Shown: in pieces, positions 1 through 64,000 of the stretch
Position numbering within the stretch: the first letter of the stretch is position 1
Layout of the letters: every line of letters starts with the position of its first letter
Assembly (NCBI GenBank): GCA_016234655.1
Contig: JACRAU010000004.1
Coordinates: 62,001 to 126,000 of the forward strand
DNA: 64,000 nucleotides
Source of the DNA: Betaproteobacteria bacterium
GTDB lineage: Bacteria > Pseudomonadota > Gammaproteobacteria > Burkholderiales > Thiobacillaceae
Direction of reading: 5' to 3'
Made by a program: the position numbers and the translations under genes
The notes under the pieces: model-generated
What the model was told of the DNA's origin: nothing
The model's input: the letters and a program-made list of their open reading frames with translations, nothing else
Databases searched by the model: none

Positions 1-1433
1 CCAACCATACCCTGCTGATCCGGCGCGACGGCGAGGAATTCGCCATCGAGGATTCCGCCGCCCCGATCCGCGACCGCGACGGCAAGGTGATCGGCGTGGT
101 GCTGGTCTTCCACGATGTCACCGAATCGCGCCAGATGGCGGAAGAGATCGCCTACCAGGCCAGCCACGACGCCTTGACCGGCCTGGTCAACCGGCGCGAA
201 TTCGAGCAGCGCCTGAACCACCTGATCAGCAATGCCACGACCGAGCAGCGCCAGCATGCCCTGCTCTACATCGACCTCGATCAGTTCAAGGTGGTCAACG
301 ACACCTGCGGCCACAGCGCGGGCGACGAGCTGCTGCGCCAACTCACGCTGATCATGCAGGACAAGATTCGCGGCAGCGACATGCTCGCCCGCCTGGGCGG
401 CGACGAGTTCGGCGTGCTGCTGGAAAACTGCCCCCTGGACAAGGCGCAACACGTGGCCGAGAACCTGATCGAGTTGGTCAAGGGCTTCCGTTTCGTGTGG
501 AGCGACAAGGCCTTCGTCGTCGGCGCCAGCATCGGCATCGTGGCCATCACCGAGCACAGCCGCGACTGGGCCAGCCTGCTCGGCAATGCCGACACCGCCT
601 GCTACCTGGCCAAGGAAAAGGGCCGAAACCGGCTACAGGTCTACCATGTCGAGGATGCCGAGCTAGCCAAGCGCTACAGCGAGATGCACTGGGTCGGCCG
701 CATCAACAAGGCCTTCGAGGAAGACCGTTTCCTGCTCTACCACCAGGCCATCGTCCCCACCTCGCGGCGAACGGACGAGCTGCCTCATTTCGAGATGCTG
801 GTGCGCATGATCGACGAGGATGGCCAATTGGTCACGCCCAGCGTTTTCATCCCCGCCGCCGAACGCTACAACCTGATGGGCGCCCTGGACCGCTGGGTGG
901 TCAGCAACGCCTTGAACTGGGTGGTCGCCCATAAAGACACGCCGATGATCTGCGCGATCAACCTCTCCGGCCATTCCATCGGCGACGAGGGCTTTTTGCG
1001 CTTCTTGATCGACCAGATCAAGGGTACCGGCGTGCAGCCGCACAATCTATGCTTCGAGATCACCGAAACGGCCGCCATCGCCAACCTGGACAAGGCCGTG
1101 CACTTCATCCGCGAGCTCAAGCTGCGCGGCTGCCGCTTCGCGCTGGACGACTTCGGCGCCGGCCTGTCCTCTTTCGCCTACCTCAAGAACCTGCCGGTGG
1201 ACTACCTCAAGATCGACGGCAGCTTCGTGAAGGATATCGACCGCAACGAGACCAGTTACGCGATGGTGGAGGCAATCAATAAGATCGGCCACACCATGAA
1301 GATCAAGACCATCGCCGAATTCGTGGAAACCCCGATCATCATGGAAAAGCTCGCCGCCATCGGCGTCGATTTCGCCCAAGGCTTCGGCATCTCCGAACCG
1401 ATGCCCCTAGGTGATCTTCTCGAAGCCGCCTAG
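1..1433 (+). CDS. PAS-GGDEF-EAL cyclic-di-GMP signalling protein (5' end outside window)
   Basis: Dual-domain enzyme for making and/or degrading the second messenger cyclic-di-GMP. The reading frame is open from base 3, so the true start lies upstream; the first ~35 visible residues look like the end of a PAS sensor domain (ending VLVFHDVTE). A GGDEF domain follows: GGDEF at nt 396-410, preceded by RGSD five residues earlier, which matches the inhibitory I-site (RxxD). The EAL domain has EML in place of EAL, which the family tolerates, and keeps the other expected acidic, Asn, Lys and Gln positions ([27 protein letters not shown]). Both domains therefore look catalytically competent; the net direction of activity cannot be told. 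A small Cys-rich ORF follows after 15 bp. Confidence 0.93.
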
Positions 1434-1448
1434 GTCGGCCTGCTTGCC

Positions 1449-1640
1449 ATGACCATCACCTATTGCATGTGCTCCAACTGCCCCTTGGCGCGGGACTGCC
1501 TGCGCCACGAGGACGATGCCGCCCATCACAGCCTGACCCGGACCTATGCCGACTTCAGCGAGGAGCTGATCCGGCACGGCGACGGCACGGTCACCTGCCC
1601 TTTTTTTCTTGACGCCACGACACGGGATAAACCCGCCTAG
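1449..1640 (+). CDS. Small cysteine-rich hypothetical protein
   Basis: A 63-residue protein with clustered cysteines near the N-terminus (CMCSNCPLARDC, a CxCx2Cx5C pattern) and one more Cys near the C-terminus, suggesting a metal-binding fold. No signal peptide or membrane segment. It starts 15 bp after the GGDEF-EAL stop codon and is probably cotranscribed with it. I do not recognise a characterised family. The ATG has no clear Shine-Dalgarno sequence, so expression would depend on coupling to the upstream gene. Confidence 0.6.
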   Translation: MTITYCMCSNCPLARDCLRHEDDAAHHSLTRTYADFSEELIRHGDGTVTCPFFLDATTRDKPA

Positions 1641-1696
1641 ATCGGCTCGGCAACGCCACCGTTGCGACGCAGCCGCGTTGCCCTTAGCATCGGCCC

Positions 1697-2233
1697 ATGC
1701 GCCTTGCCGCTTTTCTCCTGCTTCTCGCCCCCTTGCTCTCGCCGCTCGCCACGCCGGCGGCGGACATACGCATTGCCCGCGACGGCATGGTGTTCAGCGT
1801 TGGCGTGCGCGATGCCGAAGGCGTCACGGCGTTTTACGCCGCGCGTGGTTTTCCGAAGGCCATGCTCGACACCATCGGCCGGACCTGCTTCGTCGGCATC
1901 GGCATCGTCAACGAGCGCCGCGACACGCTTTGGCTGGAACTGGCCAACTGGCGCTTCATCGGCGCCGACGGCCGCGAGATAAGCCGCATCGGCCGGCCGG
2001 AGTGGGATAGGCGCTGGGCAAAGATGAACGCGCCGCTCGCCGCACGCGCCACCTTCGATTGGACCCAACTACCCGAAAGCCGAGACCTGCAACCGGGCGA
2101 ACCGGTGGCCGGCAATGTGGCGCTGGCGGCGCCCTACGGCGAATTCAGCCTGACCGCGCGTTTTCGAACCGGCGGCGGCGAAGCCATCGAGATCGCGGTG
2201 CCGGGCCTGCGTTGCGAGGGAGACCGGCGATGA
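1697..2233 (+). CDS. Secreted hypothetical protein
   Basis: A 178-residue protein with a clear signal peptide (hydrophobic leucine-rich stretch, cleavage plausible after PAA near residue 22). The mature part is rich in beta-strand-like segments and has two cysteines (in RTCFVG and GLRCEG) that could form a disulfide in the periplasm. No family recognised. Its stop overlaps the start of the next gene (ATGA at 2230-2233), a periplasmic TlpA-type thioredoxin, so the two are translationally coupled and may act together on envelope thiols; that link is an inference from position. Confidence 0.7.
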   Translation: MRLAAFLLLLAPLLSPLATPAADIRIARDGMVFSVGVRDAEGVTAFYAARGFPKAMLDTIGRTCFVGIGIVNERRDTLWLELANWRFIGADGREISRIGRPEWDRRWAKMNAPLAARATFDWTQLPESRDLQPGEPVAGNVALAAPYGEFSLTARFRTGGGEAIEIAVPGLRCEGDRR

Positions 2234-2760
2234 GCGCGATATGGCGCGCCTGTTTGTTCGCGCTCTGCGTGCTGCCGTTCATGCCGGCCCTTGCCGCCGA
2301 GGCGCCGGCCGGCCTGCTCGCGCTCGACGGCCGGCCGGCGCCGGCCCTGAAGCTCGCCGACATGGACGGCAAGATCACCGACCTCGCTAAGCTCAAGGGC
2401 CGCTGGGTGCTGGTGCATTTCTGGGCCGCTTGGTGCGGCCCCTGCCGAAAAGAGATGCCGACCTTGAGCAAGATGCTGCAAGCCTTGCCGCCGGATCGCG
2501 TAAAGCTGCTGCTGGTCAATACGGCGGAGGCCGACGACGAGGTGTTCAGCTTTCTCGCCTCGGTGAACATGGACTTGGCGCCGCTGATGGATCGCGACGG
2601 CCTGGCCACCAAGCGTTGGCAGCCGCGCGGCCTGCCCTCCACCTTCATCGTCGACCCGCAAGGCCGCCTGCGCTATCTCGCCCTGGGCGGGCGCGACTGG
2701 GCATCGAGGCCCTATCTGGATTTCCTGCAAGCCCTTTCCGCGTCCCGAAGTCCGTCCTGA
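2230..2760 (+). CDS. TlpA/ResA-type periplasmic thioredoxin
   Basis: A 176-residue thiol-disulfide oxidoreductase. An N-terminal signal or anchor (residues ~1-23, ending ALAA) is followed by a thioredoxin fold with the active site WCGPC in the context FWAAWCGPCRKEMP, and the cis-Pro segment GLPSTFIV. Members of this family reduce disulfides in the periplasm, for example during cytochrome c maturation. The start was set at the ATG that overlaps the stop of the preceding gene (ATGA); the frame is open further upstream, but that extension lies inside the neighbour and lacks the signal peptide at its start. The C-terminus is short and ordinary. Confidence 0.88.
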   Translation: MSAIWRACLFALCVLPFMPALAAEAPAGLLALDGRPAPALKLADMDGKITDLAKLKGRWVLVHFWAAWCGPCRKEMPTLSKMLQALPPDRVKLLLVNTAEADDEVFSFLASVNMDLAPLMDRDGLATKRWQPRGLPSTFIVDPQGRLRYLALGGRDWASRPYLDFLQALSASRSPS

Positions 2761-2819
2761 TCGTCGGCAATGCCGTGCTCGGCATCGACCGCTACCCGCG
2801 AGAAGACGAGATGCGCTAG

Positions 2820-3566
2820 CTAGCGCTCGAAATAATAGGCATGGAACGCCAGCCTCCTGGCCGACTCGGCGAAGGCATCGAGAAACTCCGCCCGCCGCGC
2901 GCCGGGGTCGTGCGCGGCCGCGATGCCGCCGCCATAGCCCTCGGCCGCCCGCAAATAGGGCAAGGCCCCTTCCTCCAGCGTGCACCCGTAGACCTCCGCC
3001 GCGAGCAGCGCGCCCAGCCAATCGGCCTCGCGTTCTTGCCAGCGCCAATGCTGGGACATTCTGAACGCCAAGGCGATATTGCCGTCGAGCAGGCCCATGG
3101 CCCGCTCGCCATTACGGGTCCAGCCTGCGGCCTTGCCCGACAGCGCCGACAGGAGCCGGGCATCCTCGTCGAAATGGCGCTGCGCGAGATGCGCGATTTC
3201 ATGTCCCACCACGAAGGCCTGTTGGCAGGTATCCAGCCTCAAGGCCGACGGCGCGAGGACCAGCACGTTCGGCGCGGCCGAATAGGCCGAACCGCTGTCT
3301 TCGTCGGCCGCGATCAAAAAATGGATATCGCGCAGGCCCGCCATCTCGGCCATCAAGCGCCAACCCGGATACGGTTCGATGCGTTCGCAAGCCTCGCAGG
3401 GCGCAGATGACCATGCATAGCGCGGCGCATTCGGCTGGTCGGGAAACCAAAGCGCCTTGGCCGTCTCGCCGGCCTGCACGGGTTTGCCCATCAGCGCGAA
3501 CAGCGATAGCGCCAGCGGCAAGCAACGCCCAAGCGCGGAAAGAATCAAGACCGGTCGATCGATCAC
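2820..3566 (-). CDS. M48-like metallopeptidase, secreted
   Basis: A 248-residue protein with an N-terminal signal sequence (hydrophobic segment, plausible cleavage after PVQA). The zinc-peptidase signature HEIAH lies in VVGHEIAHLAQRHFDE, and a likely third ligand Glu is in QEREADWLGA, the arrangement of M48 (HtpX/BepA/LoiP-like) peptidases. Two cysteines in CEAC form a CxxC pair ahead of the catalytic domain. Start is GTG, with GGGGAG five bases upstream. The gene converges on the tlpA-like gene. Likely role is periplasmic proteolysis or envelope quality control; the substrate is unknown. Confidence 0.82.
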   Translation of the reverse strand: MIDRPVLILSALGRCLPLALSLFALMGKPVQAGETAKALWFPDQPNAPRYAWSSAPCEACERIEPYPGWRLMAEMAGLRDIHFLIAADEDSGSAYSAAPNVLVLAPSALRLDTCQQAFVVGHEIAHLAQRHFDEDARLLSALSGKAAGWTRNGERAMGLLDGNIALAFRMSQHWRWQEREADWLGALLAAEVYGCTLEEGALPYLRAAEGYGGGIAAAHDPGARRAEFLDAFAESARRLAFHAYYFER

Positions 3567-3698
3567 GGCGGCTCCCCAACGGTCGCATCATTCACATATA
3601 TACGAATATCCCGGCCGCACAAGGAGAGATCGGCCGGCCTCGCGGGGAGGCGGCGAAATGACAGGACAATGGCCGGAAACTTCAAAGGAGACCGTGAG

Positions 3699-3983
3699 AT
3701 GCTCGACTCCGCCTCGACCGATGAAGCCGTGCACGAAACCAAGATAGACTGGCGCGAGTACGTCGATCTCCGCGCCGAGATCAAGTGCCTGAAGGCGGAA
3801 CGCAAGCTGTTCCTCGAAATGGCCTCCGCCGCCGCCTTGCTGCTGCGCGATCTGGATGCCGACACCTTCGAAACCCATGAAGCGGCGGAATTGCTCCACG
3901 GCCTGTTGCAGCAGCTACCCAGCCAAGCCGTGGCGGAGGCCCCCTATTGGTGGCCGAATGCCGAGACTAGACCCCACGCATGA
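3699..3983 (+). CDS. Hypothetical protein, helical
   Basis: A 94-residue acidic protein predicted to be mostly helical (charged, heptad-like stretch around WREYVDLRAEIKCLKAERK), with no signal peptide or membrane segment. The start was chosen at the ATG at 3699, which has a good ribosome site (AAAGGAGA, about 7 bases upstream), instead of the in-frame ATG at 3669, which has none. Family not recognised. It is followed directly by the MITE-like element at 4003-4279. Confidence 0.6.
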   Translation: MLDSASTDEAVHETKIDWREYVDLRAEIKCLKAERKLFLEMASAAALLLRDLDADTFETHEAAELLHGLLQQLPSQAVAEAPYWWPNAETRPHA

Positions 3984-4002
3984 AAGGTGTTTTTACCGCC
4001 GG

Positions 4003-4279
4003 CTAAGAGCCTATTTCAGCAGTAAACATGCCCCGCGCCGGCTGCCTGCGGGACGCAGTGCAAGGCGCGGGGGGGCAAAGTGTAGCCATTCTCCACGAGC
4101 CACCCGCAACGCGGCAATGCGGCCCGCAGGCAGCCGGCCCTTCGGGTTGAGACCAGGATCGGCGTCTGCCGCGTTGCGCCGCTTGTCGATGGAATGACCA
4201 TCGACTGCGCGACACGCCTTGCATCCATCCGATCCTGGTCTCAACGCGGGGTATGTTTACTGCTGAAATAGGCTCTAAG
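4003..4279. mobile_element. MITE-like non-coding element with ~30-bp terminal inverted repeats
   Basis: The stretch between the hypothetical gene and msrB (3984-4339) has no gene and holds this element. Its ends at 4007-4036 and 4246-4275 are inverted copies differing at one base (GAGCCTATTTCAGCAGTAAA, then CATG or CATA, then CCCCGC). Both ends are flanked by TAA, within CTAAG at 4003-4007 and 4275-4279, as expected of a short target duplication. Internal nested inverted repeats are perfect: 4037-4052 with 4123-4138 (16 bp), 4106-4116 with 4167-4177 (11 bp), 4146-4162 with 4229-4245 (17 bp), and a hairpin at 4186-4206. No transposase is encoded. GAG-type ends with a TNA-like duplication resemble IS5-family relatives, which is an inference. 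Confidence 0.8.
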
Positions 4280-4339
4280 TACTATAGTGGACAAGGTCCA
4301 TGGCACTGGCCAGGGCGACACCAACGGAAAACCATCGAC

Positions 4340-4804
4340 ATGAGTGAACAGCCGGCGCAGTCTGCGCCCATATTTTCCGCCTCGGGCCATGACCTGACGC
4401 CGCCGACCGGGGCCGAGAAGGCCGCCCTGGCCGCCGGCCTCGATGCAGAGGAACGCCGGGTGATCCTGGCCCAAGGCACCGAGCGCCCCTTCTGCGGCGG
4501 CCTGCTCGAAGAAAAGCGCGAGGGCGTGTTCGCCTGCCGCCTATGCGGCCTGCCGCTATTCCGTTCCGCCGCCAAGTTCGAGTCCGGCACCGGCTGGCCC
4601 AGCTTCCACACCCCATTCGATCCCGAGCACATCCATTATCTGCCCGACGAGAACCACGGCATGCTGCGCGTCGAGATCCGTTGCCGGCGCTGCGACGGAC
4701 ACCTGGGCCACGTGTTCGAAGACGGGCCGCCGCCCACCGGCCTGCGCTATTGCCTGAACTCCGTGTCGCTCAAGTTCACCGAACGAGGCGGCGACGATTC
4801 ATGA
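4340..4804 (+). CDS. msrB: Peptide-methionine (R)-S-oxide reductase
   Basis: Repairs methionine-R-sulfoxide in proteins, using thioredoxin as reductant. The 154-residue product has the two zinc-binding CxxC pairs (CRLC and CRRC), the conserved GTGWPSF motif, and the catalytic cysteine in [11 protein letters not shown] near the C-terminus. The start is the ATG opening MSEQPAQ. The frame stays open upstream into the right end of the MITE-like element, but that part does not resemble MsrB. With the element ending only 60 bp upstream, its insertion may have replaced or altered the msrB promoter; a TATAGT hexamer lies at 4283-4288. Confidence 0.93.
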
Positions 4805-4829
4805 CCCCCCCCCGATGGAGCCAGCCGGC

Positions 4830-5681
4830 ATGACGACGAAAGCAACCGATCTCGTCCAGGACATCAGCGGCCTGGTGACCCTGCCCGATGTCTATCTGCG
4901 CATCAACGAACTGATCGAGGACCCGAACAGTTCGAGCAACGACATCGCGCGCGTGGTCAAGCAAGACGCCAACTTCACCATACGCCTGCTGAAACTGGCC
5001 AATAGCGCCCTCTACAGCTTCCCGTCCGCCATCGACTCGGTGGACAAGGCCATCGCGATCATCGGCACCGCGCAGGTGCGCAGCCTGGCCTTGTCGCTTT
5101 CGGTCGCGCGCAGCTTCGCCGGCCTGCCCAACGACCTGGTCTCTATGGAGAACTTCTGGAAACACAGCCTGCTGTGCGCCTTGTCGGCCCGGCACCTGGC
5201 CAAGTTGGCACGCCGCTGCGACGCCGATGCGCTGTTCACCGCCGGCCTGCTGCACGATATCGGCGAACTCATCATCTTCAACCGCCTGCCGGAGCAGGCC
5301 AAGCAGGCCTTGTTGGACGTGCTGGATGCCGACGGCGTATTGCCGATCCACCAGGCCGAGCGGGCGGCCATGGGCTTCGACCACAGCGCCGTGGGCGGCG
5401 AGCTGGCCCGCGCCTGGGACCTGCCGCCCCTGCTGGAAGAGTGCATCTCCCACCATCACCATGTGGACAAGGCCAAGAAGCATCGAAGAGAGGTCGGCCT
5501 GATCCACTTGGCGAACATCATCGCCCAGATGGCCGAGATCGACAGCCCCGATCCGGACGATGTCGAGCCGATCGACCCGCTGGCATGGGAACTCACCGGG
5601 CTCGACGCCGAAGTCATCGAGCCGACCATGCGCGCCGCGCAGGGCGAACTGGCCGAAGTCGAAAAGCTGTTCCTGGAATAA
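4830..5681 (+). CDS. HDOD-domain signalling protein
   Basis: A 283-residue single-domain HDOD protein, a relative of HD hydrolases found in bacterial signalling and often linked to c-di-GMP and chemotaxis networks. The HDOD pattern covers nearly the whole length: LVTLPDVYLRI, IARVVKQDANFTIRLLKLAN, and an HD-like LLHDIGELI. The start at 4830 has GGAG nine bases upstream; an in-frame ATG at 4815 lacks a ribosome site. It is followed 14 bp later by cheD, suggesting an operon concerned with chemotaxis or pilus control. HDOD domains usually lack enzymatic activity, so a scaffold or receptor role is likely. Confidence 0.88.
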   Translation: MTTKATDLVQDISGLVTLPDVYLRINELIEDPNSSSNDIARVVKQDANFTIRLLKLANSALYSFPSAIDSVDKAIAIIGTAQVRSLALSLSVARSFAGLPNDLVSMENFWKHSLLCALSARHLAKLARRCDADALFTAGLLHDIGELIIFNRLPEQAKQALLDVLDADGVLPIHQAERAAMGFDHSAVGGELARAWDLPPLLEECISHHHHVDKAKKHRREVGLIHLANIIAQMAEIDSPDPDDVEPIDPLAWELTGLDAEVIEPTMRAAQGELAEVEKLFLE

Positions 5682-5695
5682 ACCGAAAGTCAGAC

Positions 5696-6328
5696 ATGGC
5701 CCTTGCCCGCCCCATGCCCCCCACCCTGCCCGGCTTCGAGCATATTCGCCGGCGCTGGGACGACAACCTCGGCACCGTCAACGCCCGCATCCTGCCCGGC
5801 GAGCTCTATGTCACCACCGGCGACGAGGGCGTGACCACCACCCTGGGTTCGTGCATCTCGGCCTGCATCCGCGACCGCGTCAGCGGCATCGGCGGCATGA
5901 ACCACTTCATGCTACCCAGCGACGGCAACGACCCGGCCGCGCTCAAGGCCTCCAACCTCAGCGCGGCGACGCGCTACGGCAACCATGCGATGGAACACCT
6001 GATCAACGCGATCATGCGCAACGGCGGCCGACGCGAGAACCTGGAGGTGAAGATTTTCGGCGGCGGCCGCATCATCGCCAACATGACCGATGTCGGCCTG
6101 CGCAACATCGCCTTCGTCCGCCACTACCTGGCGATGGAGGGCCTGCAAATCGCGTCGCAGGATATCGGCGACGTGTTCCCGCGCATGGTCGCCTATTTCC
6201 CGGCCACGGGCCGGGTGCGCGTGAAGCGCTTGCGCTCGCTGCACAACAACACCATCGCCAGCCAGGAACAACAATATATCGAAAGCATCAAGCAGAAACC
6301 GGTATCCGGCGACGTGGAATTGTTCTGA
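5696..6328 (+). CDS. cheD: Chemoreceptor glutamine deamidase CheD
   Basis: Deamidates glutamines on chemoreceptors, tuning their methylation sites and signalling. The 210-residue product has the family core: catalytic Cys in TTLGSCISACI, the His motif GGMNHFMLP, and the conserved KIFGGG segment followed by DVG and VGLRNI-like features. The start is the ATG opening MALARPMPP, 14 bp after the HDOD gene. No cheA/cheB/cheR or receptor gene is in view, so its partners are outside the window. The C-terminal tail is slightly long, within family range. Confidence 0.93.
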   Translation: MALARPMPPTLPGFEHIRRRWDDNLGTVNARILPGELYVTTGDEGVTTTLGSCISACIRDRVSGIGGMNHFMLPSDGNDPAALKASNLSAATRYGNHAMEHLINAIMRNGGRRENLEVKIFGGGRIIANMTDVGLRNIAFVRHYLAMEGLQIASQDIGDVFPRMVAYFPATGRVRVKRLRSLHNNTIASQEQQYIESIKQKPVSGDVELF

Positions 6329-6430
6329 GCCGGTTTCGCACCGGCCGGGCTCGCCTCAACTGCATTAATCGGCCTAGAATAGGGCGGCTTGGTATTCCCC
6401 TTTCGTCCAAGCCCGCATAGGAGAACCCCG

Positions 6431-7372
6431 ATGTCAGCGAGACATCCCATCGTCGCGATGACCGGCTCGACCGGTGCCGGCCTGTCGACCGTCCGGCATG
6501 CGTTCAAGGACATCTTCCGCCGGCTCGACATCAAGCCGGCCATCGTCCACGGCGACGGCTTCCGCCGCTATTCCGAACGCCAATTCTCCGCCCTGCTGCA
6601 AGAAGCGCGCGGCAGCGGCCGGCACCTGTCCTGGTTCGGCCCGGAATGCAACCACTTCCAGGAATTGGAGGCCTTCTTCAAGGCCTATGGCGAAACGGGC
6701 AGCGGCATCGCCCGCGAGTACGCGCACAGCGCCGCGCGTGCGCGCGAACTGGGCGTGGCGGCCGGCGAGTTCACGCCCTGGCAAGCGCTGCCGCCGGGCA
6801 GCGACCTCTTGTTCTACGAGGGCCAGCACGGCGGCGTGGTGGCCCAGACCTGGACCCGGCGCAAGGTCGACGCGCGCCACTTCCCGCCCGAAATCGACCG
6901 CCGCATCGGCCGCAAGGGGATCGATGTCGCGCAATACGTCGACCTGCTCATCGGCATCGTGCCGGCGATCAACCTGGAATGGATACAAAAGATCCACCGC
7001 GATTGCAGCAAGGCGCATTGCACGCAGGAAGAAACGGTGGAGACGATCTTGCGCCGCATGGACGACTATATCCATTACATCGTGCCGCAGTTCGGCCTGA
7101 CCGATGTCAACATCCAGCGCATGCCGCTGGTGGATACCTCGAACCCCTTCGTCGCGCGCGACGTACCCAGGCCGGAGGAATCCGTCCTGGTCATCCACTT
7201 CCGCGACCGCAAGCGGCACGACTTCGCCGAACTCATGCGCCGCATTCCGGGCTCGCGCATGACCCGAGCCAGCACCTTGATCGCGCCCGGCGGCAAGCTC
7301 AAGCATGCGCTGGAGGCCATTTGCGGACCCCTGTTGCGCGAAATGATGGATACCGCCCACGCCGGCGGCTAA
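6431..7372 (+). CDS. Phosphoribulokinase-family protein, divergent
   Basis: Phosphoribulokinase makes the Rubisco substrate ribulose-1,5-bisphosphate from ribulose-5-phosphate and ATP. The 313-residue product matches the bacterial (class I) enzyme along its length: P-loop GSTGAGLST (residues 12-20), Asp42 in HGDGF, Glu130 in FYEGQHGG, NLEWIQKIHRD (181-191) and VDTSNPF. However, the usual GDxFHRYDR reads GDGFRRYSE here, so the positions equivalent to His45 and Arg49 are Arg and Glu. The Arg equivalent to R173 of the Rhodobacter enzyme appears to be Ala195. Ribosome site TAGGAGAA. It may be an altered paralogue and not the main Calvin-cycle enzyme. A small conserved ORF follows. Confidence 0.85.
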   Translation: MSARHPIVAMTGSTGAGLSTVRHAFKDIFRRLDIKPAIVHGDGFRRYSERQFSALLQEARGSGRHLSWFGPECNHFQELEAFFKAYGETGSGIAREYAHSAARARELGVAAGEFTPWQALPPGSDLLFYEGQHGGVVAQTWTRRKVDARHFPPEIDRRIGRKGIDVAQYVDLLIGIVPAINLEWIQKIHRDCSKAHCTQEETVETILRRMDDYIHYIVPQFGLTDVNIQRMPLVDTSNPFVARDVPRPEESVLVIHFRDRKRHDFAELMRRIPGSRMTRASTLIAPGGKLKHALEAICGPLLREMMDTAHAGG

Positions 7373-7396
7373 TGCCTTCACCCATAGGAGATCACC

Positions 7397-7630
7397 ATGG
7401 CGACCGACGACATGAAAACCCGAGTCATCATCCTGACCGAGTCGTATCGCATCACCGGCCAGATCGACCTCGTTCCCGGTGCCCGCGTCACCGATTTTCT
7501 GCATGAGGCCCGCGCCTTCATCGCCCTCACCGATGCCGAGGTATGGGAGACCGGCGGCCGCAAGGTGCTATCCGCCCCCTTCGTCAACGTCAGCCGCGAC
7601 CATATCCAACTGGTGACGCCGGAAGGCTGA
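7397..7630 (+). CDS. Small conserved hypothetical protein downstream of prk-like gene
   Basis: A 77-residue protein, predicted to be a small beta-rich fold (alternating strands in KTRVIILTESYRITGQIDL and VNVSRDHIQLV) with no signal peptide. It resembles a short domain of unknown function (DUF6812-like, from memory and uncertain). The ATG has a strong ribosome site (TAGGAGAT) and lies 24 bp after the phosphoribulokinase-like gene, so the two form an operon. Function unknown. Confidence 0.75.
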   Translation: MATDDMKTRVIILTESYRITGQIDLVPGARVTDFLHEARAFIALTDAEVWETGGRKVLSAPFVNVSRDHIQLVTPEG

Positions 7631-7658
7631 GAAAGCCGCAAGAGCGAACACGCCACCG

Positions 7659-7687
7659 TTGACACGAATGGCGACAGCGTCGAATAT
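7659..7687 (+). promoter_or_regulatory. Sigma-70-type promoter for a candidate small RNA
   Basis: A perfect -35 box TTGACA (7659-7664), a 17-bp spacer, and a weak -10 hexamer GAATAT (7682-7687; only partly consensus). It lies in the non-coding gap after the prk-like operon and points towards the terminator at 7816-7850. Confidence 0.45.
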
Positions 7688-7693
7688 GGCGGG

Positions 7694-7850
7694 CATGAAC
7701 CCACTCAAACGCCACTCCCCGCATATCGTCCTCTGCCTACGCCCGCGCGTATGGCGTGGCATTGCATCATCCGTGGCCAGGAGTCGAAGTCGCTGAGCAA
7801 GCGCGCTGAATCCGCAAAAAGGCCACAGACCCCCTCTGTGGCCTTTTTTA
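7694..7850 (+). ncRNA. Candidate small RNA with its own promoter and terminator
   Basis: The region has a promoter-like sequence upstream (TTGACA, 17 bp, GAATAT) and ends in a strong intrinsic terminator, which together would give a transcript of about 157 nt. No convincing ORF fills it. It does not match 6S RNA, tmRNA, RNase P RNA or SRP RNA as far as I can see by eye. Alternatively the terminator simply ends the prk-like operon mRNA and the region is its trailer. Boundaries are estimated from the promoter. Confidence 0.4.
7816..7850 (+). terminator. Intrinsic terminator
   Basis: GGCCACAGA (7821-7829) pairs with TCTGTGGCC (7835-7843) around a five-C loop, followed by a run of six T. The preceding A-run makes it potentially bidirectional. 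Confidence 0.85.
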
Positions 7851-7880
7851 TTTTGCCGTCCGTATTCGCAGGAGAATGAG

Positions 7881-8768
7881 ATGTCGCTACCGGCCGCCTT
7901 GCTATCGGTGATCCTGATCTGGTCGACCACGCCGCTCGCCATCAAGTGGAGCACGCTCGGCACCGGACCGAGCTTCGCCGTGTTCTCGCGCATGGCGCTG
8001 GGCGTGGTGCTCAGCTTGGTGCTGCTCGGCCTGCTGCGCATTCGCCTGCCGCTGCACCGCGCGGCCCGGCAGACCTATCTGGTCGGCGGCCTCAGCCTGT
8101 TCCTGGCCATGAGCCTGACCTACTGGTCGGCGCAATACGTCGGCTCCGGCCTGATCTCGGTGCTATTCGGCCTGTCGCCGCTGGTCACCGGCGTGGCCGC
8201 CGCCTACTGGCTGGAGGAACAGGCGCTGACGCCGAGCAAACTCGCCGGCATGCTGCTCGGCTTGATCGGCCTGGCCTTGGTGTTCCATGAAGGCCTGGGG
8301 CTGGGCAGCCAGGCCTTGGCCGGCATCGCCGCGCTGCTCGGCGCGGTAACGGCGCAATCGCTTGGTCTGGTGTGGATCAAGCGGATCGGCGATATGAGTT
8401 CACCGGTCGCGCTCAACCTGGGCGGGCTACTGGTCGCACTGCCGCTGTTTTTCCTGGCCTGGCTATGGGGCGACGGCCAGTGGCCGACGGCCCTGCCCGA
8501 GCGAGCCGGCGCCGCCATTCTCTACCTGGCCTTCTTCGGCTCGGTGCTGGGTTTCGTCGCCTACTACTACATGATTCGCCACATGGCGGCCGGCAGCGTC
8601 GCTCTGGTCACGCTGATCACGCCGGTGCTGGCGCTGCTGCTCGGCCACGCGCTGGATGGCGAGACGATAAGCGGCTTGGTCTGGCTGGGCACCGGCTGCA
8701 TCCTGGCCGGCCTCAGCCTGCACCAGTGGGGCGAACGCTGGTCGATGGCGATCATCACGCGCCGCTGA
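7881..8768 (+). CDS. EamA/DMT-family transporter
   Basis: A 295-residue integral membrane protein with about ten hydrophobic helices in two related halves, the layout of the drug/metabolite transporter (EamA) superfamily; the N-terminus has the typical WSTTPLAIKW segment. Members export amino acids, metabolites or drugs; the substrate cannot be inferred. Start has AGGAG a few bases upstream (GCAGGAGAATGAG). It stands alone after a terminator and converges with pilU, whose stop is only 5 bp away. Confidence 0.88.
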   Translation: MSLPAALLSVILIWSTTPLAIKWSTLGTGPSFAVFSRMALGVVLSLVLLGLLRIRLPLHRAARQTYLVGGLSLFLAMSLTYWSAQYVGSGLISVLFGLSPLVTGVAAAYWLEEQALTPSKLAGMLLGLIGLALVFHEGLGLGSQALAGIAALLGAVTAQSLGLVWIKRIGDMSSPVALNLGGLLVALPLFFLAWLWGDGQWPTALPERAGAAILYLAFFGSVLGFVAYYYMIRHMAAGSVALVTLITPVLALLLGHALDGETISGLVWLGTGCILAGLSLHQWGERWSMAIITRR

Positions 8769-8773
8769 GCGGA

Positions 8774-9892
8774 CTAGAGGTTGGGCAAGTCCCCCGGCAA
8801 CGGCGGCAGGATGCTACGCTCTTCGGCGACGGCTTGCTCGCCGTGGATCAGCAGGTGGAACTGGCGCGGCGAGTCGGTGTTGGCCTCGGCCTCCTCGTAA
8901 CTGATCTTGCCCTCGCGATGGAGCGTGGCCAGGGCCTGATCGAAGGTCTGCGACTCGCCCATCAAGCGCTCCTCCATGCGCTGCTTGATCTCGTCCAGGC
9001 GCCCCTCGCGAATCAGTTGCCGCATGCCGGGATCTGCGATGAATATCTCCAGCGCGGCCACCCGCTGGCCGTCGACCGTGCGCACCAGGCGCTGGGCGAC
9101 GATGGCGACCAGGCAGGAGGCCAGGTCGAACAGGATGTTGTTGCGCTGATCGAGCGGGAAGAAGTTGACGATGCGGGTCAAGGCCTGATGGCTGTTGATC
9201 GCATGCAGCGAGGACAGGCAAAGCTGGCCGGTGTTGGCATAGTTGATAACATGGTGCATGGTCTGCCGGTCGCGGGTCTCGCCGATCATGATCATGTCCG
9301 GCGCCTCGCGCAGCGCGTTGATCAGGGCGCTGTCGTACGACTCGGTATCGGAACCGATCTCGCGCTGGCTGATGACCGACTGCTTGCGCTGGAACACGAA
9401 CTCGATCGGGTCTTCCACCGTCAGGATATGCCCAGGCAGGTTGGCGTTACGGTGTTCGAGCATGGCCGCCATCGTGGTCGACTTGCCGGAGCCGGTGGAA
9501 CCGACCACCAGGATCAAGCCGTGCTTCTCCATGGCCAGCCGGCCGAGAATATCGGGCAAGCCCATGTCGGCCAGGGCCGGCACCGTCGTGGACAGCCGGC
9601 GGATGACCATGGCGACGGTGCCGCGCTGGCGGTAGAGATTGGCCCGGAAGCGGCCGATGCCATCCAGGCTGTAGCCGAAGTTGAGTTCGTTGCGCGACTC
9701 GAACTGATGTATCCGTTCGGCATCCATCAACTCATAGGCCAACTGTTTGACGCCCTCGGCCGTCAGCTCCGGCATGGCAACGGGATAAACCACGCCCGCC
9801 ACCTTGATGCCGGCCGGCGCGCCCGCCGTGAAGAACAGGTCCGACGCCTGCTTCTGGACCATGGCTTGCAGGAATTGTGCAATTGTCGACAT
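8774..9892 (-). CDS. pilU: Type IV pilus retraction ATPase PilU
   Basis: A hexameric motor ATPase that helps PilT depolymerise type IV pili for twitching motility and DNA uptake. The 372-residue product has the secretion-ATPase set: Walker A GSTGSGKST, Asp box ILTVEDPIE, Walker B DMIMIGE and His box SLHA. The C-terminal extension (MEERLMGESQTFDQALATL) is typical of PilU and not PilT. The start has AGGAG eight bases upstream. PilT, its usual neighbour, is not in the window. It joins the minor pilin operon at 30-37 kb as evidence of functional pili. Confidence 0.92.
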   Translation of the reverse strand: MSTIAQFLQAMVQKQASDLFFTAGAPAGIKVAGVVYPVAMPELTAEGVKQLAYELMDAERIHQFESRNELNFGYSLDGIGRFRANLYRQRGTVAMVIRRLSTTVPALADMGLPDILGRLAMEKHGLILVVGSTGSGKSTTMAAMLEHRNANLPGHILTVEDPIEFVFQRKQSVISQREIGSDTESYDSALINALREAPDMIMIGETRDRQTMHHVINYANTGQLCLSSLHAINSHQALTRIVNFFPLDQRNNILFDLASCLVAIVAQRLVRTVDGQRVAALEIFIADPGMRQLIREGRLDEIKQRMEERLMGESQTFDQALATLHREGKISYEEAEANTDSPRQFHLLIHGEQAVAEERSILPPLPGDLPNL

Positions 9893-10031
9893 GATGATCT
9901 CCTCACCTCCCGTTTAGCATACCCGCCGAGCAGGCTAATGCGAAGCCGGCCTAGTAGAGACGAACCGGAACTCGATGCCCGGCGCTTGTACTAATATGGA
10001 CTGCGTCAATAAGGACACAGGAGGAACCCCC

Positions 10032-11093
10032 ATGATCGCCAATCCCCTTTCCAAGGCTTGGGTCTGGCTCGGGCTATGCGGCTTGCTGCTGGCAAGCCCC
10101 GCGCAGGCCGAGACCAAGGGCCGCTTTCTCGGCGGCATTCCCACCGAATATCCGGCCTGGTTCAAGGAGAGTTTTCTGCACTTGAAGGAAGACATCGCCG
10201 AGGCCAAGACGACGGGCAAGCGGGTGATGCTCATCTTCCATCAGAACAACTGTCCCTATTGCAATGCTTTGGTCGAGCGCAACCTGAGCCAGAAAGACAT
10301 CGAGGATGCCGTGCGCAAGCAATTCGATGTGGTGGCGATCAATATGTGGGGCGACAAGGAGGTCACCGGCCTGGACGGCAAGGCCTACACCGAGAAGGGC
10401 TTCGCCGCCGCCAACAAAGTGCAGTTCACGCCGACCATCCTGTTCTTCGACGAGACCGGACAAGTGGTGTTGCGCCTGAACGGCTACGTGCCGCCGGCCC
10501 GGTTCAAGACCGCCATCGACTACGTCGGCCAGCGCCAAGAAAAGACGATGAGCTACCGCGATTACGCCGCCGCCCACGAGCCGGTACCGGCCCAGGGTGA
10601 GATGCGGGCAGAGGCATTCTTCCGCCCTGCCCCGTTCGACCTCGTGCCCAAGGGCAAGCCCATCGCCGTGTTCTTCGAGCAGAAGGATTGCCCGGCCTGC
10701 GACGAGCTGCACGCCAAGGTCTTGCCGGACAAGGCCACGCGCCAAGTCATCGGCCGCTTCCACGCCGTGCAGCTCAATATGTGGGGCAACGATCCGGTGG
10801 TCACGCCCGACGGCAAGCGGACCACCGCGCGCGAGTGGGCCAAGGCCCTAGATGTAAAGTACGCCCCGACCATCGTGCTGTTCGATGCAAATGGCCGCGA
10901 GGTCATCCGCTCCGAGGCCTTCTTCAAGGTCTTCCACACCCAGGGCATCTTCAGCTACGTCGACAGCGGCGCCTACAAGAAAGAGCCCAGCTTCCAGCGT
11001 TATCTGGAAGGCCGGGCCGAGGCCGTGCGCCAGTCCGGCAAGGATGTCGACATCTGGCGCCTGGCCGACGAGCCGGCCGACAAAAGGCCTTGA
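10032..11093 (+). CDS. Periplasmic protein with two tandem thioredoxin folds (SoxW-like)
   Basis: A 353-residue exported protein with a signal peptide ending SPAQA. It carries two related thioredoxin-like domains: the first with CPYC (in HQNNCPYCNALV), the second with CPAC (in EQKDCPACDELH). Each is followed by the same landmarks, NMWG and a TPTI or APTI cis-Pro segment, so the protein arose by internal duplication. Proteins of this type serve thiol-disulfide exchange in the periplasm and are common in sulfur oxidisers (SoxW-like). The start has a strong AGGAGG site. Its stop overlaps the start of the next gene (TTGA), so translation is coupled. Confidence 0.85.
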   Translation: MIANPLSKAWVWLGLCGLLLASPAQAETKGRFLGGIPTEYPAWFKESFLHLKEDIAEAKTTGKRVMLIFHQNNCPYCNALVERNLSQKDIEDAVRKQFDVVAINMWGDKEVTGLDGKAYTEKGFAAANKVQFTPTILFFDETGQVVLRLNGYVPPARFKTAIDYVGQRQEKTMSYRDYAAAHEPVPAQGEMRAEAFFRPAPFDLVPKGKPIAVFFEQKDCPACDELHAKVLPDKATRQVIGRFHAVQLNMWGNDPVVTPDGKRTTAREWAKALDVKYAPTIVLFDANGREVIRSEAFFKVFHTQGIFSYVDSGAYKKEPSFQRYLEGRAEAVRQSGKDVDIWRLADEPADKRP

Positions 11094-11479
11094 GCCGACC
11101 CGCCGCCTGCCCGTGCGGCAGCGGCCGTGCGCATGCTGCCTGCTGCGGCCCCTATCTGGCGCGCACCGCGCTACCGGATACGGCCGAGCAATTGATGCGC
11201 TCGCGCTACAGCGCCTATGTGCTGCTCGACGCAGACTACCTGCTGGCCACCTGGCACCCGGACACCCGGCCGGCCGCGCTCGATCTCGACGAAGACCCGC
11301 CGCCCAAGTGGCTGGGCCTGGACGTGAAACGGCACGAGGCACAAGACGCCAGCCATGCCACGGTGGAATTCGTCGCGCGCTACAAGGTCAATGGCCGCGC
11401 CTTGCGGCTGACCGAATGCAGCCGGTTCGAACGGCTTGGCGACCGTTGGTATTACCGTGACGGCCGCATCGATCCCTAG
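11090..11479 (+). CDS. YchJ-family protein with SEC-C motif
   Basis: A 129-residue protein with the SEC-C zinc motif CPCGSG...CCGPYL at the N-terminus and the following conserved core (MRSRYSAYV, DADYLLATWHP, VEFVARYK, FERLGDRWYY) of the YchJ/UPF0225 family, whose function is unknown. The proposed start is TTG at 11090, overlapping the stop of the thioredoxin-like gene (TTGA) and placing the motif seven residues from the N-terminus as in homologues. The TTG is preceded by AAAAGG. Confidence 0.85.
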   Translation: MSRPAACPCGSGRAHAACCGPYLARTALPDTAEQLMRSRYSAYVLLDADYLLATWHPDTRPAALDLDEDPPPKWLGLDVKRHEAQDASHATVEFVARYKVNGRALRLTECSRFERLGDRWYYRDGRIDP

Positions 11480-11536
11480 CCGGCCGGACGTGCGCGATCG
11501 CGCGCCAACGACCGAATAATGCGCGGCAATTTTCGG

Positions 11537-11565
11537 TTGACCGCACAAAATCAAACGCGTATAAG
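11537..11565 (+). promoter_or_regulatory. Promoter of the cold-shock gene
   Basis: TTGACC (11537-11542), a 17-bp spacer and TATAAG (11560-11565) give a near-consensus sigma-70 promoter. Transcription from about 11572 would leave an untranslated leader of about 115 nt before the cold-shock ATG, the long leader typical of cspA-type genes. Confidence 0.7.
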
Positions 11566-11687
11566 GCGAGCTGTGTTTGCTTTCAAGTCGTTCGCAGTAT
11601 GGTTCGTGCCGGATGCCGCCTTGGATTTGAACATGCAGTACGTCGAGTCCGCTCGACTTTAATTTTTCATTGATTGAGGATTTTGCA

Positions 11688-11891
11688 ATGACGACTGGTA
11701 CCGTGAAATGGTTTAACGAGACCAAAGGTTTTGGCTTCATTACCCCCGACGGCGGCGGCGAGGATGTTTTCGCCCACTTCTCCGCTATCAACATGAGTGG
11801 TTTTAAGACCCTGAAAGACGGTCAGCGCGTTTCGTTCGAAATCGTGCAGGGCCCCAAGGGCAAGCAGGCCTCCAACATCCAGGCCGCTTAA
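11688..11891 (+). CDS. Cold-shock protein (CspA family)
   Basis: A 67-residue single cold-shock domain that binds single-stranded nucleic acids and acts as an RNA chaperone. Both RNA-binding motifs are present: KGFGFI (RNP1) and VFAHF (RNP2-like). The start at MTTGTVKWF is the usual one and has GAGG about eight bases upstream. Preceded by a strong promoter and a long leader, and followed at once by an intrinsic terminator, so it is a single-gene transcript. Confidence 0.95.
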
Positions 11892-11910
11892 TTCGGACCT
11901 CGATTTCCTA

Positions 11911-11939
11911 AAACCGGGGCACATGCCCCGGTTTTTTTA
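11911..11939. terminator. Bidirectional intrinsic terminator
   Basis: AACCGGGGC (11912-11920) and GCCCCGGTT (11925-11933) form a GC-rich stem with loop ACAT and a T-run on the plus strand; the A-run before the stem serves the convergent patatin gene on the minus strand. Confidence 0.9.
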
Positions 11940-11942
11940 CGC

Positions 11943-12839
11943 CTAGCGCGCCTGTTCGCGCGCTTGCGCCAAGCGCGACTTGATGCCCGGCAAGGCCGCC
12001 AGGGTGGCCACTTCTCCCGCCAGGATCGCCGCGTGCCGGGCATCGAAATCGGTCGATTTCACATCCGGCATCGTCGGCTGGATCGCCGCATCCGCCCGCT
12101 GCAATTCCTGTTGCTTGATCGACTGCCCCATGATCGCCGTGGTTTGCAGGATCACGCCGATCGTGCCGGACACCTGCTGCTCGGCCGGCCGGCTGGCGAT
12201 GTCGACCGCAATCACGAAATCGGCCCCCATCTCGCGCGCGAGATTCACCGGCACCGGCGCCACCAGGCCGCCGTCCACATAATCCCGGCCGGCGATGCGC
12301 ACCGGTTGAAATACGCCGGGCACGCTCGACGAGGCGCGCACCGCCATGCCGGTATTGCCCCGGCGGAACACGATGGCCTTGCCGGTATGCAGATCGGTCG
12401 CGACGATACCCAACGGCCGGAGCAATTGCTCGATCGGCCGATTGCGCACCATGCGGTTGACGTAGTTCTGCAGCGCCTCGCCCTTGATCAGCCCGCCGTA
12501 TTGGCCTAGGAAGGGCACGGCCCAATCGGCGATCTCGGCCTCGTCCATCTTCAAGGCCAGCTCGTGCAATTGGTGGCCGCTGAAACCGGCCGCGTACAAG
12601 GCGCCGATGACGCTGCCGGCGCTGGTGCCCATGATCATGTCGGGGACGATGCCGTTGGCCTCCAACACCTTGATCACGCCGATGTGGGCGAAGCCGCGTG
12701 CCGCGCCGCCGCCCAGGGCCAAGCCGACGCGCGGTGGCCGGGGCTCGGGCTTTGCCGGCGGTTGGGCGCAGGCCGCCAGTAATAGGCCGGGCAAGGCCAG
12801 GCAGAGGCCTCGGCGTTTAAGGGAAAAGCTTGCTTTCAT
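11943..12839 (-). CDS. Patatin-like phospholipase, lipoprotein (RssA-like)
   Basis: A 298-residue predicted lipid hydrolase. The N-terminus is a lipoprotein signal peptide with lipobox LAAC. The patatin catalytic dyad is intact: GTSAGS (nucleophile Ser within GxSxG) and DGG (in YVDGGLVAP), with the glycine-rich oxyanion loop GLALGGGAARGFAH. Homologues hydrolyse phospholipids or fatty acyl esters. The start was placed at the Met that begins the signal peptide; the reading frame is open upstream without a plausible signal. The gene lies divergent from the Hpt-HD-GYP gene. Confidence 0.9.
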   Translation of the reverse strand: MKASFSLKRRGLCLALPGLLLAACAQPPAKPEPRPPRVGLALGGGAARGFAHIGVIKVLEANGIVPDMIMGTSAGSVIGALYAAGFSGHQLHELALKMDEAEIADWAVPFLGQYGGLIKGEALQNYVNRMVRNRPIEQLLRPLGIVATDLHTGKAIVFRRGNTGMAVRASSSVPGVFQPVRIAGRDYVDGGLVAPVPVNLAREMGADFVIAVDIASRPAEQQVSGTIGVILQTTAIMGQSIKQQELQRADAAIQPTMPDVKSTDFDARHAAILAGEVATLAALPGIKSRLAQAREQAR

Positions 12840-13043
12840 GGAGATCGGCCTATGGGACTGGGCCATTTCGGCTGCCAAACACGGGCCGCTAGAATAGCCG
12901 CGACAACACCCGCTTGCCAGCACAAATCGGGCCACGCCCGCCACTTTCCCGGGCTATATCCGTATTGTGATACCCAAGGCCGGCAAACGGTGACAAGATA
13001 GCCGGTATTCAACGCATGCAAACAACGGAACAGAGGAGACGGT

Positions 13044-14150
13044 ATGTCCATCCTTGACGATTGGGCCTCGGATAGCGGCCTCGATAAAGAGGTGTTGAAC
13101 GATTACCTCGATACCATCATCGACAACGCGCGCGCCGTCGAGACGCAGATCGACTCGCTGCGCAACAAGCCCGATTCGCTGGAAGCGGTGGCCACGCTGT
13201 TCCGCGTCTTCCACAACCTGAAGGGCGATGCCCTGATCTGCCGCTTCGACGCCGGCGAACAGATCGCGCACCTGATCGAGTCGATCATCCTGCGCGTGCG
13301 CTCGGGCGAGATCAAGATCACCGAATTCCTGGGCGAAGCCATTCTGCTCGCCTACGACCGCCTGGAGTTGGCCGCCCGCGCGCTGATCGACGACAAGCCA
13401 CCGAGCCAGCTCAAGATCGACGAGACCATCCAGGGCCTGACCGAGCTGACCACGGCCAAGCCGGAAAAGATCGACCCGCTCGCCCGGGGCATGATCGAGA
13501 CCATCTCCGGCTTCCGGCTATCGGAGCAGACCGCCGATCACGATGTCATTCCGCTGGCCACGGTCGAATCCGTGGCCGGAGACCGGATCGACGACCTGCT
13601 GTTCTTCCGCTCGCTGGCCTGGCAGCTCGAACAACGCTCGCCGCTGTTCAACGGCCGCACCTCGCGCAACCTGCAACTCGCCCACGCCATCAACGAGGCC
13701 GCCGGCAAGCCGATCGACCCGCTGCAACTCGAAGTGGCGATCTATATGCACGATGTCGGCATGATGTTCCTGCCCGAGTCGGTGTGGCTGAAGGCCGGCG
13801 CCTTGAGCACGACGGAAAAATCCCTGCTGCAGCGGCACCCGAATTACGGCGCCGGGCTATTGGTCAGGATACCGGGCTGGGAAGAGGCCGCGCGCATCGT
13901 CGCCCAACACCACGAAACGCCGGACGGGCGCGGCTATCCGGCCGGCCTGAAGAGCAAGCAGATATGTCCGGGCGCCAAGCTGATGGCCATCGTCGATGCC
14001 TATGAGTCGGTCATGCTGAAGCAGAGCCATCGCGGCCAGGGCCGTTCGATGTTGCGGGCCGCCGCCGAGATCAACGCCTCGGAACGGCAGTTTGCCGAGG
14101 AGTGGATCGAACCGTTCAACCGCGTCGCGCGCGCGATGCTGGAGGCGTGA
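13044..14150 (+). CDS. Hpt-domain / HD-GYP fusion protein
   Basis: A 368-residue protein that appears to join a histidine phosphotransfer (Hpt) domain to a cyclic-di-GMP phosphodiesterase. Residues ~20-115 are helical with FHNLKGDA, where His57 is in the position of the phosphorylated His in Hpt domains (usually HxLKG). The C-terminal part has an HD pair at 236-237 (YMHDVGM) and HHETPDGRGYP at 289-299, the HD-GYP signature. This suggests control of c-di-GMP breakdown by phosphorelay. The start has GGAGA a few bases upstream (CAGAGGAGACGGT). No kinase is adjacent. Confidence 0.85.
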   Translation: MSILDDWASDSGLDKEVLNDYLDTIIDNARAVETQIDSLRNKPDSLEAVATLFRVFHNLKGDALICRFDAGEQIAHLIESIILRVRSGEIKITEFLGEAILLAYDRLELAARALIDDKPPSQLKIDETIQGLTELTTAKPEKIDPLARGMIETISGFRLSEQTADHDVIPLATVESVAGDRIDDLLFFRSLAWQLEQRSPLFNGRTSRNLQLAHAINEAAGKPIDPLQLEVAIYMHDVGMMFLPESVWLKAGALSTTEKSLLQRHPNYGAGLLVRIPGWEEAARIVAQHHETPDGRGYPAGLKSKQICPGAKLMAIVDAYESVMLKQSHRGQGRSMLRAAAEINASERQFAEEWIEPFNRVARAMLEA

Positions 14151-14187
14151 TAAGGTAGCGGGCCGTTCTGCCTGGATTCGGTTTTTC

Positions 14188-15354
14188 ATGTCCGTCATCG
14201 CCCGTTTGCACGAACAGCAGACCCGCCTGATCGCGTTGCGCCGCGAGTTGCACGCCCACCCCGAGTTGGGCTTCGAGGAGCACCGCACCGGCGACGTGGT
14301 CGCCAAGACCCTACTCGATGCCGGCATCGAGGTGCATCGCGGCCTGGCCGGCACCGGCGTGGTCGGCGTGCTGAAGAACGGCAACGGCCCGCGCACGATC
14401 GGCCTGCGCGCCGACATGGACGCCCTGCCCATCCACGAGCAAAACGCTTTTCCGCACCGCTCCGCGCACGATGGCAAGATGCACGCCTGCGGCCACGACG
14501 GCCACACCGCGATGCTGCTCGCTGCCGCCGAATACCTAGCCGCCAGCCGCCACTTCGACGGCACCATCGTCTTCATCTTCCAGCCGGCCGAAGAAACCGT
14601 GGGCGGCGCCCGCGTGATGATCGAGCAAGGCCTGTTCCGGCAATTCCCGGTCGACCAGGTATTTGGCATGCACAACTGGCCCGGCCTGCCGGCCGGGCAA
14701 TTCGCCATCCACCACGGCCCGGTCATGGCCTGCGCCGATCAGTTCGACATCGCCATCCACGGCCATGGCGCCCACGCCGCCATGCCGCACCAGGGCTTCG
14801 ATCCGGTCCTCGCCGGCGCGGCGCTGGTGCAGGCCTTGCAGGGCATCGCATCGCGCAACGTCGACCCGCTCGATGCCGTGGTCTTGAGCGTGACCCGGTT
14901 CCAGGCCGGCGAGGCCTATAACGTGATCCCGGATGTCGTCACCGTCGGCGGCACGGTGCGCGCCTTCCGGGCCGAGGTCGAAGACCGGGTCGAGGCCGCG
15001 ATGCAACGCGTCTGCGCCGGCATCGCCGCCGCCCACGGCGTGCGGATCGAGTTGAACTACCATCGTGGCTACCCGCCGACGGTGAACACCGCCGCCGAGG
15101 CGGCGATCTGCCAGGGCCTCATCGCGCGATTGGTCGGCGAACAGAACGCGCGCACCGACCTCAGGCCCTCGATGGGCGCGGAAGACTTCTCTTACATGCT
15201 GCGCGAGAAGCCGGGCTGCTATGTCTGGATCGGCAACGGCCTGGGCGAGGGCGGCTGCATGCTGCACAACCCGCATTACGATTTCAACGACGACATCCTG
15301 ACCCTGGGCGCCAGCTACTGGGTGCGGCTGGCCGAGCATCTGCTGCCCGCTTGA
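14188..15354 (+). CDS. M20 family amidohydrolase (hippurate hydrolase-like)
   Basis: A 388-residue zinc-dependent hydrolase of the M20D group (aminoacylase / hippurate hydrolase / IAA-amino acid hydrolase). Motifs: RRELHAHPELGFEE, GLRADMDALPI, MHACGHDGHTAM, PAEETVGGARVMIEQG, MHNWPG and SMGAEDFSYM, carrying the metal-ligand Cys, His and Glu. It would cleave N-acylated amino acids in the cytoplasm. Start at the ATG opening MSVIARLHEQ, 37 bp after the Hpt-HD-GYP gene; no strong ribosome site. The gene is convergent with the endonuclease-like gene. Confidence 0.9.
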   Translation: MSVIARLHEQQTRLIALRRELHAHPELGFEEHRTGDVVAKTLLDAGIEVHRGLAGTGVVGVLKNGNGPRTIGLRADMDALPIHEQNAFPHRSAHDGKMHACGHDGHTAMLLAAAEYLAASRHFDGTIVFIFQPAEETVGGARVMIEQGLFRQFPVDQVFGMHNWPGLPAGQFAIHHGPVMACADQFDIAIHGHGAHAAMPHQGFDPVLAGAALVQALQGIASRNVDPLDAVVLSVTRFQAGEAYNVIPDVVTVGGTVRAFRAEVEDRVEAAMQRVCAGIAAAHGVRIELNYHRGYPPTVNTAAEAAICQGLIARLVGEQNARTDLRPSMGAEDFSYMLREKPGCYVWIGNGLGEGGCMLHNPHYDFNDDILTLGASYWVRLAEHLLPA

Positions 15355-15380
15355 TTCAGCCCAGATTGATTCAGCCTAGC
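15351..15380. repeat. 15-bp tandem duplication across two stop codons
   Basis: TTGATTCAGCCCAGA (15351-15365) is followed directly by TTGATTCAGCCTAGC (15366-15380), 13 of 15 bases the same. The first copy holds the stop of the M20 gene on the plus strand and the second holds the stop of the convergent gene on the minus strand. Confidence 0.7.
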
Positions 15381-16219
15381 TCGATCCATACCGGCTGGTG
15401 GTCCGACGCGGCCGTCCGGGCATCCGCCTCGCACGCCCGCAAACGCCCGGCCAAGTCCTCGGTGACATAGATGAAGTCATAGCAGCTCGGCCGGTCGAGC
15501 CAGTCGACCGGGTGGATACCGGCGGTGGGCGCATGCGCCAGATTGGGATGCACCGTCTCCCAGGCATCCCTGAAGACGGGCTCGCCGCCCTCGAAGCGGG
15601 CGAGCAAGCGGTGACGCTCCGGCGCGTCCGGCCCGGCGTTCATGTCGCCGCAGAGGATGGCCGAGGCCGGCCGGGGCGAGGTGCTGAACGGCCCCGGCTC
15701 GGCCTCGGCCGGCCGCGCGACGCGGGCATGGGCGCAGGCCGCCACATGCACGGTGCGGATCGCCTCCACCTGCGCCAGACGTTGGGCCGGCGAGTAATAC
15801 TCCAGGTGCGTGGTCAGCACCCGTAGCGGGCCGTGGCCGGTATCGAGCACCGCCTCCAGCAACACGCGTTGCATGCTCGGCGCCGCCGCATCGGCCGGCC
15901 AGGGCAGCAGATGGCGGAAGACCTGGCCGACCGGCAGGCGCGACAGGATCAGATTGCCGAACAGCTTGCGGCCGCCGCCGCTCGCGGGCAGGTCCACGGC
16001 GGGACCGTAGACCGGCAAATGTCCGGGGAACAGGCGATATAGCTCGCTCACCCCGTCCTCGCCCCGGCTGCCCGGCAGCTCGGCGAAATTGACCGCGACC
16101 TCTTGCAGGCAGATCACGTCGAACTCGCCATGGGCCGCGATGGCCGCGTGAATCCGCGCCAGGTCGACCCGGCCGTCCATGCCGCGCCCCCATTGGATGT
16201 TCCACGTCAGCAGCCGCAT
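15371..16219 (-). CDS. Endonuclease/exonuclease/phosphatase family protein
   Basis: A 282-residue cytoplasmic protein of the EEP superfamily (metal-dependent phosphoesterases such as exonuclease III and inositol phosphatases). Motifs: TWNIQWGRG, ICLQEV (catalytic Glu), TTHLEYYS, CGDMNAGPD and SDHQPVW (catalytic Asp-His near the C-terminus). Substrate unknown. The start at MRLLTWN has GGGGA about 8 bases upstream; an in-frame ATG seven codons earlier is possible. Divergent from the Hsp33 gene. Confidence 0.87.
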   Translation of the reverse strand: MRLLTWNIQWGRGMDGRVDLARIHAAIAAHGEFDVICLQEVAVNFAELPGSRGEDGVSELYRLFPGHLPVYGPAVDLPASGGGRKLFGNLILSRLPVGQVFRHLLPWPADAAAPSMQRVLLEAVLDTGHGPLRVLTTHLEYYSPAQRLAQVEAIRTVHVAACAHARVARPAEAEPGPFSTSPRPASAILCGDMNAGPDAPERHRLLARFEGGEPVFRDAWETVHPNLAHAPTAGIHPVDWLDRPSCYDFIYVTEDLAGRLRACEADARTAASDHQPVWIELG

Positions 16220-16309
16220 CTTCACGTCCCCAGTGATCATCGGAATTCGCCCGGCCTGCCCGAACCGATAAAATGGGAGTATCGATCAATTCCCGGATTG
16301 GAGCACCCC

Positions 16310-17176
16310 TTGTCGGAAAGCCTTGAACCGCCGCGCGATCTCGTCCGGCCTTTCCTCTTCGAGTCGCTGGATATCCGGGGCGCCGTCGTCCAGTTGAACG
16401 ATAGCTGGCGGCAAATGTCGGCGCGTCGCGCCTATGCCCCGCCGGTGCGCCGACTGCTGGGCGAAATGGCCGCGGTGACGACGTTGATCGCATCGAACCT
16501 CAAGCAGGCCGGCCGCATGACCTTCCAGCTCAAGGGCTCCGGCCCGATCGACCTGCTGGTCATCGACTGCGACGAACAGTTGCGCCTGCGCGGCATGGCC
16601 CACGCCGCGTCCGACCTGGCCGCCGCCCCCGTGCCCGAGCTGCTCGGCCACGGCCAATTGGCGCTGACCCTGGATACGGCCGGCATGGCCCGACCCTACC
16701 AGAGCATCGTGCCGCTCGACGGCGACAGCGTGGCCGCGATCTTCGAACATTACCTGAGCCGCTCGGAACAGCTGCCCACGCGCCTGCTGCTCGCCGCGCG
16801 CGAGGATCGCGTCGCCGGGCTGTTCCTGCAAAAGCTGCCCGATGCCGATAGCCGCGACCCGGACGGCTGGAACCGCGTGCAAGTTCTGGCCGACACGGCG
16901 CGGACCGACGAATTGCTGGATTTGCCGCCGGTGAAGCTATTGAGCCGGCTATTCGCGGAAGAGGATATCCGGGTGTTCGACCCCCGGCACGTCTCCTACC
17001 ATTGCCCGGAGGACCAGGCCAAGATCGACGATATGCTGCGCTCGCTCGGCCAGGCCGAATGCGAGGCGATCTTGCGCGAGCACGGCGCGATCCACATCCA
17101 CGACGAGTTGTGCAACCACGGCTATCGCTTCGACGCGCAAGACGTGGCCCGGCTATTCGGCCAGCCACGGGACTAG
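16310..17176 (+). CDS. hslO: Hsp33-family redox-regulated chaperone with degenerate zinc site
   Basis: Hsp33 is a cytosolic holdase switched on by oxidation of a C-terminal Cys4 zinc centre (CxC...CxxC). The 288-residue product matches the family along its length (DLVRPFLFESLDIRG, GRMTFQLKGSGPIDLL, LLSRLFAEEDIRVFDPR, NHGYRFDAQDV). In the redox switch only two of four cysteines remain, Cys232 (YHCPED) and Cys268 (ELCNHGY). The expected second and third positions are Glu234 and Asp265, with extra histidines nearby (HIHD). The zinc switch is therefore altered or lost. Start is TTG at 16310 with GGAG six bases upstream; no ATG fits. Confidence 0.9.
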   Translation: MSESLEPPRDLVRPFLFESLDIRGAVVQLNDSWRQMSARRAYAPPVRRLLGEMAAVTTLIASNLKQAGRMTFQLKGSGPIDLLVIDCDEQLRLRGMAHAASDLAAAPVPELLGHGQLALTLDTAGMARPYQSIVPLDGDSVAAIFEHYLSRSEQLPTRLLLAAREDRVAGLFLQKLPDADSRDPDGWNRVQVLADTARTDELLDLPPVKLLSRLFAEEDIRVFDPRHVSYHCPEDQAKIDDMLRSLGQAECEAILREHGAIHIHDELCNHGYRFDAQDVARLFGQPRD

Positions 17177-17265
17177 CCGCCGGCATGATGCGCAAATACC
17201 AGATGCGGCGGCGGCTTATCCCCCTAAAATAGGGCCATGGATAGCCAAGCCATTCGGGCCAAGCC

Positions 17266-19311
17266 GTGTTCTCCCGCTTCCTAGCAAGCCTCTCGATTCC
17301 CCTCGCGGCAAGCCGTGCCTACCTGCCGGGCCACGTTTGGCAACTGAGCCTGGTCGCCGGCTTCGCCGTGCAGCTGCTGCTGATCTTGTTTGTCACGCTG
17401 ACCGGCCTCGATCAACTGGACGCCACCGAGCGGCACATGCAAAACGTGACCGAAGAAAGCATGCGCAAGCTGGAATTGAGCAAAACCATGGGTTTTCTTG
17501 CCCGAGAACGGACCATGAACCTATTCATGGTCATGCACACGGCGGATCCGTTCGAGCGCGACGCCATCTATCTGCATTTCGAGCAGCTGGCCAACAAATT
17601 CGTCGGCGTCCGCCGCGAGTTTCTCAAGCTCCCCCTGACCCCCACCGAGCATAGGCTGCTCGAAGAGCAAAGGCGGTTGAGCCGGATCGCCGTGCCTTAT
17701 CAGGAAGAAGCCATCGCCCTCGCCATGGCCGGCAATAAGGCCGGGGCCGGCGCGATCCTGCTCGACCAGGCGATTCCGGCACAAAACGCCGTGCTCGAAA
17801 CCCTGGCCGAACTGGATGGCGCCACGCACCAGTCCACCCAGGAGGCCATCCGGGAGGCCAGGTCGGCGCACGACAGCGCGCGGCTTCAGATGTACGCCCT
17901 CTCCGGCATGGCCTTGCTCATCGGCATCGTGGTCGCCGTCGTCGTCGTCCGACTGATCGGCCGAGCCGGCCGGGAGCGCGAACACATGGCCACCCACGAC
18001 GCCTTGACCGGCCTGCCGAACCGGCTGCTGCTGATGGGCCGGCTGGAACAAGCCATCGCCCGCGCGCAGCGGCAAAATCTCATGATCGGCGTGATGTTCA
18101 TCGATCTCGACCGCTTCAAGCTGGTCAACGACACGCTCGGCCATGCCGCCGGCGACGAGCTGATACGTCAAGTCGCCGCGCGCTTGAGTCGCATCGTGCG
18201 ATCCGACGACATCGTGGCGAGGCTGGGCGGCGACGAGTTCATCGTGGTCGTATCCGACGCCGATAAGGTCGGCCAGATCATCCATGTCGTCGACAAGGTG
18301 GTGGAAAGCATCGGCCAGCCCTACCGAATCGGCGACCGGGAATTCTTCACCAGCGCCAGCATCGGCATCGGCATCTATCCGCACGATGGCGCCGATACCG
18401 ACGACCTGCTGAAGAATGCCGACACGGCGATGTACCACGCCAAGGAGCTCGGCCGTAACCGCTATCAGTTGTTCGATACCGAGATGAACATCAAGGTCGC
18501 CCAGCGCCTGGAGCTGGAGACCGACATGCGCTACGGCATCGAGCGCGGCGAGTTCCGGCCATATTACCAGCCCCAGATCAATCTCTCGACGCATCGGATA
18601 CAGGTCGTCGAGGTACTCATGCGCTGGCAGCACCCGACACGCGGCACGCTCCTCCCCGCCATTTACCTCGACCTGCTGGAAGACACGGGCTGCATTGTCG
18701 AAGTCGGCCGCAAATTACTGCGCGAGGCCTGTCGGCAATGCGTCTCCTGGCAGGCCGCCGGCCAAGCCGGCTTGGCTATCGCGGTGAACCTGTCGAGCAA
18801 GGAGTTCTGGCAGGAAGACCTGTGCCAAACGGTCGCCGCCACCCTGGCCGAAACGACGCTGTCCCCGCAATCGCTGCATTTCGAACTGACCGAGAGCATC
18901 CTGATGCTCGATATCGACCAGGCGGTCGACAAGATAAAAGAGCTCAAACGCATCGGGGTCCGGCTCGCCGTGGACGACTTCGGCACCGGTTACTCATCCC
19001 TGGCCCACCTCAAGCACTTTCCGGTCGACACGCTCAAGATCGACCGCTATTTCGTCAAGGATATCGACCGCCAAAGCACCGATGCCGCGATCACCCAGGC
19101 CATCCTGGCCCTGAGCGAAAGCCTCGGCCTGGAGACCGTCATCGAGGGCGTCGAATCGATGGCGCAACTGAATATCCTGCACGATATCGGCTGCGACATC
19201 GTGCAAGGCTTTCTATTCAGCGAGCCCGTGCCCGGCGAGGCGATGAGTGCCCTGTTCGAGCGCGATTGGGCCGCCGAGATCGCGCAAGACAGGCCGGCCG
19301 GCACGGCCTGA
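17266..19311 (+). CDS. Membrane-bound GGDEF-EAL cyclic-di-GMP protein
   Basis: A 681-residue protein with two membrane helices (about residues 25-47 and 210-232) flanking a helical periplasmic sensor region, then GGDEF and EAL domains. The GGDEF motif is intact with I-site RSDD five residues earlier. The EAL domain keeps EVL, AVNLSS, FELTES, VDDFGTG, LKIDRYF and VQGF, so both activities look possible. The sensor resembles a four-helix bundle of the chemoreceptor type. The start is GTG at 17266 without a clear ribosome site; a 15-codon upstream ORF (17237-17284) overlaps it in another frame. Confidence 0.9.
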   Translation: MFSRFLASLSIPLAASRAYLPGHVWQLSLVAGFAVQLLLILFVTLTGLDQLDATERHMQNVTEESMRKLELSKTMGFLARERTMNLFMVMHTADPFERDAIYLHFEQLANKFVGVRREFLKLPLTPTEHRLLEEQRRLSRIAVPYQEEAIALAMAGNKAGAGAILLDQAIPAQNAVLETLAELDGATHQSTQEAIREARSAHDSARLQMYALSGMALLIGIVVAVVVVRLIGRAGREREHMATHDALTGLPNRLLLMGRLEQAIARAQRQNLMIGVMFIDLDRFKLVNDTLGHAAGDELIRQVAARLSRIVRSDDIVARLGGDEFIVVVSDADKVGQIIHVVDKVVESIGQPYRIGDREFFTSASIGIGIYPHDGADTDDLLKNADTAMYHAKELGRNRYQLFDTEMNIKVAQRLELETDMRYGIERGEFRPYYQPQINLSTHRIQVVEVLMRWQHPTRGTLLPAIYLDLLEDTGCIVEVGRKLLREACRQCVSWQAAGQAGLAIAVNLSSKEFWQEDLCQTVAATLAETTLSPQSLHFELTESILMLDIDQAVDKIKELKRIGVRLAVDDFGTGYSSLAHLKHFPVDTLKIDRYFVKDIDRQSTDAAITQAILALSESLGLETVIEGVESMAQLNILHDIGCDIVQGFLFSEPVPGEAMSALFERDWAAEIAQDRPAGTA

Positions 19312-19394
19312 TCGGGGTTCTTCGGGGCCTGTTTTCCCCATCCGGCAACCCTGGCCCGCGCGATCGCGCGGACGAGTTTCGCTAAAATAAAGTC

Positions 19395-21329
19395 ATGCCC
19401 GCCAAGGAACCGCTCATCCCCGCCCGCCTCGCATATTCGGCCGACGGCACGCCCTATTCCCAAGCCTTCGACGACGTGTATCACTCGACCGACGGCGGCC
19501 CGCAACAAGCGCGCCACGTCTTCCTGGCGGGCAACGGCCTGCCGGCGCGTTGGCAGGAAAAGCCTCGCTTCACGATTCTGGAAACCGGCTTCGGCCTGGG
19601 CCTCAACTTTCTCGCCACCTGGGCCGCTTGGCAAGCAGACCCGCAGCGGCCGGAACGGCTCGATTATTTCTCGGTGGAAAAACACCCCTTCGGCGCCGAC
19701 GATCTCGCCCAGCTGCATGCGCACTGGCCTGAACTGGCCCCTTGCGCCTCGGCCCTGCGCGCCTGCTGGCCCGTGCCGACGCCGGGCTTTCATCGCCTCT
19801 ATCTCGATGGCGGCCGGGTTTGCCTCACGCTGCTATTCGGCGATGCGCGGGAAACCTTGCCGAAGTTGCGGGCACGGGTCGACGCCATCTATCTGGATGG
19901 CTTCGCGCCGGCCAAGAATCCAGGGCTGTGGCACGAATCGATCTTTCGCGCGCTGGCCCGCCTCTGCCATGCCGACACCACGCTGGCGACCTATACCGTC
20001 GCCGGCGCCGTGCGCGACGGCCTGAACGCCGCCGGCTTCGCCACGGAAAAGCGCCAGGGCTTCGGCCGCAAGCGGGAGATGCTGAGTGCCCGGTTCGCCG
20101 CGCGAAAGCCCCAACCCCGTGCCGATGCCGTGCCGGCCCGCGACCGCCACGCCATCGTGATCGGTGCCGGCGTGGCCGGCTGCGCGATCAGCGAACGCCT
20201 CGCCGCGCGCGGCTGGCAAGTCAGCCTGATCGAGCGCCACGCCGCCCCCGCGCAAGAGGCCTCGGGCAACCTGGCCGGCATCGTCCGGCCGATGCTGTCC
20301 TTGGACGACAACATCGCCTCGCGCCTGTCGCGCGCCTGCTTCCTGTTCGCGTGCCGCCATTGGCGATCGTTGATCGCGGAAGGCATGCCGGTGCGCTGGT
20401 TCCCGAACGGCGTGCTGCACCTCGCGCGCGATGACGCGCACGAAGACCTGCAACGGCGGATCGTCGACGGCCTTGGCTTTCCGGCCGATTACGTCCGTTA
20501 TCTTGGCGCCGACGAGGCAAGCGAGTTGCTGCATTGGCCGGCGATGCATGGCGGCTGGCTCTTTCCCGGCGGCGGCCACGCCAATCCGGCCAGCTTGTGC
20601 CAAGCCTATTTACAGCGCTTTCCCGATCGCATCGAGCGCCTGTTCATGCGCGAGGCCATCTCGCTCGAACAGACCGGCGATGGCTGGCAGGTGCGCGATG
20701 CACACGGCCGAGCCTTCGCGCGGGCGGCAACCCTCATCTTGGCCAGCGGTGCCGAGGCCAAGCGTTTCGGGCAGACGCGGGATTTGCCGATACGCAGGGT
20801 ACGCGGCCAGGTCACGCACATCCCGGCCGGCGGCATGCCCGCGCTGAACCTCGCCCTGACCCGCGAAGGCTATGCCACGCCGGCGCTGGATGGCTGGCAC
20901 TGCGTCGGCGCTTCCTACGAGTTGGAAGAAAACCCGAATCTGAGCACCGACAGCACCGAGGGCAATCTCCTTCGCTTGGAGCAGATGCTGCCTGGCTCGA
21001 CACGCAATATCGAGGCCTCGCGCCTGGGCGGCCGGGTGGCGACACGCGCAGCCGCCACCGATCGGCTGCCGCTGGTCGGCGCCCTGCCCGACCTCGGGGC
21101 GGCCATGCCACCGCATGCAAGCCGGCTGAGCGAGATGCCGCGCCTGCCCGGCCTCTATGGCTTGCTCGGCCTGGGCTCGCGCGGCTTGGTCTGGCATGCC
21201 TTGGCGGCGGAGCTGCTGGCCGCGCAACTGGAAGGCGAGGCCTTGCCGCTGGAAGCCGATCTCGTCGCCGCCATCGATCCCGCGCGTTTCCTGGTGCGCA
21301 AGTCCCGTCTAGTTCATCGAGGCCCCTAA
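19395..21329 (+). CDS. mnmC: Bifunctional tRNA wobble-uridine modification enzyme MnmC
   Basis: Converts cmnm5s2U34 to nm5s2U34 and then methylates it to mnm5s2U34 in tRNA. The 644-residue length and two-domain order match. The N-terminal SAM-dependent methyltransferase domain has ETGFGLGLNFLATW, YLDGFAPAKNP and a DAVYHS-like start region (DDVYHSTDGG). The C-terminal FAD-dependent oxidoreductase domain begins with VIGAGVAGCAISERLA (GxGxxG). The end has a second FAD-domain motif, GLLGLGSRGLVWHALAAELLA. A TAAAAT hexamer ends only six bases before the ATG, so the mRNA could be leaderless. Confidence 0.95.
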   Translation: MPAKEPLIPARLAYSADGTPYSQAFDDVYHSTDGGPQQARHVFLAGNGLPARWQEKPRFTILETGFGLGLNFLATWAAWQADPQRPERLDYFSVEKHPFGADDLAQLHAHWPELAPCASALRACWPVPTPGFHRLYLDGGRVCLTLLFGDARETLPKLRARVDAIYLDGFAPAKNPGLWHESIFRALARLCHADTTLATYTVAGAVRDGLNAAGFATEKRQGFGRKREMLSARFAARKPQPRADAVPARDRHAIVIGAGVAGCAISERLAARGWQVSLIERHAAPAQEASGNLAGIVRPMLSLDDNIASRLSRACFLFACRHWRSLIAEGMPVRWFPNGVLHLARDDAHEDLQRRIVDGLGFPADYVRYLGADEASELLHWPAMHGGWLFPGGGHANPASLCQAYLQRFPDRIERLFMREAISLEQTGDGWQVRDAHGRAFARAATLILASGAEAKRFGQTRDLPIRRVRGQVTHIPAGGMPALNLALTREGYATPALDGWHCVGASYELEENPNLSTDSTEGNLLRLEQMLPGSTRNIEASRLGGRVATRAAATDRLPLVGALPDLGAAMPPHASRLSEMPRLPGLYGLLGLGSRGLVWHALAAELLAAQLEGEALPLEADLVAAIDPARFLVRKSRLVHRGP

Positions 21330-21333
21330 TGCA

Positions 21334-21355
21334 AATGGGGGCCGCAGCCCCCATT
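21334..21355. terminator. Hairpin between convergent mnmC and FadL-like genes
   Basis: ATGGGGGC (21335-21342) and GCCCCCAT (21347-21354) form an 8-bp GC-rich stem with loop CGCA. The T-run on either side is poor, so termination efficiency is uncertain, but the position between two gene ends fits. Confidence 0.55.
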
Positions 21356-21376
21356 CGTTCTTTGACCCTGTCTCGC

Positions 21377-22525
21377 TCAGAACTTCTTGCTGTACATCAG
21401 CTGCCAGTTGAGCTGGCTATGCGTGACCTTGGGTCCGTTGGTCTGCGTGGCCTCGGGCGCATAGCTCAACGACGCGTTCAGCTCGCCGCCGGCATCGAGC
21501 GCATAGCCCAACCCCGCCGTGTAGTGCCGGTCCACGATGGCCGGCCAGAGGAAATTCATATTCTGGGTCGGGATCGGGTTATCGCCATAGTTGAACCCGA
21601 TCCGGCCGGTGATACGGTCGCCCAGCTTATATGCCGCGCCCATGGCCAGCACGATCTGGTCTTGCCAATCCTGTTGAAAGGGGGCGCAGTTGATCCCAGG
21701 GTTGCAGGTGGCCGCGCCGGGGTACAGGATCGTGACCGTGTTCATGCTGCTGCCCCACATCACGTCCTTGATGTCGGCGACGAGCTGCAACTTGTCGGTC
21801 GCCTGCCAGGACAGCCCGATCGCCAGGATAGGCGGCATGTCGAAATCCCGTACCTTGTAGCCCGCCCCCTCGAGGTCGGACAGATTGCCGGCCGTCTGAT
21901 AGACGCCGCCAATAGCGACACGGTCATCCAGCTTGTAGGTGAATCCCAGCTTGGCCGCCAAGCCATAGCCCTTGGCCTTGCCTGAATAATCGCTGTGGTC
22001 CTTGAAATTGATGCCGAAGCTGGAGAAGGTCAAATCCATACCGGCCCAGACCAAATCCACGCTGCCACCCAAGGAAAGACGCTCGCTCAACTGATAGGCC
22101 AAGGGCAGGATCACCCGGCCGACGCCGACTTGCGCCATGTCGCCATTGGCATATTCCGTGCCCATGCCGCCTTGGGCATAGATCCCCAGACCGTACGCCA
22201 GCTTGCCCTCCTTGCGGGCATAGCCTATGGCCGGCATATAAAAGGCCTCCGCCTTGGAACTCGCCCAAGTCGGGTGGCCGACTTCCACATTCGGCCCAAT
22301 GAAGCCGAGCGCCGCATCCAAGCGACTGCCCTGCGGTGCCAGGGCCAGCGTGGCCGGGTTGTTGGCCATGGCTGCGGTACCGTTGTCATAGGCCATGGCG
22401 GCACCGCCCATCGCGGTGGCGATCGGGCCATAGCCTTCCATGATCATGCCGTTGGTGGCGAGGGCGGCATTCGGCAATGCCATGGCGGCCGAGGCCAACG
22501 CCACGGCAAATAGACTGCGATGCAT
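21377..22525 (-). CDS. FadL/OmpP1-family outer-membrane protein (paralogue 1)
   Basis: A 382-residue beta-barrel porin-like protein of the FadL/TodX/OmpP1 family, which takes up hydrophobic compounds across the outer membrane. It has a signal peptide (cleavage near NAALA/TNG), the N-terminal plug-like start TNGMIMEGYGPIATAMGGA seen in the family, alternating beta-strand patterns and a C-terminal aromatic residue (SKKF). It has two cysteines (TCNPGINC) in a loop that the neighbouring paralogue lacks. Ribosome site TAAGGAA. It lies downstream of paralogue 2, separated by a terminator. Confidence 0.88.
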   Translation of the reverse strand: MHRSLFAVALASAAMALPNAALATNGMIMEGYGPIATAMGGAAMAYDNGTAAMANNPATLALAPQGSRLDAALGFIGPNVEVGHPTWASSKAEAFYMPAIGYARKEGKLAYGLGIYAQGGMGTEYANGDMAQVGVGRVILPLAYQLSERLSLGGSVDLVWAGMDLTFSSFGINFKDHSDYSGKAKGYGLAAKLGFTYKLDDRVAIGGVYQTAGNLSDLEGAGYKVRDFDMPPILAIGLSWQATDKLQLVADIKDVMWGSSMNTVTILYPGAATCNPGINCAPFQQDWQDQIVLAMGAAYKLGDRITGRIGFNYGDNPIPTQNMNFLWPAIVDRHYTAGLGYALDAGGELNASLSYAPEATQTNGPKVTHSQLNWQLMYSKKF

Positions 22526-22589
22526 GTGATTTCCTTACAGAGGTATTTTCGAGATTAACTAAATTCTGTTTTACTGAAACAGTAGATAC

Positions 22590-22623
22590 AAAAAAGGGTT
22601 GGAGAAATCTCCAACCCTTTTTT
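22590..22623 (-). terminator. Intrinsic terminator of FadL-like paralogue 2
   Basis: A-rich arm, then AGGGTTGGAG pairing with CTCCAACCCT across a short AAAT-type loop, followed on the minus strand by TTTTTT. Strong in both directions; ends the upstream outer-membrane gene. Confidence 0.9.
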
Positions 22624-22637
22624 GCGATAGGTATTTC

Positions 22638-23951
22638 TTAGAACTTCTTGCTGTACATCAACTGCCAGCTGGCCTGGCTATGCGAGACAGTGAAGCCCAT
22701 GGGGCTGGTCTGCTTGACTTCCGCAGCCTGAGACAAGGCGAAGTTCAGCTCGGCGCTCTTGTCGAAGGCATAGCCGAGGCCAACCGTGTAGTGGTTTTCC
22801 TCGATCGCCGGGAACAGGTAGTGCACCGTGCTGCTGGGGATCGGATTATCGGAGATGTTGGCACCGGCACGCAGGGTCAGAGCATCACTCCACTTGTAGG
22901 AGAGGCCGATGCTGAACACGTCCTGATCGTCCCAGTTCTGCGGCAACGAGAAGGTCACGCTGTCACCCATGGCCGAATAGCTCATGGTGAAGTTGCGCAT
23001 GACATCTGCCCAACCGATGCGCTTCCAGTCGGCGGCCACCATCAACTGAGGGGTAGCCTGCCAAGCCATACCCAGACCGTAGGTCTCGGGCCACTGGAAA
23101 TCGCGCACGGTGATCTTGCCCGGCACGTTCTGGGTAGGATTGCCACCGTTATCGGTCACGACCATGGTCGCGCCGTTGGTGCTGGTTTCCATATCGTCCA
23201 AGGAGGTCTTGGAGTGATAGGTGCCGCCGATAGTGACGGCCGGGCTGACTTTATAGGTGAAGCCCAGCTTGCCAGCCCAACCCGTGGTCTTGGCCTTGCC
23301 GGTATAGTTGTTGTTGTCGCTGAAGTTCAGGCGGGCGTTGTCATAGCCGCCGGCCATCATGCCGCCCAGGGCGCCCATGAGGGTGCCGTTGCCCATGCCA
23401 GTCGGGGTAATCAAACCCGCCATGTTGGCCAGGGGCATCGCCATCTGCATATCCATCATGGCCCAAACGTAGTCCAGCGAGCCACCGATGCTCAGGTTGG
23501 AGTTGACGTTGTAGGTCAACGGGGCGATCAGTCGACCGACGCCAACTTCGGAACGCTCGGGCATGCCATCGACGCCCATCGCATATTCGGTACCCATGCC
23601 ACCCTGCGCGAACAAGCCGACGCCATAGGCCAACTGGCCGCTTTTCTTGGCATAACCGACGGCGGGCATGTAATAGGCATTGCCGGACGAGTCACCGGAC
23701 ATGGTGCTCTTGACGTCGGGACCCAGGAAGCCGAGGGCGACATCCACGCGGCTGCCGTCGGCCATCAGGCCGAGCGTGGCGGGGTTGTTCATCACAGCGG
23801 CAGTACCGTTGTCGTATGCCATCGAGGCACCGCCCATACCGAGGGCGATCGGGCCGTAGCCTTCCAAGTTCATGCCGTTGGTGGCAAAGGCAGCGCCAGA
23901 GGCGGTCAGGCTGGCGATTGCCAGTGCGGCAGATAGTTTCTTCAGTTGCAT
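22638..23951 (-). CDS. FadL/OmpP1-family outer-membrane protein (paralogue 2)
   Basis: A 437-residue relative of the preceding gene, sharing the mature N-terminus (TNGMNLEGYGPIALGMGG), central GGMGTEYA motif and near-identical C-terminus (WQLMYSKKF), so the two arose by tandem duplication. Signal peptide cleavage after AAFA is likely. It carries an extra ~50-residue loop rich in Met and Gly (after MDMQMAMPLANMAG). The start at MQLKKL has GGAGGAGA eight bases upstream; an ATG ten codons earlier would overlap this site. Role: probably uptake of a hydrophobic substrate. It sits directly beyond the rhd-tusA-dsrE2 cluster. Confidence 0.88.
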   Translation of the reverse strand: MQLKKLSAALAIASLTASGAAFATNGMNLEGYGPIALGMGGASMAYDNGTAAVMNNPATLGLMADGSRVDVALGFLGPDVKSTMSGDSSGNAYYMPAVGYAKKSGQLAYGVGLFAQGGMGTEYAMGVDGMPERSEVGVGRLIAPLTYNVNSNLSIGGSLDYVWAMMDMQMAMPLANMAGLITPTGMGNGTLMGALGGMMAGGYDNARLNFSDNNNYTGKAKTTGWAGKLGFTYKVSPAVTIGGTYHSKTSLDDMETSTNGATMVVTDNGGNPTQNVPGKITVRDFQWPETYGLGMAWQATPQLMVAADWKRIGWADVMRNFTMSYSAMGDSVTFSLPQNWDDQDVFSIGLSYKWSDALTLRAGANISDNPIPSSTVHYLFPAIEENHYTVGLGYAFDKSAELNFALSQAAEVKQTSPMGFTVSHSQASWQLMYSKKF

Positions 23952-24139
23952 TTGAGTGGTCTCCTCCACAAAAGCGGGCATAAAAAATCAGAAATCGGTC
24001 CATGCAAAAGCAACTCCCCTCGCTCGTGCATGGTTCGCATGTACCAATATAAAAGCCAGGGTCATGCTAATGGAAGATTACGGAGCCGGGCAAGGATTTT
24101 TTACCATTTGGTGAACCGTCCGCCGAGCTATGGCAACTG

Positions 24140-24175
24140 AGCAACAAAAAGGCCACCAGCGGTGGCCTTTTTGTC
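24140..24175. terminator. Bidirectional intrinsic terminator after dsrE2
   Basis: GGCCACC (24151-24157) and GGTGGCC (24161-24167) with loop AGC, flanked by A- and T-runs on both sides (AAAAA before, TTTTT after). It ends the dsrE2 transcript on the minus strand. Confidence 0.9.
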
Positions 24176-24193
24176 GAACCAGTAGCTTCGCAC

Positions 24194-24703
24194 TCAGATA
24201 AACAGGCAAATATCCGAGTCGCCGGCGAATTCGAAAAAGCTGGCGGCGCCAACATATTCCAAACCGTCGATGAAATCACTGTGCTCAAAGCCGAATAATT
24301 CGACCGTCATTTGGCAAACCGTGAATTTGACGTCCGCTTCCTGGCATAGCTCGCGCAGTTCGGCGATGGTGGCCACGCCGTTGTTCTTGATGGTTTGTTT
24401 CATCAGAACCGTGGCGAAGCTCTCGAAACCAGGCACCAGAGACTGCACGGCATTGGGGATGTTCCAATTGATGCCTTTGAACCATTTCGGCCCAAACGGC
24501 ATTTTCATGGGCATGCCCGGATTGCCCAAGGGGCTCACCTTCAAGGCGCTCAAGTCCTTGCGCACCATCTGCAATCCGTAGAAGGTGAAAAAAATCTGGA
24601 CTTCATAGCCCAGCGCGGCTGCCGTGGACGCCAGGATCAAAGGCGGATAAGCCCAATCCAACGTCCCTTTGGTAGCGATGATTGCCAGCTTTTTTTGATC
24701 CAT
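24194..24703 (-). CDS. dsrE2: DsrE2-type sulfurtransferase/peroxiredoxin-like protein
   Basis: A 169-residue DsrE-fold protein. The DsrE2 signature is the Cys-containing segment FTVCQMTVELFG, where Cys can carry a persulfide, and the N-terminal IIATKGTLDWAYPPLILAS nucleotide-binding-like strand-loop. In sulfur oxidisers DsrE2 lies with rhodanese and TusA and feeds sulfane sulfur to cytoplasmic oxidation systems (rDsr or sHdr); the genes here have exactly that order. GGAGGAA ribosome site. No membrane helices of the kind found in some DsrE2 proteins are obvious, though the middle is hydrophobic. The product ends CLFI. Confidence 0.9.
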   Translation of the reverse strand: MDQKKLAIIATKGTLDWAYPPLILASTAAALGYEVQIFFTFYGLQMVRKDLSALKVSPLGNPGMPMKMPFGPKWFKGINWNIPNAVQSLVPGFESFATVLMKQTIKNNGVATIAELRELCQEADVKFTVCQMTVELFGFEHSDFIDGLEYVGAASFFEFAGDSDICLFI

Positions 24704-24758
24704 CGTTCCTCCAAATCTTGGTTTGCCGTACCCGATACGCCGAGGTTAAGGCGCGGTA

Positions 24759-24986
24759 TTACTTCTTCTTGATAAAGAAGGTGTACTCGCCACCCGCTTC
24801 GGCGGTAGACAACAGCTCGTTACCGGTTTGCTTGGCGAAGGCGGCGAAGTCCTTAACGGAACCCGGGTCGGTAGCAATGATCTTGAGCACTTGACCACCA
24901 CCCAACTCGCCGAGGGTTTTCTTGGCACGGAGGATGGGCAACGGGCAGTTCAGGCCGCGGGCATCGAGCTCTTTGTCAAAATTCAT
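24759..24986 (-). CDS. tusA: Sulfur carrier protein TusA
   Basis: A 75-residue TusA-family protein that carries sulfur as a persulfide on the Cys of its CPxP motif (LNCPLPILRAKKTL, Cys14). It is the middle gene of rhd-tusA-dsrE2, whose products pass sulfur from rhodanese to TusA to DsrE2 in the cytoplasm of sulfur-oxidising bacteria. In this context a role in dissimilatory sulfur oxidation is more likely than tRNA thiolation. A short ribosome site (AAGGAGC) precedes the ATG. The C-terminal end is Lys-rich. Confidence 0.93.
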   Translation of the reverse strand: MNFDKELDARGLNCPLPILRAKKTLGELGGGQVLKIIATDPGSVKDFAAFAKQTGNELLSTAEAGGEYTFFIKKK

Positions 24987-25124
24987 TTCTGCTCCTTAAA
25001 TTCAGTTCAGTGCAAAGGCGTTTAGTACAAAATCAGCATGTGCTAAAAAGCGAGGCCACATTAAACCAGTTACTGGTAGATTGCAACCACGCAAAGGAAA
25101 TCGGGACTGACTTGGCTGGATTTT

Positions 25125-25454
25125 CTAAACCGGCGCCGCCAGGGGCTTGCCGGAACGCGCCCACGCCATGATACCGCCCGATAGATTATGCATATTGCCA
25201 TGCCCTTTGGCCGCCATGAAGGCACAGGCTTGGGCGGAACGGGCACCGGAATTGCAATAGATGATGACCGGCTTGTCTTGCGGAATCTCGTCCGCGCGCA
25301 TCGGCAGCAAATGCAGAGGCAGGTGGATGGAGCCGGCTATGACACCGCGCGACACCTCGGCATCGGTACGCACATCCAGCAAATGGATGCCGCTCGGATC
25401 AGTGCTCGCCAAAAAATCGACATCGACTTCCTTGAAGTTATAACCGTTCAGCAT
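25125..25454 (-). CDS. Single-domain rhodanese (thiosulfate sulfurtransferase)
   Basis: A 109-residue rhodanese with the active-site Cys67 in IIYCNSGARSAQ (CNSGAR loop) and the DVRTDAEVSRG segment of the domain. It is the first gene of rhd-tusA-dsrE2 and probably loads sulfur from thiosulfate or glutathione persulfide onto TusA. The start at MLNGYNF has AAAGGA six bases upstream; an ATG five codons earlier is the alternative. It is divergent from alaS across a 144-bp AT-rich gap that should hold both promoters. Confidence 0.92.
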   Translation of the reverse strand: MLNGYNFKEVDVDFLASTDPSGIHLLDVRTDAEVSRGVIAGSIHLPLHLLPMRADEIPQDKPVIIYCNSGARSAQACAFMAAKGHGNMHNLSGGIMAWARSGKPLAAPV

Positions 25455-25598
25455 GGCTATCCTTTCCATTACGCAATATTAGTTGCGGCTAATATATAGA
25501 TCACGTCCTCGACTTGCAAGGCCCATGCCCGCAACTATCCAGGCCCGCACGTTCACGGCTAAAATGCCGCGATTCCCCGTATTTACTGGTCCGCCCCC

Positions 25599-28211
<2,613 letters not shown>

Positions 28212-28212
28212 A

Positions 28213-28247
28213 ATCGGTGCCCGTCCATCCAAGGGGCGGGCACCGAT
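28213..28247. terminator. Hairpin between convergent alaS and the small membrane gene
   Basis: ATCGGTGCCCG (28213-28223) and CGGGCACCGAT (28237-28247) form a perfect 11-bp stem with a 13-base loop. There is no clear T-run, so it may be a weak terminator or an mRNA 3'-end stabiliser. Confidence 0.5.
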
Positions 28248-28252
28248 CGCGC

Positions 28253-28438
28253 TCAACGTTCTTTCGAATGCCCTTCTTGCGCGCCCATCAATCGAATCTT
28301 TTCGGCATTGACGCTGGGCAGCTCATGCGGCCGCCCTTGCCAATATTCCCAGCCCACGCCTATCGCCAACAGCAATAGGTTGAGTACCAGCAACATCGAA
28401 ATCAAACGTCCGCGATGCCGTTTTCCCGCGCTATCCAT
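28253..28438 (-). CDS. Small single-span membrane protein, SPOR-protein-like N-terminus
   Basis: A 61-residue protein: a basic start (KRHRGR), one membrane helix (about residues 14-31) and a short tail, ending soon after NAEKIRLMG. In many betaproteobacteria the gene after coaX encodes a SPOR-domain protein with an N-terminal helix followed by NPEKIRLL; this one has that start but no SPOR domain. It overlaps the coaX 3' end by 37 bp. It may be a remnant or a genuine short form. The ATG is used as start, in-frame open further upstream inside coaX. Confidence 0.6.
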   Translation of the reverse strand: MDSAGKRHRGRLISMLLVLNLLLLAIGVGWEYWQGRPHELPSVNAEKIRLMGAQEGHSKER

Positions 28439-29136
28439 AACAAGCCCTCCAGTACCAAATCTTCCGCCTGATGCACGGGTGCGCGCAGCAATGGCTTGAT
28501 CAATGCCGCATCGCCACCCGTCAATACGACGCCGACCTCGGCCGCGAGCCGTGTCTCGAACCGGCCGCGCTGGGCCTCGACCGCACCGGCCAGCGCGGAC
28601 AATATCCCGGTTTCCAGCGCATCCTTGGTACTGGCTGGAAAGGCCGACCACTGCCCGAAGCCGGCCCGCACGCCCTGGGTCGACTCCCCGATGCCGCGCA
28701 ACATGGCGCGATAGCCCGGCACGATGATGCCGCCGACGAACTCGCCCGTCGCGGTCAACGCGTCGACCGTCAACGCGGTGCCCAAACTGGCCACGACGAC
28801 ATGTCCCAAGTTCATCTTGTGCGCCGCGATCAAGGCGGCGTAGCGGTCGGCCCCCAGGCTGGCCGGGGCTGCGTAGCCGTTTCGAATGCCGTGGGCATCG
28901 ACCTCGGGCTTGAGCCAATATATCGGCGTACCGGCCGGACAGGCCTGCTCGATCGATGGGACGATATCGTCCCCCGCCACATTGCTAACACCGACCCAGG
29001 CCGGATTCAAACCCCGCCAGCGAGACGCCAAGTCCGCGACAGCATCGGTCGGCAGGGCATCCTTGCCGCGCCACACCCCGGCCCCGAACATCCCCCACTT
29101 GATCCGCGTATTGCCGACATCGACCAGCAGGATCAC
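28402..29136 (-). CDS. coaX: Type III pantothenate kinase
   Basis: Phosphorylates pantothenate, the first step of coenzyme A synthesis. The 244-residue product has the family motifs LLVDVGNTRIKWG (P-loop-like DxGNTxxK), GADRYAALIAA (GADR) and ALTVDALT, with GGIIVPG. The start is GTG at 29136, whose TGA overlap with birA (GTGA) indicates translational coupling; a longer upstream extension is possible in frame but overlaps birA and does not look like CoaX. It is the middle gene of birA-coaX-small membrane protein, a common betaproteobacterial order. Confidence 0.93.
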   Translation of the reverse strand: MILLVDVGNTRIKWGMFGAGVWRGKDALPTDAVADLASRWRGLNPAWVGVSNVAGDDIVPSIEQACPAGTPIYWLKPEVDAHGIRNGYAAPASLGADRYAALIAAHKMNLGHVVVASLGTALTVDALTATGEFVGGIIVPGYRAMLRGIGESTQGVRAGFGQWSAFPASTKDALETGILSALAGAVEAQRGRFETRLAAEVGVVLTGGDAALIKPLLRAPVHQAEDLVLEGLLWIARENGIADV

Positions 29137-30116
29137 GCCGACACCCCGCGCAGACTCAACTCGCCGGAATAGAACCGGCGTTGCCCGGTTGCGGTATCGA
29201 GCAGCAGAGCCCCCGCTTCGTCGATACCCGACACACGGCCTTGCCACGATTCGCCTTGCGCCGCGATCATGCGCGCCTCGCAGCCGTGAAAGGCGTGATT
29301 GGCCTCCCACTCCGCGCGCAGGCCGGTAAAGCCGTCGCGCTCGAAGTGCTCGAGCACCTCATGCAAATATCGCAGGCATTCAACCAGCAGGTGATTGCGA
29401 TCCACCGCCTCGCCCAATCCCTCCACCAAGTCGATGACGGGCTGATCGATTTCACCGCGTACCCCTTCGGACAAATGCACGTTCACCCCGACGCCGATCA
29501 CCGCCATGCTCGGGCCAAGCACATCGCCTTGCAGTTCGATCAGGATGCCGGCCAGCTTGCGTCCATCCAACAGGACATCGTTCGGCCATTTGAGCTGTGC
29601 TCCGGCCAAGCCCATCTGCCTCAGGGCGCGCACCAGGCCCAGGCCGACCGCCAGGCTGAGGCAAGACAGGTCGCCGGCCGATCGATTGAACCGCCACAAT
29701 ATGGAGAAGGCCAAGCCCCCGCCCAATGGCGACAGCCAAGCACGGCCGCGCCGCCCCTTGCCGCCGGTCTGCCACTCGGTGGTCAGCACGGCCTTATGTT
29801 CGACGCCGGCCTGCCCCATGGCCATCAAACGGCCATTGGTCGAATCCATTTGTTCATGCCAATGCACGCGATAGCCCAAGCCGCCGAGCGCATCCTGAAT
29901 CCGCTCCGCATCCAGCCAGCTATGCGGGTATACCAAGCGATAGCCGCGGCCTCGCACCGAGTAGATGTCTATACCGAGTGCCTGCGCTTGATGCACTGCG
30001 TTATGGACACTGGCACGAGAAATGCCCAGGTCCTTGGCGACAGCCTCGCCGGAGCGAAATTCCTTACCCGACAAGGCCCGCAAGACGCGGAATAAATTTG
30101 TACCGATCGAATCCAC
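29133..30116 (-). CDS. birA: Bifunctional biotin-protein ligase / biotin operon repressor BirA
   Basis: Attaches biotin to carboxylase carrier proteins and can act as a transcription repressor. The 327-residue product has an N-terminal helix-turn-helix (SGEAVAKDLGISRASVHNAV), the ligase core with GGKGRRGRAW and KWPNDVLLDGRKLAGIL, and a C-terminal SH3-like part. The HTH means it may repress biotin synthesis genes elsewhere. Its stop overlaps the coaX start (GTGA). It starts 80 bp from the pilE stop on the same strand. Length and order of motifs are normal. Confidence 0.95.
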   Translation of the reverse strand: MDSIGTNLFRVLRALSGKEFRSGEAVAKDLGISRASVHNAVHQAQALGIDIYSVRGRGYRLVYPHSWLDAERIQDALGGLGYRVHWHEQMDSTNGRLMAMGQAGVEHKAVLTTEWQTGGKGRRGRAWLSPLGGGLAFSILWRFNRSAGDLSCLSLAVGLGLVRALRQMGLAGAQLKWPNDVLLDGRKLAGILIELQGDVLGPSMAVIGVGVNVHLSEGVRGEIDQPVIDLVEGLGEAVDRNHLLVECLRYLHEVLEHFERDGFTGLRAEWEANHAFHGCEARMIAAQGESWQGRVSGIDEAGALLLDTATGQRRFYSGELSLRGVSA

Positions 30117-30196
30117 TCAAAACCCACCTGACGCAAGCCATGACCGGCACGCGAGAAATAAAACAAACGGGAACCACCCAAGATCGGCTGGCGCGA

Positions 30197-30721
30197 TCAC
30201 TTCTGCCAGCAAAAGGCCACATCCTTGCTGCCGCTCTCACCCTGCTGGCCCAGATTGTTCACGGTCAGCACATTGCAATCGCCGTCGGTATGGCTCGTGC
30301 TCCCGGCGGGGCAACTCGCGCCGCCGTTGCCACAGGGCGTGGCCGATAGCGTGTATTGCTGGCCGCTCGATGCGTAAGCGATGGAAACCTTGTAATTGGC
30401 CGCGCCGCTCTTGGGCGAGGCCGTGAACGGCAACACCGTTGCCGTGCCGCTCTGGGCTTGGCAGTCCGTCATGTTGGCATAGTTGTAACAGCCATTGGCC
30501 ACGTGCGTGCGCTCCAACCAATTCGCGGCCTCCGACAGCACGGCCTTGGCATCGGCCCGTTTGCCCTTGATCATGTAATTTTGGTACGAAGGCAGGGCCA
30601 CCGCGGCCAAGATGCCGACGATCACCACCACGATCAGCAACTCCATTAGGGTCATGCCCGATTCACGGCTCGCCAAGTCACGGCCGGCTCGTGCTACACG
30701 CCTACTCTCGATAACGTTCAT
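30197..30721 (-). CDS. pilE: Type IV pilin (PilE-like)
   Basis: A 174-residue prepilin. The class III signal is present: a leader ending SRESG, then MTLMELLIVVVIVGILA with Glu at +5 for assembly and PilD cleavage after Gly22. The leader is longer (22 residues) than for the classic major pilin. The C-terminal region has cysteine pairs (NGCY...DCQ; TPCGN...SCP; DCN...FCW) able to form disulfides. It is the last gene of the minor pilin operon, downstream of pilY1 by 18 bp, and in several genomes a minor pilin PilE occupies this position. Ribosome site GGAGG. Confidence 0.9.
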   Translation of the reverse strand: MNVIESRRVARAGRDLASRESGMTLMELLIVVVIVGILAAVALPSYQNYMIKGKRADAKAVLSEAANWLERTHVANGCYNYANMTDCQAQSGTATVLPFTASPKSGAANYKVSIAYASSGQQYTLSATPCGNGGASCPAGSTSHTDGDCNVLTVNNLGQQGESGSKDVAFCWQK

Positions 30722-30739
30722 CCCTCGCCTCCAATACGA

Positions 30740-33700
30740 TCATTCCATCAATTCACGCCAAGATACCCGGCCGGTGCCGCTCGCCGAGGCCTTCTCCTTG
30801 GTCGTGCTGATCTCGCCCGTGGTACCGCTGGCCAGTTTGTATTCGACGGTGCCCGCCGTCACGACCGTCGGCGTCTTGATGATGCCGACGTTGGACTTCA
30901 TGGCGGAAACCGGCACGGTGATCTCCTGTCCTGCGACCGTGACCGTCACGAAATCCGTGTTGTTGAAGCTGGCATCGCTGTTCAAGTCGAATACCGAGTA
31001 ACTCAGCCGGCCGCCGGTCAAGGCATCCATTTCCATGATCCACCCCGTGCCGCCGAACAAGCAAGGATCGGTCGAAGGCACCAAGGTGGCGAAGATCACC
31101 CTGCCATAGCGCAGCAAGGGAATGCTGATGACCCGTTCGCCCTGCGCGGTATTGCTCGGGGGCTGCAACAAATCGAGATACCAGCCCTTCTTGCTCGCCC
31201 AGTCGACGGTATTGTTCGAGATCAAGCGGATTTGCGCCGTCGAGGCCGCGCGGCCGGCCGTGCCGGTATCGACGCCTTCGTAGAGTATGGTCTGCTGCCT
31301 GAGCTCGCTACGATCCGTCGTCGTGATGCGAGCCCCCTCGTCGAGCACGCCATATAGGCCCTGCACCTCGGTGCTGATGTTGTCGCCGGTCGCGAAGAAG
31401 CTACCGGTGCCGAAGTAGATCATCACGCCGGTCTTTTCCGCCGGCGCCACGCCGATCTCGACCGGCGACGTGACCGGCTGCACCTGATTGCTGGCATTGC
31501 GCGCGGTGAATAGCGGCTTCGGGGTCGATCCCTGCTTGTAGGCCACCCCCCAGTTGTTGGGGTTGGCATCGGACAAGCTGAACTTCCAGACGTTGCCCTG
31601 CAAGTCCCCGGCGTATACGGTATCGGCCACCTTGTCGCTATTGCTGTCGTAGAGGGAAGGCGCGGACAGCCCATTGTTGGTGATCGCCGTATCGGTGTCG
31701 AGGACCATGTAATCGGCGTCCTTGCCCTGCTGCCAGCCATCGCTGGCATTGGCGTCCAGAAACACGATGAACAACTTGGCCGTGCCGCTGGTGCTGTTGT
31801 AGCCATTGCCGAATATCGCGGCCCAGCGATTGTTGTACTTCAAGCGCGCGATGATGGGCTGGCCGATGGTGTTACCCAATTCCGCATGGGTGAATTCCCA
31901 CAGCACATTGGCGGTCGTGAAGGTATTCGGGTCGGTCACGTTCAGGGCGAAAATCGCCTTGCCGCCGGCGCCGGTCGCCCCGAGCAACACCGTCTTCCAA
32001 GCGCCGCCAAGGAAGGCATCGCCGGCGAAAGGCGTGCCATCGACGAAATATTTGTGGGTATACCCCGTGTCCTTGAGCAAAGCCAGGTTAGACATCATCG
32101 CATTCGGCACGTAGGCGAATTTCTCGTTGCCGGTCGCGGCGTCGAACGCATGCAACATGCCATCGTTGGCGCCGACATACAGCATCTTGGTTCGCGCCTT
32201 GTTATTGGTGACGAAAGTGGTATACGGCGTGCCGCCGGAAATGATGCCCTCCGGCAGCACGGCATAGCCGAAGTTCGGGGCATGCACGAAAACAGGGTCG
32301 GAGTTGATGATGTCGCCCAGTCGGCGCGTCCGGTTGCGGTAGGTGCCGCTATACTGCAATTCGTTGGTCTGGTCGCCACGCAGGTAGTCCAGCACCGGTG
32401 AGCTGCTATTGCCGGCATTGGCGCTGTCGATCGCGTTCTTTTGCGTCGTGGTCAACGCGCTCCACAGGAAATCGCTGCCCGCCGTGCCGCTCCAGGTCTT
32501 GATGTTGCGCGAGGCCGCCGCCGGTATCTTGCCGGCATCGGTCACATCCCACACCTTGTTGCCCAGCGTGCCGTCGGTATTGACGCCGTAGGCGATCAAC
32601 TGCCCGGTCCAGTCGCCGCTGTTGAACTTGGCCTGGTAGATCACGGTATCGGTGCCCAGACGCGTCGAGTTGGTCGCCAACGCCGCCGCCGCGCTGGTGC
32701 GGCCCTGGATGCTGCTCAACGCACTTTGGAAGGCCGTATTCAGGGCATCGGGGTCGTCCGCGCCGAAAAACTGGCCACGGCTATTGATCGCGGCATGCCA
32801 GAGATCGGCCACATTGCCCGGGCTGACGTTATCGCCCGTCGCCGGCCACAACTTGGTTCCGGCCACCAGGCCAGAATAATCGCCGGCATAGGTACTGCCG
32901 GCCCAATCCGGGTTGGTCAGCAAGGTGTTCAAGCCCAAGCTGACGGTGAAGTTGACCATGTGCTGCCAAGTGGCCGGATCGTTCTTGGCATTCCAATATT
33001 GCTGATCCGCCGTACCGGTGCGATCGCCATAGTGCGGCAATTGATTGTTCGCCAGCGTGGAGACCAGATCGTTGGCCCAGTAATAGAAGGCGATATCCGC
33101 CAGGTTGGCGCTGTTCGTGTCTTTATAGGGATAGCGGGCCGTGTAGCTTTTAGTATCCGGCAGGGTCTTGTCGGTATTGTCATAGTTGCCGTAGCTATTG
33201 GCCAGCGTGTTGTTGTTCCAGATGCCATCGGTGATCAGCACATGAAAATTCGGCCGGCAGGAATATTCCGGCGTGTCGGTCGTGCCCGGATCATAGGCAT
33301 AAGGACTATCGACACCGGTGGTCTTGTAATACTCGCCCGCGCGCTCCATGGCTTCCAACAGGGGCGTGCCGCCGCTGGCCGGCAGCCGGGATAGCCAATA
33401 GTAGAAATTGGTGCGATGCGTGCCGGTGAACTTGCGAATCTTGTTGGTCACGGCGGAACCGCCCCAGCCGGAACAGGCAGTGCCAAAACTGTCGCAGCTA
33501 TTCAACGCCTGCCACGCTACCCTGGAATCTGCGGAGACCGAGGCAAACGCACGGGAAGCCGCGGTCATGGTCATCAGGCTGCGGGTGCGATAAAAGGAAT
33601 ACCAATTGGCGAAGTTCTGCCGCTCGTCGGTACTGCCCGGTCCCGAGGTCGAACTGACGGTCACTTTCTGGTAGCAGTCGTCGTCGCTCGTCGTCCCATC

Positions 33701-34225
33701 GCACCCCGCCAGGCCGCTATTGAAGACATAGTAGTAAGCCGCGACGTTGGCCGAAGTATCCGCAAAATCCGCGCTGGGGTGGGCTGCATGGCTGTTGGTG
33801 TTGGTGGACGGCTCGAAATCGTAGACCGGGCGATAAGCGGTCGACAAATCAACCGTATTGTTGCTGCCATAATCGTAAAAGCCGTTTGTCTTCGCGGCGG
33901 TGAAGGATGTCGAGCGCGTGGTTCCATCGGAGTTCACGCCCGGGTCATAGCTGATGCTCGGGTTGTAATGGACTGGGTTAAAGGTCGCCGACTTGAAACG
34001 GCGCGTCGCCCTCTCTCCCGATGTGTCACCGATGCTGTCCGGCGCATAGCCCCAGCCCATGCTGCCCGAATCGTCCAGGGTCAGGATGATATTCGGCGCC
34101 AGCGGCGTCGGAATGAACAGGGGGTTGTCCGAAATGGTCACCGCGCCGGCATGGCCCGCCAAGAACAAGCCCAGGCCGAACGCCAGCGCCCGCGAGAACG
34201 ATTTGTACAATCGGCATGGTTTCAT
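30740..34225 (-). CDS. pilY1: Type IV pilus tip adhesin/assembly protein PilY1
   Basis: A 1161-residue exported protein at the pilus tip involved in pilus assembly, adhesion and surface sensing. It has a signal peptide (cleavage near GHAGA), a von Willebrand A-like domain with the metal-binding start NIILTLDDSGSMGWG, and the C-terminal PilY1 beta-propeller (KTVLLGATGAGGKAIFAL, WAAIFGNGYNS). That domain contains a Ca2+-site-like DSNSDKVADTVYAGD. The length is typical of PilY1. It sits after pilX and before pilE in one operon. Many cysteines in the N-terminal half suggest disulfides. The C-terminus is unusual only in ending without the last propeller strand being obvious. Confidence 0.94.
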   Translation of the reverse strand: MKPCRLYKSFSRALAFGLGLFLAGHAGAVTISDNPLFIPTPLAPNIILTLDDSGSMGWGYAPDSIGDTSGERATRRFKSATFNPVHYNPSISYDPGVNSDGTTRSTSFTAAKTNGFYDYGSNNTVDLSTAYRPVYDFEPSTNTNSHAAHPSADFADTSANVAAYYYVFNSGLAGCDGTTSDDDCYQKVTVSSTSGPGSTDERQNFANWYSFYRTRSLMTMTAASRAFASVSADSRVAWQALNSCDSFGTACSGWGGSAVTNKIRKFTGTHRTNFYYWLSRLPASGGTPLLEAMERAGEYYKTTGVDSPYAYDPGTTDTPEYSCRPNFHVLITDGIWNNNTLANSYGNYDNTDKTLPDTKSYTARYPYKDTNSANLADIAFYYWANDLVSTLANNQLPHYGDRTGTADQQYWNAKNDPATWQHMVNFTVSLGLNTLLTNPDWAGSTYAGDYSGLVAGTKLWPATGDNVSPGNVADLWHAAINSRGQFFGADDPDALNTAFQSALSSIQGRTSAAAALATNSTRLGTDTVIYQAKFNSGDWTGQLIAYGVNTDGTLGNKVWDVTDAGKIPAAASRNIKTWSGTAGSDFLWSALTTTQKNAIDSANAGNSSSPVLDYLRGDQTNELQYSGTYRNRTRRLGDIINSDPVFVHAPNFGYAVLPEGIISGGTPYTTFVTNNKARTKMLYVGANDGMLHAFDAATGNEKFAYVPNAMMSNLALLKDTGYTHKYFVDGTPFAGDAFLGGAWKTVLLGATGAGGKAIFALNVTDPNTFTTANVLWEFTHAELGNTIGQPIIARLKYNNRWAAIFGNGYNSTSGTAKLFIVFLDANASDGWQQGKDADYMVLDTDTAITNNGLSAPSLYDSNSDKVADTVYAGDLQGNVWKFSLSDANPNNWGVAYKQGSTPKPLFTARNASNQVQPVTSPVEIGVAPAEKTGVMIYFGTGSFFATGDNISTEVQGLYGVLDEGARITTTDRSELRQQTILYEGVDTGTAGRAASTAQIRLISNNTVDWASKKGWYLDLLQPPSNTAQGERVISIPLLRYGRVIFATLVPSTDPCLFGGTGWIMEMDALTGGRLSYSVFDLNSDASFNNTDFVTVTVAGQEITVPVSAMKSNVGIIKTPTVVTAGTVEYKLASGTTGEISTTKEKASASGTGRVSWRELME

Positions 34226-34243
34226 GATCGCCTCCTGTCTTCC

Positions 34244-34771
34244 CTAGCGGATATACATGATCTGCAGCATGACCACCGTATCGCCCGTCACCCCGGTACC
34301 GCGCGCCGTGATCCGGTAGACGCCCAAGTCCGGCAGGGGCTGGCCCGCCCTGAGGCTGCCGCCCTGTTGGCTGATTTGAATGGAGGGCAGCTCTTCGACG
34401 ATGCAGCGCGGCTGGCTGGCCACGCCGCTCAAGCTGCCGCTGTAGGGCAGAGTCGCGGACGACGACCAGTTCACGGTCTTCCACCGAGGCGATGCGCCCG
34501 CAGCCGCCGCCTGGTAATAGCCGGCGGTATTGTCGAAGGCGGGCAGGGTCGCCACCTTCAACAGCGTCTCGCAATCGCGCAAGCTGGCCTCCGCCGCCTG
34601 GAAGGCCCGGTAACGGTCGGCGGTATTGCCGGCCATCCGATCCTCCAATGCGCTGACCCGTACCGAGCTGACGCCGATCAGCGTCAGCAGCACGAGGAAG
34701 ACCAGGGTCATGATCATGGCCACCCCGTCTTCGCGCGGGACCGGTGGCCGATGGCGGCCGATCGCGTTCAT
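34244..34771 (-). CDS. pilX: Type IV pilus minor pilin PilX
   Basis: A 175-residue minor pilin. The N-terminal region is a hydrophobic helix (AMIMTLVFLVLLTLIGVSSV) preceded by a short leader, and the PilX signature EDRMAGNTADRYRAFQAAEASLRDCE follows in this form in parts (MAGN, AFQAAEA). The start overlaps the pilW stop (ATGA). Minor pilins of this set prime pilus assembly and carry PilY1 to the tip. Two cysteines (RDCE and RCIV) may form a disulfide. Confidence 0.9.
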   Translation of the reverse strand: MNAIGRHRPPVPREDGVAMIMTLVFLVLLTLIGVSSVRVSALEDRMAGNTADRYRAFQAAEASLRDCETLLKVATLPAFDNTAGYYQAAAAGASPRWKTVNWSSSATLPYSGSLSGVASQPRCIVEELPSIQISQQGGSLRAGQPLPDLGVYRITARGTGVTGDTVVMLQIMYIR

Positions 34772-35859
34772 AGCAGTCGATTCCTCACGCCGATGGTGGC
34801 GGTATAGACGAAGCGCAGCCGGCGATCGGTCGACGGCGGATCCACCGTGCTGCCGTTGAACACATATCTTTGCGGCGCATCGAGCACGCCGTTCTCGCGG
34901 CTGACCAACAATAAATTGATGCGCACGCTCAACACGGTCGCCCAACGCGCGGCCGTGTCCAGCTTGTTCGGCTCGTCCGCGTCGACATATTCGTCCACGG
35001 CGCCATCGGCATTGGTATCGATGCCGTATTTGATCTGCATGTCCTCGATGCCATCGACCAATTCTTCCGCGGACGAGGTCGCCGACAGGCTGGCCTTCCT
35101 AAACAAGGCCGGAATGCCGGCCAGGTTGTTTCTGATGTAATAACTCTTCGCCGAGACGGCCACGATATCGCCATCGACGAAACAAGCACCGAGGTCCTTG
35201 GTGGCATTGCCGGGGGAGGCGGTGCCGGTGTTGTGCACGACGTTCTGGCCGGAGTTGAAATTGGTGATCTGGAACACCGTCGCGTGGGTGCAGTTGGTGG
35301 CCATCACAACCAGGCCATCCGACAATAGCGTATTCGAAGTCACCTTTAAATCGGCCGTGGTATCGCCGCAGTTATTGTCGGTAGGCTGGCCTGTTATTCG
35401 GATACCGAGGCTGTCCGTCGAGCGTAGGGCGATGACATCGGTGCCGCTCACGACCAAGGTATCGATATTGCTCACGCCGACCGCGGTCGCGGGGTTGCCG
35501 GAGGTCACCGTCGACCAGGTGCCGACGCCGGTTGCATTGAAGCCTTCGACCGCATTGCGGCTGAAGTCGTAAATATAATTGTTCTGGGCGCCGGCCTGGG
35601 CGTTGATCGTGCTCTTGAACTTGGCCGTCGAGCAGCCCTGGAAACCTGCCATGCGAATCTCGCGGCCGAGAATTTCCATCGCATAACGGCCGTTTTCCTG
35701 AATGCGCGCCATATTGTCCTGTAGCTTGTAGCTCTGGCGCGAACCCAGGTAGATATAGCCTATGCCCGAGAGCACGAGCAGCCCCAAGGCCATGCCGATC
35801 ATCAGCTCGATCAAGGTCAGGCCGCCTTGCTTGGCGAAAGGTAGAGGCATCCGTTTCAT
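34768..35859 (-). CDS. pilW: Type IV pilus minor pilin PilW
   Basis: A 363-residue minor pilin with prepilin start KQGGLTLIELMIGMALGLLV: cleavage after Gly, Glu at +5. The following RQSYKLQDNMARIQENGRYA and REIRMAGFQGC parts are typical of PilW. The C-terminal domain is long and beta-rich with cysteines that can pair. The start MKRMPLPF and the pilV stop overlap by ATGA, and its own stop overlaps pilX the same way. Forms a priming complex with FimT/PilV/PilX. Confidence 0.92.
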   Translation of the reverse strand: MKRMPLPFAKQGGLTLIELMIGMALGLLVLSGIGYIYLGSRQSYKLQDNMARIQENGRYAMEILGREIRMAGFQGCSTAKFKSTINAQAGAQNNYIYDFSRNAVEGFNATGVGTWSTVTSGNPATAVGVSNIDTLVVSGTDVIALRSTDSLGIRITGQPTDNNCGDTTADLKVTSNTLLSDGLVVMATNCTHATVFQITNFNSGQNVVHNTGTASPGNATKDLGACFVDGDIVAVSAKSYYIRNNLAGIPALFRKASLSATSSAEELVDGIEDMQIKYGIDTNADGAVDEYVDADEPNKLDTAARWATVLSVRINLLLVSRENGVLDAPQRYVFNGSTVDPPSTDRRLRFVYTATIGVRNRLL

Positions 35860-36311
35860 AGCTGCGACACCACTTGCATGGTCTCCGTCGCGCTGCCGCC
35901 GGTCGCCCGGCTGTCGTCCCATTGCACCGTCACCGTGGCCACGCCGGCCGAGGTGACGTTGATCGAACCGTCGCCCGCCGGCAATGCGGCCAATTGCGCC
36001 AGCCAGCCGGCCCGCTCCGTATTGACCAGCGCGGTACCGGTAGGCGCCGAGGCGGCCATGGTCAGATTGTAACTGCCGGCTATCGCCGCCACCCTGTCCG
36101 CGCGTAGGCGGTCGGTCATGTCATAGGCATACAGCGCCGCCTGGGAACGGATATACGCGCTGTGGTTGTTCTTGAGGCCCTGCGCCTGCAAGCCGGCCAG
36201 ACCCAGCAGGCCCAAGGCCATGATGGTCACCGCGATCAGCACCTCCAACAGGCTGAAGCCGGATTGGGCCGTGGGGGCAGCGCGAAGGATAGGGCTAGGC
36301 ATCGTGCTCAT
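35856..36311 (-). CDS. pilV: Type IV pilus minor pilin PilV
   Basis: A 151-residue minor pilin with the prepilin motif SGFSLLEVLIAVTIMALGLLG (cleavage after Gly, Glu at +5) and the PilV-type continuation LQAQGLKNNHSAYIRSQA. The C-terminal domain ends with a beta-strand TVTVQWDD. The start MSTMPSPIL overlaps the fimT stop (ATGA at 36308-36311); an ATG four codons upstream would also fit. Part of the fimT-pilV-pilW-pilX-pilY1-pilE operon. Confidence 0.9.
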   Translation of the reverse strand: MSTMPSPILRAAPTAQSGFSLLEVLIAVTIMALGLLGLAGLQAQGLKNNHSAYIRSQAALYAYDMTDRLRADRVAAIAGSYNLTMAASAPTGTALVNTERAGWLAQLAALPAGDGSINVTSAGVATVTVQWDDSRATGGSATETMQVVSQL

Positions 36312-36904
36312 GGGTTGGTACAACTGGACACATTGACTGGCGGACTATCTTTGTTCGGGATGCCGTCGCCATCGCTGTCGATGGCCACGCGCACTCGGCC
36401 GGCCCCGCCCACCACGACCGCCCGTGAACGGGAGTCACCGCCTTGCTGCAACACGCCGCCATGGCAGAACACGAAGGTACCCGAATTGGTGCTTTCACCC
36501 GTCGATTTGAAACGGATGAAATTGGTGAAGTTGTTGTTGGCATAAAGCGTCAAGGGCGAAGGCAGGGCCTCGCCGACCTTCAACACCGTCTCGCCGGCAT
36601 CGAGAATGCCATCTTGATCGCTGTCGACGAATAGCGACCAGCCGGCACTGCCCCAATCCCCGGCGGTCGCGGAATTTTTTACCAAGGAAACCGAGATGCC
36701 ACGGCGAATCGCCTCGCTGCGCGCGGTGTTCAGCGCCGCGACGAAGTCGTTGGCGCCGGCCACCAGACGATTATTGATGAAGAAACTCTGGAAATTCGGG
36801 ATGGCCAGCCCGAGCAGGACGGCGGCGACCGCGATCGTCACCAGGAGTTCGACCAGGGTGAAACCCAAGGAAACACTACATCGGTATTGGCGGTTTACTG
36901 GCAT
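36308..36904 (-). CDS. fimT: GspH/FimT-family minor pilin
   Basis: A 198-residue pseudopilin with prepilin start LGFTLVELLVTIAVAAVLLG and continuation AIPNFQSFFINNRLVAGANDFVAAL in the FimT manner. The C-terminus has a Ca2+-site-like DSDGDGIPN and a pair of cysteines (FCHG, SCTNP). It is the first gene of the minor pilin operon, so the promoter for all six genes should lie in the 196-bp gap to thiO; no clear sigma-54 or sigma-70 site is obvious by eye. FimT relatives are known to bind DNA in pilus-mediated uptake. Confidence 0.88.
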   Translation of the reverse strand: MPVNRQYRCSVSLGFTLVELLVTIAVAAVLLGLAIPNFQSFFINNRLVAGANDFVAALNTARSEAIRRGISVSLVKNSATAGDWGSAGWSLFVDSDQDGILDAGETVLKVGEALPSPLTLYANNNFTNFIRFKSTGESTNSGTFVFCHGGVLQQGGDSRSRAVVVGGAGRVRVAIDSDGDGIPNKDSPPVNVSSCTNP

Positions 36905-37100
36905 CGACGGTCTCTGTCCGATAACTTCAACAGCCCGCCCTCTTTCTCTCCGCCTCTGCGAGAAGCACGGGGCATAACCCTACATCGGCATTTTAGGCCG
37001 AAACCTTTTGATTCGCTTGGAGACTGCCACAGATACCCCATGTAGGCAATATAGAAAAATCGACAAGCCCAGTAGAATCGAGGCATTCAAGACCCATGCC

Positions 37101-38189
37101 ATGACTACTCACGTTCTCATCATCGGGGCCGGCGCCATCGGCCTATCCAGCGCCTTTGCCCTCGCCCAAACCGGCCATCGCGTCACCTTGCTCGATCGCG
37201 GCCCGGCCGGCGGCGAATCGACCTGGGCCGGGGCCGGCATCCTTTCCTCGCTGCCGCCATGGGGCTATGGGTCCGAAATCAACGACCTGATCCGGCGTGG
37301 CAGCCGGCTGTGGCCGGAATGGGCCGAGCGGCTCAAACGACTCTCAGGCCTTGACCCGGAATACCTACCCAGCGGCATGTTGGCCCTGGATATCGCCGAG
37401 TGCGCAGCGGCCGAATGCTGGTGCCGCGAGCACGACTGGCCCCTGGCCGAACCGCCCGCCACGGTCGCCCGCCTGATTGGCCGACCGAGCCAGGCCTTAT
37501 GGCTGCCGGCGATCGGGCAGCTACGCAACCCACGCCTGGCCCAAGCCTTACGCCAAACCGTCCAAACCCTGGGCTGCGACATCCAGACCCATCGCGCGGC
37601 ATTGAATCTGGTCTATGAAGAGGGCCGCATCGCCGGGGTGGCGACAGCGGACGGGCTACTGCAAGCCGACGTTTATGTCGTGGCCGCCGGGGCTTGGACG
37701 CGAAGCTTGCTGGCCGACAATGCCGCCGGCCTCGATATCCAGCCGGTGCGCGGCCAGATATTGCTGTTCAAGGCACCACCCGGCCTGTTGCCCTGCATCG
37801 TCTACCGCAATGGGCATTACCTAGTTCCCCGAGCCGACGGCCACATCCTGGCCGGCAGCACCCTGGAGTTCGTCGGCTACGACAAGAGCACTACCGAGGC
37901 TGCCAAAGACGAACTGCTGAGCTTTGCCCATGACTTATTACCCGAATTGGATGCATCGGCCGTCGTCCGCCAGTGGGCCGGCCTGCGGCCGGGCTCGCCT
38001 AAAAACATTCCGACCATCGCGCGCCACCCCCACTATGGCAACCTTTATGTTAACAGCGGGCATTTCCGCTACGGCGTGACCATGGCCCCAGCCAGCGCCG
38101 AAATCCTGGCCCGCCTGATCACCGGCCAAGGCGAGTCGCTCGACCCCGCACCCTATGCTTGGCCCAACCGCCAATTAGACAAAGTATAG
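37101..38189 (+). CDS. thiO: Glycine oxidase ThiO
   Basis: A 362-residue FAD-dependent amine oxidase that oxidises glycine to the imine used for thiazole formation in thiamine synthesis. The N-terminus has the FAD motif VLIIGAGAIGLSSAFALA (GxGxxG). ThiO landmarks STWAGAGILS, VRGQILLF and YLVPRADGHILAGST are present, with the C-terminal NSGHFRYGVTMAPA. The start MTTHVLI fits homologues; the frame is open upstream. No other thi gene and no thiamine riboswitch are nearby. Divergent from fimT. Confidence 0.88.
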   Translation: MTTHVLIIGAGAIGLSSAFALAQTGHRVTLLDRGPAGGESTWAGAGILSSLPPWGYGSEINDLIRRGSRLWPEWAERLKRLSGLDPEYLPSGMLALDIAECAAAECWCREHDWPLAEPPATVARLIGRPSQALWLPAIGQLRNPRLAQALRQTVQTLGCDIQTHRAALNLVYEEGRIAGVATADGLLQADVYVVAAGAWTRSLLADNAAGLDIQPVRGQILLFKAPPGLLPCIVYRNGHYLVPRADGHILAGSTLEFVGYDKSTTEAAKDELLSFAHDLLPELDASAVVRQWAGLRPGSPKNIPTIARHPHYGNLYVNSGHFRYGVTMAPASAEILARLITGQGESLDPAPYAWPNRQLDKV

Positions 38190-38233
38190 TCACTTGCCTA
38201 GAATGACTTAACCTGTTGAACCAAAGAAGAATT

Positions 38234-38665
38234 ATGCTGCGCCACGCCAACCCGAACTTGAGCCGTGAAGACATGGCCCAGTTGCTCAGACAACACCACA
38301 TCACGCCGACCCATCAGCGCATCGAGATCGCGCATGCCATGTTTTCCCGTTGTGAGCACCTCTCGGCCGACCAGATCATGGCCAGCGTGAATCTGCGCCA
38401 CTCCGAGACCTCCAAGGCGACGGTCTACAACACGCTCAAATTGTTTTTGGAAAAAGGCCTGATCCGGGAAGTCATCGTCGATCCCAGCCGGGTGTTCTAC
38501 GACCCGAATACGACACCGCATCATCACTTCTTCAACGTCGAAACCGGCGAACTGACCGATATTCACGAAGATGCCATGCAACTGAGCGGCCTGCCGCCCT
38601 TGCCCCCCGGCATGATGACCGACAGCGTCGACATCATCGTGCGCATTCGGCCGACTGCGGCATAA
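38234..38665 (+). CDS. Fur-family transcriptional regulator
   Basis: A 143-residue regulator of the Fur superfamily. N-terminal winged helix (HHITPTHQRIEIAHAMF, TVYNTLKLFLEKGLI) and dimerisation domain with PHHHFFNVETGELTDI (metal-site histidines). The C-terminal CxxC pairs of zinc-structured Fur/PerR are absent, which is more like the Irr subgroup, so iron/haem sensing is a possibility but not shown. The ATG has AAAGAAGA upstream. Targets are unknown. A tRNA-Thr gene follows. Confidence 0.85.
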   Translation: MLRHANPNLSREDMAQLLRQHHITPTHQRIEIAHAMFSRCEHLSADQIMASVNLRHSETSKATVYNTLKLFLEKGLIREVIVDPSRVFYDPNTTPHHHFFNVETGELTDIHEDAMQLSGLPPLPPGMMTDSVDIIVRIRPTAA

Positions 38666-38705
38666 ATCGACTGCATCGGTGCAAGCCAGGACGAAGCGGC
38701 TTTGC

Positions 38706-38711
38706 TATAAT
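38706..38711 (+). promoter_or_regulatory. -10 element of tRNA-Thr
   Basis: TATAAT at 38706-38711, 11 bases before the tRNA's first base, is a perfect -10 box; the -35 region is not obvious. Confidence 0.6.
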
Positions 38712-38722
38712 CCGCCGCCGAC

Positions 38723-38798
38723 GCCGGTGTAGCTCAGTTGGTAGAGCAGCGCATTCGTAATGCGAAGGTCGGGGGTTCGACTCCTCTCACCGGCACCA
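38723..38798 (+). tRNA. tRNA-Thr (anticodon CGT)
   Basis: A 76-nt cloverleaf ending in encoded CCA: acceptor stem GCCGGTG / CACCGGC, D-arm with AGCTCAGTTGGTAGAGC, anticodon loop TTCGTAA (anticodon CGT), T-arm GGGGGTTCGACTCCTC. It reads ACG codons. All conserved bases are present. Confidence 0.97.
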
Positions 38799-38823
38799 CC
38801 CTTATTCCGCACAGACCCTAAAC

Positions 38824-39792
38824 GTGGCCACTTCGCCCCTGACTTCCTTGCTCGCCCAGGACATGGCGGAGATCGACGCCGTCATCCGCGACCGGCTGCA
38901 TTCCGAGGTCGCCCTCGTGCGCCAGGTCGCGGAATACATCGTCAGCAGCGGCGGCAAGCGTCTGCGTCCCGCTCTGGTCGTGCTCGCGGCCAAGTCCTTG
39001 GGCTACCAAGGACGCCATCACCACGAGCTGGCCGCCGTGGTCGAATTCATCCACACCGCCACCCTGTTGCACGACGACGTGGTCGACGACTCCGCGCTAC
39101 GGCGTGGCCACGACACCGCGAACGCCTTGTTCGGCAATGCCGCCAGCGTGCTGGTCGGCGATTTTCTCTATTCCCGCGCCTTCCAAATGATGGTCGGCGT
39201 GCAGGATATGCGGGTGATGGAAATCCTGTCGGACGCGACCAACGTGATCGCGGAAGGCGAAGTCCTTCAGTTGATGAACTGCAACGACCCCGATATCTCG
39301 GTGAACGATTACCTCAAGGTCATCCGCTTCAAGACCGCCAAGTTGTTCGAGGCCGCCACGCAACTCGGCGCGGTGATCTCGAAAGCGCCGCCCGAGATCG
39401 AGCAGGCCTTGGCCACCTACGGCATGCACTTGGGCACGGCCTTCCAATTGATCGACGATGTGCTCGACTATTCCGGCGACAGCGGCCAGACCGGCAAGAA
39501 TGTCGGCGACGACCTGGCCGAGGGCAAACCCACGCTGCCCTTGCTGCACGCCATGAGCCACGGCACGGAAGACCAGGCACAGCTCATCCGCGCCGCCATC
39601 GAGAACGGCAACGCCGATCATTTCCAAGCCATTCTGGACATCATTCGCGCCACCGGCGCGCTGGACCATACCCGGCGCCAGGCCGAGGCCGAGGCACGAA
39701 CCGCCCAAGCCGCAATTTCTGTATTGCCGGATGGCGAATATAAACAGGCTCTGATAGAATTGTCGGCCTTCGCGGTCAGCCGCGATCACTAA
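38824..39792 (+). CDS. ispB: Octaprenyl (polyprenyl) diphosphate synthase
   Basis: Makes the long isoprenoid tail of ubiquinone from farnesyl diphosphate and isopentenyl diphosphate. The 322-residue product has both Asp-rich motifs: LLHDDVVDDS (first) and LIDDVLDYSGD (second), and GGKRLRPALV. The start is GTG at 38824 (MATSPLTS), 25 bp after the tRNA-Thr. It lies between two tRNA genes; tRNA-Pro follows within 20 bp. Its product would supply the side chain used by the UbiA encoded at 57.7 kb. Confidence 0.94.
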   Translation: MATSPLTSLLAQDMAEIDAVIRDRLHSEVALVRQVAEYIVSSGGKRLRPALVVLAAKSLGYQGRHHHELAAVVEFIHTATLLHDDVVDDSALRRGHDTANALFGNAASVLVGDFLYSRAFQMMVGVQDMRVMEILSDATNVIAEGEVLQLMNCNDPDISVNDYLKVIRFKTAKLFEAATQLGAVISKAPPEIEQALATYGMHLGTAFQLIDDVLDYSGDSGQTGKNVGDDLAEGKPTLPLLHAMSHGTEDQAQLIRAAIENGNADHFQAILDIIRATGALDHTRRQAEAEARTAQAAISVLPDGEYKQALIELSAFAVSRDH

Positions 39793-39809
39793 GTATCTGC
39801 AAAGATCGT

Positions 39810-39886
39810 CGGGGTGTAGCTTAGCCTGGTAGAGCGCCACGTTCGGGACGTGGAGGCCGGAGGTTCGAATCCTCTCACCCCGACCA
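39810..39886 (+). tRNA. tRNA-Pro (anticodon CGG)
   Basis: A 77-nt cloverleaf with encoded CCA: acceptor stem CGGGGTG / CACCCCG, anticodon stem CCACG/CGTGG with loop TTCGGGA (anticodon CGG), T-arm with GGTTCGAATCC. It reads CCG codons. The C1-G72 start is typical of proteobacterial tRNA-Pro. Confidence 0.97.
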
Positions 39887-39922
39887 CCCACTCGCACTTT
39901 TCGTGCACAAAATCCCGCAGGA

Positions 39923-41626
39923 TTACCTGACCTCGCTGAACGTCAACGGGATGTCCACTTGTTGGCTGATCGGCTGGCTCATCGAAGTCGGGACACTGAT
40001 GCCCGCCGGAATCGAGCCCGCATCGATCGGCGCGGTCACCGTGCCCGTGATCGATAGCTTCGCCGTCGCCGGCAATTGACCCGCCGCCGTCAGCGGTATG
40101 GCCATTTCCAGCGTGCCGCCGCCGGTCGCGCCGTTGCTGGACACGGACGACCAGTTGCCGACGTACTTCATATTGTTCTGCGCGCTATTCCCGGTCAGCA
40201 CCCCGGAAAAACGGCCGGTCGTATCGACCGTGACCGTGTAGCTCACCGGCGGAATCGTGTACCCCGGCACCACCTGCGGCACGTTATAGGTGCCCGTGAT
40301 GACCATCGGCGGGTCCATCCGCACGGCCCCCTCGACGCTGCCGGTCAAGGTGACCCCGCTCGCGCTCGGCACCAAGGAGGCGATCAACCGCCCCTCAGTG
40401 ATAACGCTGGTCGAGAAGCTCTGGTTGAAGTTCAAAGCCGGGATGCTGATCGGGATGGTGACCGGCACGGTTTGCGCGAGGTCCAGATCATAGCGGCCGT
40501 TGGGCGGGAACTGCGAACCCATGGTGACCGCCTGTGACGGCAGCACGATGTCGAAACTAATGTCGTAAGGCATTTCCTTGCCGTCGGCGCCATGGCCCTT
40601 ACCCTGAATCCTGGCATTCCACTGCAAACCGCCCTTGTGGGTAAAGGTGATCGGGAGATGCACCTTGTCCCGGTTGTCGGCATAGTAGCCCGTCAGATTG
40701 CCGGTGCCGACATCGTAATCGGTGCTGTAGCTGAACGACATGCCGTTCGACGCCACGGTGCCGCTCACCTGCGCGATCAGGTCGCCGGCATCGTTATAGA
40801 TGAACGAGAGGTCGCCGGCGATGCCGGTATTGCTCGGGGTCAGCGCCGTGACCTTGCCGGTCGAGTCGGTCATGGTGCCGCTGATGCTGGCGCCATGCAG
40901 CATGCCCAAGCCGGGGTTCTTGCCGGCCGCCTGCTGCGTCGCACCGGTCTCCAGGGTCATCGCGGTGATGCTGTGCGGCAGGTCGAAGCTGCGCACCAGC
41001 ACGCTGACCGGCCCGACATAGGCATATTTCTGCTCCCGTGCCAGCGCGTTGTTGTAATAGAACTTCAGGACATCCTTTTCCCAGACGATGCGATAGTCGC
41101 CGCAATAATTACTGCCCGAGCGGGTGGCGCTGCTTATCGCCCTGACATCGTGGCTGCCGCCATTCAAGACGATGGTATTCAGGCCGGAATGATCCCAGCG
41201 CTGCGTTACGCCGAACTCTTGGGTGATGAGGTATTGCTTGCTTTTCGATGCCCCGGTGAACGCCGGGTTCTTGCGGCCGACAAAGATGTTGTTGTAGCCG
41301 TAGCGGGTCACCGGGAAGCACCCGGTCCACGACAAGGTAAAGGGCGGCTTGAATTCCGCCACCGTCACCGCTTCGTCGTAGTCGACCCCTTGCCCGTCGC
41401 CCGGCGTGGCGCCGCCGAACCAGATGTTGTAGGGGTTGCCGTCCTTGTCGACATCGGGCTTGTCGTAGCCCACGCTGTCGCCGACCGTCAGCGTGCCGCC
41501 TTGCACCCCGGCGGTACCGTAGACCTTCCATTGCGAGATATCCAACAGATCGGTCGTCGCCGCCCCGGCACCGGCTTGCCATGCCACGGCAAGCACGCCG
41601 ATCATCACCTTAGCCGATTGCCTCAT
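39923..41626 (-). CDS. Large secreted beta-rich protein of unknown function
   Basis: A 567-residue protein with a clear signal peptide (cleavage near AGAGAATT) and no membrane segment. Residues ~30-230 read like a lectin-like jelly roll (WKVYGTAGVQGGTLTVGD, RIVWEKDVLKFYYNNALA). The rest is Gly/Ser/Thr/Val-rich with repeating strand patterns and many Thr-Gly-Thr steps (GTMTDSTGKV, GTYNVPQV), typical of extracellular or outer-membrane-associated proteins. Cysteines are few. Strong ribosome site AGGAGG. It lies alone, downstream of tRNA-Pro on the opposite strand; I do not recognise a family. Confidence 0.75.
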   Translation of the reverse strand: MRQSAKVMIGVLAVAWQAGAGAATTDLLDISQWKVYGTAGVQGGTLTVGDSVGYDKPDVDKDGNPYNIWFGGATPGDGQGVDYDEAVTVAEFKPPFTLSWTGCFPVTRYGYNNIFVGRKNPAFTGASKSKQYLITQEFGVTQRWDHSGLNTIVLNGGSHDVRAISSATRSGSNYCGDYRIVWEKDVLKFYYNNALAREQKYAYVGPVSVLVRSFDLPHSITAMTLETGATQQAAGKNPGLGMLHGASISGTMTDSTGKVTALTPSNTGIAGDLSFIYNDAGDLIAQVSGTVASNGMSFSYSTDYDVGTGNLTGYYADNRDKVHLPITFTHKGGLQWNARIQGKGHGADGKEMPYDISFDIVLPSQAVTMGSQFPPNGRYDLDLAQTVPVTIPISIPALNFNQSFSTSVITEGRLIASLVPSASGVTLTGSVEGAVRMDPPMVITGTYNVPQVVPGYTIPPVSYTVTVDTTGRFSGVLTGNSAQNNMKYVGNWSSVSSNGATGGGTLEMAIPLTAAGQLPATAKLSITGTVTAPIDAGSIPAGISVPTSMSQPISQQVDIPLTFSEVR

Positions 41627-41709
41627 TTTGACCTCCTGTACACAGGCTGCCTTTCAATATCTCCTTATCTTTTTATAGCCCGTGGAAGAGGAAAATACAG
41701 GCCCGGATA

Positions 41710-42354
41710 TCAAGCGCCACCCCGATCCAGGGTCCGCAAGAATTCGTTGCGCCATTGAGCCTCTTGCTTGAAGCAACCGGTAAAGGCCTGGGTCACCACC
41801 CGCTCGTCGCCGCGCCGGTCCTCGCCCAACAGCAGGCACAACTGCTCGGCCTCGACCACGCAGGCCGCCCCCCTCGCCTTGCCGTGGATCACCAAGGCCT
41901 CGGCGATGTCGCGCGTCATCCATTCCTGGTAGGTAAAGCGGTGGCCGATGGCATCGACCATGCGGGCGATGCGGCCGAAGCCATGCAGGCGCCCGCCCGG
42001 CACATAGGCCACATGGGCCACCCCGCGAAAGGGCACGAGGTGGTGCGGACACACGCCATGCACCGCGATGCCGCGCACCACCACCATGTCGTCGCGCGGG
42101 TCGGCGAAGCCCTCGCCCAGGGCCTCGCCCGGGTCCATTTCGTAGCCGCCGAGCAGGCGGCGCTGCCACAACTCGCGCACCCGTTGCGCGGTGCGGCCGG
42201 TGTGCACGCTATCCGGCTCGACACCGCAGGCCCTGAGCAGGGCGGTGATCGCCTGCTCGAAGGCGGCCGGGTCGAATTGGCCGGCACGCGGAATACCCAG
42301 CTCCCCGGCCGGAGGCGGGGTGCAGCCATGGTCGCTACAGTCAGTCATCGTCAT
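41710..42354 (-). CDS. folE: GTP cyclohydrolase I
   Basis: Converts GTP to dihydroneopterin triphosphate, first step of folate/pterin synthesis. The 214-residue product has the zinc/catalytic motifs GVCPHHLVPF (Cys, His) and TQAFTGCF (second Cys), and the substrate segment HTGRTAQRV. An N-terminal extension before the core is rich in Pro/Gly. The start MTMTDCSD could also be at the second ATG, two codons later. It forms a likely operon with the membrane protein gene 3 bp upstream of its start. Confidence 0.92.
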   Translation of the reverse strand: MTMTDCSDHGCTPPPAGELGIPRAGQFDPAAFEQAITALLRACGVEPDSVHTGRTAQRVRELWQRRLLGGYEMDPGEALGEGFADPRDDMVVVRGIAVHGVCPHHLVPFRGVAHVAYVPGGRLHGFGRIARMVDAIGHRFTYQEWMTRDIAEALVIHGKARGAACVVEAEQLCLLLGEDRRGDERVVTQAFTGCFKQEAQWRNEFLRTLDRGGA

Positions 42355-42357
42355 CTC

Positions 42358-43017
42358 TCAAAGAAAGCCACGTTGGCGCATTTGCCGATCATGCAGCCGG
42401 GACAACAACAGGAGCGCGGCGACGGCCCCCAGCAAGGCCAGGAACATATCCCACTGGGTATCCCAGACATCGCCCTGCGTGGCCAGAAAGGCCACCGCCT
42501 CGTCGCCCGTGGCCACGGCCACCCACCACTCCAGAAACTCATAAAAAGCGCTGATCGAAAGCGCCACGCAAACGACCAGGAAGCCCAACCAAGCACCCGG
42601 CCTCAAAGGCGAGGTGCGCAGCAATATCTCCCGAGCCAGGATGGCCGGCACGAAGCCCTGGGCAATGTGGCCCACCCGGTCATAGTGGTTCCGTGCCCAA
42701 CCGAACTCGGACCGGAGCCAATCGAACAAGGGCATCTCGGCATAAGTGTAATGTCCGCCGATCATCAAGATCACGGCATGGATCGCTATCAAGCCATAGG
42801 CCAAGGCGGTGAGGGGGAAACCGCGGTAGCTCAGCATCAACAGCGGCAAGGCCACCAACACGGGCAGGACTTCGAGAAACCACGTGAAACGGTCCTTGGG
42901 CGCATGGCCGGACCAGGCCAGCACGGCACCGACCGACAACAGCAACACGAACAGAAAGGGCCGATCGCGCGCGATGGGCCTGGACATGCCGCGAGGTTCG
43001 CCGCTATTCATATTCAT
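42358..43017 (-). CDS. DUF2238-family inner-membrane protein
   Basis: A 219-residue membrane protein with six to seven hydrophobic helices and the family's conserved block NHYDRVGHIAQGFVPAIL (which holds His and Arg in a loop) and FYEFLEWW. This matches the YjdF/DUF2238 family of unknown function. It immediately precedes folE on the same strand, so a shared transcript is likely; the functional link is not clear. Two closely spaced ATG codons at the start (MNMN) make the exact start uncertain. Confidence 0.8.
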   Translation of the reverse strand: MNMNSGEPRGMSRPIARDRPFLFVLLLSVGAVLAWSGHAPKDRFTWFLEVLPVLVALPLLMLSYRGFPLTALAYGLIAIHAVILMIGGHYTYAEMPLFDWLRSEFGWARNHYDRVGHIAQGFVPAILAREILLRTSPLRPGAWLGFLVVCVALSISAFYEFLEWWVAVATGDEAVAFLATQGDVWDTQWDMFLALLGAVAALLLLSRLHDRQMRQRGFL

Positions 43018-43096
43018 CGGTCATATTCATCGATAGCCACAATGTCAGGATTCGCCCAATATAACGACTAAAAGCGCAATGCCAATAGGAGGAAGC

Positions 43097-45049
43097 ATGC
43101 CCGAGACCGACACCCCCCAAGAGACGCTGGCCACCCGATCCGTGGGCCGGCGGTTCTTCGCTTGGACACGGACCATCAGGGCTCAAGTCGGCCTGGCCCT
43201 CGGCGTATTGTTTCTACTTCTGACCGGCAGCGTCGCCTACACCCTCTATCAACTCGATCTGCGCAAGCACGACTATGAAATCCTGAATCTGGCCGGCCAG
43301 CTGCGCGTCACCAGCCATGCCATGAGCAACCAGGCCCAAAACTACCTCAAGGATACACCGACCGATTACCAGGCCTATTACCGCGACCTGCGCCTGTTCT
43401 ATGGCGACCTGCAACGCAATGTCGCCCTCTACGACAAAATCATCAAGGGCTTCGAGGACCGCCGCCTCGATAGCGAGTTGACCGGCAAGCACGACCCCAT
43501 CTACTGCACCTGGGACGAGCGGTCGAAGTCGCAACTGAGCCGCACGGCCCTGGTCTGGCGCAATTTCCGCGCCGGCATGTTCAAGCAGTTGGGCGAGGAT
43601 CTCGATCAACCCCGGCTGAACTATGCCGCCGAATATATCGTGGCCCATGGTCCGGAACTGACCGAGGCCTCGAACAAGCTGGCCACCGCCTTCCAATCCA
43701 TGATGGAGGGCAAGCTCGCCATGATCAGCCTGTTCAACCGGGTCGTCCTGGGGCTGGCCGCCGTGCTGATGCTGGGTTTGGTGGCCCTGATCTATTTCAA
43801 CCTGGTGCGGCCGCTACGCCAGACGGTATCGGGCTTTGCCCGTGTCGCGCGCGGGGATTTCGGCCATCAGGTCGAAGTGCGCACCGGCAATGAGATCGGC
43901 CAGATGACCCAGGCCTTCAACCAACTATCGAAGCGCATTCATGCGCTGTTTCGCCTGACCGACCGGATCAACCAGGGCAACACCCTGGACGACAGCCTGC
44001 GCTTCGCCGCCGAGGAATTTCGCGGTTTCCTGCCGGTCGACTGGGTCGGCCTGTTTTTTCAATCGGCCGACGGCGAGCGCTGGGTATTGGAACGGCAGCA
44101 CGACACCGGCCCCAAGAGCCTGCGCGAAGGCGGCCATTTCACTCTGGCCGGCAAGCAGCCCCAGCCGACCGCCCCGCTCAATATCGCTGACCTGGGCCAA
44201 TATTCGGACGATGGCGATCTGTTCGCCGCGCTGCATAGGCACGGCTTTGCCTCGGCCACCCTACTTCCCCTGACCGGATCGGCCGACTCCAGAGCCCTGC
44301 TTGCCTTTGCCTCCCGGCAGCCGAACAGCTACACGCCCGAGCACGTCGAATTCCTGGCCAATGTGGCGGGACAGCTCACCCATGCCTTGGATAAAACCGT
44401 CTTTCTGGAAAATCTCGTGGTCGCGGCCGTGCAGGGCCTGGCCAAGCTGGCGGAAAGCCGCGACCCGGAAACCGGCGATCACTTATTGCGCATGGCGCTA
44501 TATGCCGCCATCGTGGCGGAGGAACTCGGCGAGAACGGCCAATACCGCGACCGGATCGACAGCGCCTACGTGCGCGAGGTCTTTCAGTTCGCGCCCATGC
44601 ACGACATCGGCAAGGTCGGCATCGCCGACCATATCCTGCTCAAGCCCGGCCGGCTCGACGATGAACAGCGGCGCGACATGGAGCGCCACCCGAGCATCGG
44701 CGCCGAGGTGCTGCGGCGTTGCGAGTCCCAGGTCAACGGCCTGGGCTATAGCATCTTCCAAGTCGCGATCGAGATCGCCGAATGCCACCACGAAAAGTTC
44801 AACGGCGGCGGCTACCCGCGCGGCCTACAGGGCGAGGACATCCCGCTCTCCGCGCGCATCGTCGCGGTGGCGGACGTATTCGATGCGCTGACCTCGAAGC
44901 GGCCCTACAAAGAGGCCTGGCCGGTGGAACGCGCCCTCGCCCTGCTCGACGAAGAGAGCGGCAACCATTTCGACCCCGAGGTCGTCGCGGCATTCCGCCG
45001 CGCCCTGCCGCGCGCGATGGAGGTCTACAACCGGCACAAGCATGTCTAA
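43097..45049 (+). CDS. Membrane HD-GYP cyclic-di-GMP phosphodiesterase with PilJ-like sensor
   Basis: A 650-residue protein: two membrane helices (about residues 32-54 and 220-242) around a helical periplasmic region with LNLAGQLRVTSHAMSNQAQ, resembling PilJ-type ligand-binding domains. A HAMP region, a GAF-like domain (about 300-440) and a C-terminal HD-GYP domain follow. The HD pair is intact (PMHDIGKVGI) and the GYP part reads CHHEKFNGGGYP, so the enzyme should cleave c-di-GMP. The start at MPETDTP has AGGAGG four bases upstream; an ATG six codons earlier lacks a site. Followed by a terminator. Confidence 0.92.
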   Translation: MPETDTPQETLATRSVGRRFFAWTRTIRAQVGLALGVLFLLLTGSVAYTLYQLDLRKHDYEILNLAGQLRVTSHAMSNQAQNYLKDTPTDYQAYYRDLRLFYGDLQRNVALYDKIIKGFEDRRLDSELTGKHDPIYCTWDERSKSQLSRTALVWRNFRAGMFKQLGEDLDQPRLNYAAEYIVAHGPELTEASNKLATAFQSMMEGKLAMISLFNRVVLGLAAVLMLGLVALIYFNLVRPLRQTVSGFARVARGDFGHQVEVRTGNEIGQMTQAFNQLSKRIHALFRLTDRINQGNTLDDSLRFAAEEFRGFLPVDWVGLFFQSADGERWVLERQHDTGPKSLREGGHFTLAGKQPQPTAPLNIADLGQYSDDGDLFAALHRHGFASATLLPLTGSADSRALLAFASRQPNSYTPEHVEFLANVAGQLTHALDKTVFLENLVVAAVQGLAKLAESRDPETGDHLLRMALYAAIVAEELGENGQYRDRIDSAYVREVFQFAPMHDIGKVGIADHILLKPGRLDDEQRRDMERHPSIGAEVLRRCESQVNGLGYSIFQVAIEIAECHHEKFNGGGYPRGLQGEDIPLSARIVAVADVFDALTSKRPYKEAWPVERALALLDEESGNHFDPEVVAAFRRALPRAMEVYNRHKHV

Positions 45050-45055
45050 AAACGC

Positions 45056-45081
45056 AAATGCCCGCGACTGGCGGGCATTTT
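45056..45081. terminator. Intrinsic terminator
   Basis: AAATGCCCGC (45056-45065) and GCGGGCATTT (45071-45080) form a perfect 10-bp stem with a 5-base loop and run into TTTT. It lies between two convergent gene ends and could serve both. Confidence 0.8.
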
Positions 45082-45098
45082 CACCGGGCTGTTTTTAC

Positions 45099-45539
45099 TC
45101 AAGACATCAATACGCCCACCGGGTAACCCATCTCGCGCAGGCGGCCGAAGGTCTCGTCCATTTTGTCCGTCCGCTCCCGGTCCGAGCCGATCAGCACGAC
45201 CGATATCTGCCGGCGCCTTTGCACGTAACGCAGGGTTTCCTCTTCCAAATCCCCTTCCGTGCTGGTCAGGCGGTAATCGATGCCCGCGCTCTCCAAGGCC
45301 TGAAGGAATTTGCCGAGGGCCTGTAGCGGCTCCTTCGGCGGCGAGATCATCAGGATATCCATGCGATGGGTGATTTGCCGGCACAGCTGCACCACGGAAG
45401 ACAAGGTCTCCCGCTTCAATCGCTCGCCATCCAAGGCGAGCAATGCCACGCCCTTCCCTAAAGGCCTACCGGCCGCCACCGCCTGTTCCGGCCTCGGCAA
45501 CGCAGTTTGCGCCGAACCGAGTATTGCGCCATGCGCCAT
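45099..45539 (-). CDS. Hypothetical protein, Rossmann-like (universal-stress-like)
   Basis: A 146-residue cytoplasmic protein with alternating strand/helix segments (GVALLALDGERLKRETLSSV, MDILMISPP, ISVVLIGSDRERTD, GYPVGVLM) recalling the universal stress / Rossmann-like fold, but no ATP-binding motif is evident. Ribosome site AAGGGGAT. It follows a PilZ-like gene by 11 bp and converges with the HD-GYP gene, so it may belong to the same signalling group. Family not securely assigned. Confidence 0.6.
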   Translation of the reverse strand: MAHGAILGSAQTALPRPEQAVAAGRPLGKGVALLALDGERLKRETLSSVVQLCRQITHRMDILMISPPKEPLQALGKFLQALESAGIDYRLTSTEGDLEEETLRYVQRRRQISVVLIGSDRERTDKMDETFGRLREMGYPVGVLMS

Positions 45540-45550
45540 CCCGATCCCCT

Positions 45551-45817
45551 TCACCAGGTAACCGCGATACCGTGGACATCGTTGTGCACCACCTTGGCTG
45601 GCAGCACCCCAAGCGAATCGCCCGGCAACAAACGTTGGTAATCGTCTATCTGAATCTCCGTCCCAACCGGAAAAGAAATACCCCCGTGCCCCAGCAACAT
45701 GGTGCTCCGGCTGATGTCTTGCACACGATAAAGACCGATCTTCCGGCCAGCATAACGTACCGCCACCGCCGGATAACCCGCCATCGGCCTCCAATCACCA
45801 CTCCTGGTCCGAACCAT
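45551..45817 (-). CDS. PilZ-like small protein
   Basis: An 88-residue beta-rich protein resembling a PilZ domain: RVQDISRSTMLLGHGG stands where PilZ has (D/N)xSxxG, and the ending VVHNDVHGIAVTW resembles the closing strand. The usual RxxxR loop is not clear and the final Gly of the SxxG motif is Met/Leu, so c-di-GMP binding is doubtful. Ribosome site AGAGGAGG seven bases before the ATG. First of a two-gene unit; the 163-bp gap upstream is AT-rich and includes the palindrome TTAATTGAATTAA. Confidence 0.6.
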   Translation of the reverse strand: MVRTRSGDWRPMAGYPAVAVRYAGRKIGLYRVQDISRSTMLLGHGGISFPVGTEIQIDDYQRLLPGDSLGVLPAKVVHNDVHGIAVTW

Positions 45818-45980
45818 CGCTTATCCTCCTCTAATTTACGGCATGCTTCGTCCGCTTCAATGGGCCGATATCGTTTCTCGGGCCGGCCCACGGCTCTCGG
45901 CTGCACGCACTATGCTTCAAGCTAGTTGAAGGATAAGGGCTGTCAATTAAACATTTTTTACGATCAAGTGCTTAATTGAA

Positions 45981-47144
45981 TTAATCGTCCGAATCGGATA
46001 AGAACATCTGCAACAACTCATTCAAAAAACGGCGCCCGAGCAAGGTCGGCACAATGTCTTGCGCATCGCGAACGATCAAACCGCGCGCCTCGGCCTCGGC
46101 CAGGACCGGCTCCACGCGGCCAAGCGGCAGCCCCGTGCGCTGCTGGAACAGGCGCGCATCGAAACCCTCGTTCAGCCGCAAGGCATTCATCATGAACTCG
46201 AACGCCAGTTCGGCGGTGCCAAGCCGCCGCTCGTCCGCGATCGCCTCGGGCGTGCCCGCCTTGGCCAAATAATCGTCCGGGTGCTTGGTCCTCGCCTGAC
46301 GCACGATCCGATCGTGAAACGACAACTTGGCATGGGCGCCGGCCCCGATGCCGAGATAGTCGCCGAACAGCCAGTAATTCAGGTTGTGCCGGCACTCGCT
46401 GCCCGGCCGGGCGAAGGCCGAGGTCTCGTAGTGCCGATAACCCGCATCCATCAGCATGGCCTCGATCCGTTCCTGCATGTCGGCCGCCGCCTCGTCGCCG
46501 GGCAGGCTGGGCGGCTTGGCGGCGAAGGCGGTGTTGGCTTCCAGTGTCAGGTGATAGGCCGACAGATGCCGTGGCCCCAAGGCGATGGCCTGGCGCAGAT
46601 CGGCCTCGGCCTGGGCCAAGCTCTGGCCCGGCAAGGCATACATAAGATCGAGGTTGACGCTGTCGAACAGCGCTATCGCCGATTCGGCCGCATGAATCGC
46701 CTCGGCCGCGCTATGAATACGACCCAGAGCGTGCAAATGCGCGTCGCTGAAACTCTGTATACCGAGTGAGAGCCGATTCACTCCAGCATCGCGGAAACCC
46801 TTGAAGCGCTCGCGCTCGAAGGTACCGGGGTTGGCCTCCAGCGTGATCTCGGCCAGAGGATTGAGCCGGGTCAGCGTACGTACCTGGGTCAGGATGGCGT
46901 CTATCGCCTCGGGCGAGAATAGGCTGGGCGTGCCGCCGCCGAAGAACACCGCCTCGATGGGCCGGCCCCATATCGAAGGCAGGGCGAATTCCAGGTCACG
47001 CGTCAGCGCCTCGACGTAGGCCGCTTCCGGCAGATCAGCGCGCAGGCCGTGCGAATTGAAGTCGCAGTAGGGACACTTGCGCACGCACCATGGGATATGG
47101 ATGTAGAGGGTGAGCGGCGGCGGCGCGATGAGGCCGCCGGGCAT
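45981..47144 (-). CDS. hemW: Radical SAM haem chaperone HemW
   Basis: A radical SAM protein that delivers haem to respiratory enzymes (formerly classed as HemN-like). The 387-residue product has the 4Fe-4S motif WCVRKCPYC (Cx3Cx2C), the VFFGGGTPSLF segment, and the HemW signature HNLNYW (HNxxYW). The start is the ATG opening MPGGLIAPP; a TTG seven codons upstream overlapping the rdgB stop is possible. It is the last gene of rph-rdgB-hemW. Confidence 0.92.
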   Translation of the reverse strand: MPGGLIAPPPLTLYIHIPWCVRKCPYCDFNSHGLRADLPEAAYVEALTRDLEFALPSIWGRPIEAVFFGGGTPSLFSPEAIDAILTQVRTLTRLNPLAEITLEANPGTFERERFKGFRDAGVNRLSLGIQSFSDAHLHALGRIHSAAEAIHAAESAIALFDSVNLDLMYALPGQSLAQAEADLRQAIALGPRHLSAYHLTLEANTAFAAKPPSLPGDEAAADMQERIEAMLMDAGYRHYETSAFARPGSECRHNLNYWLFGDYLGIGAGAHAKLSFHDRIVRQARTKHPDDYLAKAGTPEAIADERRLGTAELAFEFMMNALRLNEGFDARLFQQRTGLPLGRVEPVLAEAEARGLIVRDAQDIVPTLLGRRFLNELLQMFLSDSDD

Positions 47145-47157
47145 TTGGATAACCGCG

Positions 47158-47751
47158 TCAGCCAAGCTGCTTCAACTTCTCCACCAGGGTACGCAAGGCC
47201 TGGCCGCGATGACTGATCGCGTTCTTATCGTCCGCCGGCAATTCGGCCCCGGTCTTGCCCAACTCGGGCAGCAGGAAATACGGGTCGTAACCGAAGCCGC
47301 CGGAGCCGCGCGGCGTGTCGATGATCTCGCCGTGCCAGGCACCCTCGGCGATGATCGGCTGCGGGTCGTCGGCGTAGCGGACGAAGACCATCACGCAGTA
47401 GTAATGGGCCTTGCGATTGGCCTGGCCCTGCAAGGCCTCGATCAGCTTCTGGTTGTTGCGCTCGTCCGATTTCGGTTCGCCGGCATAGCGCGCGGAATAG
47501 ACGCCGGGCGCGCCGTTCAGCGCGTCGACGCAGATGCCGGAATCGTCGGCCAGCGCCGGCAGCCCGGTATGCGCCGAGGCATGGCGTGCCTTGGCGATGC
47601 AGTTCTCGACGAAGGTGACGTGCGGCTCGGGGCACTCGGGCACGCCGAAGGCGCCCTGCGGCTGGGCCTCGATACCGAGCGGCCCGAGGATACGGCCGAT
47701 CTCGCGCAGCTTGCCCGTGTTGTTGGAGGCGATCACCACCTTCTTGCTCAT
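47158..47751 (-). CDS. rdgB: Non-canonical purine NTP pyrophosphatase (RdgB/HAM1)
   Basis: Removes ITP, XTP and dITP from the nucleotide pool. The 197-residue product has the family motifs IASNNTGKLREI, ALADDSGICVDAL and SGGFGYDPYF, plus SHRGQAL near the end. Follows rph by 3 bp on the same strand. Length normal. An upstream ribosome site AGGAGT-like sequence precedes the ATG (complementary strand: CAAGGAGTAGACG). Confidence 0.95.
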   Translation of the reverse strand: MSKKVVIASNNTGKLREIGRILGPLGIEAQPQGAFGVPECPEPHVTFVENCIAKARHASAHTGLPALADDSGICVDALNGAPGVYSARYAGEPKSDERNNQKLIEALQGQANRKAHYYCVMVFVRYADDPQPIIAEGAWHGEIIDTPRGSGGFGYDPYFLLPELGKTGAELPADDKNAISHRGQALRTLVEKLKQLG

Positions 47752-47754
47752 CGT

Positions 47755-48486
47755 CTACTCCTTGATCGCCGCTTGCTGCTTGTCCACCAATTGGCCGATG
47801 CCGGCCTGGGCCAGATTGAGCAGGGCCTCCAGTTCGGCCCGGCTGAACGGCGCGCCCTCGGCCGTGCCCTGCACCTCGATGATGCCGCCGGAGCCGGTCA
47901 TCACCACATTCATGTCGGTGTCGCAGTCCGAATCTTCGACGTAGTCGAGGTCAAGCACCGGCACGCCTTTGTAGACGCCGACCGACACCGCCGCCACCGG
48001 CTCGCGGATCACCGAGGCGGGCAGCTTGCCTTCTTTCACCAGCCATTCGATCGCGTCGTGCACCGCGACATAGGCGCCGGTGATGCTGGCGGTGCGGGTG
48101 CCGCCGTCGGCCTGGATCACGTCGCAATCGATGTGGATGGTGCGCTCGCCCAGCTTGGCCAGGTCGACCACCGCGCGCAGGCTGCGGCCGATCAGGCGCT
48201 GGATCTCCTGGGTGCGGCCGCTCTGCTTGCCGCGCGCCGCCTCGCGGTCGCCCCGGGTGTGGGTGGCGCGCGGCAGCATGCCGTATTCGGCGGTGAGCCA
48301 GCCGCCGCCCGTGCCTTTGACATGGAACGGCACCTTCTCCAGCACGCTGGCGGTGCAGATGACCTTGGTGTCTCCGCACTCGATCAGCACCGAGCCTTCG
48401 GCGTGCTTGGTGTAGCGGCGGGTGATGCGGATGGCGCGCAGGGCGTCGGCGGCACGGCCCGAGGGCCGCTGGATCGTCGTATTCAT
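47755..48486 (-). CDS. rph: Ribonuclease PH
   Basis: A 3'-to-5' phosphorolytic exoribonuclease that trims tRNA 3' ends. The 243-residue product contains [48 protein letters not shown] and [20 protein letters not shown]-type segments, matching RNase PH. The start [10 protein letters not shown] is normal. It heads the run rph-rdgB-hemW, with the kinase-phosphatase genes upstream. Confidence 0.96.
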
Positions 48487-48516
48487 CGGGAAACTCGCTG
48501 TGTCGAAGCCGCGATT

Positions 48517-49269
48517 CTAACCGACCGCCGGTTCCGGGCCATAACGCAGGGCCAGCACGGACAGGTTGTCGCAATGCGCGCCGCCGCGCTGCTCGGCCAG
48601 GTCCATCAAGCGGGGCACGGCCTGTTGCAAGGGCCTGGCCTTGAGTTCGGCCAGCATCTCCTCCGGCGTCAGGGTGCCCCAAAAGCCGTCGCTGCATAGC
48701 AGCAGCAAGTCGCCTTCGTGCAAGGGCGTGGCGTCCGACATCTCGATGTCGGGCAGCATCGTGCCGCCGACCGCGTTGTACAGGAAGTTGCGCCCGGCCT
48801 TTTGCTCAGCCTCGTCGGCGCTGAAGATGCCGCGGTCGATCAAGTCCTGCACCAGGGAGTGATCGCGGGTATGCATGCGGAGTCGGTCGCGATCGAAGTG
48901 GTACAGGCGCGAATCGCCGACATGCGCCCAGGTCGCCATGTCCTCTTGCACGATGCAGGCCACGCAGGTGGTACGCGGCGGCTCGGGCATGTCCGCCTCG
49001 AGCGCATGGACGTTGATCGCATCGTGCGCGGCATAGATCGCGTCGAGCAGAAAGCCAGAAGGGTCGGCCACCAAAGGCCGCGCCTCTTCGTTGAACATGC
49101 GGCCCAGAGTATCGACCGTCAACTGCGAGGCCACCTCGCCATGGGCATGGCCGCCCATGCCGTCGGCCACCGCCAGGACCAAGGCCGCCTCGCTCTGGGC
49201 ATAGAGCAGGCGATCTTCGTTGTAGGGTCGGCCGCCCTTGCGGCTGGCCTGATAGATACCGTATTTCAT
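48517..49269 (-). CDS. PP2C-family protein phosphatase
   Basis: A 250-residue Ser/Thr phosphatase. The metal-binding motifs are complete: RPYNEDR, VADGMGGHAHGE, AHVGDSRLYHF, LCSDGFWG and CDNLSVL. It overlaps the stop of the kinase gene (ATGA at 49266-49269), so the pair is translationally coupled and probably acts on the same targets. A GTG two codons upstream is an alternative start. This kinase/phosphatase pair sits beside yicC in several betaproteobacteria (from memory). Confidence 0.92.
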   Translation of the reverse strand: MKYGIYQASRKGGRPYNEDRLLYAQSEAALVLAVADGMGGHAHGEVASQLTVDTLGRMFNEEARPLVADPSGFLLDAIYAAHDAINVHALEADMPEPPRTTCVACIVQEDMATWAHVGDSRLYHFDRDRLRMHTRDHSLVQDLIDRGIFSADEAEQKAGRNFLYNAVGGTMLPDIEMSDATPLHEGDLLLLCSDGFWGTLTPEEMLAELKARPLQQAVPRLMDLAEQRGGAHCDNLSVLALRYGPEPAVG

Positions 49270-50210
49270 TGCCACCCCATTCGAGCACGCAGGATCGCCA
49301 GCAGATCGGGCTTAGCCTGCTGCCGCGCCAATTCCACCAGGCGCTTTTGCACCGTGAACACGCTCTGCGGCCGGTCGACGTCCGGCAGCCGCAACATCTC
49401 ATCGATCAGATTCAAGAAACCCTCCGAATAAAAATCCGCGTAGGAACGCGCCACCGGCACCATCTCGTCCGCCTCCAGCCGCTTGTCGGCCGGCGGCGGC
49501 CCGCACCTGGCGATGCAGGCATACAGGCTGGCGCCGATGGCATAGATGTCGGTCCACGGCCCCATGCGGTCGCGCTGCTTATAGAGTTCCGGCGCGGCGA
49601 AGCCCGGCGTATACATCGGCGCGATCGCCGTCGGGCCGTGGGCCAAGGCCTGGCGCGCCGAGCCGAAATCGATCAGCACCGGCGAGCCGTCGGTGCGGAT
49701 GAAGATGTTGCCCGGCTTGATGTCGAGGTGCAGCAGTTTGCGCGCATGTACCTCGCGCAGGCCGTTGAGCAAGTGGATAAATAGCGTCGTGACCACCGGT
49801 TCGGGCAAGGCCGCCGGATCGGCATGGATCAGCCGATGCAGGGTGTCGCCCTGCTCGTAGCGCATCGCCATATAGACCGTGTTGTTGGCGCGGAAGAAAT
49901 TCAACACCCGCACCACGTTCGGGTGGCTTAGATTGGCCAGCGCGCGGCCTTCCTCGAAGAAACAGCGCATGCCATAGCGAAAGGCGCCCTGATCGGCCTC
50001 GGTGATCGGCTGCACGCCGCCGTCCGGCTGGCGCGCGACCACGCCGACCGGCAGATACTCCTTCAACGCAACCGGCTGGCCCTGCCCGTCATGCGCCAGA
50101 TAAACCAGACCGAAACCGCCGCCGCTGATCTTGTGCTGGATGGTATAGCCTTCGAGCCGGAAACCTGCCGGTAGCGGATCGGTGGGGGATGCTGTCGATT
50201 GAGCGGCCAT
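49266..50210 (-). CDS. Serine/threonine protein kinase (Hanks type, non-RD)
   Basis: A 314-residue cytoplasmic kinase without membrane segment. The glycine loop is SGGGFGLVYLA, the ATP lysine Lys50 lies in VALKEYLP, the catalytic loop reads LLHLDIKPGNIF, and the metal-binding DFG is in LIDFGSARQ. HLD in place of HRD makes it a non-RD kinase, usually not controlled by activation-loop phosphorylation. An APE-like motif is FAAPELY. Coupled with the PP2C gene after it and divergent from yicC. Substrates unknown. Confidence 0.92.
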   Translation of the reverse strand: MAAQSTASPTDPLPAGFRLEGYTIQHKISGGGFGLVYLAHDGQGQPVALKEYLPVGVVARQPDGGVQPITEADQGAFRYGMRCFFEEGRALANLSHPNVVRVLNFFRANNTVYMAMRYEQGDTLHRLIHADPAALPEPVVTTLFIHLLNGLREVHARKLLHLDIKPGNIFIRTDGSPVLIDFGSARQALAHGPTAIAPMYTPGFAAPELYKQRDRMGPWTDIYAIGASLYACIARCGPPPADKRLEADEMVPVARSYADFYSEGFLNLIDEMLRLPDVDRPQSVFTVQKRLVELARQQAKPDLLAILRARMGWQ

Positions 50211-50257
50211 AGGGGTAATATGCCTGCCCTATTCGTATTTCAGCAAGGATAACAAAG

Positions 50258-51130
50258 GTGGCTGCATTGCACAGCATGACCGGCTATGCCCAGGCCGTGG
50301 CCGAGTTGCCGGCCGGCAACCTCTCCCTGGAATTGCGCGCGGTCAACTCGCGCTTTCTCGAACTCAACTTCCGCATGGGCGAGGAGTTCCGCAGCCTCGA
50401 CCCCGCCCTGCGCGAACGCATCGGCGACAAGGTCAAGCGCGGCAAGCTCGAATGCCGCATCAACTTCAACGCCAACGAGGGCGCCGGCCTGCCGGACCGG
50501 CTCGACGGCGAGGTGCTGGCCAAGCTCGCCCGCCTAAGCGAACAGGCCTTGCAGGCCCTCCCCGACGCCCGCCCGCTGTCGGCCGCCGACATCCTGCGCT
50601 GGCCCGGCATATTGGGCCAACAGACGCTGGACATCGAGGCCCTGCAAGCCACCCTGCTCAAATTGCTGGACCAGGCCCTGGCCGACTTCAACCAAAGCCG
50701 GGCACGCGAAGGCGACAAGCTCAAGGCCGTGCTGCTCGACCGGGTCGGCGCGATCCGCAAGCAGGTCGCCACGCTGCGGCCGAAGGCGCCGGCCATCGTC
50801 GCCGCCTACCAAGAAAAACTGACCCGCCGCATCGAGGAACTCATGGCCAGCCCCGACCCCGAGCGCCTGATGCAAGAGGTCGCGCTGTTCGCGCAGAAGG
50901 CCGACGTCGACGAGGAACTCGACCGCCTGGAAACGCACCTGACCGAGGTGGAACGCGTGCTCTCGGCCGGTGGCGCCGCCGGCAAGCGCCTGGATTTCCT
51001 GATGCAGGAACTCAACCGCGAGGCCAATACCCTGGGCTCCAAGGCCGCCGCCAACGACCTGTCGCAGACCGCAGTCGAACTCAAGGTGCTGATCGAGCAA
51101 ATGCGCGAGCAGATTCAAAATATCGAATAA
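50258..51130 (+). CDS. YicC-family endoribonuclease
   Basis: A 290-residue protein of the YicC/YloC family, reported to be an endoribonuclease in RNA turnover. Conserved blocks: SMTGYAQ at the N-terminus, LRAVNSRFLEL, RGKLECRI and, at the C-terminus, LDFLMQELNREANTLGSKA. Start is GTG at 50258 with AAGGATAAC upstream, seven codons before the family's usual SMTGYA. Directly followed by gmk (10 bp), as in many betaproteobacteria. Confidence 0.92.
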   Translation: MAALHSMTGYAQAVAELPAGNLSLELRAVNSRFLELNFRMGEEFRSLDPALRERIGDKVKRGKLECRINFNANEGAGLPDRLDGEVLAKLARLSEQALQALPDARPLSAADILRWPGILGQQTLDIEALQATLLKLLDQALADFNQSRAREGDKLKAVLLDRVGAIRKQVATLRPKAPAIVAAYQEKLTRRIEELMASPDPERLMQEVALFAQKADVDEELDRLETHLTEVERVLSAGGAAGKRLDFLMQELNREANTLGSKAAANDLSQTAVELKVLIEQMREQIQNIE

Positions 51131-51140
51131 GGAAACCGCC

Positions 51141-51755
51141 ATGGCCCAAGGCAATTTATTCATCGTCACCGCCCCGTCCGGCGCCGGCAAATCCAGCCTG
51201 GTCAAGGCCATGCTCGAGGCCGACCCCCTGCTCAAGCTGTCGATCTCCTACACCACCCGCGCGCCGCGGCCGGGCGAACAGAACGGCCGCGAATACCACT
51301 TCGTCGACCGCGCGCAGTTCCAGGCCATGCTCGACCGCAACGAGCTTCTGGAGAGCGCCGAGGTCTACGGCAACTGGTATGGCACTTCACAAGTCTGGAT
51401 TGAAAACGAGATGCGCTCCGGCCACGACATCATCCTGGAGATCGACTGGCAGGGCGCGCGCCAGGTGCGCAAGCTGATCCCCGGCGCGATCGGCATCTTC
51501 ATCCTGCCGCCCTCGGTCGAGGAACTGGAGCGACGGTTGTCCAATCGCGGCCAGGACAGCGCCGAGGTCATCGCCAAGCGGGTCGCCGCCGCGCACGAGG
51601 ACATCTCGCACGCGCAGGAGGCCGACTTCCTGGTGATCAACGACCGTTTCGACGACGCCTTGCAAGACCTGCTGGCGATCTGCCGCTGCCATCGGCTAGT
51701 TATGGCCAAGCAAGTCGAGCGTCATGCCGGTTTATTGTCTTCGCTGAGCCGCTAA
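51141..51755 (+). CDS. gmk: Guanylate kinase
   Basis: Phosphorylates GMP to GDP with ATP. The 204-residue product has the P-loop [11 protein letters not shown] and the GMP-binding features [11 protein letters not shown] and EYHFV, plus IDWQGARQV. Ribosome site AAGGAAACC. Cotranscribed with yicC and probably rpoZ-spoT, a standard proteobacterial order. Confidence 0.97.
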
Positions 51756-51823
51756 ACCCTCGCGTACACGGCCAATCGCGGCTAAAATCACAAACATTCG
51801 CCATTCCATCAGGAGCATCCATC

Positions 51824-52030
51824 ATGGCCCGCGTGACCGTAGACGACTGCATCGACCGCATCGGCAACCGTTTTGAAATGACCTTGGTCGCCGCCCAGCG
51901 CGCGCGCCAGATATCCATCGGCGCCACGCCCAAGGTCGAGGCCAACCGCGACAAGCCTGCCGTGCTGGCCCTGCGCGAGATCGCCGCCGGCCTGACCGGC
52001 ATGGAAGTGCTGCAAAAGACCTCTTCCTAA
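51824..52030 (+). CDS. rpoZ: RNA polymerase omega subunit
   Basis: The small RNA polymerase subunit that helps assembly of beta' and binds ppGpp together with it. The 68-residue product starts [19 protein letters not shown] and contains the AAQRARQI and [13 protein letters not shown] blocks of the family. The ATG has AGGAGC. A TAAAAT hexamer lies at 51783-51788. The spoT gene follows by 31 bp. Confidence 0.97.
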
Positions 52031-52061
52031 GCCTTCGGGCGGCTTTGGCTGCCCATGCTGT

Positions 52062-54200
52062 ATGCCCAAAGGCACCATTGCAGAAGTCACCGCCTATCTA
52101 AAGCCGTCCGACGCCGAAGCGGTAGTCAGCGCCTACGCCTTTTCCGAAAAGGCGCACGCCGGCCAGTTGCGTAAGGACGGCAGGCCCTACATCACCCACC
52201 CCCTGGCCGTCAGCGAAATCCTGGCCGATTGGCACATGGATGCGCAGACCCTGATGGCGGCGTTGCTGCACGACGTGGTCGAAGACACCGGCATCGCGCC
52301 GGAACAGATCGCCGAGGAATTCGGCGAGTCGGTCGCCAGCCTGGTGGTCGGCGTCACCAAGCTCGACCAGATCCAGTTCGAAACCAAGGCCCAGGCCCAG
52401 GCCGAAAACTTTCGCAAGATGCTGCTGGCCATGGCCCAGGACGTGCGGGTCATCCTGATCAAGCTGGCCGACCGCCTGCACAATATGCGCACCCTGGACG
52501 CGATGCGGCCGGACAAGCGTCAGCGCATCGCGCAGGAAACCCTGGACATCTATGCGCCCATCGCCAACCGGCTGGGCCTGAACAACCTCTACCGCGAGCT
52601 GGAAGACCTGGCCTTCATGCACCTGCACCCGACCCGCTACCGGGTACTGGAAAAGGCCGTGCAGGCGGCGCGCGGCAACCGCGACGAGACCCTGAACAAG
52701 ATCGGCCGCAACATCGAGGAAAAACTCAAAGAAAACGGCATCGCGGCCGATGTCTACGGCCGCGAGAAGCACCTGTACAGCGTCTACCGCAAGATGCAGG
52801 AGAAGAACCTGACCTTCTCCGAGGTGTTCGACATCTACGGCTTCCGCGTCATCGTCGACAAGATTTCCGACTGCTACCTGGCCCTCGGCACGCTACACGG
52901 CCTGTACAAGCCGATCCCCGGCAAGTTCAAGGACTACCTCGCGATCCCCAAGGCCAACGGCTACCAATCGCTGCACACCACGCTGTTCGGCCCCTTCGGC
53001 GCGCCGATCGAGGTGCAGATACGCACGCGCGACATGCACCGCGTGGCCGAGGCCGGCATCGCCTCGCACTGGGTCTACAAGACCGACGACAACACCCTGT
53101 CCGAGGTGCAGAAACACACCCACCAATGGTTGCAGAGCCTGCTCGACATCCAGGCCGACAGCCGAGACTCGGTGGAATTCCTCGAACACATAAAGATCGA
53201 CCTATTCCCGGACGAGGTCTACGTCTTCACGCCCAAGGGCAAGATCATGGCCCTGCCGCGCGGCGCCACCGTGGTCGATTTCGCCTACAACGTGCACACC
53301 GACATCGGCAACCGCTGTATCGCGGCCAAGATCAACGGCGAGTTCATGCCGCTATCGACGCCGCTCAGAAACGGCGACCGGGTCGAGATCGTCACCTCGG
53401 GCAGCGCCCACCCGAATCCGGCCTGGATCCATTTCGTGGTCACCGGCAAGGCCCGCGCCCATATCCGCAACGCGCTGAAGAAGACCCATCAATCCGAATC
53501 CGAGGCCCTGGGCCTGCAATTGCTCAACCAGGCGATACGCGGCCTGGGCGTCGAGCCGGTCGATATCATCGAGGCGCAGTGGGAACGGCTGGTCAAGGAA
53601 TCGGGCCGGGGCAAGGATGAAATCCTGTCCGACATCGGCCTGGGCAAGAAGCTCGGCGTCGTCGTCGCGCTGCAACTGCTGGCGCGCGAGACCGAAAACC
53701 AGGAGGAGCGCCGCCAAGCCGCGCCCATGCTGATCCACGGCGCCGAAGGCGTGGCCGTGCGTCTGGGCAAGTGCTGCCGGCCGATCCCGGGCGATCCGAT
53801 CATCGGCCAGATCAAGAAAGACCAGGGCCTGATCATCCACACCCACGACTGCTCGCATGTCCGCCATTACCGCGAAGACCCGGACAAATGGGTCAACGTC
53901 GAATGGTCACCGGACATCGAAAAGATGTTCGAGGTCGGCATCCGCATCATCGTCGCCAACAAGCGCGGCGTGCTGGCCACCGTCGCCGCCACCATCGCCA
54001 ACGAAGGCTCCGACATCGACAACGTCGACATGGACGAGCAGGACGGCGGCGCCTACACCGCGCTCTACTTCACCGTGCAGGTGCAAAACCGCGTACACCT
54101 GTCGCGCCTGATGCGCAGCCTGCGCGGTCTGCCCGAAGTGGTGCGCATCTACCGCATCAAGGGCCACGAAACCCGGCATAACAAACAGGAGCCAGTATGA
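52062..54200 (+). CDS. spoT: Bifunctional (p)ppGpp synthetase/hydrolase SpoT
   Basis: Controls the stringent response alarmone. The 712-residue product has the order: hydrolase HD domain with LLHDVVEDT intact, synthetase domain with [14 protein letters not shown] and the IYGFRVIVD strand, TGS domain ([17 protein letters not shown]), and a C-terminal ACT domain ([17 protein letters not shown]). The intact HD residues suggest a functional hydrolase. Start ATG at 52062 without strong ribosome site. Its stop overlaps the ridA start (ATGA). Confidence 0.95.
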
Positions 54201-54574
54201 GCAAGACCATCGTCAAGACCGACCAAGCCCCCGCCGCCATCGGCACCTATTCGCAGGCGGTCAAGGTCGGCAACACCGTGTATCTCTCGGGCCAGATCGG
54301 CCTCGACCCGGCCAGCATGCAAATGGTCGACGGCATCGAGGCGCAGATCCATCGCGTGTTCGCCAATCTGAAGGCCGTGGCCGAGGCCGCCGGCGGCAGC
54401 CTGGCCGACGTGGTCAAACTCAACGTCTTCCTCACCGACCTCGGCCACTTCGCCAAGGTCAACGAGATCATGGCGCAATACTTCGCCGAACCCTACCCCG
54501 CCCGCGCCGCCGTCGGTGTCAAGGAATTGCCGCGCGGCGCGCTGGTCGAGGCCGACGCCGTGATGGTGCTCTGA
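54197..54574 (+). CDS. ridA: RidA-family enamine/imine deaminase
   Basis: Hydrolyses reactive enamines/imines released by pyridoxal-phosphate enzymes. The 125-residue product has the family markers [34 protein letters not shown] and the Arg in [18 protein letters not shown]. Coupled to spoT through ATGA. Followed by recG in 9 bp. Length normal. Confidence 0.95.
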
Positions 54575-54583
54575 CGCTGCACG

Positions 54584-56626
54584 ATGCCGGGCAAGACGGC
54601 AGAAGTACATGACAAGCTCGGCTACGCCACGGCGGCCGAACTGATCCTGCACCTGCCGCTGAGATACGAGGACGAAACCCGGCTCACCCCGATTCGAGAT
54701 TTACGCCCCGGCCTGCCGGCCCTGGTCGAGGGCGAAGTGGCGCAATGCGATGTGCAGTATCGGCCACGTCGGCAATTGGTGGTCGAGGTGCGCGAACAGG
54801 CGAACGCAGACGACGCCCTGGCGCCCACCCTGTTCTTCCGCCTGCTCCACTTCTATCCCAGCCAGCAGGCCCAACTGAAATCGGGCAACCGCATCCGCCT
54901 GTTCGGCGAACCGCGCCAGGGCCTTCACGGCTTGGAGATGGTGCATCCGCGCTATCGCCTGGTGAAACCCGGCACCCCCTTGAGCGAAACGCTGACCCCG
55001 GTCTACCCCACCGTGGCCGGCCTGTCGCAAGCCGCCATCCGCAAGGCCATCGCCACCACGATGCAGGAGGCGGACTTGGGCGAAGCGCTGCCCGCCCCGC
55101 TGCTCAAACGCTTGAAACTACCGGGCTTCGAACCCTCGCTGCGTCGGCTGCACTCGCCGCCGCCGGATGCCGCGCCGGCCGCGCTGGAACTTAAGACCGA
55201 CCCGGCCTGGCAGCGGCTCAAGTTCGACGAATTACTGGCCCAGCAGCTTGCGCTCAAGCGCTATGCCCAGGCCCGGCATCGGCTCACGGCCCGCCCGCTC
55301 AAGGATGAACAACAGCTGATCGAACGCTACCTCGCCAGCCTGCCGTTCTCGGCCACCGGCGCCCAACAACGGGCGATCGAGGAAATCCTGCACGACCTCA
55401 CCGGCCGTCACCCGATGAACCGCCTACTGCAAGGCGATGTCGGCAGCGGCAAGACCCTGGTCGCCTGTGTGGCCTGCCTGGCCGCAGTCGGCAGCGGCCA
55501 ACAGGCGGCGGTGATGGCGCCGACCGAGATACTGGCCGAACAGCACCACCTCAAATTCCGCGAATGGCTGGAACCGCTCGGCCTCAAGGTGGTTTGGCTC
55601 GCGGCTGCATTAAAAGGCGCGACCAAACGCGAGGCCCTGGCGCAGATCGCCGACGGTAGCGCACAAGTCGTGGTCGGCACCCACGCCCTGTTCCAAGAAG
55701 GCGTCGAGTTCCATTCGCTGGCAATCGCGGTGGTCGACGAGCAACACCGCTTCGGCGTCGCCCAACGCCTTGCGTTGAGAGAAAAGGGGAAACACAAAGC
55801 AGCGCAGCCGCACTTGCTGATGATGTCAGCCACCCCCATCCCGCGCAGCCTGGCCATGAGCTATCTGGCCGACCTCGATGTCTCGGTCATCGACGAATTA
55901 CCTCCCGGCCGCACGCCGATCACCACCAAGCTCATTACCATGGCCCGACGCGACGAGGTGGTCGAGCGCCTGCGCCATTACTGCGCCGACGGCGCCCAGG
56001 CCTATTGGGTCTGCCCGCTGGTCGAGGAATCGCAGAAGCTGGAATTGAAGGCGGCGCTCGATACCTTCGAGGAGATGCAGGCCGCCTTGCCGGAATTGAA
56101 GGTCGGCCTGGTCCACGGTCGCATGAAGGCCGACGAGAAAGCCGCGGCGATGGCCGCGTTCAAGGCCGGCGAAATCCAGTTGCTGGTCGCCACCACGGTG
56201 ATCGAGGTCGGCGTCGACGTGCCCAACGCCTCGCTGATGGTGATCGACCATGCCGAGCGCATGGGCCTGGCGCAACTGCACCAGCTGCGCGGCCGGGTCG
56301 GCCGCGGCAGCCGGGAATCGACCTGTCTGCTCTTGTATGCCGATGCCCTGTCGGACCTGGCCAAGCAACGCTTGAAGATCATCCGTGACAGCCAGGACGG
56401 CTTCGCCATCGCCCGCGAAGACTTGAAGCTGCGCGGCCCTGGCGAATTCCTCGGCGCCCGCCAGTCCGGCCTGCCCATGCTGCGCTTTGCCGACCTGGAG
56501 AACGATGTCGAATTGCTGGAGGCTGCACGGACCGCCGCCGATGAACTGCTGAAACACGACCCCGCCACCGTGCAACGCCACCTCGCCCGCTGGCTGCCCC
56601 AGGGCGCGGCGTTCATGCTGGCGTAA
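54584..56626 (+). CDS. recG: ATP-dependent DNA helicase RecG
   Basis: A branch-migration helicase for recombination and fork repair. The 680-residue product has the wedge domain region and the helicase motifs: Walker A LLQGDVGSGKTLVA, DEQH box VVDEQHRFG, SATPIPRSLAM, and RGRVGRGSR. The N-terminus begins MPGKTAEVHDKLGY, where homologues have a slightly longer GVGP-containing start; the first ~5-10 residues seem shortened. Follows ridA in the spoT-ridA-recG block. Confidence 0.95.
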   Translation: MPGKTAEVHDKLGYATAAELILHLPLRYEDETRLTPIRDLRPGLPALVEGEVAQCDVQYRPRRQLVVEVREQANADDALAPTLFFRLLHFYPSQQAQLKSGNRIRLFGEPRQGLHGLEMVHPRYRLVKPGTPLSETLTPVYPTVAGLSQAAIRKAIATTMQEADLGEALPAPLLKRLKLPGFEPSLRRLHSPPPDAAPAALELKTDPAWQRLKFDELLAQQLALKRYAQARHRLTARPLKDEQQLIERYLASLPFSATGAQQRAIEEILHDLTGRHPMNRLLQGDVGSGKTLVACVACLAAVGSGQQAAVMAPTEILAEQHHLKFREWLEPLGLKVVWLAAALKGATKREALAQIADGSAQVVVGTHALFQEGVEFHSLAIAVVDEQHRFGVAQRLALREKGKHKAAQPHLLMMSATPIPRSLAMSYLADLDVSVIDELPPGRTPITTKLITMARRDEVVERLRHYCADGAQAYWVCPLVEESQKLELKAALDTFEEMQAALPELKVGLVHGRMKADEKAAAMAAFKAGEIQLLVATTVIEVGVDVPNASLMVIDHAERMGLAQLHQLRGRVGRGSRESTCLLLYADALSDLAKQRLKIIRDSQDGFAIAREDLKLRGPGEFLGARQSGLPMLRFADLENDVELLEAARTAADELLKHDPATVQRHLARWLPQGAAFMLA

Positions 56627-56640
56627 TGGGAGAAGACAGC

Positions 56641-57171
56641 ATGCCAAAACCATCGAGCTCACTACCGACCGGGCACATCACCCAGTCCATCGTTTTCGTT
56701 CGAGGCGAGCGGGTGATGATCGATTCCGATCTGGCCGAGCTTTATGGGGTGGAAACCCGTGTACTGGTACAGGCGATCAAGCGCAATCTGGATCGCTTTC
56801 CGGCAGACTTCATGTTTCAATTGAACAATCAATAACTTGCAAACTTGAGATCACAATTTGTGATCTCAAGTTGGGGCGGCCGGCGCACCCTGCCCTATGC
56901 CTTTACCGAGCAGGGCGTGGCCATGCTCTCCTCGGTGCTGCGCAGTCCTCAAGCTGTTGCCGTCAACATCGAGATCATGCGGGCCTTCGTGCGCCTGCGA
57001 GAGTGGCTGGCCTCGAACAAGGAAATGGCCGCCAAACTGGACGAACTGGAGCGCAAACTCTCCAGCCACGATCAGGCCATCGCCGGCATCCTCAATGCCA
57101 TCCGCGAACTGATGAAACCACCGGAAACCAAGAAGCGCCCCATCGGCTTCGTCACGCCGAAAGAGAAATGA
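56641..57171 (+). pseudogene. ORF6N-domain DNA-binding protein gene, split by one in-frame stop
   Basis: The frame from MPKPSSSL to the end would encode a ~176-residue ORF6N (KilA-N-type) protein; these domains occur in phage and plasmid regulators and in free-standing genes. The N-terminal half has IVFVRGERVMIDSDLAELY and the C-terminal half [20 protein letters not shown]. The two halves are in the same frame and separated by a single TAA at 56833-56835, in CAATTGAACAATCAATAACT, where the family has a Glu or similar residue. A single base change explains it. The gene has an own ribosome site (GGGAGAAG), starting 15 bp after recG. A read error or readthrough cannot be excluded. Confidence 0.8.
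56842..56872. repeat. 31-bp palindrome inside the ORF6N gene
   Basis: AACTTGAGATCACAA (56842-56856) and TTGTGATCTCAAGTT (56858-56872) form a perfect 15-bp inverted repeat with a single T between. It encodes the protein's LRSQFVISS region just after the in-frame stop. It may be an operator bound by the protein itself or a chance of codon choice. Confidence 0.85.
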
Positions 57172-57238
57172 TCGCCGCCTTTCCATGTCGCCGGTAAAAG
57201 GGCTAATGGCATAATCGCGGCTTACCGCAACGGCCCAT

Positions 57239-57760
57239 ATGAACCCTTGGCAAGCCGCCCTGTTGGGCGCCAACCCCTATCGCGACTGGCTGGCCGATCA
57301 CGGCTCGCTCACCCGCCGCTTGCAAGCGCGCTGCCCGAGCTTTGCCGTGCGGCGGCTCAAGCAGGGCATCGCCCGGCCGCACCGGGACGAATACGCCGAG
57401 ATCGCCCTGGCGCCGGGGCACCTGGCCGTCGTGCGCGAGGTCTTGCTGCTATGTGCCGGCAAACCGGTGGTGTTCGCCCACAGCGTGGTCAAGTTGGAAG
57501 GCCTGCGCGGGCCCTGGGTGGGCCTGGGCAAGCTGGGCAACAAGCCCTTGGGCGCGGCCTTGTTCGCCAACCCCAAGGTACAACGCCATCCCCTGGAATT
57601 TCAGCGGCTGGATGCCCGCCACCCGCTCTATCGCGCGGCGGCCGCGCAGATCGATCATGCACCGCGCAGCTTGTGGGCGCGCCGTTCGCGCTTCGAACTC
57701 GATGGCTCGCCTATACTGGTCACCGAAGTCTTTCTGCCGGAGGTGCTATGCCTGCCCTGA
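57239..57760 (+). CDS. ubiC: Chorismate-pyruvate lyase
   Basis: Removes pyruvate from chorismate to give 4-hydroxybenzoate, the first step of ubiquinone synthesis. The 173-residue product contains the substrate-binding segment [12 protein letters not shown] and [13 protein letters not shown], and the C-terminal Glu in [10 protein letters not shown]. Overlaps ubiA by 13 bp and so is coupled. CATAAT at 57210-57215 may serve as -10. The ORF6N pseudogene precedes it. Confidence 0.92.
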
Positions 57761-58620
57761 GCCTTGCCGAACGCCTGACCCTCTACGAAAAACTGATGCG
57801 CCTGGATAAACCCATCGGCATCCTGCTGCTGGCCTGGCCGACGCTCTGGGGCCTGTGGCTGTCCTCGGCCGGCCGGCCCGACCCGATCATCTTTTGGATC
57901 TTCGCCTTGGGCATCGTGCTGATGCGCAGCGCCGGCTGCGTGGTCAACGACTATGCCGACCGCGACTTCGACGGCCATGTCGCACGTACCAAGAATCGGC
58001 CCCTGGCCGCCGGCAAACTGAACCCGAAAGAGGCGCTGGCCCTGGCCGCCGGCCTGGCCCTGCTCGCCTTGTTCTTGATCCTGCCCTTGCACAATTGGCT
58101 GCTGATCGAGCTGTCGGTGGTGGCCGCGCTGCTGGCAGCGAGCTATCCGTTCACCAAGCGTTTCTTCGCCGTCCCCCAGGCCTATCTCGGCATCGCCTTC
58201 GGCTTCGGCATCCCCATGGCCTTCGCCGCGCAGCTCGGCACCGTGCCGCCGGTTGCCTGGCTGCTGCTGATCGCCAATATGTTCTGGAGCATCGCCTACG
58301 ACACGCAATACGCGATGGTCGACCGCGAGGACGACCGCAAGATCGGCATCAAGACCTCGGCCATCACCTTCGGCCGCTTCGACGTGATCGCGGTCATGAC
58401 CAGCTATGGCGCCAGCCTGCTGCTCTTGGCCGTGGCCGGCGCGCAATTGAACATGGGCAAGCTGTATTACCTGGGGCTGCTGATCGCCGCCGGCATCGCG
58501 GCCCACCACTACACCTTGATCCGCAGCCGCCAGCCGGCCCAATGCTTCAAGGCCTTCCTGCACAACAACTGGTTCGGCGCGGCGGTGTTCGGGGGGATCG
58601 TGGTCGATTACTTGGCGTAG
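57748..58620 (+). CDS. ubiA: 4-hydroxybenzoate polyprenyltransferase
   Basis: Membrane enzyme that attaches the polyprenyl tail to 4-hydroxybenzoate in ubiquinone synthesis. The 290-residue product has eight to nine hydrophobic helices and both Asp-rich motifs: [16 protein letters not shown] (first) and [13 protein letters not shown] (second). Start ATG with GGAGG four bases upstream inside the ubiC 3' end. Uses the product of ubiC and probably the polyprenyl chain from ispB at 38.8 kb. Confidence 0.96.
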
Positions 58621-58673
58621 GGTGCGCTTGCGCACCAACATGGCGTTTGAATGGTGTGCAAGCGCACCCTACG
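58616..58673. repeat. Long inverted repeat (REP-like hairpin) after ubiA
   Basis: CGTAGGGTGCGCTTGCGCAC (58616-58635, extended to 58637) and its inverted copy TGGTGTGCAAGCGCACCC (58652-58669, extended to 58673) match at 21 of 22 bases with a 14-base loop. The first arm starts within the last codons of ubiA. It sits between convergent ubiA and mog and may act as a terminator or mRNA stabiliser; GTAGGGTGCGC-type repeats recur in betaproteobacterial intergenic gaps (from memory). Confidence 0.75.
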
Positions 58674-58676
58674 AGA

Positions 58677-59228
58677 TCATGCCGCCGGCCTCACCGCCGA
58701 CTTCGGCCGAAAGGCCTTGACCACCTCTTCCCGCGTCTCCAAATACGGCCCGCCGATCAGGTCGATGCCGTAGGGCACGGCGGCGAACACGCCGTCCAGC
58801 GTCTCCTTGATCGCCTTGGGCTGGCCCGGCAGGTTGAGGATGAGGCAGGCGCCGCGGGTCGCGCCGACCTGGCGCGACAGGATGGCGGTGGGCACGTATT
58901 TGAGCGACACCGCCCGCATCTGCTCGCCGAAGCCGGGCAGCACCTTGTCGGCCACGGCCAGGGTGGCCTCGGGCGTCACGTCGCGCGGGGCGGGGCCGGT
59001 ACCGCCGGTGGTGAGCACCAGGCAGCAGCCTTGCTTGTCGGCCAGGTCTTTCAGGGTGTCCTCGATCACCGCCTGCTCGTCCGGGATCAGGCGCTCGACG
59101 AAGCTGAGCGGGTTGAGCAAGGCCGCGCCCAGCCATTCCTTCAAGGCCGGCAGGCCCTTGTCCTCATAAACGCCCTGGCTGGCCCGGTCGCTGATCGAAA
59201 CGAGCCCGATAATGGCTGGAGCGTGCAT
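58677..59228 (-). CDS. mog: Molybdopterin adenylyltransferase
   Basis: Adenylylates molybdopterin during molybdenum cofactor synthesis (Mog/MoaB family). The 183-residue product has VSISDRASQGVYEDKG, the TTGGTGPAPRDVTPEA segment and LPGQPKAIKETL near the end, as in Mog. The start is the ATG opening MHAPAIIGLV; in-frame upstream sequence is not Mog-like. Convergent with ubiA; no other molybdenum cofactor gene is near. Confidence 0.92.
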   Translation of the reverse strand: MHAPAIIGLVSISDRASQGVYEDKGLPALKEWLGAALLNPLSFVERLIPDEQAVIEDTLKDLADKQGCCLVLTTGGTGPAPRDVTPEATLAVADKVLPGFGEQMRAVSLKYVPTAILSRQVGATRGACLILNLPGQPKAIKETLDGVFAAVPYGIDLIGGPYLETREEVVKAFRPKSAVRPAA

Positions 59229-59345
59229 CCGTGTCGAATCCTCGTCTTGTAAAGATTGCGTAATATGGTGATTATATGGGCATAACTGACCAAAACCGCC
59301 GGGCGGCAAGCCATGAGCCGGGCTGGTGGGAAAGACTCTGGAGAC

Positions 59346-60455
59346 ATGAAGCGCGTCAAGCAAAGCGACATCGTCATTGGGAAGCCTATTCCCTTCGATT
59401 GCTACGATCAAGCCAAGAACTTGTTGCTCAAGCGCGGCACTGTGTTGGCCAGCCAGAATCAACTGGCCATCCTGGTCGAGCGCGGGCTTTATAGCTCCGA
59501 CCTGGAGAGCGCGCCGCGCAAGGCCGAGGCGCCCATGGAAAAGCCCTCGGTCTTCACCCAGCTGACCATGATCGAGATGAATCTGGAAAAGCTATTCCAG
59601 GGCGTGATCGACCGGCAGCCGAATCCGGATTTCCCCGACACGATCCTGCAATTCGCCCGCGAGATTCAAACCCTGTGCGCGCTGGATGCCGACGCCGTGC
59701 TGGGGGCGCTGCACCTGAATCAGAAGCGCCGTTACACCGTGGTGCATCCGATCGACGTGGCGGTATTGTGCGAATTGATCGGGCAACGCAAGGAGATGCC
59801 GCGCGAGGCCCGGTTGCCGATGCTGGCCGCCGCATTAACCGCCAATATCTCCATCCTGGAATTGCAGGAACGCATGCATACCCAGGTGGAGCCGCTGACC
59901 GAAGAACAACGCAACGCCCTGCGCGTCCACCCCGTCTTGTCGATCGAATTGCTGCTTGAACTCGGCGTCAAGAACGAGGATTGGTTCGCCGCCGTCCTGC
60001 ACCACCATGAAAAACTGGACGGCAGCGGCTACCCCGGGGCCAAGCGCGGCGACGACATCCCGCTGTCCGCACGCGTCATCGCGCTGGCCGACACCTACAG
60101 CGCCATGGTCACCACGCGCCGCTACCGCCAGGCGGTCCTGGCCAAGGACGCGCTGCGCGAGGTCTTCATGCAGCGCGGCGCCGAGATCGACGCCGAACTC
60201 GCCGGCCTGTTCATCAAGGAAATGGGCATCTACCCGCCCGGCGCCTTCGTCAAGATCGCCAATGGCGACACGGCCATCGTGCTCAAGCGCGGCAAGAACG
60301 GCACCAGCCCTATCGTCAAATGCATCATCGGCCCGCGCGGCGCGCCGCTGCCCTTTCCGCTCGTGCGCGACACCAGCCAGAACGGCTTCGAGATTCGCGA
60401 GATGGTAAAACGCGACCCCGTACTTAAATTGACGCCGCGCCAAGTATGGTCTTGA
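59346..60455 (+). CDS. HD-GYP-related protein with degenerate HD motif
   Basis: A 369-residue cytoplasmic protein. An N-terminal module (FDCYDQAKNLLLKRGTVLAS) common before HD-GYP domains precedes an HD-GYP-like domain. The GYP half is good (LHHHEKLDGSGYP, residues 218-230, and ARVIALADTYSAM), but the HD pair, expected as LLHDIGK, reads AALTANISI, with Thr165-Ala166. It therefore probably does not hydrolyse c-di-GMP and may be a receptor. The start at 59346 follows CTGGAGAC; an ATG eleven codons earlier is possible. Confidence 0.85.
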   Translation: MKRVKQSDIVIGKPIPFDCYDQAKNLLLKRGTVLASQNQLAILVERGLYSSDLESAPRKAEAPMEKPSVFTQLTMIEMNLEKLFQGVIDRQPNPDFPDTILQFAREIQTLCALDADAVLGALHLNQKRRYTVVHPIDVAVLCELIGQRKEMPREARLPMLAAALTANISILELQERMHTQVEPLTEEQRNALRVHPVLSIELLLELGVKNEDWFAAVLHHHEKLDGSGYPGAKRGDDIPLSARVIALADTYSAMVTTRRYRQAVLAKDALREVFMQRGAEIDAELAGLFIKEMGIYPPGAFVKIANGDTAIVLKRGKNGTSPIVKCIIGPRGAPLPFPLVRDTSQNGFEIREMVKRDPVLKLTPRQVWS

Positions 60456-60459
60456 ATCC

Positions 60460-60969
60460 ATGGGCATGGACCTCACCTATCATTCGCGCGCACTCGTATT
60501 CGGCATTGCCCTCGCGGCCTGCGCGCCGGCCTGGGCCGACCCGCCCGAAGGCTACCCCTTCGTCGATTACGACACCGGCCTGACCCAGGCCAAACAGGCC
60601 GCCAAGCCCATCCTGCTCTACTTCGGCCGCTACGGTTGCGGCTGGTGCGCCTACACCAATCGCGAAACCTTTTCCAACGCCGAGATCAAGCGCATCTACG
60701 CGGAAAACTACGCGCTGATCTACGTCGACGCCGAGGGCGGCAAGCGCATCGCGCTGCCCAGCGGCGAACGCATCACCGAGGCCGACCTCGGCGCCCGCCT
60801 GGGCGCCTTCGCCACCCCCTTGTTCGTGTTCATGACGCCGGAAGGCCGCGTCGTCGCCAAGATACCCGGCTACAAAACGGTCGACGACTTCAAGGACTTC
60901 GACCGCTACGTGCGCGGCAAGCACTACGAACGCCAAGGCCTGCTCGAATTCCTGAAGGCCAAACCTTGA
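60460..60969 (+). CDS. Periplasmic thioredoxin-fold protein
   Basis: A 169-residue exported protein (signal peptide ending PAWA/DPP) with a thioredoxin-like fold. The redox motif is YGCGWCAYTNRE (CGWC), and a cis-Pro segment is GAFATPLFVFMTPEG. It resembles SoxW/DUF255-like thioredoxins. It overlaps the next gene through TTGA and follows the HD-GYP-like gene by 4 bp, so three genes may be cotranscribed. Likely keeps periplasmic cysteines reduced, maybe for the protein encoded next. Confidence 0.8.
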   Translation: MGMDLTYHSRALVFGIALAACAPAWADPPEGYPFVDYDTGLTQAKQAAKPILLYFGRYGCGWCAYTNRETFSNAEIKRIYAENYALIYVDAEGGKRIALPSGERITEADLGARLGAFATPLFVFMTPEGRVVAKIPGYKTVDDFKDFDRYVRGKHYERQGLLEFLKAKP

Positions 60970-62147
60970 ACAGGCGTATCGCCGGCCTGCTGATGGTCTG
61001 CCTGGCGCCACCTGGCTGGACCGCCTGGCAATTCGCCGAGCCGCTGGAGATCGCCCCGGCCAAGCCCGGCGTCTTCCACCACCTCGACGCCTCGGGCCGC
61101 CAGTCCTTGGCCGTATCCGCCGGCCGGGTCGCGATCACATGGGAGGACAATCGAGGCGGCGCGCCGCGATGCTACGTCGCCATCGGCCGCCCACCGGCCC
61201 TGCGCGAATTCCGTTTCGGCCAAGCCGACTGTTTTGAACTGGGCATCGCGGCGCTGGGCGGCGGCCGCTTCGCGCTCATTTGGAGCGAAACGGCGGGTAT
61301 CCATGTCGCCCTCGCCGACGGCAAGGGCGTCAAGCCGGCCACGCGCCTCGCCACGACGGGCACCCAGGGCGTGCTCGCGTACCACCCGAGGCCGGGCCTG
61401 TTCGCCGCCTGGGGCCAGGCCGAAGGCCGCTGGCAACGGCTATATACGGCGCGCCTCGCGATTCGGGGCGGGCGGATCGCGACAGGCACGCCCGGCCCCG
61501 TCGACAAGGCCGCCCCTCAAGACGCCCAGATGTACCCGGCCCTGGCGGCCGGCGCAGCCGGGATATGCATCGCTTGGGAAGACCGGCGCAAGGGCCATAC
61601 CGCGATCTATGCCAGTTGGAGCCGCGACGGCACGCATTGGGCGGCGCCTAGCCAAGTCAACGAGGGCAGCCAGGCGCAAAGCAATATCGGCCGAGGCACC
61701 GGCGCGATGCGCCCGACCCTCGCCCCGTTCGGACGCGGACGCAGCGCCGCCGTCTGGCTGGACAAGCGCGACTTCCTCGCCGGCTACGATGTCTATGCCG
61801 CGCTGAGCGAAGACGGCGGCGAGCGATTCGGCGGCAACATCAAGGCCCAGGACAGCTTCGGCGATGCCATCGCGCAATGGCACGCCGCCGTCGCCGGCAA
61901 CGCGAAGGGCGATCTCGCCGTCGCCTGGGACGACGACCGCGACGGCAACCCCGACATCTGGCTGACCTGGCTCACGCCGCAAGGCTTCGCCGAGAACATC
62001 TCGCCGCCGCCGGCACATACCAAAGACAGCCAGACCGATCCCGTCCTCGCCTTGGACGCGCCCGGCAATCTGCATCTGGCCTGGATCGAACGCGGCCCGG
62101 ACGATTCGAGCCGGATTCGCTATCTCTTCGGCAGGCGCTTGCCCTGA
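60966..62147 (+). CDS. Exported beta-propeller-like (BNR/sialidase-fold) protein
   Basis: A 393-residue protein with an N-terminal signal sequence (LLMVCLAPPGWTA) and repeated blade-like units featuring W-E/D-D-R and D-G-G/D-G-T motifs: AITWEDNRGGA, CIAWEDRRKGHTAIYASWS, AVAWDDDRDGNPDIW and AWIERGPDDSSRI, giving about six blades. This is typical of BNR/sialidase-like propellers; no catalytic residues are evident. Start is TTG at 60966, overlapping the thioredoxin stop (TTGA). Probably works with that thioredoxin at the cell surface. Confidence 0.7.
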   Translation: MNRRIAGLLMVCLAPPGWTAWQFAEPLEIAPAKPGVFHHLDASGRQSLAVSAGRVAITWEDNRGGAPRCYVAIGRPPALREFRFGQADCFELGIAALGGGRFALIWSETAGIHVALADGKGVKPATRLATTGTQGVLAYHPRPGLFAAWGQAEGRWQRLYTARLAIRGGRIATGTPGPVDKAAPQDAQMYPALAAGAAGICIAWEDRRKGHTAIYASWSRDGTHWAAPSQVNEGSQAQSNIGRGTGAMRPTLAPFGRGRSAAVWLDKRDFLAGYDVYAALSEDGGERFGGNIKAQDSFGDAIAQWHAAVAGNAKGDLAVAWDDDRDGNPDIWLTWLTPQGFAENISPPPAHTKDSQTDPVLALDAPGNLHLAWIERGPDDSSRIRYLFGRRLP

Positions 62148-62443
62148 CAAGCCCGGTTGGCCGCCGCGTTTTCGGCCACGCCGCCCACGATCCGTTTCAC
62201 AAAATCCAAGCCTTCCCGTCTTTCAGCCAGGAATGAAAAGCACTGGAGGATGGGAAGGTACGCCCCATAAGACAATTAGGCCAAGGGCAAGGACAAGGAC
62301 AAGGTCCGCCCCAGCCTAGGACAGGTTTCACCTCTCCCCGCCGCATCTTCCCCATTGACCGCCTCATTGACCTGGTCATGGGACTGCATGGCTTTTCATC
62401 CCGAACAAACCGATGGAACAACAAAACAAAGCGGGAGGGAAAG

Positions 62444-63067
62444 ATGGACACCGAAGGCTTCGGTAGCCCGGTTCAGCACGGCGACGACGAGCCCTATCAA
62501 CTCGATCGCGCCGGCGCAGAACATAGCGCGCAGACCTTGATGCTGGACTATCAGGGCTATCTCAGGGGGCGATGCCGGATTTTGCTGCGCGGCAATCGAG
62601 ACGATGCGAACGACCTGTTCAGCCAGGTCATGCTCAAGGTCTGCACCGAGCCGCCGGGGCGCCTGCGCGACATCCGCCACCTGGGCGGCTGGCTCAACAG
62701 GATCGCCTACAACCAGTTCATCGACGATCAGCGCGAACGCCAGGCCCAAGAGCGGCGCGACGACGGTCTCGGTTATCTCTACGAGACCATAGGACATCAG
62801 TCCCCGTCGCCCGAACAAGAATTCCTGAACAGCGAACTGGATCGCCATATCCGCTCGGCCTTCGCATTGCTGCCCGAGCGTCTGCGCCAGGCCGCGCACA
62901 TGCGCTTCTACGATGGCGCGCCCTACGAGGAAATCGCGGATGCCTTGGCCATCAGCCAGGCCAACGCCCGCAAGCGCATCCAAGAGGCCAGAAAGGTACT
63001 GGCGGCCCATTTGCGCGGCTACCTCGACGGCCACGGCGGGCGACAGGCCCGCACCGGCACCGAATAA
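62444..63067 (+). CDS. ECF-like RNA polymerase sigma factor
   Basis: A 207-residue sigma-70-family protein. Region 2 is visible in CRILLRGNRDDANDLFSQVMLKV and GGWLNRIAYNQFIDDQR, and region 4 (helix-turn-helix) in LPERLRQAAHMRFYDGAPYEEIADALAIS. Region 2 is short and Arg-rich, and the N-terminus carries ~25 extra acidic residues. Ribosome site GGGAGGGAAAG. No anti-sigma factor is visible next to it. The 296-bp gap before it has no gene, only the short tandem AAGGACAAGGACAAGG near 62290. A large unknown gene follows by 28 bp. Confidence 0.85.
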   Translation: MDTEGFGSPVQHGDDEPYQLDRAGAEHSAQTLMLDYQGYLRGRCRILLRGNRDDANDLFSQVMLKVCTEPPGRLRDIRHLGGWLNRIAYNQFIDDQRERQAQERRDDGLGYLYETIGHQSPSPEQEFLNSELDRHIRSAFALLPERLRQAAHMRFYDGAPYEEIADALAISQANARKRIQEARKVLAAHLRGYLDGHGGRQARTGTE

Positions 63068-63095
63068 GCATCACCATGCCAGCAAGGGAGGCACC

Positions 63096-64000
63096 ATGAG
63101 CGAAACGGACACGGCAAGACCGGACGGTGGCCGCCAAGGCGCCGACACCTTGGGCGACCTGCAAATCGCGTGGCAGGCCAGGCGGCGGCCGTCGTCCGGC
63201 TGGCACGTGCACTGCACGCTCAGGCTTGGCGCGGACAGCGCCGAGGTCGAGCTGTCCGACGACGCGCCCAGACAGGACTTCGATTTGCACGGCGAGGGCC
63301 AACATGCCTGGGGCGTCGTGAAGCTCGGCTCGGAGGGGCACGCCACCATCCTGTCCATCGACTACCACGAAGGCGATCTGGTCGAGCAGGCCTCGACCTT
63401 GTGCACCTGGCGCGTCTGCCGGGCCTGCGACCATGTCCCGCCGAGCCATGGCAGCAGCTTCCTCGGCAACGGCGGCTGGCTGAAGGTGAATTGGACCGTC
63501 ACCGGCTCGCAGGACGCCTGCCAGAAGATCGATCTTCGGCTGGAGGCCGACGGCGTGCCCATCGGCCGCTCGGCGCTGACGCCGCAACACCCGGAGTGGC
63601 GCCAGACCGTTCGGCAGGGCGGCGGCTATGCCGAGCTGAGCTTCGTCGAGCGATTCCGTTCCGATGGCCGCATCGTGGTCGAAACCACGCTGTACCATGC
63701 CCAGTCGCCCGGCCGGCACGCGCGGCTGGCCGTGCTACCGGGCGGCAGCCCGATACCGCCGCAACCGCAACCCAAGCCGGACATCGGCGACCGGCCCGGC
63801 GATGCCGTGGTGCTCGGTTCGCCGCGCACCTTCGCCTCGTTCTCTTATCCGCGTGCGCTACGCCCGCCCAGCCCGAACCAGTTCGCCCGCCGTTTCTTCG
63901 AGACCGACAACAATGGCGCCTTTCAAACCCAATTGGCCAACCTGCAAGCACAACAAGATCGCGCGGGCATGGTGGCCCAGGCCCAGGATTTCGTCTCGCC
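63096..64000 (+). CDS. Large protein of unknown function (3' end outside window)
   Basis: The frame from ATG 63096 is open to the last base (301 codons), with a good ribosome site (AAGGGAGGCACC) upstream. No signal peptide. The first part is beta-rich with many tryptophans (SGWHVHC, HAWGVVKLG, NGGWLKVNWTV) and a CTWRVCRACD cysteine cluster that could bind metal. A Pro-rich linker (SPIPPQPQPKPD) then leads to a more helical segment near the window edge (NLQAQQDRAGM). I do not recognise a family. Cotranscription with the sigma factor 28 bp upstream is likely. Confidence 0.7.
   Translation, partial: MSETDTARPDGGRQGADTLGDLQIAWQARRRPSSGWHVHCTLRLGADSAEVELSDDAPRQDFDLHGEGQHAWGVVKLGSEGHATILSIDYHEGDLVEQASTLCTWRVCRACDHVPPSHGSSFLGNGGWLKVNWTVTGSQDACQKIDLRLEADGVPIGRSALTPQHPEWRQTVRQGGGYAELSFVERFRSDGRIVVETTLYHAQSPGRHARLAVLPGGSPIPPQPQPKPDIGDRPGDAVVLGSPRTFASFSYPRALRPPSPNQFARRFFETDNNGAFQTQLANLQAQQDRAGMVAQAQDFVS

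Follow-up and report, generated by a model that had tools for sequence, protein, structure and literature searches.

The Hsp33-family chaperone encoded in a 64,000-nucleotide stretch from a Betaproteobacteria bacterium (assembly GCA_016234655.1, contig JACRAU010000004.1, positions 62,001–126,000; the whole stretch is called the window below) has lost the second and third of the four switch cysteines that hold zinc in canonical Hsp33. Sequence comparison places it in a subfamily whose zinc tetrathiolate was taken apart when cysteines 2 and 3 disappeared together and only cysteines 1 and 4 (C1 and C4) were kept. With slightly less than even confidence, we read its redox domain as metal-free, with one potential disulfide between C1 and C4. 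This reading is favored first, a loss of redox control is ranked second and a rewired metal site third. In the two-cysteine Hsp33s, oxidation is probably sensed without the help of zinc, if it is sensed at all.

The protein matched the Pfam family HSP33 (PF01430) at 233.2 bits against a cut-off of 21.4, over the full length of the profile (positions 1–273 of 273), and aligned over its full length with Escherichia coli Hsp33 (1i7f; E 5.9e-51). The linker motifs TxxxxE and RLF were both present, and T196, E201, R213 and F215 were conserved in the alignment of relatives. In the translation of 16310–17176 the region near the C-terminus was VSYHCPEDQAK...HIHDELCNHGYRF (also written VSYHCPEDQAK...HIHDELCNHGYRFDAQDVARLF), in which the switch reads H-C-P-E ... 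D-E-L-C. Alignment to 1i7f placed C232 and C268 at the first and fourth E. coli switch cysteines, the second being Glu234 and the third Asp265. The translation and the codons (TGC for C232, GAG for E234, GAC for D265 and TGC for C268) bore out the coordinates and residues of the first-pass annotation, which had reported an Hsp33 lacking two of its four zinc cysteines and otherwise intact; the latter part also held, given the full-length Pfam match, the predicted Hsp33 fold and the retained linker motifs. The CxC and CxxC pairs of canonical HslO are represented here by C232-P-E234 and D265-E-L-C268, and since the protein has the Hsp33 fold yet lacks the four cysteines that define the canonical zinc switch, it is regarded as a variant within the known Hsp33 family. 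Its score against the NCBIfam equivalog NF001033 was 205.6 bits, below the cut-off of 244, as was that of the sole four-cysteine control, L061 (225.2 bits). The features of the gene and protein are listed in Table 1.

Table 1. Location in the window of the Hsp33-family gene, its protein domains and the four switch positions.
Feature	Position	Strand	Remarks
Gene for the two-cysteine Hsp33-family chaperone (288 aa)	16310..17176	+	TTG start; stop 17174–17176
GGAG, candidate ribosome-binding site, 6 bases upstream of TTG	16300..16303	+	inference from sequence
N-terminal core domain, ~residues 8–178	16331..16843	+	model part superposing on E. coli core structures (9..178); edges approximate
Linker, ~residues 179–225, with TxxxxE (196–201) and RLF (213–215)	16844..16984	+	edges approximate
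Redox (former zinc) domain, ~residues 226–286	16985..17167	+	edges approximate
Cys232, retained switch cysteine 1	17003..17005	+	invariant in 96/96 two-cysteine sequences
Glu234, place of switch cysteine 2	17009..17011	+	position free in subfamily
Asp265, place of switch cysteine 3	17102..17104	+	Asp or Asn across subfamily
Cys268, retained switch cysteine 4	17111..17113	+	invariant in 96/96 two-cysteine sequences

A sequencing error, a pseudogene or a spare copy next to an intact Hsp33 is extremely improbable as an explanation of such a protein. A change from TGC to GAG takes three base substitutions and from TGC to GAC two, which rules out a single miscall as the explanation. The dN/dS ratios against four relatives were below one (0.10–0.27 for core plus linker and 0.14–0.56 for the redox domain, the latter being higher in each comparison), and by these ratios selection acts on the window Hsp33, more loosely on its redox domain than on the core. 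Error and pseudogene were rejected on these grounds and because the same state recurs in many assemblies, across the genus and in other families. The spare copy was rejected since the family search returned a single Hsp33 match in the window's genome, the assembly of which is rated 92% complete. No point in support of any of the three was found.

To follow the change among relatives, 349 loci were translated; two of them without the switch domain (L005 and L037) were dropped, and the four switch positions were read in each of the remaining 347. Three rows of this kind were also dropped from the set of distinct sequences, which, before the last 100 loci were added, numbered 229 (96 two-cysteine, 127 four-cysteine and 6 zero-cysteine). 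The states were discrete: four cysteines, two (always C1 and C4) or zero, with no one- or three-cysteine form among the 347 loci. The 96 distinct two-cysteine sequences had C1 and C4 without exception, while position 2 was occupied by E (37), R (27), Y (22), Q (3), K (2) and others. Position 265 was D in 82 and N in 14, position 266 was always acidic (D in 67, E in 29), and position 235 was D in 83 and otherwise N (9) or S (4). The aromatic neighbors were shifted as well, F230 of the four-cysteine proteins giving way mostly to Y or H and F267 to I, M or L. In the six zero-cysteine sequences the place of C1 was taken by T (3), A, W or D (1 each) and that of C4 by A (4) or S (2), with Asp at 265 and D or E at 266 in all six. 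Two further cysteines were enriched in the thinned two-cysteine set: Cys87 of the core (16568–16570; 93% vs 50% of four-cysteine sequences) and Cys251 (17060–17062; 44% vs 4%). Either could be a further thiol partner.

By genome or record the two-cysteine form was present in 105, the zero-cysteine form in 6 and the four-cysteine form in 224 of 333, two genomes (G058 and G071) having both two- and four-cysteine proteins; the 333 are partly redundant, some contigs being counted twice (e.g., L035/L017 and L046/L102). The search profile (A2) favors the variant and the search design inflates the figure of 105/333, which is therefore no prevalence; the class sample, with 8 two-cysteine proteins among the 159 carriers read (196 carriers in 370 genomes), comes nearer to one. 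In the order sample, the 45 best-scoring of 317 carriers (399 genomes) consisted of 44 two-cysteine and one zero-cysteine proteins; this sample was read in part, covering all 45 best-scoring rows and part of the other carriers. Far down its list, at 60.4 bits, was the zero-cysteine L221, and such a low score with this profile means that further unread variants may exist. Few carriers of the phylum sample were read (252 carriers in 367 genomes), and the 12 genomes that entered with it and were read all had four cysteines.

The two- or zero-cysteine form occurred in seven family-level groups, the window's own (f1) and f3, f53, f96, f176, f185 and f187. All five genomes of the window's genus in which the domain was read, its own included, had two cysteines; close relatives with all four, the finding that would have spoken for an error, were thus absent at this level, and the change, whose conservation in the clade the first-pass annotation had proposed to check, proved to mark a widely distributed subfamily. 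A sixth genome of the genus (G002, rated 100% complete) had no Hsp33 match, so loss of the gene can occur in the genus. Within f1, two cysteines were read in 42 genomes and four in 14, two genomes having both. The genera g4 and g12 of this family had four cysteines in 12 of 12 genomes read, and their proteins grouped in the tree with other four-cysteine proteins of the order, so that in some lineages one type has taken the place of the other. In G071 and G058 the two- and four-cysteine proteins were located on different contigs (L022/L213 and L211/L212, respectively); with contamination put at about 4% in each assembly, the four-cysteine copies may be foreign.

Named two-cysteine carriers included Thiobacillus thioparus DSM 505, Sulfurisoma sediminicola, Candidatus Accumulibacter contiguus and a Sulfurivirga MAG, and the named zero-cysteine carriers were four Ectothiorhodospira species. 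Several of the named carriers (L038, L046, L048, L049, L050, L052 and L053) belong to genera of sulfur oxidizers, in which reactive sulfur species might conceivably select against a zinc-thiolate switch. A MAG titled Rhizobium sp. (JAIBEL010000068.1; L036, 3001–3837) had a Thiobacillus-type two-cysteine Hsp33 with a switch region identical to that of T. thioparus (L038), and the bin is probably misnamed.

Phylogenetic trees were calculated from the core and linker alone, with the switch domain excluded. In the first tree, with 221 usable rows thinned by identity to 155 (56 two-cysteine, 6 zero-cysteine and 93 four-cysteine), the two- and zero-cysteine proteins were all located on one side of a single branch with SH-aLRT support of 100. 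A more careful tree, thinned again to 94 rows (39 vs 55) and omitting the long-branched four-cysteine L238, L245, L247 and L249, gave the same split with 99/98 support, present in 98% of 200 bootstrap trees, the bootstrap being unsettled. Deeper branching among the four-cysteine proteins was poorly resolved, while the two-/four-cysteine split was recovered in both trees; separate convergent origins of the two-cysteine state were considered and found no support in them. We infer that four cysteines would be the older state, as four are present in the solved Bacillus and Thermotoga proteins. Joint losses of C1 and C4 fell on three branches of the careful tree, whereas no branch showed the loss of one without the other. 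The chance of independent C4 losses falling on the same three branches was 1.4e-4 when weighted by branch length and 1.4e-5 unweighted, a statistic from few events, one of which (L221) lies on a long branch, and this counts against leaning on it for a metal-free switch. Taken with the strict conservation of the pair, the joint loss suggests that C1 and C4 work together.

The structure predicted by AlphaFold2 from the alignment of relatives had a mean pLDDT of 92.0, with 85–94 in blocks for residues 231–280, in models that take no account of metals or redox state. All six Foldseek matches with E up to 0.001 were Hsp33 chains. The predicted model superposed on the full-length Hsp33 structures of Thermotoga (1vq0_A), with Z 29.1 over 276 residues at 2.7 Å, and of Bacillus (1vzy_B), with Z 28.3 over 270 residues at 2.2 Å; on 1xjh, the E. 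coli switch domain by itself, it fitted loosely (Z 6.0, 61 residues, 4.6 Å). Fluorescent-protein rows at Z of about 5 had low Foldseek probabilities and were discarded as beta-barrel look-alikes. Nearly the same elements were predicted for the zero-cysteine Ectothiorhodospira protein L049 (pLDDT 92.9). Core, linker and redox domain are thus predicted to have the fold of solved Hsp33 proteins.

With cysteines 2 and 3 absent, neither a zinc site of four thiolates nor either of the classical disulfides can form. In a tetrathiolate site four sulfurs bind one zinc and hence lie about 4 Å apart, so that, with the fold retained, C232 and C268 would face each other if this geometry is kept. We propose that packing and the acidic residues of the loops (D235, D/N265 and D/E266) would keep the redox domain folded in the absence of zinc, that a C232–C268 disulfide would be formed across the empty former zinc site, and that these two cysteines would serve as a thiol switch needing no metal and linked in its action to the metastable linker covering the client-binding surface. 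Such a switch might work in either direction: the disulfide may put the domain under strain so that the linker is set free, or it may staple the domain shut, leaving the unfolding to heat. The possibility that a C1–C4 disulfide stabilizes the domain instead of unfolding it counts against the metal-free switch. Somewhat more tentatively than the metal-free reading of the window protein itself, we suggest that the metal-free Hsp33s may constitute a proteobacterial subfamily with a single C1–C4 disulfide in place of the zinc switch, possibly with its sign reversed (oxidation stapling, reduction or heat freeing), and that they form part of a natural series of four, two and zero cysteines.

The strict C1–C4 pairing argues that the pair still does something, and it is the main obstacle for the view that redox control was simply lost, leaving a constitutive or heat-activated holdase whose cysteines are kept for packing or by descent and whose activity is governed by linker instability alone: passive retention predicts neither the invariance of C1 and C4 in 96 of 96 sequences nor the coincidence of their losses. 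This view, which the first-pass annotation had raised as constitutive activity or lost regulation, is unlikely as a whole, yet it is compatible with the sequence and draws on zero-cysteine relatives in three lineages, for which the Hsp33 fold is still predicted and which show that the pair is not essential everywhere, and on the weaker constraint on the redox domain, whose faster evolution relative to the core could mean relaxation and to that extent speaks against a metal-free switch. It also accords with the account in PMC4735815 of a single linker mutation activating E. coli Hsp33 and of the variant M172S activated by heat alone.

Paired retention and paired loss would equally suit two ligands of one metal. 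C232 and C268 might hold zinc together with D/N265, D/E266, D235 and water, or the two thiolates might by themselves bind a metal that takes two ligands, Cu(I) for instance; in either case the metal would be freed when the cysteines are oxidized. We rate this arrangement as less likely again than lost redox control. The acidic residue at 266, kept in all two- and zero-cysteine sequences, could be a ligand, which favors a metal site at the expense of the metal-free switch. A third or fourth conserved His or Cys was, however, not found in the redox domain of the two-cysteine subfamily in the alignment, Asn replaces Asp265 in 14 of 96 sequences, and the acids persist in all six zero-cysteine proteins, which are incapable of binding metal by thiolates. 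An alternative metal arrangement had been suggested in the first-pass annotation, with Glu234 and Asp265 replacing the cysteines and two histidines close by. Position 265 is indeed always Asp or Asn and both histidines are present in the window protein, but Glu234 recurs in only 37 of the 96 distinct two-cysteine sequences, H231 in 65 and H264 in 42, so the His/Glu ligand swap is weakened. These unconserved histidines, Asn265 and the acids kept without cysteines argue against a metal site built of such residues, and the metal-free domain with a C1–C4 disulfide remains the preferred reading.

No neighbor common to the subfamily was identified among the gene clusters, into which the GC-rich DNA had brought many spurious antisense frames; in the same clustering, the cluster with the window's MnmC-like gene was found downstream of Hsp33 at 16 loci, all of them two-cysteine, a recurrence given no weight in the readings above. 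Elsewhere in the window, 13044–14150 (+) encodes one protein in which an HD/HD_5 domain comes after an Hpt domain (Pfam), joining phosphotransfer with possible cyclic-di-GMP hydrolysis.

Redox-activated chaperones have Hsp33 as one of their models. The existence of a strict two-cysteine subfamily with three zero-cysteine lineages inside it indicates that natural Hsp33s can do without a zinc site of four thiolates, and the natural variants with four, two and zero cysteines would allow the roles of zinc, disulfides and linker instability to be separated. It is also a warning that not every annotated HslO can be read as an oxidation-activated zinc protein. A two-cysteine Hsp33 clade was not described in any title or abstract opening among the matches listed in the full-text literature, with subscription papers and preprints lying outside it, and prior notice elsewhere is possible. 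The four cysteine thiols are termed absolutely (PMC4735815) or fully (PMC7423844, section 5) conserved, contrary to the two-cysteine subfamily, the latter source adding that the second is not conserved in fewer than 10 of 1579 sequences. Those homologs share the loss of cysteine 2 with the window protein and may be members of the two-cysteine subfamily; the section 5 passage names no organisms and is silent on loss of the third cysteine, on a clade and on the paired C1/C4 state.

The nearest known systems include the canonical zinc-switch Hsp33 (HslO) of E. coli (1i7f, 1hw7, 3m7m, 1xjh), Bacillus subtilis (1vzy) and Thermotoga maritima (1vq0). According to PMC4735815 and PMC10598452, zinc there holds the switch domain, which stabilizes the linker, and oxidation leads to disulfide formation, zinc release and linker unfolding; the legend to a figure in PMC4735815 writes the E. 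coli motif as C232-X-C234-X31-C265-X-Y-C268, and the linker motifs TxxxxE and RL(Y/F) are named in section 5 of PMC7423844. TrypOx of Trypanosoma brucei, as presented in PMC7423844, resembles the window protein in that its overall frame is that of Hsp33 while the C-terminal redox domain has diverged, but differs by its longer linker and by keeping all four cysteines. With canonical Hsp33 the window protein shares the fold (Z 28–30 for its model against 3m7m, 1vq0_A and 1vzy_B), the order of core, linker and redox domain, and cysteines 1 and 4 at the same places and spacing; it differs in the absence of cysteines 2 and 3 and, with them, of the CxC and CxxC pairs, the tetrathiolate zinc and the canonical disulfides.
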